A DNA stretch of 32,218 bases from positions 29,628 to 61,845 of the forward strand of contig MEZX01000002.1 in assembly GCA_001774395.1 (NCBI GenBank). Reading direction: 5' to 3'. Origin of the DNA: Candidatus Berkelbacteria bacterium RIFCSPLOWO2_01_FULL_50_28 (GTDB lineage Bacteria; Patescibacteriota; UBA1384; 2-12-FULL-50-11). Below, piece after piece: positions 1 through 32,218 of this stretch. The stretch's first letter is position 1, and each line of letters opens with the position of its first letter. The notes beneath the pieces are model-generated. The model had not been told where the DNA came from. It ran no database searches and worked only from the letters and a program-made list of their open reading frames with translations. The position numbers and the translations under genes were made by a program.

Positions 1-681
1 TTTGGCAATATGTCGTTTCGCTACGGTGAGTACGACGAGGTTCGAGTGAACCGGAAGAAGTTTTTTGACGCGTTATCCGTTCCGGAAGAAAACGCCGTTG
101 TTGCTCAACCGGAGCACGGTAAGACAGTAGTAGACGTTACAGAGGCCGATCGAGGCATGGGAATAGCCGTACCTGAAGACTCCTTGTTGTGCGACGTTCT
201 TGTGACAGCTAAACCTGATACTTTCCTGTTCATAGTAGTGGCGGACTGTATGGCGCTTTTATTTTTCGACCCTGTACGACAGGTGTGTGCTCTGGCTCAC
301 GCCGGTTGGCGCGGAGTAGAAGCCAAAGTGCCCCAGGTTACAGTGGCACATCTTCAGGAAAAGTACGGTTGTGACCCCAGGCACATCTTTGTTGGCATTT
401 CCCCCAGCCTCAAAGCCGATTCGGCCAAGTTCAAGGAGATGGAGCAGGCCAAACTGCCGGGTTGGGAGCCGTACGTATATAAGGAAGGGGAATTCTACCA
501 CGCCGATATCAGTCGTTACGCCTACGATCAGCTTGTTTCGGCTGGAATTCCCAAGGGAAACATCGAGCAATTGGATATCGATACCCGAGTAGACAAGCGC
601 TTTTTCTCCCATCGTCGAAGTGACGAAGAGGGGTTGCCTGAAGGGCGATTTGGAGTACTTGTTGGAATCAAGAGCTTCTGA
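1..681 (+). CDS. pgeF: PgeF/YfiH-family laccase-domain (polyphenol oxidase family) protein; 5' end probably cut by window edge
   Basis: ADCMALLFFDP, HAGWRG and FFSHRRS motifs. Bases 1-9 read in frame as F-G-N, giving FGNMSFRYGE, so the ATG at 10 is probably internal. Confidence 0.85.
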   Translation, partial: FGNMSFRYGEYDEVRVNRKKFFDALSVPEENAVVAQPEHGKTVVDVTEADRGMGIAVPEDSLLCDVLVTAKPDTFLFIVVADCMALLFFDPVRQVCALAHAGWRGVEAKVPQVTVAHLQEKYGCDPRHIFVGISPSLKADSAKFKEMEQAKLPGWEPYVYKEGEFYHADISRYAYDQLVSAGIPKGNIEQLDIDTRVDKRFFSHRRSDEEGLPEGRFGVLVGIKSF

Positions 682-747
682 TTGTCACTCCATATCGACT
701 TACTATTTACTAGCCACCCGTTATCACCGTTCCCTTCACAACCCGCC

Positions 748-776
748 TTGACACCTCTCTAACTCCCTCATATATT
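748..776 (+). promoter_or_regulatory. Promoter TTGACA-17-TATATT for XRE regulator, likely leaderless
   Basis: TTGACA 748-753, TATATT 771-776, ATG at 784 (7 nt after the -10). Confidence 0.6.
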
Positions 777-783
777 ATAATAT

Positions 784-1167
784 ATGAGACGGCTAAGTCG
801 TGATTTCAACCGAGAGAAGTTTCTGAAAGATCAAGAGGAAAAACGTTATATTACTGAAACTATCGGTGGACCGAAGAAAGCCTTCAACAAACGACGGCGA
901 TTAAACCCAGGCGCCCCGAAAATTCGTATACCCGAACCTGTTCTAGAGGCGATATGGTTCAAGGAGCTCTGTGGGGTTCTGGCTCACAAACGTCGCGAAA
1001 GAGGATTGTCACAGCTTGAACTGGCAAATATCGTCAAAACAACCCAGACAGCGATCTCCAGGCTTGAATGTGCCCGAGCAAACCCCACATCTGAATTTCT
1101 TGATCGAGTATATGAGGCGCTTAAACTGAATATTTCGTTCCACATCACCGATCACGTTAGCAAGTAG
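784..1167 (+). CDS. XRE/HTH_3-family transcriptional regulator
   Basis: Helix-turn-helix LAHKRRERGLSQLELANIVKTTQTAISRLECARANPTSEFLDRVYEAL. Confidence 0.85.
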   Translation: MRRLSRDFNREKFLKDQEEKRYITETIGGPKKAFNKRRRLNPGAPKIRIPEPVLEAIWFKELCGVLAHKRRERGLSQLELANIVKTTQTAISRLECARANPTSEFLDRVYEALKLNISFHITDHVSK

Positions 1168-1233
1168 ACCGCTATTTTCGTCACCATAAGTTAGAGGCAA
1201 GTATGAAATAACAATTTCCTGTGTTTAGCTATC

Positions 1234-1310
1234 GTATATATTATACACGACGGGACGTAGTCCCAAGTGAACGTCGCGGTTGTCGCTTAACAGCGACTAT
1301 AATATATGAC
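1234..1310. repeat. Inverted-repeat element: ATATATTATA / TATAATATAT arms enclosing two hairpins
   Basis: Arms near 1236-1245 and 1298-1307; internal hairpins GGGAC-GTA-GTCCC (1252-1264) and GTCGCT-TAAC-AGCGAC (1282-1297). Confidence 0.55.
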
Positions 1311-1419
1311 GCAGCTAGGGGAGATAAACCATTTTCCTCGTTGTTTTTGAATGCTGTTCTTGAATGGATGTTTATCGATAAAGGCTGAAGCTCGTAATGT
1401 AAAATTGCCGCGTAATGTA

Positions 1420-1448
1420 TTGACATTTTGGATGACATATGCTACAAT
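1420..1448 (+). promoter_or_regulatory. Strong sigma70-type promoter TTGACA-17-TACAAT
   Basis: TTGACA 1420-1425, 17-bp spacer, TACAAT 1443-1448. Confidence 0.75.
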
Positions 1449-1543
1449 CCGGTCGTTAGTGTGAAGGACCAAGAAGTTATCACGCTACGCAATCGATTTA
1501 CAACACAAAACAAAGGCCGCCGAAAGCGGCCGAGGAGGATGGA

Positions 1544-2584
1544 ATGAGAATTTCCATTTTCGCGGCCCTGGTGGCCGCATTCGTCACTCTGTCGGGTCCG
1601 GCCTTCGGGCAGGTTCCCGACAACCCCGGACAGACCCCGCCCACGCAGGGCGAGGTCATCGCGGCGCCGACGGCGCCCCTGCCCGGCACGACCGTGGAAA
1701 TCGGCGCCCCGCCCGCGCAGGGCGAGACGGTTGTAACTCCCGGCCCCCAGGGTCCGCAAGGACTCCAGGGCGAAGCTGGACCGCAAGGTCCGGCCGGACA
1801 GCCGGGACGATCCGGCCGTGGCCCCTGGGGCAACGGCCTGGATCGACGAGTCGGTGCCATTGAGGGCCGGCTCGATCAGGTCCATCTAGGTGTGAAGGAC
1901 CTGAAGAGCCGAAACGCCGTCGCCCGTGGCTATGTCATCGGGCACGACGACCGGCTGAGAAAGGATTTGACCACGTCCCCGAACGGGGGCACGACCGCCG
2001 CGCAAGCGGCAGCGTCCGAAGGGACGCAGGAGGGAGGCATGAGCGCCTGGGCCTGGATCGTTATCGTCATCGGTTTTATCGCACTCGCCCTGACCATCGG
2101 TTGGTTCTGGGGCAATCTGGTTGACAGGAGAAGCCTCCGCAATCAGAACCACACCCCTACGGGCACGCTCGACCCCCACGCCGCCGGCCACTGGGACATG
2201 ACGGAGGAGTCGACGAAGGATCGTACCTATCGTCGAGCCCGACCGGAAACGGTTGTCCTGGCCGAGATGGACGCGGCCCGTGCCGCGGCCGACGCTCGGG
2301 TGGCGGAAGCTGCCGCATCGGCAGCTGCTCGTCGCGAGCTAATTGCCACGATCAACCAGCCCGTGCTGGTTGCGGGGTACTGCGTCGGCACCGTGCCGGC
2401 CGGCACTCCCATTCCGCCAGCAGCGCCAGCCGGACCGGCAGTTGTGGTGAACAACTACAACGCCCCGGCGGCGGCCGCGGCGCAGCCGGCCCGAGCGGCT
2501 GCTCCCCAGCAACCCGCCGCCGGACAGCAGCCGGCCGCAGGGGCTGCCCCCGCAAGGGCTAGGGCGCCCAGAGCTAACCCCTAG
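1544..2584 (+). CDS. Single-pass membrane protein with signal peptide, short collagen-like Gly-X-Y tract and Ala/Pro-rich tail
   Basis: AGGAGG SD at 1533-1538; N-terminal hydrophobic signal; GPQGPQGLQGEAGPQGPAGQPGRSGRG; TM segment AWIVIVIGFIALALTIGWFWG; GC-rich codons. Confidence 0.75.
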   Translation: MRISIFAALVAAFVTLSGPAFGQVPDNPGQTPPTQGEVIAAPTAPLPGTTVEIGAPPAQGETVVTPGPQGPQGLQGEAGPQGPAGQPGRSGRGPWGNGLDRRVGAIEGRLDQVHLGVKDLKSRNAVARGYVIGHDDRLRKDLTTSPNGGTTAAQAAASEGTQEGGMSAWAWIVIVIGFIALALTIGWFWGNLVDRRSLRNQNHTPTGTLDPHAAGHWDMTEESTKDRTYRRARPETVVLAEMDAARAAADARVAEAAASAAARRELIATINQPVLVAGYCVGTVPAGTPIPPAAPAGPAVVVNNYNAPAAAAAQPARAAAPQQPAAGQQPAAGAAPARARAPRANP

Positions 2585-2594
2585 CTCACCCAAC

Positions 2595-2648
2595 GAGCCC
2601 GTTTCCAACGCAAGCAATCGCTTGCCGAGGAGACGGGCTCTCTTTTTA
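2595..2648 (+). terminator. Intrinsic terminator with nested inner hairpin
   Basis: GAGCCCGT ... ACGGGCTC stem with inner GCAAGC/GCTTGC, followed by TCTTTTT. Confidence 0.85.
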
Positions 2649-2658
2649 TACCCAAAAG

Positions 2659-5600
2659 TTAGATTACTTCAGTAATGTGAGGCAGTAAGTTCTCTGCCTC
2701 TTCATACAAAGTCACGCCGTTAAGACGGATAGTTGCCATAGTCCCTCCAACGTCTTCAACGCTAAACTCCGTCTCTGAAGTGAAATCCTCTGGTCGATCA
2801 TTTGCACCCCATTCACCTTCGGCAGTTTCTGAAGCATTGGCGATAATTTCAAGCGGATTGTCAAACTTTATCTTCTTCCCCTTTAAGTCCTCAAATTTTA
2901 AGAGCCCTAATCGCTCCAGATCAGTTTGCGGTTCGGCTTCCGGGCGGTCTGTGGCAGGCGTCGTTTCGGCTACAGGCTGAACCGCTTCCGGCACCGATGT
3001 TACGAACTCTGGTGGAATTTCGGGTTCTGCTGTCTCGTCAGGCGCGGGTGTGTCGATTACTGGAGGCCCGGCTGATGGTGTTTCAGCTACAGGTTCCGGA
3101 GCATCGGGAAGACTATCTCGCAACGCGTTCAAGTCCACGCCGCCACGAACGCGAGCACCCAGTGTGGTATCAAAGTTACCCCCGCGAGTAACGGCCGGAA
3201 TATCGGTCGGACGCTCAACGGGCGGCTCAGCAGTTTCCCTTATCTCCGCTACCGCTTCATCAATCTCATTTCCTACACCCCTATCCTTTTCCCGTTTCAT
3301 TCCAGGAAGCGGGCGGCGTGATCCGCTCTCAGCATCGCCAGGACCACGTTGCCCACGATCTGAACGTTTCGTACCCTTAATATCTACTGGTTCTGATCCG
3401 GCTTCGGCAGACTGCTCACCACCGACGGACGGAGTAGCTTCTGTCTCCGCAAGAACATGCGGTTTCAGTTCAACCCCATCATTGCGCTGTCTGATAGCCT
3501 CGTTTATCTCCCAGAGAAAATTACGAGCAAATTCGTTGACCCTTGTCGTCGACTTCTTCTCTTCCTCAACGACCCTCTCTCTCCCGGCTTTTTTCTGCCC
3601 TTCTGTGCCGTAGGAAATCGTGAAAGATGGTTCCCCGCCGTCTTTGGCGGGTGTCTCGCGCAGAACGTGCTCGTAGCCCTCGCGATCAACGAAACGCACA
3701 AATCTTTGCTCCGTCCCATCTGGCCGCGCCTCTGACCCGACTTCTGCACCAATCGTCTCCCAAACTTGCGGGTCGACGATACTGGCCAGCCCAGATAACC
3801 GTTTAACGTACTGGCTCGAGTCCCACTCTTTGTAATCACTGGGGAAATGGAGGGTCTCCATCCGAGCACGCCTGGGTTCGCTTTTCTTGGCTTCATTATC
3901 TTGGCCCTCCGAAGGAACGGCCGTGAATGTGAGAGGCTTGCCGGCGGTGGGCTGGCTTTGGACGTTCAGGCTTCCTCGCTTGTTGCGCTTATCGAGCTCG
4001 GACTCGTCGTACGAGCGGAAGAACTTAATTCCTTCAGGTGTTCGACCGGCAAGCTGGTAGCGCGGTTGCGGACCGCTTGTGTCGATACCACTTATAACCA
4101 TGGTTCCCTCTCCTACTTTGAATTCCTCGCCGTAACCGTATTTTGCCCCCTCAACATTTTTTGACGATTCCGGTTTCGGCGGTTTTCCTTCGTTCTCGGC
4201 AGTAGAGTCGGACGGCGATCCAGCCTCCCTATTTTCAAATGATGCTGGTGTTAGCCCTCTTCGATTGGCATCTCGCAATTTTTCGATTGGTACTTTCTTT
4301 GTGTCCCCTCCTTCTGGGCTCAAACACAGTGCACCGATCTCATCACCCTCTTTAAAGAATTTGATAATTTGCCAGCCCCTTTCAACGTGTTCATCACTCC
4401 TGCGCACGAAGACCTCGTCACCGACATTAAAATCTGGTGGCTGGTCGTCCGGACCTATTGGCTGAAGTTCGGGAAACTCACTTTCGGGAGGTAAGGCCGG
4501 TAATGGCTCGACCGGTGGACGTCCGTCTGTATCTTCGGGGTCTCCGCCTTCTGATCCACCTGGCCCGCCCGGACCTGGTGCGCCAGGAGTTATCACAACC
4601 GGCTGGAGAGGAGTGCCAGGCTCCTGTCGAATAATTGGCCTATACTGGCGCATAAAGTCGTCGATTCTCATTACATGAACAGGATAAGCGGCCGCTCCAG
4701 TCGCTGGATTTTTTTCATATTTCACCACGGCGATCTTATTGTTCTTGATATCGACCGCCGCCACGCCGACTTCAACGAAGGTTCCAGATGTTTTATCAAC
4801 AACCATGCCCTCGATTCTTTGTCCGTCGACATCGGCTTCGTTCAAAACCCAAGTTGGCACCTTCTCAAAATCAAACTCGTCTTTGGGAATCGTGTGAGGT
4901 TGCGCAGCCCAGTTATATTTATACCCTTCCGGGTTCTGGGGAATGAATACGCCGTTTTCTCGCCTCTCCCACGCCACTGTTTGCAGATACTGTTCGTTGG
5001 TATCAATCTGTTCGTTGATACCGCGAAACATTGCCTGGTCTCTTTCGGATTGAGCCACACGCTGCTCGGCTTCCTTACGCTGGGACTGACGGTAGCTCCA
5101 GCCTCCCAGCAATGACGAAGCAAGCACAACCGGCAGGCCACGTTCGAGCATTGTGGCAATTACTAGGTTGCTAGTTGTATCGACTGTTCGACCCAGGAAA
5201 TGGTTAAGCGTGTGACCGCCAAAACCCATAGCTTTATCGGCGTTTGTCCACAAAAAGTTGTAGCTGTTGCCGAATTGCTCAACGCCGTGGAAAACGCTCT
5301 GTCCCTCAACCTTGCCAAAAAGGTCCAAATCAACCGGATCGAAAGAGCCGGCGAGATTTTCAATGGCCGCATAAGCACCAACGCCGGCGATCTCACCGAC
5401 GGTCTGTAGAGCCCCACGAAGTCTGGCAAGCTTGGCTTCGCGCTGCTCGAGGGATTTCTCGGCTGTGTTAATTCGTTGCACAATCGCCGCTTCACCTTGT
5501 TTATAGTAGAGGTGGGTAATTTTATCTAAAATGTCATGGGCTCTGACGGGATCCTCTGCGCATAAGTGCTGATAATCATTGGCCAACTGCTGCATCTCTA

Positions 5601-6366
5601 GCCATTTCTCACTCTCAGCTATTAGAATTTCACGCCTAGCACCGCGCGTACCACCCTTTACGGCATCTTCGCCTTTGAAGATGTCGATCAGTTCGGCAGA
5701 CATTCTACCGATCGAGCCACCTGTCATAACCGCTCCAGCGGCCAAGCTAACTCCTCCTGTAATAAACCCCACGGCTGCTGTGGCAGCGACGCCAATAGCT
5801 GTCCGACGATTAAACAGCGACTTTGTGCCACTGGCTATAATGTCACGCCAAGCGTTATAGCGAATCTCTTCTCTTCTAACAAGAAGACCTGTTTCGGCGT
5901 TTACTTCTTCTCTCTGGCGAACTTCATAAACTGCGTCAGCGTCTAAAAGCCTCCGTATTGGGGCCAGAAAACCCCGACCGTGTTTTCTTTCCGACTCGAT
6001 TCTTTTCACTTCCGCAAAATCAAACTCTCTCAGAATCGCCACGAGCTCTTCGGGGGAGGCTTCTCGGTTTTCTCTCACAACTTGTTCTAGGCAGGTCAAA
6101 CGATCCAACTGACGTCGGTCAATTCGTTCTTCCAACTCCTCATGTTGGCGGGCCCCTACATCTTCTGCGCCGGCGACATACGGGTCAGCAGTATATTCAC
6201 CCGTTGGCTGGGCTTCTTTCTCTTCCTGGGTCTTTTCCCTTGGGTGAGGCTCAACGGGAGCAGGCCCAGCCACATCTGGTTGCCCCTCAGGAGTTGTTGG
6301 CTCAGGTACCTTCTCTTCAGCTTCTGGGGTTGGTGCTGATTCTGGACCTCCGCCGAACCACCTCAT
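2659..6366 (-). CDS. Large (1235 aa) membrane-associated protein of unknown function with disordered acidic/Pro-rich regions
   Basis: Long intact ORF; hydrophobic Gly-rich segment TAIGVAATAAVGFITGGVSLAAGAVMTGG; two related beta-rich modules beginning NVGDEVFVRRSDEHVERGW and KVGEGTMVISGIDTSG; TAATG overlap with the upstream gene. Confidence 0.75.
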   Translation of the reverse strand: MRWFGGGPESAPTPEAEEKVPEPTTPEGQPDVAGPAPVEPHPREKTQEEKEAQPTGEYTADPYVAGAEDVGARQHEELEERIDRRQLDRLTCLEQVVRENREASPEELVAILREFDFAEVKRIESERKHGRGFLAPIRRLLDADAVYEVRQREEVNAETGLLVRREEIRYNAWRDIIASGTKSLFNRRTAIGVAATAAVGFITGGVSLAAGAVMTGGSIGRMSAELIDIFKGEDAVKGGTRGARREILIAESEKWLEMQQLANDYQHLCAEDPVRAHDILDKITHLYYKQGEAAIVQRINTAEKSLEQREAKLARLRGALQTVGEIAGVGAYAAIENLAGSFDPVDLDLFGKVEGQSVFHGVEQFGNSYNFLWTNADKAMGFGGHTLNHFLGRTVDTTSNLVIATMLERGLPVVLASSLLGGWSYRQSQRKEAEQRVAQSERDQAMFRGINEQIDTNEQYLQTVAWERRENGVFIPQNPEGYKYNWAAQPHTIPKDEFDFEKVPTWVLNEADVDGQRIEGMVVDKTSGTFVEVGVAAVDIKNNKIAVVKYEKNPATGAAAYPVHVMRIDDFMRQYRPIIRQEPGTPLQPVVITPGAPGPGGPGGSEGGDPEDTDGRPPVEPLPALPPESEFPELQPIGPDDQPPDFNVGDEVFVRRSDEHVERGWQIIKFFKEGDEIGALCLSPEGGDTKKVPIEKLRDANRRGLTPASFENREAGSPSDSTAENEGKPPKPESSKNVEGAKYGYGEEFKVGEGTMVISGIDTSGPQPRYQLAGRTPEGIKFFRSYDESELDKRNKRGSLNVQSQPTAGKPLTFTAVPSEGQDNEAKKSEPRRARMETLHFPSDYKEWDSSQYVKRLSGLASIVDPQVWETIGAEVGSEARPDGTEQRFVRFVDREGYEHVLRETPAKDGGEPSFTISYGTEGQKKAGRERVVEEEKKSTTRVNEFARNFLWEINEAIRQRNDGVELKPHVLAETEATPSVGGEQSAEAGSEPVDIKGTKRSDRGQRGPGDAESGSRRPLPGMKREKDRGVGNEIDEAVAEIRETAEPPVERPTDIPAVTRGGNFDTTLGARVRGGVDLNALRDSLPDAPEPVAETPSAGPPVIDTPAPDETAEPEIPPEFVTSVPEAVQPVAETTPATDRPEAEPQTDLERLGLLKFEDLKGKKIKFDNPLEIIANASETAEGEWGANDRPEDFTSETEFSVEDVGGTMATIRLNGVTLYEEAENLLPHITEVI

Positions 6367-6734
6367 TATCTTGCTTGGAAAAGCGTCACAAGCTGCGTTT
6401 TATAGAGTAACGCTTCTTCAGCAATGAATTTTGGCATATCAATCTCATTTGCCTTAAGAAGTTCAACAGCTTGTTCGGGATTTGTTTGACTTAAGGAGAT
6501 GAATTTTTCCATCTCTTCATCGGAAAGTAAATCGGCAACTCGTGCGATAACGCGGTTCTCGATGGTTTTCCCCATATTCTCGTATATCTGGGCCTTCTTC
6601 TCCTTAGTTAAGCCAGAAGCACCTATCAATTCAAGAATGTCTTTTTTGAGAACTTCCTCAACGTCCATCGGCGGCAACACCGAGCGCAACGGGAAGTGTG
6701 ACTCGTCTACCAAACTGTTATCATCATCTGCCAT
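6366..6734 (-). CDS. Small helical protein, DUF5663-like
   Basis: ELIGASGLTKEKKAQIYENMGKTIENRVIARVADLLSDEEMEKFISL resembles the DUF5663 pattern from memory. Confidence 0.6.
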   Translation of the reverse strand: MADDDNSLVDESHFPLRSVLPPMDVEEVLKKDILELIGASGLTKEKKAQIYENMGKTIENRVIARVADLLSDEEMEKFISLSQTNPEQAVELLKANEIDMPKFIAEEALLYKTQLVTLFQAR

Positions 6735-6785
6735 AAAACCCCCTTTGGCTCCATTTAGTCACAAAACTAGTTGGTTGACTAGAGG

Positions 6786-7907
6786 CTAATTCAAGTAGTC
6801 GCGTAGCTTCGAAGCTTCTTCGTGCTTCTTCATCTTCTGCAGGGCTTTTGCCTCAATTTGACGGATACGCTCGCGGGTAACACCGAACTCTTTGCCAACC
6901 TCTTCCAACGTGTGGGTGCGGCCGGAGGCGCCACCTTCATCTAAGCCAAAGCGCATGCGCAAAATTTTCTGTTCGCGCGGCGTCAAGATTGAAAGCGAAT
7001 CCTCAACGTGGCCCTTCATCAGCTGGTAAATGGCCTGCTCTTCCGGCGACATTGTTTGCTTGTCTTCGATGAATTCGCCAAGACTCGAATCGCCCTCTTC
7101 GCCCACCGGCGATTCAAGTGAGACGGTTTCTTGGCTAATACGCTGGATGTGTTCCAGCTTATCCATCTCGACACCAAGTTTCTTGGCCAGCTCTTCGTTC
7201 AACGGCTCACGGCCAAGCTCTTGCTGCAGCTCGCGCTGGGCGCGCATATAGCGGTTGATCGTTTCAACCATATGGACTGGGATACGGATCGTCCGGGCTT
7301 GGTCGGCAATGGCGCGGGTAATCGCCTGGCGAATCCACCAGGTAGCGTAGGTTGAAAACTTGAAGCCGCGTTTGTAGTCGAATTTCTCGACGGCACGTTG
7401 TAGCCCCAAGTTGCCCTCTTGAATTAAATCAAGCAGAGTTAGTCCGCGGCCGATGTATTTTTTGGCGATAGAAACCACTAAACGCAAGTTGGCCTCGGCC
7501 AGTTTGCGCTTGGCAGATTTGTCGCCACGCTCAATTCTTTTGGCAAGCCGCACTTCTTCTTCGCCTTTTAAGAGCGGGTACTGGCCGATCTCGCGCAGAT
7601 ACATTCGTACCGAATCTTCCGAAAGGCCAGTTAGGTCGTCGTCGCGCACGGTCTTTTTCTTGCCGTCGGGTTCCGGTGGGATTTCGAGTAGCGGCTTTGA
7701 ATCGCGGACTTCGACGCCAATTGACCCGAGGTATTTTAAGAACGAATCGATAAGCTCCAAATCGTTTTCCGGCTCGGTGTAAGTCTGCAGGATCTCTTTG
7801 TAGGTAACAAAACCATGAGTGCGGCCTTTGCGCACCAGGTGCATTAATTCCTCTGGAAAGCTTACGCCGGCGTCTTGTTTGAGTTTTTTTGGAACGGCTT
7901 TAGTCAT
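6786..7907 (-). CDS. rpoD: RNA polymerase primary sigma factor RpoD/SigA
   Basis: [56 protein letters not shown], plus region 4 [18 protein letters not shown]. Start set to ATG 7907 (SD AAAGGAG) rather than TTG 7913. Confidence 0.97.
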
Positions 7908-7910
7908 CGG

Positions 7911-7929
7911 CAAACTCCTTTGGAGTTTG
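7911..7929 (-). promoter_or_regulatory. Hairpin sequestering the rpoD Shine-Dalgarno
   Basis: Perfect 8-bp inverted repeat CAAACTCC-AAA-GGAGTTTG (mRNA sense); the 3' arm contains the SD. Confidence 0.6.
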
Positions 7930-8015
7930 TAATTTTCAATTTTAAATTATCAATTTTCAATAAATTTTTAATTACTAAATTTGAAATTGACTCGAAACTC
8001 GAAATTAGAAATTCA
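7930..8015. repeat. AT-rich low-complexity repeat between dnaG and rpoD
   Basis: Iterated tcaatttt / aaattgaaa / gaaattagaaattc-type words. Confidence 0.6.
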
Positions 8016-8019
8016 AAAT

Positions 8020-9786
8020 TCATCCTTGTTTCTCCTTTGCCAGTTTGCTTAGTTCGATCATCAACTTTTTTACCTGTTTGATATCGCCCGCCTCTTGCGA
8101 TGTTTTTATGCTACGAGCAAGAAGTTCTTTGCGATTTTCGTACTGCTTGGAAGAAAGACGGGCAATCTTTTCACCGATTAAATCCTCGGCGGTAACGTCA
8201 TCGAGCTCGCCCCATTGGGAGGTGAGCCACATCTGCCACGAGTCAATCTTCCCAGATATATCTGGGCCTGCATGATTTTTTACCTGGCTGGTGAGTTGGA
8301 CCGAGGAATTTTTCACCAAAGTTTTATCATTATACTCTCCTGTAATCGCTTCGGCAACCCTGTGGGCTGTCTCTGACTGCCAGACGATCTCGCGAAAGGC
8401 GGCAAAGTGCTTCAATAAGAGAGCTGGTTTGGCCATCAGGATGATCAGAAGCTGTTCCTCGCTCGTGAGCGGTTCCTCTTGATTAGCAGGATTGGGGACG
8501 GTGGTGGAGATCGGTTTAGCTTTGCCGATTGCAATTTGAATTGATTCCATCTTGAGGTCCAGTACGGTCGATAGCTTTTGGGTGTAGTGGTCGAGCCGAG
8601 TCGCCTCACTCACCAGAGCCAGAATTGGCAGGAGCGCTTTCAGCACTTTCTTCTTGTTTTCAATGAAACTAAGATTGCCCGATGCGGCAATCTCTTGGTC
8701 CAAGTGCCACTCGATGCTCTCCTTCGCACTCGTCGCCGCCTGACGCCAGGCGTCCGGGGTTTTCTCAAACATCTCGCCAGCGTCTTTGAACTCGCCAAAA
8801 TCAATAACTTTGCCGTTCAGGTCGCGGCGTAAGAGCATTTCAAGAACTTTTTTGGTGGTCGTGCGGCCGGCCTCGTCGTTATCAAAAGCCAGCAGGAAAT
8901 TGGGGGTGTATTTCGAAAGGATGTCGATCTGGGTGTCGGTAATCGCCGTGCCGGAGGAGGCGACTGCTTGGGTAATTCCGGCCTGGTGAAGCGCTAGAAC
9001 GTCCATCTGCCCTTCGACCAAAACGACGAAGTTGCGCTGTTTAATCGTGGCTTTGGCCGCGTGCAGGCCGTAAAGGACACGACTTTTGTTGAACAGCAAC
9101 GTTTCGGGAGAGTTTAGGTATTTTGGCTGAGATTCACCCACTTGTCCTGAGCGATTAGTCGAAGGGATCGCCCGGCCGGTAAAGCCGACGACATTGCCAA
9201 GCACATCGAAAATTGGAAACATTATCCGCTCAAAAAACTTCTCTGGGGAGCCGATCTTAGCCAAGTCAGCGATCGCTTGGCCGCGTTTTGCCACCAGATC
9301 TCTCAGCGGCAAGTTGCGCGGGGCAAAGCCAAGCCGCCAAGCTTTAATTGTTTCCGCGCTGACATTGCGTTTCGTCAGGTATGAGAGTGCCGATTTTCCC
9401 GCGGCGTTATCCACAAGTACTTTGTGAAACACCCGTGAGACAAAATCGTTCAGGCCGTAGAGCGTCTCTTTGTTGTCGCGAGTTTGGTATTCGGCGCGAG
9501 TACGGGGTTGCAAGGTCACGCCTGCTTTTTGGGCCAACAGCCGGAGCGCGTCGCCGAACTCCAAATGCTCGGTTTCCATAACGAACCGGTAGTGGTCGCC
9601 GCCTTTGCCGCACCCAAAACACTTCCAGATCTGTTTTTCCGGGCTGACCATCAACGAGGCCGTTTTCTCCTGGTGGAACGGGCAGGGAGCTTTGTAGTTA
9701 GCGCCGGCTTTTTTGAGCTGGACGTACGAGCCGATCAGTTCGACCAAGTCGAGACGTTGTTTAATGTCCTCAATTTCATTGGCCAT
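8020..9786 (-). CDS. dnaG: DNA primase DnaG
   Basis: Zinc finger CPFHQEKTASLMVSPEKQIWKCFGCGKGGD; TOPRIM VLVEGQMDVLALHQAG ... LLAFDNDEAG. Confidence 0.97.
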   Translation of the reverse strand: MANEIEDIKQRLDLVELIGSYVQLKKAGANYKAPCPFHQEKTASLMVSPEKQIWKCFGCGKGGDHYRFVMETEHLEFGDALRLLAQKAGVTLQPRTRAEYQTRDNKETLYGLNDFVSRVFHKVLVDNAAGKSALSYLTKRNVSAETIKAWRLGFAPRNLPLRDLVAKRGQAIADLAKIGSPEKFFERIMFPIFDVLGNVVGFTGRAIPSTNRSGQVGESQPKYLNSPETLLFNKSRVLYGLHAAKATIKQRNFVVLVEGQMDVLALHQAGITQAVASSGTAITDTQIDILSKYTPNFLLAFDNDEAGRTTTKKVLEMLLRRDLNGKVIDFGEFKDAGEMFEKTPDAWRQAATSAKESIEWHLDQEIAASGNLSFIENKKKVLKALLPILALVSEATRLDHYTQKLSTVLDLKMESIQIAIGKAKPISTTVPNPANQEEPLTSEEQLLIILMAKPALLLKHFAAFREIVWQSETAHRVAEAITGEYNDKTLVKNSSVQLTSQVKNHAGPDISGKIDSWQMWLTSQWGELDDVTAEDLIGEKIARLSSKQYENRKELLARSIKTSQEAGDIKQVKKLMIELSKLAKEKQG

Positions 9787-9829
9787 CTAGGCTGAATTTA
9801 ACCTTATTTTCAGGTAAAATGAAAGAACT

Positions 9830-9919
9830 GGAGAGGTCGCATAGTGGCCTAGTGCGCGGGCTTGGAAAGCTCGTGTCGCCGAAAGGTGACCGTGGGTTCG
9901 ACTCCCACCCTCTCCGCCA
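9830..9919 (+). tRNA. tRNA-Ser (anticodon GGA)
   Basis: Acceptor GGAGAGG/CCTCTCC-G-CCA; anticodon arm CGGGC-TTGGAAA-GCTCG; long variable arm GTCGCC-GAAA-GGTGAC; T-arm GTGGG-TTCGACT-CCCAC; encoded CCA. Confidence 0.96.
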
Positions 9920-10021
9920 GTTAGGAAATTGCAATTGCGAAAAAGTAACTATTGCCTATAAGGACAGCAATTTTCCGTAGTATTTTTTAATACTGAAGAG
10001 GGAAAATGTTGCCGTTCTTTG

Positions 10022-10051
10022 TTGACACTCAACCAAGAGTAATGCTAGAAT
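10022..10051 (+). promoter_or_regulatory. Promoter TTGACA-18-TGcTAGAAT (extended -10)
   Basis: TTGACA 10022-10027 and TAGAAT 10046-10051, preceded by TGC. Confidence 0.7.
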
Positions 10052-10091
10052 GCGAGCCAGCACATTCCCAAACCAAAAACAGGAGGCAGAG

Positions 10092-10781
10092 ATGCCAAGT
10101 AACACGACAGCTGTGGCGATAAGGTTCGTCGATCTCGCCCTACGGTACAAACAGTGGGATGAGATCCAGACGCTTTCAGAAGACGAGGTCCAAATCCTCT
10201 TCGACACCGTTTCCGCCGCCGGCTTCGATCCGGCAAGAGTCGTCCCGGGGAAACTTCGTGGCCATTATCGCGACCAAGACGGCAGCAGCACGGGAGAAAC
10301 GTACCCGATCAACGGCCTCTGTCCGTTCAAGGTGGTGAGCGGCGACGAGGATGGTGACCACTACTTCGCGACCGGCTGGCTCGACTGCGCGCTTCGGCGT
10401 GTGGTCAACGGCTCAACGCGGCAGAACGAAGGTCGCGAGAAGCTCACCGAAGTGATGGCCGAAGAGATCGAGCGGAGCGTTCCGCTCGAGCCGATCCCTC
10501 TCACACCCGAAGGCGACCTTCTAAGGGAGTACCCGCCGGGCACATGTGGTTACGGGCTCATATACTTCGTCAAGCACACTCGAGACGAGAGCAGCCTAGG
10601 TTCGTGCGTCGGAGTTCACGAGTACTGCGACAACTGGATGGACCGACGGCGAGCAACCAAGACGCATGACGCGCTCGTGTGCCGAGGATGCCACTTGCGG
10701 GTGCTTTTCCCGAAGGAGGTCAAGACCTACGGCGATCTGCGGCAAGTACTCGCGTCTCAGCAAGTTCAATCTCCGGCATAG
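10092..10781 (+). CDS. Hypothetical protein, ~229 aa, no family recognised
   Basis: Start at 10092 with SD AGGAGG at 10081-10086; the ORF-track start at 10050 overlaps the -10. GC-rich codons; contains CRGC and other scattered Cys. Confidence 0.8.
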   Translation: MPSNTTAVAIRFVDLALRYKQWDEIQTLSEDEVQILFDTVSAAGFDPARVVPGKLRGHYRDQDGSSTGETYPINGLCPFKVVSGDEDGDHYFATGWLDCALRRVVNGSTRQNEGREKLTEVMAEEIERSVPLEPIPLTPEGDLLREYPPGTCGYGLIYFVKHTRDESSLGSCVGVHEYCDNWMDRRRATKTHDALVCRGCHLRVLFPKEVKTYGDLRQVLASQQVQSPA

Positions 10782-10807
10782 CCAACGCTCATGTTGGGCA
10801 ACATCGG

Positions 10808-10842
10808 GGCGGGTAAGAGCAGTCTTCCCGCCTCCTTTTTTT
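10808..10842 (+). terminator. Intrinsic terminator
   Basis: GGCGGG ... CCCGCC stem followed by TCCTTTTTTT. Confidence 0.85.
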
Positions 10843-10966
10843 AGCTCGATACCACGGAGTGGGTCGTCTGGCATTATCGGCATTGTATTAATGCATATGG
10901 AATCAGTAAGCTGACTGTGATATTTTGGCAGTCAGTTATAGTTAATTAGTAGAAGGGGGCGATAAA

Positions 10967-11128
10967 ATGGAAAAATGCGTAAAGTGCGACAAGGATACGA
11001 TGGGCTATAAGTGCGCGATGTGCGGAGCGGAAGCGGACGAGCATGACGCCAACCACGAGTGCGGCGGCGAACACTGTATGCCAAAGTGCGTTGGTTGCAA
11101 CGAAGCTCAAGCCAAGTGCTCTTGTTAG
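10967..11128 (+). CDS. 53-aa Cys-rich, probably metal-binding protein (absent from ORF track)
   Basis: MEKCVKCDKDTMGYKCAMCGAEADEHDANHECGGEHCMPKCVGCNEAQAKCSC*; four CxxC plus a terminal CxC; SD-like AGAAGGGGG at 10951-10959. Confidence 0.75.
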   Translation: MEKCVKCDKDTMGYKCAMCGAEADEHDANHECGGEHCMPKCVGCNEAQAKCSC

Positions 11129-11215
11129 TCACAAGCTTCAGACGATATAAAAGCAGATAGCTCCTTTTGAAGTCTCGCTCTGGCGAGTATTCAATTGGAC
11201 GATAGGATGGAGATT

Positions 11216-11599
11216 ATGAGCAAAAACCGAGTAGTCCATTTTGAAATTGGGGCGGAAGATCCGGAAAAGTTAGCGGAATATTATAAGAAGGCGTTCGGCT
11301 GGGAGATAAATCAGTGGGCCGATAGCGGTTACTTTATGGTTGGTAAAGAAGAAGATCGAGCCGAGGGAGCGATATTCGGTGGCATTATGAAGCGCTATGA
11401 GAAAGAGAAGACCATCAATACGATTGAGGTCGAAGATCTAGACAAAGCGATCGCTGATGTTGAGTCTAACGGCGGTACAATCGTTAAGCCGAAAGCTTCG
11501 ATGCCGCTCGGCGAAGACGAGGTTATGTGGTGGTGCTACGCCGAGGATCCGCAGGGCAACATCTTTGGCCTGATGCAGATGGTCAAACACAGCAAGTAA
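11216..11599 (+). CDS. VOC-family (glyoxalase/bleomycin-resistance-like) protein
   Basis: HFEIGAEDPEKLAEYYKKAFGWEI ... YAEDPQGNIFGLMQ. Start could also be 11195 or 11207. Confidence 0.88.
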   Translation: MSKNRVVHFEIGAEDPEKLAEYYKKAFGWEINQWADSGYFMVGKEEDRAEGAIFGGIMKRYEKEKTINTIEVEDLDKAIADVESNGGTIVKPKASMPLGEDEVMWWCYAEDPQGNIFGLMQMVKHSK

Positions 11600-11602
11600 C
11601 TC

Positions 11603-12181
11603 ATGGCAACTGGTCGCTGCTCTTGGCCGGGTACAAACCCGCTAATGGTCAAGTACCACGACGAGGAGTGGGGCGTGCCGTGCCACGACGACCGGAAATT
11701 GTTTGAATATATTGTGCTCGATACCTTCCAGGCCGGTTTGTCCTGGGCGATTGTTCTGAATAAACGCGAAAACTTCCGTAAGGCCTTCGATAATTTCGAC
11801 CCAAATAAAATTGCCAATTATGGGTTTAAACCCGTACAGGAATTAGAGAGCGATGCGGGAATAATTCGTAATAAACTGAAAATTCGGGCGACAGTGACGA
11901 ACGCCCAGGCGTTTTTGGCCGTTCAGAAAGAGTTCGGTAGTTTTGATAAGTACATTTGGGGCTTCGTTAATGGTAAACCAATTGTTAATCACCATCAAAA
12001 AGACTCCGACATCGGCGCTACTTCCCCCCAATCCGACGAGATGAGCATCGACCTAAAAAGACGCGGCTTCAAGTTCGTCGGCTCAACAATTTGCTACGCT
12101 TTTATGCAGGGTGCTGGGCTGGTCAACGACCATATCATCAACTGCTTCAGGCATGAAGCCGTAATACAGGGCAAAAAATGA
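11603..12181 (+). CDS. tag: DNA-3-methyladenine glycosylase I
   Basis: RCSWPG...YHDEEWGVPCHDDRKLFEYIVLDTFQAGLSW and RRGFKFVGSTICYAFMQGAGLVNDH. Confidence 0.95.
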   Translation: MATGRCSWPGTNPLMVKYHDEEWGVPCHDDRKLFEYIVLDTFQAGLSWAIVLNKRENFRKAFDNFDPNKIANYGFKPVQELESDAGIIRNKLKIRATVTNAQAFLAVQKEFGSFDKYIWGFVNGKPIVNHHQKDSDIGATSPQSDEMSIDLKRRGFKFVGSTICYAFMQGAGLVNDHIINCFRHEAVIQGKK

Positions 12182-12248
12182 AAAAGAGTATAATAGGGGC
12201 ACTAATAGGTAGGCGTTCTTAAAGTTATAATGTAAAAAAGGAGGGTGG

Positions 12249-14561
12249 ATGGACTTTGGGCTCAAAAAAAAGTCTGTGGGCTGGTTGTTTCCAGGCGGTG
12301 TCTTAATTGTAACCATATTGCTTGTGATGAGTTCAAGCGGGGTTTCTTTTGCAGGCAGTCCGAAGCCAACACGCCCGTCTCTAGATACTCCGAACCTGCC
12401 GTCTAGTATCCAAGAGGCAATCAAGTTACGCCAGTCCAAGGACGCTCCAAAAAAGGGTTACGTCGACGGCGAAATCATCGTCAAATGGGAAGATAAGGAG
12501 ATCGACGTCAGCTCGCCAATAGGGCGAGTTAAGTCGAACTTTGTCGCGATTTCCGAACACACGTCCGAGCTCAGGGTTATAAAGGGGGCAAACTCAACGT
12601 TAGTAAAAATCGAGGATGGCCGATCGATTAAAGACAAAATCACCGCTCTGGAGGCCAACCCGAACGTCTCATACGCGCAACCGAACTACCGTTATTGGCC
12701 GATGGCGGCCGTTAATGACACTTACTTTGCCCGTCAATGGGGTCTGAACAATACAGGACAGACGGTCAATGGCTTCGTTGGCACCTCAGACGCCGATATT
12801 GATATGCCCGAGGCCTGGGCCCTGGAAACCTCTGCCTGGACAAACACCGATGTAGCCGTTATCGACACCGGAATTCTCTACAACCACCCTGACTTAATAA
12901 ACAATATCGACCAGATCAAAAGCTACGATTTTGAAGACGAAGACAACACCCCCGACGATCCGCTGGATATCAACGGCGGCGGCCATGGGACGCACGTTGC
13001 GGGGATAGTCGCCGCTCAGTCTAACAACACAACCGGGGTAAGCGGCATGAGTAAGTACAATAATCTTAAGCTGATGGTCTTAAAGACCGACTACACAACC
13101 GCCCAATTGGTGATGGCAATAAATTACGCTGGCAATAACGGGGTAAAAGTAATTAACGCCAGTTGGGGCTGTGTTGACCCAGATCTGGGCGGCAGCCAAA
13201 TGCCCTGCGGTGCGATTCCGGGCTACGACTACAACGACGGGGCCTTGAGTGCTTCCATCACCGCCTTCCCAGGAATCTTTGTTGCGGCAGCCGGCAACGG
13301 CAACGGTGATGGTGACGCAGAAGGTGATGATCACGACGATCCAGCAGAGTACAACGCTTATCCATGTGACTTGGCGGCGACCAACATCATCTGCGTCGCG
13401 GCGACAGACGAGGATGACGCCAAATCCAGCTACTCAGACTTCAGCGTCACAACGGTTGACGTCGGAGCTCCCGGGGGAAATGCCAACAGCAATCTTTACA
13501 GCACTTATCCCAGAGCTGGCACCGCATTCATCGAACCTTTCGAGCTAGAGGGTGGCAACCCCTTGGTGCCGCCTTCAGTGGGAGATCAGCTGACAGAAGA
13601 AGGAGCTGACAACTGGTGGGGAACTCTATTTGATGGGGACGTAAACTGGCTATGGAGTGATTACTTTCACGCAAACTATCTACCGAACATGAACAACTCG
13701 GTGGTCTCCGATGCGATCAACACGTCAAGCAGTTATATCTACGCCGTTCGCTTAATGGCGTATATCACCTGTGACACAGAGAATACCGACCCTTACGGTG
13801 CCACCAGCGACTACGTCGCGTTGGAAGCATACGACGGGGCGAACTGGACGGATGTGAATCGCTATAACTCGAACTCTCTGGTTGGCGCCTTCCCGTCAGT
13901 TAATTTGATATCGGAAGATCTGACGCCGTTTAGAAACGCCAACCTTAAGTTTCGCTTGCGATGGGTGAGCGATGCCGACGCCGACGACGGGTTTGGTTGC
14001 GCGTTGTGGCCACTTGCAGTTTACTCTCACAGCATGAGCAGCGCTTATAACTACCTAGCAGGCACTTCGATGGCGGCGCCGCATGTGGCTGGTCTGGCCG
14101 GAATGCTTTGGAGCTTCAAGCCAAGCCTAACGATCGCCCAGGTTAAAAGCGCCATCCTTACCAAGGGCGATAGCAAGGCTGGCCTCGCTGGCAAAACCAC
14201 AACCGGAAGGAGAATCAACGCCTACAAATCTTTGGCATCGTTGGATACCACCGCACCTGGCGGCACTTCAATAAAAATAAACAACGGCGCCTCTACTACC
14301 CGCTCCAGGCTGACTAAGCTGTACCTAGGGGCAACCGACACTGGGGGGTTTGGACTGTACCGGATGAGGTTCTCCAATAACGGGACGACCAAATGGAGCA
14401 GCTGGGTGACTTACGCCACTACCTATTCGAACTGGAATATCACCAGCTCCACCTACGGCGGCACTGCAAGCAGGGGAACAAAGAAAGTGTACGTCCAGTT
14501 CAAAGATAAAATTGGCAATACATCAACTAAAAAATACGACACTATCTACTACAACCCTTAA
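12249..14561 (+). CDS. Secreted S8 (subtilisin-like) serine peptidase with inserted domain and C-terminal beta-rich domain
   Basis: Catalytic Asp AVIDTGILYNHPDL, His GHGTHVAGIVA, Ser AGTSMAAPHVAG; signal peptide and propeptide; SD AAGGAGG. Confidence 0.95.
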   Translation: MDFGLKKKSVGWLFPGGVLIVTILLVMSSSGVSFAGSPKPTRPSLDTPNLPSSIQEAIKLRQSKDAPKKGYVDGEIIVKWEDKEIDVSSPIGRVKSNFVAISEHTSELRVIKGANSTLVKIEDGRSIKDKITALEANPNVSYAQPNYRYWPMAAVNDTYFARQWGLNNTGQTVNGFVGTSDADIDMPEAWALETSAWTNTDVAVIDTGILYNHPDLINNIDQIKSYDFEDEDNTPDDPLDINGGGHGTHVAGIVAAQSNNTTGVSGMSKYNNLKLMVLKTDYTTAQLVMAINYAGNNGVKVINASWGCVDPDLGGSQMPCGAIPGYDYNDGALSASITAFPGIFVAAAGNGNGDGDAEGDDHDDPAEYNAYPCDLAATNIICVAATDEDDAKSSYSDFSVTTVDVGAPGGNANSNLYSTYPRAGTAFIEPFELEGGNPLVPPSVGDQLTEEGADNWWGTLFDGDVNWLWSDYFHANYLPNMNNSVVSDAINTSSSYIYAVRLMAYITCDTENTDPYGATSDYVALEAYDGANWTDVNRYNSNSLVGAFPSVNLISEDLTPFRNANLKFRLRWVSDADADDGFGCALWPLAVYSHSMSSAYNYLAGTSMAAPHVAGLAGMLWSFKPSLTIAQVKSAILTKGDSKAGLAGKTTTGRRINAYKSLASLDTTAPGGTSIKINNGASTTRSRLTKLYLGATDTGGFGLYRMRFSNNGTTKWSSWVTYATTYSNWNITSSTYGGTASRGTKKVYVQFKDKIGNTSTKKYDTIYYNP

Positions 14562-14706
14562 GCCAGTCCGCTAGAATAAAAAAGGCCCCAACGACGGCAA
14601 CTGGGCAGCTTATCAAAAGCTACGGGGCGAAAAAGGATGGCCCAAAAGATTCTGACGGCAAAAGATACTGTGTTAACTCGGCCTCGCTTGACTTCAAGCC
14701 CAGACG

Positions 14707-17700
14707 CTAGGTTTTTTCTGGTGTAGCTGTCTCTCGGTTGTTTTTCCAGATGAGATTAATGCTATCTAAATTGTACGTCGGGCTACAAGAAAACTGACGG
14801 GGGTTGGCAAAGTCGTACTGCTCTCGTCCCTGTTCATCAATCTGTTCGTCCATTGCCCTTTCAAATAAACCACCAGTTCGGTTAGTTCGAATAGTTCCAT
14901 TTGTCGAGACACCGACCATATCAAAATTATTAGTGGCGGCAAATTCTGTTACTACTTGACTTAAACCTCGGTAGATTGAAGCTTCATCGGTCGTTTGTAA
15001 ATAGCCTTGAGCGGGATTAAATGAGGCCGTGAGTATCTTTTTACCATCTGGTTCCGTAAAGTGATGGAGCAATACTAAACCTTGGCAACGCATCGTCTCC
15101 GGATCATGCAAAACCAACTGAATGTAATTTGGCATCTCCCAAATGTTGACGCGCTCAAGTTCAGGTTTTGGGTTGTCTTGGGCAACACAAACTCCTCCAA
15201 CCATTCGTGCGAGGGCACTTTCCTTTGTTTTCGAAAAACTTCCGATGAGTTTTTTGGCTTGCGCTCCAGAGCTTGATTCAAATTGGTCTAAAGACGCTTC
15301 CGTTCGACTCAATCGGGCGTTACCGATTCTGACGCTTTGTTGGGAAAGATAGCTATAATAGCTTTCGGGGCTAAAGTCACCCAAATCTTGCGCCTCTTCA
15401 TAAGCCAGTGAGAGCAGTAACTCATTATCAACCCGAGTCAGAGGGATTGCTTCAGCAGACTCGGTGTCGATAAACTCGCCGAGAACACGATCCGTTGCCT
15501 GGCGACGAGACCTCAGCATACCGTAAACTTGTTTAGTCCGAGATTTGGCTGAAATGCTTTTCTCGGCTCCGAAACGACCAGTCGCCCTCTCATACCGTTC
15601 AATTAGTTTAGCGATACGGGCATTAACTGCTTCTTCACCAAGCTCAGTTCGATAGCTGCCCAATTGCTCCTTGCCGTAAAGACGTTCACCAATCTGTTGA
15701 ACGAAGGCAGGGCTAATCCCAAATTTACCCTGCATTCGATTAATAACGTCTGCCCGATTCGTTTGTTGCGCCTTTTCTTGTCGAGAAACAAAACGTTGTT
15801 GGAAGTAGCTTTCAAGGTCTGGATTACTGGCGACGGCCTGAAAAACGTTACGCAGAGCCTCTTTGCGATGATCAAAGGCTAAAGCGTGGTATTCGGTCAG
15901 TAACGAATAAGTCGGATTAGGAGATTGAGCGCATCGGCTTTCGATCCCAGTAATCGCATTCTGGTGATCACCAAAGGTCAGCAGTGAGTATCGCCAAATT
16001 ATCTCTTCCAAAGCCGTTGCCCCAAGCTCTGCTTCGCCACCGGCCTGAAGCGCAATTAGCACTGCCAGTTTGTTCTCGTTGGTTTCTAGCTGGTTTGCTG
16101 GAAGCAACTCACTCGGAAGAGAAGCTAGCAACTGATCAATTTGAGCATTAAGGCCTTCCGCTAACTGATCCGGACTCTCGGCAGCCAGGGTCTTTAATTC
16201 TTCCGAGAATACGTCAGCTTCAGCTTCGATCGAGGCTCTATCTGCCCCTTCCTTATATTTCACCGAGCCCGCCTCTAAAGTATTGATCACATAAACCTCA
16301 TCTTTTTTAAAAGGTTCTAAGTCTTCCAGACGATCCGGACAATGTGTAACGGTTGTTTCAAAGTCGCCATAGTTTCTGGCGTTATTTTGAAAAACATGGT
16401 GCAGTAATTCACGATAATACGGCTTATCTCTTTGGGTTTGACTCATCGGCTTGTCCCCAAGAGCCCCTTCAAGAAAACTCTGTAACTGGGCAAAATAGAC
16501 CTTTTCAGTATGGTCTTTGCGAGCGAGGAGGTAACCAGCCATTAATTCAGGACCAATTATGCGAAAATGCTTTAAGAATTCTAGAACACTGCCACGGTCA
16601 TCGCGACTGATGATCTCTTTTTTAAGACACTCCCCGTAACCGGAAATTATTTCTTGGGCTGCGTTACCGTACTGGCCCAAGATATTGGCAATAAAATCAA
16701 CATCCTTTTCATTATTGATAAATACCGGAAAATCTTCCTTAATTGCTCGTAGAACTTGACCATTTTTCTTATCAAATAAGAGCGGGCAACGATCGGGCAA
16801 CTTGAGTAACAATTGGGTCTCAGGCTCAAGGTGTCTCGCTAAATAATACTGACGGAGAGTTTCATCCTTAAGAGCATTTTCATCACGAAGAAGAAACCCA
16901 ACTAACCCTTCTTTTTCTAGCTCATCGCAACGTTCTTGAAATTTAGGATCAGAATAGCGAGCTTTAAGGCCGTTGAATTCATCGAAATTATCAAATAACT
17001 GACGACTACCGTTAGAAAGCTCGGTAATAATCACCTCCTTTTCAAGAGAAGTGCATTGAGCCTGGAATTCTTCGTCAGGGAACCGGGCTTTAAGTGTATC
17101 CAGTGCCGAAGGGACAGTTAATAGTAGCCCACCACCAGTTTTCAAATGCTCGATTACCGCGCGGCGTTCTAACTCTACGCAACGCGACTGAAATTCTGGA
17201 TCAGGGAAGTTAGCCTTAAGATTGTCAATTTTTTCCGAGCTTGTAACGAATTCATTGAAGCTATTTTCCAGATAGCTTAAGACCCCCCTCTTGACAATTC
17301 GCTCCAAATGACCTTGAAACTCTTGATCCGGATAACGGGCTTTGAGGCTATCAAATGCTGTTGGATCCCCTAGAAGCTTGAGAAAATCTTTCTGAATGTA
17401 ACTTATGGCGGCGTTCCTCTCTTCTTTAGCTAGTTGAGCCTGAAATTCGGGGTCTGGAAAGCGAGCTTTAACGGCATCGAAGTCTGCCTGAGTAGCTAAG
17501 ATTGTGAAGAAATGGGTATCGATATAGCTAAGGAGAGCTTGTTTTTCGATTTGGGTACATCGCTCTTGAAACTCTGTGTCCTCTGGATAGCGAGCTTTAA
17601 GCGCGTCGATCGTCTCCGCATTGGTGTAAATGCTTGATGAATTCTCGAAAGTTTCAGCTACCTTCTCCTGCTCTAAACGAATACATTGAGCTTGGAATTC

Positions 17701-19089
17701 GGCATCGGGAAATCTAGTTTTAAGACTATCAAAACGTTCAAGATCATAAGACAAACCATATAAGCTAGTATAATTTTCTTTCAGATTGCCAAGTATTGCC
17801 AATCGTTGTAACTCAACTATTTCCTCTCTGCCGACCTTTCCGTTGGCAATGGTCTCCTCGATCATTTTGGTGTAATACACATCCTCACTCAGGAGGACGG
17901 CTTTTCCTCCATCAAGGGTTCGGTTAATTTTCTCTTCCTCCCGTTGATCTCTTTTGTAATGAATAACTCTATGCGGAATCAGTTTATGATCGCCCCAACG
18001 CAGAGTCGTGTTGAAATTTTTTGTCATTGCTTCCCAGGTGGGGGAAACAACATCTTCGTTCCAATCCAGCAATTGTCTCAAACGTCCCTGCATAACCGCT
18101 CGCTCGACAGCGTTTAAATTATTATTATCAAACATTGCCTGTTGCCAGAGAACTTGATAACGATCTTGAGCGAGGCTAAGAAAACGACCGTAAACACCCG
18201 CTACTAGATCACCTGCTAATCGACCATCAGTCTCTGCCAGTGCATACGAACCGCGATCGGGCAGATTGCTAATTCCTCCGCGCTTAAACTTAATTGACGA
18301 AACTTTACTGGTTTTATGATAATCGTCTTTGGCTTTTCTTGATTGACCCCAGGCTCTGGTAAATGGGATCAGGTCTTTGGCACGTTCGGAAGTTGGCCGT
18401 TTATCTCTTGCGAAAAATTCATCATTAACTGTTCGTTTACGGCTCTCGAATATTTCACCAGGTTTGAGCGGCGGTAAACCGAGTTTCAGCATCTCCGCGT
18501 TATCTCGATTCCATTCGGCTTGCCCCATGGCGGCGTAATAACGATTTTCTAAGATTTCTAGCTTAGTTAAGCCACTATCATATTCCCTGACAACCTCTCT
18601 TATTCTTAGGGCTAATTTACTAATATCCTCAGTGGCGTCGACAGCATTCTCGGTTTGAATTTGATCTAACTCTTCCTTGAGAGCAACAAGCTGGGGACGA
18701 AGATTTTCAAGATGTGCTTTGGTTTGTTGCCAGGCTTCCTGTGAACTATCGGCTTCTTTTATGGCCAAAGCCTCATCTAAATTCACTAAAGCGGCCTTTT
18801 GCTCGGTATTGTTTTGGTTGACTACTTCGGAATTATAGTGGATCTCGGGAATAGCAGTGAGGGTAGCAAATATTTCCTTCGAACGTTCAATGATTTGAGC
18901 AACCTCTTGAGAGAGCGTCGGAGGCTTTGGAGATGATTTTTCTTCGTTCTTCTCCAATCCTATCTGGTCGTCTTTTCCTACCGTCGGCTCCATGTTAGTG
19001 GTAGGTTCTATCTCGGGTTTAGGTGGTTCTTCAGTAACCACCACTACTTGATTTTCTACTTCTAAATCAGGACCGGGTCTTTCAGGCAT
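14707..19089 (-). CDS. 1460-aa protein with ~7 tandem ~42-aa helical repeats and a conserved-looking C-terminal domain; function unknown
   Basis: Intact ORF; repeat FDxLKARFPDPEFQxxCxxLEKxxxxxYL. Confidence 0.8.
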   Translation of the reverse strand: MPERPGPDLEVENQVVVVTEEPPKPEIEPTTNMEPTVGKDDQIGLEKNEEKSSPKPPTLSQEVAQIIERSKEIFATLTAIPEIHYNSEVVNQNNTEQKAALVNLDEALAIKEADSSQEAWQQTKAHLENLRPQLVALKEELDQIQTENAVDATEDISKLALRIREVVREYDSGLTKLEILENRYYAAMGQAEWNRDNAEMLKLGLPPLKPGEIFESRKRTVNDEFFARDKRPTSERAKDLIPFTRAWGQSRKAKDDYHKTSKVSSIKFKRGGISNLPDRGSYALAETDGRLAGDLVAGVYGRFLSLAQDRYQVLWQQAMFDNNNLNAVERAVMQGRLRQLLDWNEDVVSPTWEAMTKNFNTTLRWGDHKLIPHRVIHYKRDQREEEKINRTLDGGKAVLLSEDVYYTKMIEETIANGKVGREEIVELQRLAILGNLKENYTSLYGLSYDLERFDSLKTRFPDAEFQAQCIRLEQEKVAETFENSSSIYTNAETIDALKARYPEDTEFQERCTQIEKQALLSYIDTHFFTILATQADFDAVKARFPDPEFQAQLAKEERNAAISYIQKDFLKLLGDPTAFDSLKARYPDQEFQGHLERIVKRGVLSYLENSFNEFVTSSEKIDNLKANFPDPEFQSRCVELERRAVIEHLKTGGGLLLTVPSALDTLKARFPDEEFQAQCTSLEKEVIITELSNGSRQLFDNFDEFNGLKARYSDPKFQERCDELEKEGLVGFLLRDENALKDETLRQYYLARHLEPETQLLLKLPDRCPLLFDKKNGQVLRAIKEDFPVFINNEKDVDFIANILGQYGNAAQEIISGYGECLKKEIISRDDRGSVLEFLKHFRIIGPELMAGYLLARKDHTEKVYFAQLQSFLEGALGDKPMSQTQRDKPYYRELLHHVFQNNARNYGDFETTVTHCPDRLEDLEPFKKDEVYVINTLEAGSVKYKEGADRASIEAEADVFSEELKTLAAESPDQLAEGLNAQIDQLLASLPSELLPANQLETNENKLAVLIALQAGGEAELGATALEEIIWRYSLLTFGDHQNAITGIESRCAQSPNPTYSLLTEYHALAFDHRKEALRNVFQAVASNPDLESYFQQRFVSRQEKAQQTNRADVINRMQGKFGISPAFVQQIGERLYGKEQLGSYRTELGEEAVNARIAKLIERYERATGRFGAEKSISAKSRTKQVYGMLRSRRQATDRVLGEFIDTESAEAIPLTRVDNELLLSLAYEEAQDLGDFSPESYYSYLSQQSVRIGNARLSRTEASLDQFESSSGAQAKKLIGSFSKTKESALARMVGGVCVAQDNPKPELERVNIWEMPNYIQLVLHDPETMRCQGLVLLHHFTEPDGKKILTASFNPAQGYLQTTDEASIYRGLSQVVTEFAATNNFDMVGVSTNGTIRTNRTGGLFERAMDEQIDEQGREQYDFANPRQFSCSPTYNLDSINLIWKNNRETATPEKT
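16859..17741 (-). repeat. Region encoding seven ~42-aa tandem repeats
   Basis: Repeat starts RFDSLKTRFPDAEFQ, TIDALKARYPEDTEFQ, DFDAVKARFPDPEFQ, AFDSLKARYPDQEFQ, KIDNLKANFPDPEFQ, ALDTLKARFPDEEFQ, EFNGLKARYSDPKFQ. Confidence 0.9.
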
Positions 19090-19155
19090 GATTCCATAAT
19101 ATCACCTAAACAAAGGTGACGGAGACTTTATAAATAATTGCTCTTTAGCGGTGCT

Positions 19156-19911
19156 TTACTTCAGCCGGTAGGTAACAGAGACAGAATACGTCACTTCTTG
19201 TTCGCCGAAAAGCAAGCGCGGAGTGGTCGGCGCAACGCTGCCCTTGGACATCGAGCCGGTGTCGCCCTCCATCATAATTGGGCCGCCCCAGTTGGGTTCG
19301 GATACTTCGATAACTTTGCCTAGTTTTGCGCCTAGCGTAGTGACGGTCTGGTCGGCTCGGGCCTTTGCGTCAGCCAGTGCTTCACCACGAGCCTCGTTCT
19401 CCAGACGCTTGCTGGTTTCGGTGGTAAAACCGCTAGATGGCGAAACGCCGTACAGCGGTGAAGTGGTCGTTAGATAATCGCTAATTTTTTGAGCCAGTTT
19501 CGAGTCGTTCACCACCGCGGTCACGGCAAAGGTCGCCGTAATTGTGGAGGAGCTAACAGCGCTGGAATCAGGTTCCGACGAGTCTACCATCGGTATCACT
19601 CGACCGTCATCGTTACTGGTACTGACATCGGTCCTTATTTTTGATTCCACTACACCGAGCTTGATCAGCTTGGCAACAACAGCGTTACCCTTGACGGAAA
19701 CCTTGGAAATCGCTTTGGCTGAAGTTGCTGCGGTCGACTGATACGACGGGTAGAAAGTGAACTCATCCGGCACCGCTTTAACAGTAGCCTGCCCGCTAAC
19801 TACAACCGTCCGACTACCAGTGCTGTCCCACGGCTGCCAGGCAAATAGCATTCCCAAAATCACCAGTGTCAACACACCTACCACAAACCGCAGATCAAGT
19901 TTTAATGTCAT
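19156..19911 (-). CDS. SIMPL-domain (DUF541) membrane-anchored protein
   Basis: N-terminal TM; VVVSGQATVKAVPDEFTFYPSYQS ... EARGEALADAKARADQTVTTLGAKLGKVIEVSE. Confidence 0.9.
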   Translation of the reverse strand: MTLKLDLRFVVGVLTLVILGMLFAWQPWDSTGSRTVVVSGQATVKAVPDEFTFYPSYQSTAATSAKAISKVSVKGNAVVAKLIKLGVVESKIRTDVSTSNDDGRVIPMVDSSEPDSSAVSSSTITATFAVTAVVNDSKLAQKISDYLTTTSPLYGVSPSSGFTTETSKRLENEARGEALADAKARADQTVTTLGAKLGKVIEVSEPNWGGPIMMEGDTGSMSKGSVAPTTPRLLFGEQEVTYSVSVTYRLK

Positions 19912-19954
19912 TTCCTATATTGAAAGCTAAATAGGCACTGTTTGCAATGGCAGA

Positions 19955-19988
19955 AAAACAAAAACGGGCCACCCATCAGGACGGCCCG
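19955..19988 (-). terminator. Intrinsic terminator downstream of the PepSY/cupredoxin gene
   Basis: CGGGCC...GGCCCG stem with TTTTTGTTTTT tail on the minus strand. Confidence 0.8.
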
Positions 19989-20010
19989 CGTTCATTTCTA
20001 GTTCGACTCT

Positions 20011-20928
20011 TTAGCTGTTTTTCACCGTAATTGATGCGGTCATTTCCGGGTGAATAGTACACTTCACGGTGAACGAGCCGGCAACAGACGGGGTGAAGGT
20101 GAACTCCTTCTTTGCACCGGCGGCAATCGTGTAGTTGATACCCAATTCAGTGATGGTGAAAGTGTGAGAAACATCGTCCTCATTCTCCACCTCTACCTTA
20201 ACCGCTTGGCCTTTGGTTAGCGACTCTAATCCGCTGAATTCGTTATCTTCCATTGAGACGCTCATCTCCTGAGGCTCGCTGTTACCGCCCTGGTCATCGC
20301 CTTGGTCATCGCCATTGTCATCATTTCCGGACGAGCCAGGTTCGCGAACACGAAGCACTGCACCAGTTGTGGCATCAACATCAACTCGACCGTCATCGGT
20401 GAACTTGACGCTGTAAACAACTTTGCTCTCTTCCATGTCCAGCTCAATCTTGCGTACGGTCTTTCCTGGTCGCTGACCTTCGGCAATTGATCGAGCCTGG
20501 GCAACGGAAATCGCGGCAACAAAGTCAGCCGGTATTTCGTCGCTAGACTCAACCTCGTCGCTATCCGCTTTGTCCTCGCTTGGGTCTATTATCTGTTCAC
20601 CTGTTTCGGCGTTGAAAAAGAGCACTCCTTCGGGGTTACCCAATTTTACCTTGTAAACCAGCCCTGCGTCTTCGTCTTCAAGCTCGATACTGACAATTGT
20701 CTGTCCGTCTTTCAGTAGTTTTTCTGCTAACGCGCGGATCTCCTCGGCCGACTTCACCCCAGATAGTGCGGTTGGCAATGAATCGGCTTGTTCGGCCGCT
20801 TTTTCACTTTTTCGTTCCTCTACCTTTTTGGCGGCAACATAGCTACCTCCGCCCACTACTAACGTTCCAAGCGCCAGTAACAAAATCATCACCGGGGCAA
20901 AACCCCTTTTAGTTTTAGTTGCAATCAT
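20011..20928 (-). CDS. Membrane-anchored protein with two PepSY-like domains and a C-terminal cupredoxin domain
   Basis: N-terminal TM; two related modules (SIELEDEDAGLVYKVKLGNPEGVLFFNAETGEQI and KIELDMEESKVVYSVKFTDDGRVDVDATTGAVL); C-terminal DVSHTFTI...GSFTVKCTIHPEM with a type-1 Cu ligand pattern. ATG 20928 with SD preferred. Confidence 0.85.
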   Translation of the reverse strand: MIATKTKRGFAPVMILLLALGTLVVGGGSYVAAKKVEERKSEKAAEQADSLPTALSGVKSAEEIRALAEKLLKDGQTIVSIELEDEDAGLVYKVKLGNPEGVLFFNAETGEQIIDPSEDKADSDEVESSDEIPADFVAAISVAQARSIAEGQRPGKTVRKIELDMEESKVVYSVKFTDDGRVDVDATTGAVLRVREPGSSGNDDNGDDQGDDQGGNSEPQEMSVSMEDNEFSGLESLTKGQAVKVEVENEDDVSHTFTITELGINYTIAAGAKKEFTFTPSVAGSFTVKCTIHPEMTASITVKNS

Positions 20929-21076
20929 TATATACACTCCTCCTTATTAATTCAGCTTACAGACCTACAGCCAGAATGTCAAAGGGAGGCCTATGTGACG
21001 ATCGGAGGGGTAGCAATAATTGAATAAACAACTTCCCCCACTTGGCCATTACTCTCTGATAGTGTAGTTTTAGACC

Positions 21077-22111
21077 ATGGCTCGAAGGATCTACTACTGG
21101 TTACAGAGAGTGTATCTTTACTGGCGGTCACGTGAGAAACTCTTGATGATTATTCTCGGACTGGTGGTAGTTGTTTCTGCGGTGGTATCTATTAACATCC
21201 AAAGACAGGCTGCCAAGCCAGCGCCGTACGTGAACCCTTATGAGACGCTTGTTGGCGTCGCCCTTTCTCCCAAAAGTTACAAAGGCGAAAAGTTCACGAG
21301 TTTTTTCGACAAAGCCAAAGAAATCGGCAACGCCGTTAGTTGGTCCGGGCCTTGGCAAGATTTTGCTAAATCCAACGGTACTCCTTCAGACATCGCTACG
21401 CTGGCCAAACAAAAGGGCTTTATGCCAATTTACCTCACAGGCCCAACTATCGAAGAGGTGAAGAACGGCGACTATCAAACAGCCATGACCGCTGCGATCG
21501 GTAAATTTGCCGCCACAGAACAGCCAAAATACATCGGCATCGGCCACGAGATCGACCAGCTCTACCTAAGCTCACCCGAGCTACTAAAAAAATACCTGAA
21601 AGCAGCCAAACCAGTAGTCGGCCGTCTTCGCTCCACCTCGGCCAGCGTTAAAATCTTCGCTACCATCCAGTACGAACGGAGTCAGGGCTTGCGAGGTGGC
21701 CTGTTTGGAGGCACCAACGACGAGTCGAAGAGCATTTTGAAGAAGGTCTTGCCACAGTTAGAGATGTTTGATTTTGTCGCCTTCACCACTTACCCTGGGC
21801 TCATTTATAAAACACCCGAGGATTTGCCCGACGATTACTACTCCAAAGTTACTTCGCTGACCTCTAAACCAATTATCTTCACCGAAGTTGGCTGGTCGAG
21901 ATCGGCACCGGAGGAAGGTTACGACGGTAGCGAATCGGCTCAAGCTGAGTTCATCAAAGAATTTCGCCATCAAATGGAGGACATTAAACCGGTCTTACAG
22001 CTTTGGTCGTTCCTGTACCCGCAAAAAGTTAGCTCGGTATTCGAGACTATGAGTTTGCTGGCCACCGACCAAGAAACTTCCCCCGGCTTCGAGGCTTGGA
22101 AAAGGAAGTAA
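21077..22111 (+). CDS. Membrane-anchored glycoside hydrolase-like (TIM-barrel) protein
   Basis: N-terminal TM LLMIILGLVVVVSAVVSI; IGIGHEID and IIFTEVGWS resemble the acid/base and nucleophile strands of GH clan A. Confidence 0.65.
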   Translation: MARRIYYWLQRVYLYWRSREKLLMIILGLVVVVSAVVSINIQRQAAKPAPYVNPYETLVGVALSPKSYKGEKFTSFFDKAKEIGNAVSWSGPWQDFAKSNGTPSDIATLAKQKGFMPIYLTGPTIEEVKNGDYQTAMTAAIGKFAATEQPKYIGIGHEIDQLYLSSPELLKKYLKAAKPVVGRLRSTSASVKIFATIQYERSQGLRGGLFGGTNDESKSILKKVLPQLEMFDFVAFTTYPGLIYKTPEDLPDDYYSKVTSLTSKPIIFTEVGWSRSAPEEGYDGSESAQAEFIKEFRHQMEDIKPVLQLWSFLYPQKVSSVFETMSLLATDQETSPGFEAWKRK

Positions 22112-22113
22112 GG

Positions 22114-22206
22114 CTAGCCGTCAATCACTTGCGAGAGCAGTAGTTTCTTCTCTACGAACGCAATTAGTTTACGGGAAGAGACCGCCACGTCGGGGGCGAC
22201 GGAGAC
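22114..22206 (-). pseudogene. Remnant of a ppsA 3' end (31 codons including stop)
   Basis: Reads VSVAPDVAVSSRKLIAFVEKKLLLSQVIDG*, near-identical to the C-terminus of the intact ppsA at 22889. Confidence 0.85.
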
Positions 22207-22328
22207 GTAAGACGGAGGCAGACAGAAGTCCGAGCCAGTATTCCAGTGGTATTTGCCCACAACTTAAGAAGCCTACCGATTGGATCGATAGGCATGAGGT
22301 TGAGATCGACGGTGACACGTTAGATCCT

Positions 22329-22712
22329 CTATCTCGGTGCGGCTGTTGTGATCAGCAAAATGCCGGTGATGGTGGTCGGGATCAGCATTACAGCAAAGGT
22401 GATCACCGCTGCCCGATGCCAGACCCGGAAACGATTGCCCGACTGCAGCTTCCAGCCCAAGAGCACCAATACCAGGAAGATGACCCCGGAAGTGATCGCA
22501 AAGGGCAGATGGATAGTCTGTGCGTCCTTGTTGAAGCTGTAGAGGTAGCGCAGCCCCTCTGCGTAGAGCACTGTGGCCACAAAGATCGTAACAGTCACCC
22601 AAGCTCGTAGGACATGCCGTCGTCGCTGGTGGCGCCGGCCGGCGATAGCCGTCCAGATAAAGAAACCAACAAACAAGATCAACAGAGCGACAAAGATGAG
22701 AAGGTACAACAT
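22329..22712 (-). CDS. Four-TM membrane protein, possibly DUF420-like
   Basis: Hydrophobic segments; IHLPFAITSGVIFLVLVLLGWKLQSGNRFRVWHRAAVITF; SD GGGAG. Confidence 0.6.
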   Translation of the reverse strand: MLYLLIFVALLILFVGFFIWTAIAGRRHQRRRHVLRAWVTVTIFVATVLYAEGLRYLYSFNKDAQTIHLPFAITSGVIFLVLVLLGWKLQSGNRFRVWHRAAVITFAVMLIPTTITGILLITTAAPR

Positions 22713-22730
22713 TTCATAAACTCCCTGGGA

Positions 22731-22781
22731 AGAATTGTAGCTGAATTATCGGCCAACTACCAGGGTTGGTGCTACAATTCT
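22731..22781. repeat. Perfect 11-bp inverted repeat with inner stem
   Basis: AGAATTGTAGC (22731-22741) / GCTACAATTCT (22771-22781); inner CCAAC/GTTGG. Confidence 0.75.
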
Positions 22782-22888
22782 GACGATGAAATCACGAAAG
22801 TTCTGCGTTGTCTTGTATCTATGGAGGTGTGGCTTTCTTGTTATTCTAGCCGTCGCTAACGACGACCGAAGCGGAGGAGTTTTCAGAG

Positions 22889-25264
22889 CTACGCGTCGAT
22901 TACTTGCGAGAGAAGTAATTTCTTCTCTACGGACGCAATTAGTTTACGGGAGGAGACCGCCACGTCGGGGGCAACAGAGACAGAAGTTGTGCCGGCCTTG
23001 ACCATCGCTTCGGTAATCTCCGGATAAACGCTGGGTGCCTGGCCGCAGATCGAACAGGTAACGTGATGTTTGCGGCAAGTGCGCACAACGTGCAAAATTG
23101 AGTTTAAAACTGCCGGATATCTCTCGTCAAATTCGGCCGCGAGCTTGGAGGAGTCGCGATCAATACCCAGAATAAGTTGGGTTAAGTCGTTGGAGCCGAT
23201 CGATACCCCATCGATTCCTTCTTCGATATAACGCTCTAACTCCAAAACCGTGGAAGGCACTTCCACCATTATCCACAGCTTGAAATCGGCAGACTGCTTA
23301 AGATTGTTTTGGTGCATTAGGTCGCGCACTTTTACAAACTCGTCAACGGTTCGGACAAACGGAATCATTACGTGCAAGTTTTTCAGGTCCAACCCGTCGC
23401 GAATCTGTTTGATCGCTTCGATCTCCAGCGCAAACTCGTCCGGCTCGTTAACATAACGCGACGCGCCGCGGTAGCCGATCATCGGATTGTTCTCCTGCTC
23501 CTCGTACTTGTCACCGCCTTTCAGCGAGCGATACTCGTTAGTTTTGAAGTCGGTGAAGCGGTAAACCACTGGCCGAGGATTGAAAGCCTGGGCGATCGTG
23601 CTGATGCCTTGGCTTAGCTTTTGGACAAATTCTTTTTGGCGGCCCGCGGCGATCATTGCCCTAGGGTGCTCGCCAATTCCAGCGATAATGAATTCAGCAC
23701 GAAGCAACCCGACGCCGTCAACCGGCAGCTGGGCGTACTCCTCGGCTTTGTCTGGCTCGGCCAAATTCAAATAGACCTTTGTAGCGGTAACAGGAACGGT
23801 AGTCATAACACCGCTGGCTAGCAGCTGTCGGCTGTCGGCTTTCAGCTGAATGCCGCTAGCTGATTGCTGATGGCTGATCTCAACTTTGCCTTTATAGACT
23901 TTGCCGGATGCGCCATCAACTGTTACTACTTGGCCCGTTTTGAGCGAGTGGGTAGCAGTACCGGTACCGACAACACAGGGGATTCCCAGCTCGCGCGAAA
24001 CAATCGAGGCATGACTCGTCCTACCCCCTGTATCGGTAACAATGGCGCAGGCGCGCTTCATCGCCGGCACGTAATCCGGGCTCGTCATCTCGGTAACCAG
24101 CACGTCGCCTGCTAAAACTTTATCGATATCTTTGGGCGAGTGGATGATTTTAACGGGCCCCGACGCGCGTCCCACCGAAGCAGCAGCACCGCTTACCAGC
24201 ACGTCGGCTTCGCTGACTGTCGGCTCTCCGCTTGCGGCTTTCGGCTGTTCGGTCAAAGCTGATGGCTGACTGCTGATGGCTGACTGCTGATTACTTCCTT
24301 TGTTTAGGGTTGTAACCGGCCGTGATTGTACCATATAGAAACTGCCGCCCTCGAAAGCCCATTCCATATCTTGCGGCTTGCCGTAATGGGCTTCCACTTG
24401 GGCGCCGATTTGGGCAAGTTTTACGATCTGCTCGTCAGTAAGTTTCTGGCCTTCGAGTTTGTCTTTAGGGGTACTACGATGGACGTCGTTGCCGTCCGGA
24501 CCGCGCACTATCTGCCACTCCTGCTTGCTGACCTCTTTGCTCGCAATGTCCCAGGACTCTTTTTTGACAACGTAATGATCGGGCGTTACGGAGCCGGAAA
24601 CAATCGCTTCGCCCAGCCCCATGCCGGCATCGATAACGATCTTGGAAGTGTCATTTGTTACTGGGTCAACGCTAAACATGATGCCCGAAACTTCACTTTG
24701 AACCATTCTTTGCACCGGTACGGCGATGCCGACTTTCAGGTGATCAAACTTATTAACCGTTCGATAATAAATGGCTCGCGCTTCAAACAGCGACGCCCAG
24801 CATTCGCGAACGGCTTTTATCAAGGCCTTATGCCCTTCGATATTCAAAAACGTCGCCTGCTGGCCGGCAAACGAGGCGTCCGGTAGATCTTCCGCTGTCG
24901 CCGACGAGCGCACCGCCACCGGCCCCTTGCCCATCTCGTCGTAAGCTTTTTCGATCGCACTTATCAAAGCCTTTGGCAACTCCTTCTCTTTGACTGCTTT
25001 CTGCAAAACTAGGGCGATCTGATTCAACTTTTTCGAGGCCTCAGAATCGATCCCTTTCACCTCTTTGGCGATGAACTTATCGATGCGGTGATCGCGGATA
25101 AATTGGAAGTAGGCTTCGCTCGTAATGATGAACCCTTGCGGCACCGGAAGTTTGGCTCGGCTCATCTCGCCGAGATTGGCCCCTTTGCCGCCAACCAGTG
25201 GGATGTCGTCTTTACCGACCTCACTAAACCAAACCAAGGACTTTTTCTTTGCAGAACCTAGCAT
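22889..25264 (-). CDS. ppsA: Phosphoenolpyruvate synthase
   Basis: MLGSAKKKSLVWFSEVGKDDIPLVGGKGANLGEM; phospho-His motif GGRTSHASIVSRELGIPCVVGTG; C-terminal SIGSNDLTQLILGIDRDS. Start at 25264, since the longer ORF overlaps recX. Confidence 0.96.
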   Translation of the reverse strand: MLGSAKKKSLVWFSEVGKDDIPLVGGKGANLGEMSRAKLPVPQGFIITSEAYFQFIRDHRIDKFIAKEVKGIDSEASKKLNQIALVLQKAVKEKELPKALISAIEKAYDEMGKGPVAVRSSATAEDLPDASFAGQQATFLNIEGHKALIKAVRECWASLFEARAIYYRTVNKFDHLKVGIAVPVQRMVQSEVSGIMFSVDPVTNDTSKIVIDAGMGLGEAIVSGSVTPDHYVVKKESWDIASKEVSKQEWQIVRGPDGNDVHRSTPKDKLEGQKLTDEQIVKLAQIGAQVEAHYGKPQDMEWAFEGGSFYMVQSRPVTTLNKGSNQQSAISSQPSALTEQPKAASGEPTVSEADVLVSGAAASVGRASGPVKIIHSPKDIDKVLAGDVLVTEMTSPDYVPAMKRACAIVTDTGGRTSHASIVSRELGIPCVVGTGTATHSLKTGQVVTVDGASGKVYKGKVEISHQQSASGIQLKADSRQLLASGVMTTVPVTATKVYLNLAEPDKAEEYAQLPVDGVGLLRAEFIIAGIGEHPRAMIAAGRQKEFVQKLSQGISTIAQAFNPRPVVYRFTDFKTNEYRSLKGGDKYEEQENNPMIGYRGASRYVNEPDEFALEIEAIKQIRDGLDLKNLHVMIPFVRTVDEFVKVRDLMHQNNLKQSADFKLWIMVEVPSTVLELERYIEEGIDGVSIGSNDLTQLILGIDRDSSKLAAEFDERYPAVLNSILHVVRTCRKHHVTCSICGQAPSVYPEITEAMVKAGTTSVSVAPDVAVSSRKLIASVEKKLLLSQVIDA

Positions 25265-25274
25265 TAATTCCAAC

Positions 25275-25733
25275 TTAACTTGTTTGAATCTCTTTGAGTA
25301 GTCGGTAGATGATATTGGGGGCAAAACCGCGACGGCCAAGCAATCCTAAGGCCCGGCGTTTGCGCGTCAGTTCGTCAAGGTTTGACCAACTTCTAATTCG
25401 ACTTTCTAGCAGCTCTCTGGCAACCTCAATTTCGTCATCAGCAGAGATTTGTGAGGTCCACTTTTCGGTCAACTCCCGGGAAAACCCTCGTCGCTTCATC
25501 TCCAAGCAGATGCGATACTTGCCCCGCCGCATTATGGAGAGTCTCGAGTGCACGAAAGATTCGGCGAATTTATCATCGTCGATTAGGCCAACCGCTGCTA
25601 GCCGCTGCAGCGCTTTCTCCACAGCTTCCGGCTCGTAACTTTTGTCTCGCAATCTCTCTCGCAACTCTTTCTCTGTCCGCGCCCGATAACCAAGGAGTTT
25701 CACTGCGTAATCGAAGGCCGACATACTTTTCAT
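25275..25733 (-). CDS. recX: Regulatory protein RecX
   Basis: AFDYAVKLLGYRARTEKELRERLRDKSYEPEAVEKALQRLAAVGLIDDDKFAESFVHSR. Confidence 0.93.
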   Translation of the reverse strand: MKSMSAFDYAVKLLGYRARTEKELRERLRDKSYEPEAVEKALQRLAAVGLIDDDKFAESFVHSRLSIMRRGKYRICLEMKRRGFSRELTEKWTSQISADDEIEVARELLESRIRSWSNLDELTRKRRALGLLGRRGFAPNIIYRLLKEIQTS

Positions 25734-25855
25734 GCCTGTATCATATCTGAATTTCTAACCCAAAAAAGTGCGAGACTTGACTTCGCCGAGGGGGGAGGTA
25801 CGGTGGAGTTGAGGTAGGGAAAACTACTTAGCATCGGACAAAGAAGGAGGAACTA

Positions 25856-26563
25856 ATGGAACGAAAAGTAACCTATATAGTACTAGCGCTTGGACTAATC
25901 ATCGGTTTAGTGGCTGGTTTCGCTGGTGGTTACACTTACCAGAACTTCAAGGCCGAAGAAGGTGGGACTGTAGGAACGGGCGGTGAAATTGGAGGAAGTG
26001 GACAAGCAGATTCAAAAACCGAAAAAGTACCAAGTCACTATAAAGTTATTATGGCTCTGATAAACAGCGGTGATCCAATTAGGAATAGGATAAGAAGTAC
26101 TGAAATCTCAAGAGTGAGTACTAGGGCATATCGATGCCCTACAGTTATCGATCCAGGGTATACAAAGTGGATGGCAAAGGTACCTCTGCCATTTTATCGA
26201 CATATTTACGACGATAGCCTACTAATGGATGCGAAACCAGCGACGATCGTAGGGTCCGTCGATGAAGATACAGATTACCCCAATGATGCAACTGAGTGGA
26301 TTGGAAATGAAAGAAATTATGAGATCGTCAATACGGAATTAGTGAAAAAGGCAAAGTTGACAAAATTTTACCAAACCGGGGTGCAGAATCATCAAAAACG
26401 TTACTTTCTGTCAGGTGGGGACGATGAATTTTTCGACACAAAGGTACTTGGACCATTAAGCATGGTGCAAGACATGTTAGATCAGAAAGAGTTAGACAAA
26501 TTAGAACCAATTCCGGTATGTACGAGAGGGAAAGTTAAAAAGGTTGGGGGCGGCGCCGAGTAA
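25856..26563 (+). CDS. Membrane-anchored protein of unknown function; paralog of the 28802-29449 gene
   Basis: SD AAGGAGG; TM VLALGLIIGLVAGFAGGYTYQNFKAE; shared C-terminal pattern with the other copy. Confidence 0.75.
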   Translation: MERKVTYIVLALGLIIGLVAGFAGGYTYQNFKAEEGGTVGTGGEIGGSGQADSKTEKVPSHYKVIMALINSGDPIRNRIRSTEISRVSTRAYRCPTVIDPGYTKWMAKVPLPFYRHIYDDSLLMDAKPATIVGSVDEDTDYPNDATEWIGNERNYEIVNTELVKKAKLTKFYQTGVQNHQKRYFLSGGDDEFFDTKVLGPLSMVQDMLDQKELDKLEPIPVCTRGKVKKVGGGAE

Positions 26564-26705
26564 CTCTCTTCGGTGACCAGGTGCGTTGAATTGTTACCCT
26601 TCAGGTTGTGCGCTCTAGAACGGACATATCTTTCAATTCTTTTTGTCGACGATCAGTTGAATGACGACAAAGCAGTCGCAAACCATAGCCGTCGAAGTCG
26701 AGAGA

Positions 26706-27752
26706 TTAGTCCTCGTGGACGGTACTAATTTCCCCTGAATCCGAAAGCTCACGCAGTTTACTCTCAATCTCGTCGGCCGTCTTCGGATCACCTTTGAGAA
26801 AAGCTTTGGCAGCCTCCCGCCCCTGCCCTAGCTTTTGCTCTCCGTACTGGAACCAAGCACCCGATTTGTCAACAACTTCGAACTTTACGCCTAAATCAAT
26901 TAGGTCTCCTTCTTTTGATATACCATCTGCGAACATCAAGTCAAATTCAGCTACCCGAAACGGCGGCGCTACCTTGTTTTTCACCACTTTCACTCGACAG
27001 CGGTTACCTATGGCGACATCGCTGTCTTTTATCTGCTCGCTCCGGCGAATGTCCAAACGAATTGAGCAGTAAAATTTCAGAGCGTTGCCACCGGGGGTGG
27101 TTTCGGGGTTTCCGAACATCACCCCGATCTTCATTCGGATTTGGTTAATGAAAATCAGCACTACTTTGGATTTAGCAACCGCGCCGGTCAGCTTGCGCAA
27201 GGCTTGGCTCATGAGGCGCGCTTGCACCCCCATCATCGAGTCGCCCATCTCGCCCTCGATCTCGGCGCGTGGCACCAGCGCCGCCACCGAGTCAACCACA
27301 ATCACGTCCACCGCATTTGAACGCACCAGCGTCTCCACTATCTCGAGCGCCTGCTCGCCGTTGTCGGGCTGGGAGATTAGTAGGGTATCCAAATTGACGC
27401 CCAGCTTGGCTGCGTAACTTGGGTCGAAAGCGTGCTCGGCGTCAATCAAGGCTCCAAGTCCGCCGGTTTTTTGAGCGGCTGCAATTGCCGAGAGCGCCAG
27501 CGATGTTTTGCCGGATGATTCCGGTCCGAAGATTTCGATAATCCGCCCGCGCGGTAAGCCACCAACACCAAGGGCCAGATCGAGCGAGAGTGAGCCGGAG
27601 GAGATGGCGTGAATGTCCAAGTGTGGGCTTTCACCCATCAGCATAATTGAGCCGGCGCCGAACTGTTTTTCAATTTGAGCCAGCGCCGCCTTCAGCGCTT
27701 CGCCGCGACCGGAAGCGACCTCCTGTTTGTCGTTTTTTGTGTTTTTTACCAT
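26706..27752 (-). CDS. recA: Recombinase RecA
   Basis: Walker [69 protein letters not shown]. Start at ATG 27752 with SD AAGGAG. Confidence 0.98.
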
Positions 27753-27769
27753 CTTTCTCCTTCTTAACA

Positions 27770-27909
27770 GGCGCTTGGCGGTCTGGCAACAGCGTGTCGG
27801 AGGTGTCTTGAGCTTGGTCCCCGCTGAAGGCGGGGTCAAACGCCGAGACGCGAGCAGCGAAGCGTCGCTGGAACGCGAGACTGCGTCTGTTGATGGAGCG
27901 CCAAGCGCC
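27770..27909. repeat. Nested inverted-repeat element in the recA leader (MITE-like or structured RNA)
   Basis: GGCGCTTGGCG (27770-27780) / CGCCAAGCGCC (27899-27909); CAACAG/CTGTTG; internal hairpins CCCCGC/GCGGGG and CAGCGA/TCGCTG; CTTCTTAACAG direct repeat at 27760-27770 and 27924-27934. Confidence 0.8.
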
Positions 27910-27917
27910 GGCTACCC

Positions 27918-28631
27918 CTACTTCTTCTTAACAGATGAGCTGCTGGATGCAAGATCGCCACTAAACAACACTTGAACTACTTGCCGCGAAACTCGGTCGG
28001 CTCGACTACGAGCCTGAACTTCAATCTCGTTTACACCCGGCGAGAGCTGGACTTCCTGGCTGAATCCACCCTCTTGTGACACGAAAATAGGTTCGCCGTT
28101 GATCGTCATAGTAGCGCCCTCCGACACATTGCCCGCAAGAACTACTTGGTCTCTGTCGGTTGTAAACTCAGCCGGTACACTGCTTATCTCAAGCCGCGGC
28201 GGCGAGGTGAACTGTTGCAACTCAAGGATAATGTATCCAGCAATCCCACCGAAGACGATGATCGTACCAATAACCGTCAGCAACTTCGGCGTAATTAGAA
28301 AATGCCAATCGCCGACACGCCTTGGTGAGAAAGCAACGCTTGACTCATTCATCCCGTGCCAGGTTTGGCTGCGAGCATCACGATATAGCGACACCAGACT
28401 CCCCGGGTCAAGGTGCAGATACGTTGCGTAACAACGCACGAACCCAATGTTATAGGCTTCACTCGGCAGTTTACTAAAATCGTCATTCTCCAACGCCTGG
28501 AGATACTTGGCAGGAATCTTCGTTTCGGATTCGGCTTGGGCCAACGAAATATCAAGCTTTGTTCGAGCCGAACTGAGGGTACCGCCAAAAGTGCGGTTGG
28601 AAGATATTTTTTTGGTAACAAAAGACCGCAT
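27918..28631 (-). CDS. RodZ-like HTH_25 membrane protein
   Basis: HTH GGTLSSARTKLDISLAQAESETKIPAKYLQALENDDFSKLPSEAYNIGFVRCYATYL; TM; C-terminal Ig-like extracytoplasmic domain. Confidence 0.85.
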   Translation of the reverse strand: MRSFVTKKISSNRTFGGTLSSARTKLDISLAQAESETKIPAKYLQALENDDFSKLPSEAYNIGFVRCYATYLHLDPGSLVSLYRDARSQTWHGMNESSVAFSPRRVGDWHFLITPKLLTVIGTIIVFGGIAGYIILELQQFTSPPRLEISSVPAEFTTDRDQVVLAGNVSEGATMTINGEPIFVSQEGGFSQEVQLSPGVNEIEVQARSRADRVSRQVVQVLFSGDLASSSSSVKKK

Positions 28632-28740
28632 CCGCAAGTTTCACGCTACGCCCATACTTTGAGGATGTCAAAGGAGGATTATTCGTCGCAAAGTAGCAGG
28701 CTCTCCAAAAAAAGTAGATTTTTGAAGCATTACCTTACTG

Positions 28741-28772
28741 AAGAGGGGCGCTTTCGAAGCGACCCCTCTTTT
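28741..28772. terminator. Bidirectional-looking hairpin between the 28802 gene and the rodZ-like gene
   Basis: AAGAGGGG-CGCTT-TCG-AAGCG-(A)-CCCCTCTT, followed by TT on + strand. Confidence 0.65.
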
Positions 28773-28801
28773 ATCTACGATTCTAGAAGTTTTACTCGCC
28801 G

Positions 28802-29449
28802 CTACAAGCCGCCGTAGCCGGGCTTAACACAGAGCAGAATAGAATCTCTGTCTTTATCAACTTTAACGTTATTTCCGTTATCAAGAGGTCCGACAATATC
28901 TTTTCCAAGATAGATTGTATCGCCACCTTTTCTGAACCTACCCACGTTTGCTTGATACATTTTTAGGGGCTCTGCTCTTACCTTTTCAATCTTATTCAGA
29001 AGCTCTGCGGAGATTGATAAGCCGTCACTACTGACACGCACTTGGTAGTACAGGTCGTAGCCGAGCACTTGTTTACCAGGATAATTAGCATTATCTACAG
29101 GATGATGTTTCTTCCCGTTAACAACCGGCGTTCCGGCGTAGTCTAGGGCAGTTGTTAACTGATCTCGGGCAAATGGCATAGGGTAAACCGCTTTGAACGT
29201 GGTGTTTTTGGGGCAATCGTAAAGATTCCCCTTACTCGTCACTACTTTCGTGCCATCGTAAGCAACAGTTTTTGCGTCCTGGCCATCACCACCAAAGTTG
29301 CTTCCTACAATGACCGCCCCAAACCCGCCGCCTGTTCCACCAATACCTTCAGCGTTAAGATTCTTGTAGGCGTAGCCGCCGGCAAAACCCAGAATCAAGC
29401 CCAAAACCAGAGCTATTATCGATACCTTCACAATCATCTGTTGTCCCAT
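28802..29449 (-). CDS. Membrane-anchored protein of unknown function; paralog of the 25856-26563 gene
   Basis: SD GGAGGGGC before ATG 29449; TM IIALVLGLILGFAGGYAYKNLNAEG; motifs shared with 25856-26563. Confidence 0.75.
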   Translation of the reverse strand: MGQQMIVKVSIIALVLGLILGFAGGYAYKNLNAEGIGGTGGGFGAVIVGSNFGGDGQDAKTVAYDGTKVVTSKGNLYDCPKNTTFKAVYPMPFARDQLTTALDYAGTPVVNGKKHHPVDNANYPGKQVLGYDLYYQVRVSSDGLSISAELLNKIEKVRAEPLKMYQANVGRFRKGGDTIYLGKDIVGPLDNGNNVKVDKDRDSILLCVKPGYGGL

Positions 29450-29648
29450 CCGCCCCTCCATTTATATTAAAACTTTAATAATTCTACTCCCGAACTCAAC
29501 TTTATAGTATCCCCCTGACTTCGCCTGTCAAGCATTTCGCATAAGGGTCCCGTCAACTAGTCTTGCCCTCGTAGGGCCAGGCCCTGCAGTTTTCAAAGTC
29601 CCTGCAGTCTTCAAGTGCTGTTCCCTCGATTAGTTTTCAGTATGAGTA

Positions 29649-29681
29649 ATGAGGCCAGCGCATCGGTGCGCCAGGCCTCAT
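29649..29681 (-). terminator. Long imperfect hairpin downstream of the small membrane protein gene
   Basis: ATGAGGCC / GGCCTCAT outer stem and GCGCA-TCGG-TGCGC inner stem; no clear U-tract. Confidence 0.4.
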
Positions 29682-29689
29682 GGATTCGA

Positions 29690-29905
29690 TCACTTGTCCC
29701 TGGGTAAAGGCTGTCCTCCACTCAGCGTCTCCCCACATCCCAGACAGAAGAGAGGTGCGCCAGACAATACCGCAAATCCGGCGCCGATCCACAGAACCAC
29801 CTCATTCATCAGCAGCAGTCCGACGAAACAAACCAAAGTGCCCAAAACCATGCCGATCGAGAAGCGGTTGACGAACGTACCCTCCCAAGCTTTAAACTTC
29901 ATCAT
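29690..29905 (-). CDS. Small two-TM protein
   Basis: MMKFKAWEGTFVNRFSIGMVLGTLVCFVGLLLMNEVVLWIGAGFAVLSGAPLFCLGCGE; SD GGGAG 7 nt upstream of ATG 29905. Confidence 0.6.
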   Translation of the reverse strand: MMKFKAWEGTFVNRFSIGMVLGTLVCFVGLLLMNEVVLWIGAGFAVLSGAPLFCLGCGETLSGGQPLPRDK

Positions 29906-29937
29906 ATCTGAACTCCCAAATCCGAAGATTTGGGTAA

Positions 29938-29966
29938 ACTGTACATCCAAAACCTCGAGAAATCAA
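29938..29966 (-). promoter_or_regulatory. Promoter TTGATT-17-TACAGT for the small membrane protein
   Basis: Minus-strand -35 at 29961-29966, -10 at 29938-29943. Confidence 0.55.
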
Positions 29967-30046
29967 TAAACATTAACCGAAAACCGGCAAGCGTAACCCA
30001 CAGCAGGTCCGTGCCGCCGGTTTTCTCCACTCCCCGAAGGGAACCG

Positions 30047-30147
30047 TGCAGGGTATGGGGTGTGGGGAGGTAGGGGCTGCCTCGGAATTAAGCCCCTCCT
30101 CCCCACAAAATATGCGTGGGATTTCCCACGCCAAGAGCACCCCTGCA
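30047..30147. other. Multi-stem structured intergenic region with G-quadruplex motif
   Basis: TGCAGGG/CCCTGCA closing stem; GTGGGGAGG(T)AGGGGCT / AGCCCCTCCTCCCCAC; GCGTGGG/CCCACGC; GGGTATGGGGTGTGGGGAGGTAGGGG. Confidence 0.65.
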
Positions 30148-30157
30148 AGAGATAAAT

Positions 30158-32194
30158 CTACGGCCCTAGATAGTCTTCCGGGGCGACGAGTACATCGCGC
30201 GGTTTGGCACCGTCAGGCGGGCCAATAACCCCTTGCTCTTCCAGCAAGTCCAACAGCCGCGCTGCGCGGGCGTAGCCAACTTTCAAACGGCGCTGCATCA
30301 AACTCGCCGAAGCCTTGCCAGCTTGAATAACTAACTGACGCGCTTCGTTATAAAGCTCGTCGTCACTGGTATCGTGCGTGCCAGTGCTGTGGCCTCCCAC
30401 AACAGCTGAGCGATAAGTTGTAATTGAGTCATCACTTACTGCCGGCGCTTGTTTGCGCACAAAGTCCGCCACCGCTCGAATCTCCTTATCCTTCAAAAAC
30501 ACCCCTTGGATACGCTTCGGCTGCGGTCGGTCGCTGGTAACAAAGAGCATATCGCCTCGCCCAAGCAGTTTTTCCGCTCCAGCCTGATCCAAAATGGTCC
30601 GGGAGTCGGCGTTCGAAGCGACGGCGAAGGCAATTCGAGCGGTGATGTTAGCTTTGATAAGCCCCGTAATAACATCTACCGACGGTCGCTGGGTCGCGAC
30701 AATTAGGTGAATTCCCACCGCCCGCGCCATCTGAGCCAATCGCACAATCGAGGCTTCTACCTCGTTGGCGGCCTGAGCCATCAGATCGGCCAGTTCGTCG
30801 ATTACCACTATAATATAGGGCATTTTCGCTCCGCCCTCTGGAATCGATTCGTTGTAGGCGTCGATGTTGCGCCGGTTGTGCGCGGCGAGCAGCTCGTAGC
30901 GGCGTTCCATCTCCGCCACCGCCCAGCGCAGCGCCGAAATGGTCTTGTCTGTTTCAGTGATAACCGGCGTTAACAGGTGGGCGATACTGTTGTACTCGGC
31001 AAACTCCACGCGCTTCGGGTCAACAAGCAGTAAGCGCAGATCTTGCGGTGAATTTCGAAATAGCAGATTTATTAGCACCGAGTTCATACAAACCGACTTA
31101 CCCGAACCGGTGGCGCCAGCAATTAGCAAGTGCGGCATTTTTTTCAAATCAGTGGCGACGACGTGACCGGCAACGTCCCGTCCCAATCCAAGAGCCAAGC
31201 TTGAATCGATATCTTTATAGTCTGACGCTTCCAGCACTTCGCGCAGTGAAACGGTCGCTGCTTTTTTATTCGGCACTTCAATTCCCACGAGCGATTTGCC
31301 AGGGATCGGCGCTTCGATACGAATCGGGTGGGCGGCCAGGGCCAAAGCAACGTCGTTGGCCCGAGCGGTAATGTTAGACAGCTTCACCCCTTCCGACGGT
31401 TTCAGAGTGTACTGCGTCAAGGCCGGTCCGATGTTGACCTCGCTCATCGCCACTTCAATACCAAAATCTTTCAAGGTTTTTTTGATTGTTTCGACGTTTT
31501 TGCCAATGTCGCCGGCTTCGGCTTTAGTTTCAGTGCCGTACTCAAGCAAATCTAACGATGGAAACTCCCAGTTCCCGCTCGGCGCCACAAGCGCTACACC
31601 ACCGGCCATCGAACGATCCGGCCCCATTGAGCGCACCGGCACTCTTGGCTGGTTGATTTTCACCCCAAGCTGCTTGGCGCCACCGATCTTGAGACGTTCA
31701 AGAATCGAACGGAACGAGGCGTTCAGAGCAAGCAGAGCTGCCACAACGGCGGCGGCGATAAGGATAATTAGCCCGCCGATCGGCCCGGCAATTGAAACGA
31801 ATACCCCTTTTACTCCATCACCAACCGAGCCGCCGTACGAGCCAAACATCGCCGGCACCAACAGAAATAGCAGTACGACGCCGATAACGCTGGTGGCGCG
31901 CATAAATTCACTGCGCAGTAATAGTAACCGGATACCGACGTAAATTAGAACGAACGGTACGGCGTACGACAGGACGCCAAAAAGCGAATTGGCGATATTC
32001 AAAAACGCCAAACCGAAACCGCCAGCCAGGCCGAAAAGTCCTAGCGCAAACAGTACGCCAAAAACTAGCAAAATGATTGCCGCAATCTCTCGAGCCGTGT
32101 CGGGCTCTACCGCCCAAACCATATTGTCCCAGATTGTTGGAACACGCCGCTTTCGCCGGCTACCGTAACGCCGTCTTCTACCAAACAAACCCAT
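30158..32194 (-). CDS. ftsK: DNA translocase FtsK/SpoIIIE
   Basis: N-terminal TMs; Walker A AGATGSGKSVCMNSVL; ATQRPSVDVITGLIKANITARIAF; C-terminal gamma domain ASASLMQRRLKVGYARAARLLDLLEEQGVIGP. Confidence 0.97.
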   Translation of the reverse strand: MGLFGRRRRYGSRRKRRVPTIWDNMVWAVEPDTAREIAAIILLVFGVLFALGLFGLAGGFGLAFLNIANSLFGVLSYAVPFVLIYVGIRLLLLRSEFMRATSVIGVVLLFLLVPAMFGSYGGSVGDGVKGVFVSIAGPIGGLIILIAAAVVAALLALNASFRSILERLKIGGAKQLGVKINQPRVPVRSMGPDRSMAGGVALVAPSGNWEFPSLDLLEYGTETKAEAGDIGKNVETIKKTLKDFGIEVAMSEVNIGPALTQYTLKPSEGVKLSNITARANDVALALAAHPIRIEAPIPGKSLVGIEVPNKKAATVSLREVLEASDYKDIDSSLALGLGRDVAGHVVATDLKKMPHLLIAGATGSGKSVCMNSVLINLLFRNSPQDLRLLLVDPKRVEFAEYNSIAHLLTPVITETDKTISALRWAVAEMERRYELLAAHNRRNIDAYNESIPEGGAKMPYIIVVIDELADLMAQAANEVEASIVRLAQMARAVGIHLIVATQRPSVDVITGLIKANITARIAFAVASNADSRTILDQAGAEKLLGRGDMLFVTSDRPQPKRIQGVFLKDKEIRAVADFVRKQAPAVSDDSITTYRSAVVGGHSTGTHDTSDDELYNEARQLVIQAGKASASLMQRRLKVGYARAARLLDLLEEQGVIGPPDGAKPRDVLVAPEDYLGP

Positions 32195-32218
32195 CAACAG
32201 CAGTATACCTGCTGGAGA

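Follow-up and report, generated by a model that had tools for sequence, protein, structure and literature searches.

A covarying palindromic fold between rodZ-like and recA genes belongs to an interspersed, candidate mobile element family of small-genomed bacteria, probably Patescibacteria

Within the window, by which we mean the whole 32,218-nucleotide stretch of DNA analysed, a rodZ-like gene carrying an HTH_25 domain and recA lie side by side on the minus strand, and the junction between them holds a palindromic element flanked by two copies of a direct repeat. The recA reading frame likely starts at the ATG at 27749-27751; the longer, TTG-started recA frame in the ORF listing runs into the element and is an unlikely start. 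The parts of the locus are as follows.

26706-27751, minus strand: recA, with its likely ATG start at 27749-27751
27760-27770, strand not given: recA-side copy of the direct repeat CTTCTTAACAG
27770-27780, minus strand: P1a outer arm, GGCGCTTGGCG, pairing with 27899-27909
27771-27923, minus strand: putative inserted unit of 153 bp, between the two direct-repeat copies, where relatives have no element
27785-27893, minus strand: core, the part to which both covariance models, R1 and R2, align
27787-27792, minus strand: P1b inner basal helix strand (plus-strand CAACAG), pairing with 27887-27892
27798-27805, minus strand: internal-loop strand CACCTCCG, identified by conservation
27807-27840, minus strand: P3 middle helix, plus-strand CTTGA (27807-27811) with TCAAA (27836-27840), identified by covariation
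27812-27818, minus strand: 7-nt bulge ACCAAGC, identified by conservation
27819-27835, minus strand: P3 apical hairpin CCCCGC/GCGGGG, identified by covariation
27862-27876, minus strand: P2 hairpin, identified by stem covariation and loop conservation
27866-27872, minus strand: conserved 7-nt P2 loop, TCCAGCG
27887-27892, minus strand: P1b inner basal helix strand (plus-strand CTGTTG), pairing with 27787-27792
27899-27909, minus strand: P1a outer arm, CGCCAAGCGCC, pairing with 27770-27780
27918-28637, minus strand: rodZ-like gene, HTH_25 domain
27924-27934: rodZ-side copy of the direct repeat CTTCTTAACAG, encoding the end of the rodZ-like protein

The present rodZ-like stop codon (27918-27920) falls within the putative inserted unit. 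The recA-side direct repeat holds part of the recA Shine-Dalgarno region and, by comparison with relatives, resembles the ancestral rodZ C-terminal codons, as expected if a target had been duplicated. The two CTTCTTAACAG copies thus have the look of a target duplication.

The repeats, hairpins and direct repeat that the original prediction had listed here were all recovered by sequence inspection and a repeat search, the hairpins at 27819-27835 and about 27855-27870. The details of pairing are different in the family fold, where the CAGCGA/TCGCTG hairpin is replaced by P2, GCGT-TCCAGCG-ACGC, on the minus strand. Folding energies of the region are somewhat below those of dinucleotide shuffles on the plus strand (-84.3 kcal/mol, z -2.8) as well as the minus strand (-74.8 kcal/mol, z -2.3).

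When the genome itself was searched with the region by BLAST, a 29-bp match at another locus came up, which proved to lie inside a second copy of the element between two genes that we take from their sequence to be dnaX and dnaB. This copy has the same core and unrelated outer arms that pair with one another; a run of 25 N inside it (L002:1458-1482) gives the impression that assembly broke off at the hairpin, unless the stretch is masked. Five further copies were reached through weak matches within the class, and a covariance model (R1) was built from seven copies. Under strict filters, R1 found at least 40 matches in at least 10 of 56 genomes of the class, with at least 13 in one genome and at least 12 in another. 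A second model (R2) was run on an even sample of 381 genomes across the phylum and found copies in at least 32 of them. The window core scores 102.8 bits with R1 and 91.9 bits with R2, the window copy itself being among the building sequences of both models. Its own 850-kb genome holds about four copies (at least three by R1, at least four by R2), and genomes with matches range from about 0.5 to 1.4 Mb, small sizes that suggest Patescibacteria. The recA-leader element is one member of an interspersed, multi-copy family. The family appears to be previously undescribed: searches of Rfam 15 at gathering and relaxed thresholds matched nothing relevant, and we found no description of it in the literature on such repeats or RNAs in Patescibacteria. 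Exact-pattern scans of genome contigs and viral contigs gave zero copies; a single viral pattern match was dismissed as chance, the best R2 score on that contig (11.3 bits) falling at another place. Also in the window's own genome, a divergent copy (L129:2496-2604) lies inside an open frame of 994 codons that runs antisense to it, the frame being a putative gene.

The central fold of about 109 nt consists of a long basal helix, a three-way junction and two arms. The original prediction had looked to covariation as a check on its structure, and in 41 copies the signal is very strong, with a score of 0.718 against 0.203 in shuffles and double changes in 303 cells compared with 98. The signal is lost when the partners are slid, the score then reaching at most 0.157. 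Standard pairs fill 87.9% of cells, compared with 55.9% in shuffles, a percentage that leans towards the model in that the alignment was fitted to a related one. Unpaired motifs are also conserved on the family strand, which is the minus strand in the window: the P2 loop has TCCAGCG, the bulge next to the P3 apical hairpin has ACCAAGC, and an internal loop has CTCCG. Some copies elaborate on this plan. An extra hairpin lies within the conserved P2 loop of L104:2960-3099 (G039) and L207:2044-2174 (G111), and another long palindrome takes the place of the P3 apical loop in L162:2205-2454 (G347); other G347 copies sit inside a longer palindrome ending in TTATTTTGC/GCAAAATAA. Short intergenic repeats of the type CCCCGCCGTAGGCGGGGACCAACTTTGACTAAC in G060:C1 (L054-L056) resemble the P3 tip only.

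Covariation of this strength speaks for a structured RNA with a cellular role in operons, multi-copy by chance and kept by selection; an intercistronic element for RNase III/processing or for mRNA stability would be an example. Functional RNA normally tolerates G-U pairs far better than A-C mismatches. Against such a role, the core stems show no clear G-U excess on either strand, with 19 G-U against 29 A-C in 41 copies and 57 against 41 in 109 copies, where 24 of the 57 fall in the two pairs that adjoin the P2 loop and whose alignment is less certain. These counts therefore lend no clear support to an ordinary RNA function. On the family strand of the basal helix, G-U pairs are less common than A-C mismatches (66 against 166), and a G-U excess emerges only if the opposite strand folds; with A-C in the majority there, it is therefore the opposite strand, plus in the window and the one read in the original prediction, that forms the better hairpin. 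The bottom strand folds better in 100 of 108 copies, which we rejected as a strong signal, since the preference is mostly base composition and only 2.8 kcal/mol of it is left against shuffles. Taken as they stand, the pair counts would favour a DNA hairpin, or an RNA of the opposite strand, over an RNA in operon sense, without settling the matter, and recognition as folded DNA seems at least as likely as an ordinary RNA function.

The genomic setting bears on the same question. Most copies occupy short intergenic gaps, and where the upstream gene is codirectional its stop codon typically lies 15-35 nt before the core, that is, at the base of the outer arm. This frequent placement right after stop codons fits an operon RNA, as does the excess of sense over antisense copies between codirectional genes (34 against 15, gene calls being simple ORFs); yet about a third of the copies in such gaps are antisense, presence is patchy between species, and at least one copy, L216 of G369, apparently interrupts a reading frame. 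Two sites occupied in both G111 and G151 carry compensated changes in the arms, which again is what a selected RNA would produce, although the shared occupancy may also mean that the two species acquired insertions in this gap separately. Weighing these points, we consider an operon RNA rather unlikely.

The neighbours of the copies are diverse. In G021 they include topA, recR, cysS, prfB, ybaB and the gene for ribosomal L1 protein, and across genomes the copies adjoin such unrelated genes as dnaX-dnaB, topA-recR, prfB-ybaB, rplA, an atp locus (L207, presumably, from its sequence), 23S rRNA and rpmH-dnaA, several of these names resting on sequence only. Two of the settings were assigned by eye: apparently beside 23S/5S rRNA for L101 (G001), and apparently between rpmH and dnaA, near a DnaA-box-like sequence, for L195 (G190). 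The original prediction had offered a regulatory RNA controlling recA as one of its two readings, to which the stable fold and the location immediately before the ribosome-binding site of recA lend themselves; but the element is absent from the rodZ-recA junction in all seven same-family relatives (7/7) and the same fold stands beside many unrelated genes, and we regard recA control as highly improbable. In the two closest relatives the rodZ stop overlaps the recA start.

The other half of the original prediction, a MITE-like mobile element, fares better: the element is present in multiple copies, orthologous sites are found empty, and a direct repeat flanks the window copy. Empty orthologous sites that also show no palindrome were observed in G151, for the copy at L206:1978, and in G402, for L195. 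Flanking repeats of 11 bp, the length seen around the window copy, occur in 2 of 109 related copies, whereas none of 3234 control pairings of random left and right flanks gave one of at least 11 bp. Repeats of at least 10 bp flank 2.8% of copies, compared with 0.15% among controls; the excess at 9-11 bp is confined to a few copies, most having no long flanking repeat. The label MITE itself is only partly apt, because conservation falls in the centre and spares the ends, whereas a terminal-inverted-repeat element would show the converse, and because no transposase turned up in searches for Y1_Tnp and RVT_1.

Within one genome, outer arms are 28% identical, about the chance level, where cores are 80-90% identical; identity is 27-30% between most copies and rises to about 49% only in the most similar pairs, with cores at least 90% identical. 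Own arms nevertheless pair far better than permuted ones, reaching at least 12 Watson-Crick pairs in 47% of cases compared with 5.5%; the arms lie outside the covariance model, so this test against arms exchanged between copies is independent of it. No conserved terminal inverted repeats run across copies, the arms being complementary within each copy, and the ends of the inferred units have no terminal motif in common. Three very similar cores in G190 have clearly different outer arms with only the innermost bases in common, and in the sister genome G402 one G190 site is occupied by a similar core with different arms while another is empty.

Such unrelated arms around very similar cores could mean that the mobile unit is the core and inner helix only, inserting into the loops of pre-existing palindromes whose arms are the target. 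One orthologous site in G151 keeps the hairpin arms with the core gone, and this coreless hairpin can also be read as a palindrome that the core enters. We nonetheless judge this arrangement quite improbable: the two orthologous empty sites described above contain no palindrome, and the direct repeats, where present, lie outside the arms. A related idea, in which only the 3' arm is new, made as an inverted copy of a 5' arm native to the target, was dropped because both arms are missing from the empty sites L218 and L229. We suggest tentatively, and with more doubt than confidence, that a mobile element recognised by its folded centre has its arms regenerated or quickly overwritten so that each is the inverted counterpart of the other, with no end sequence fixed; such renewal might proceed, for example, by fold-back or template-switch synthesis.

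For a partner enzyme we searched two domain families, Y1_Tnp and RVT_1, and found none. Y1_Tnp is absent from the copy-bearing genomes G021, G347, G190, G332, G170, G001 and G003 by domain search, and both domains are absent from G021, G347, G332, G170, G001 and G003, of which G021, G347 and G332 are rich in copies; conversely, G028 has both and no element match. Y1 transposase and reverse transcriptase do not track the element.

Comparison with known repeats places the family among small interspersed palindromic mobile elements, its own mobility being putative. REPINs and REP elements, like the window family, are small, interspersed, extragenic, hairpin-forming and non-autonomous. REPINs show compensatory changes on the two hairpin sides; their ends are conserved, their spacer varies and they have a RAYT partner (PMC3116915). 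The window family differs in having a conserved centre and variable ends, with no REP-like sequence at both ends, and in not being tracked by a Y1/RAYT transposase; with a fixed centre between arms that change freely yet still match, it inverts the REPIN layout. MITEs are nearer in size and habit, as are Rickettsia palindromic elements. With MITEs the family has in common short, non-coding, palindromic copies, multiple and dispersed within one genome, in short intergenic gaps and with likely target duplications; it differs from them in lacking conserved terminal inverted repeats, in conserving the fold itself through covariation and in having no parent transposon identified among Y1_Tnp and RVT_1. 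Rickettsia palindromic elements and ERIC/RU are palindromic repeats of about 100-150 bp, likewise similar to the window family, that occur genome-wide and at times inside genes (PMC10969869, PMC2759123). By description, the window family is set apart from these in that its outer arms keep hardly any fixed sequence. Rickettsia palindromic elements and ERIC/RU keep recognisable sequence along most of their length. Integron attC sites are also folded imperfect palindromes with variable but pairing arms, often just downstream of a stop codon. In attC sites the centre is variable and the ends are conserved, a layout that, by general description, the window family reverses.

We lean, with modest confidence, towards a non-autonomous, mobile palindromic element whose structure is conserved, forming a family of small-genomed bacteria (presumably Patescibacteria). 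A domain folded in single-stranded DNA, or less likely in RNA, would be recognised by a host or element-encoded enzyme and inserted with a short target duplication of about 7-11 bp, mostly into short gaps between genes, where insertions are tolerated. The window copy would have entered the rodZ-recA junction, the duplicated target preserving the recA ribosome-binding site and the insert supplying a new rodZ stop codon. Movement by an enzyme, the strand or molecule that folds and the upkeep of arm pairing are inferred parts of this scheme; the multi-copy family, its covarying fold, the empty sites and, for a few copies, the flanking repeats are observed. Several points weigh against it: no partner was found among Y1_Tnp and RVT_1, the unit ends have no motif in common, long flanking repeats are missing from most copies, and the compensated changes at sites occupied in two species go beyond what a selfish copy, once dead, would be expected to display.

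Bacteria with very small genomes are generally considered poor in repeated mobile sequences, and the present folded, interspersed elements form a family in such hosts that is large and easy to search for. They raise the questions of which enzyme recognises the element and how the arms stay complementary, and they caution that strong covariation alone need not mean RNA. At L173, L174, L203, L100 and L123, elements occur in opposite-orientation pairs about 30-210 bp apart, like doublets.
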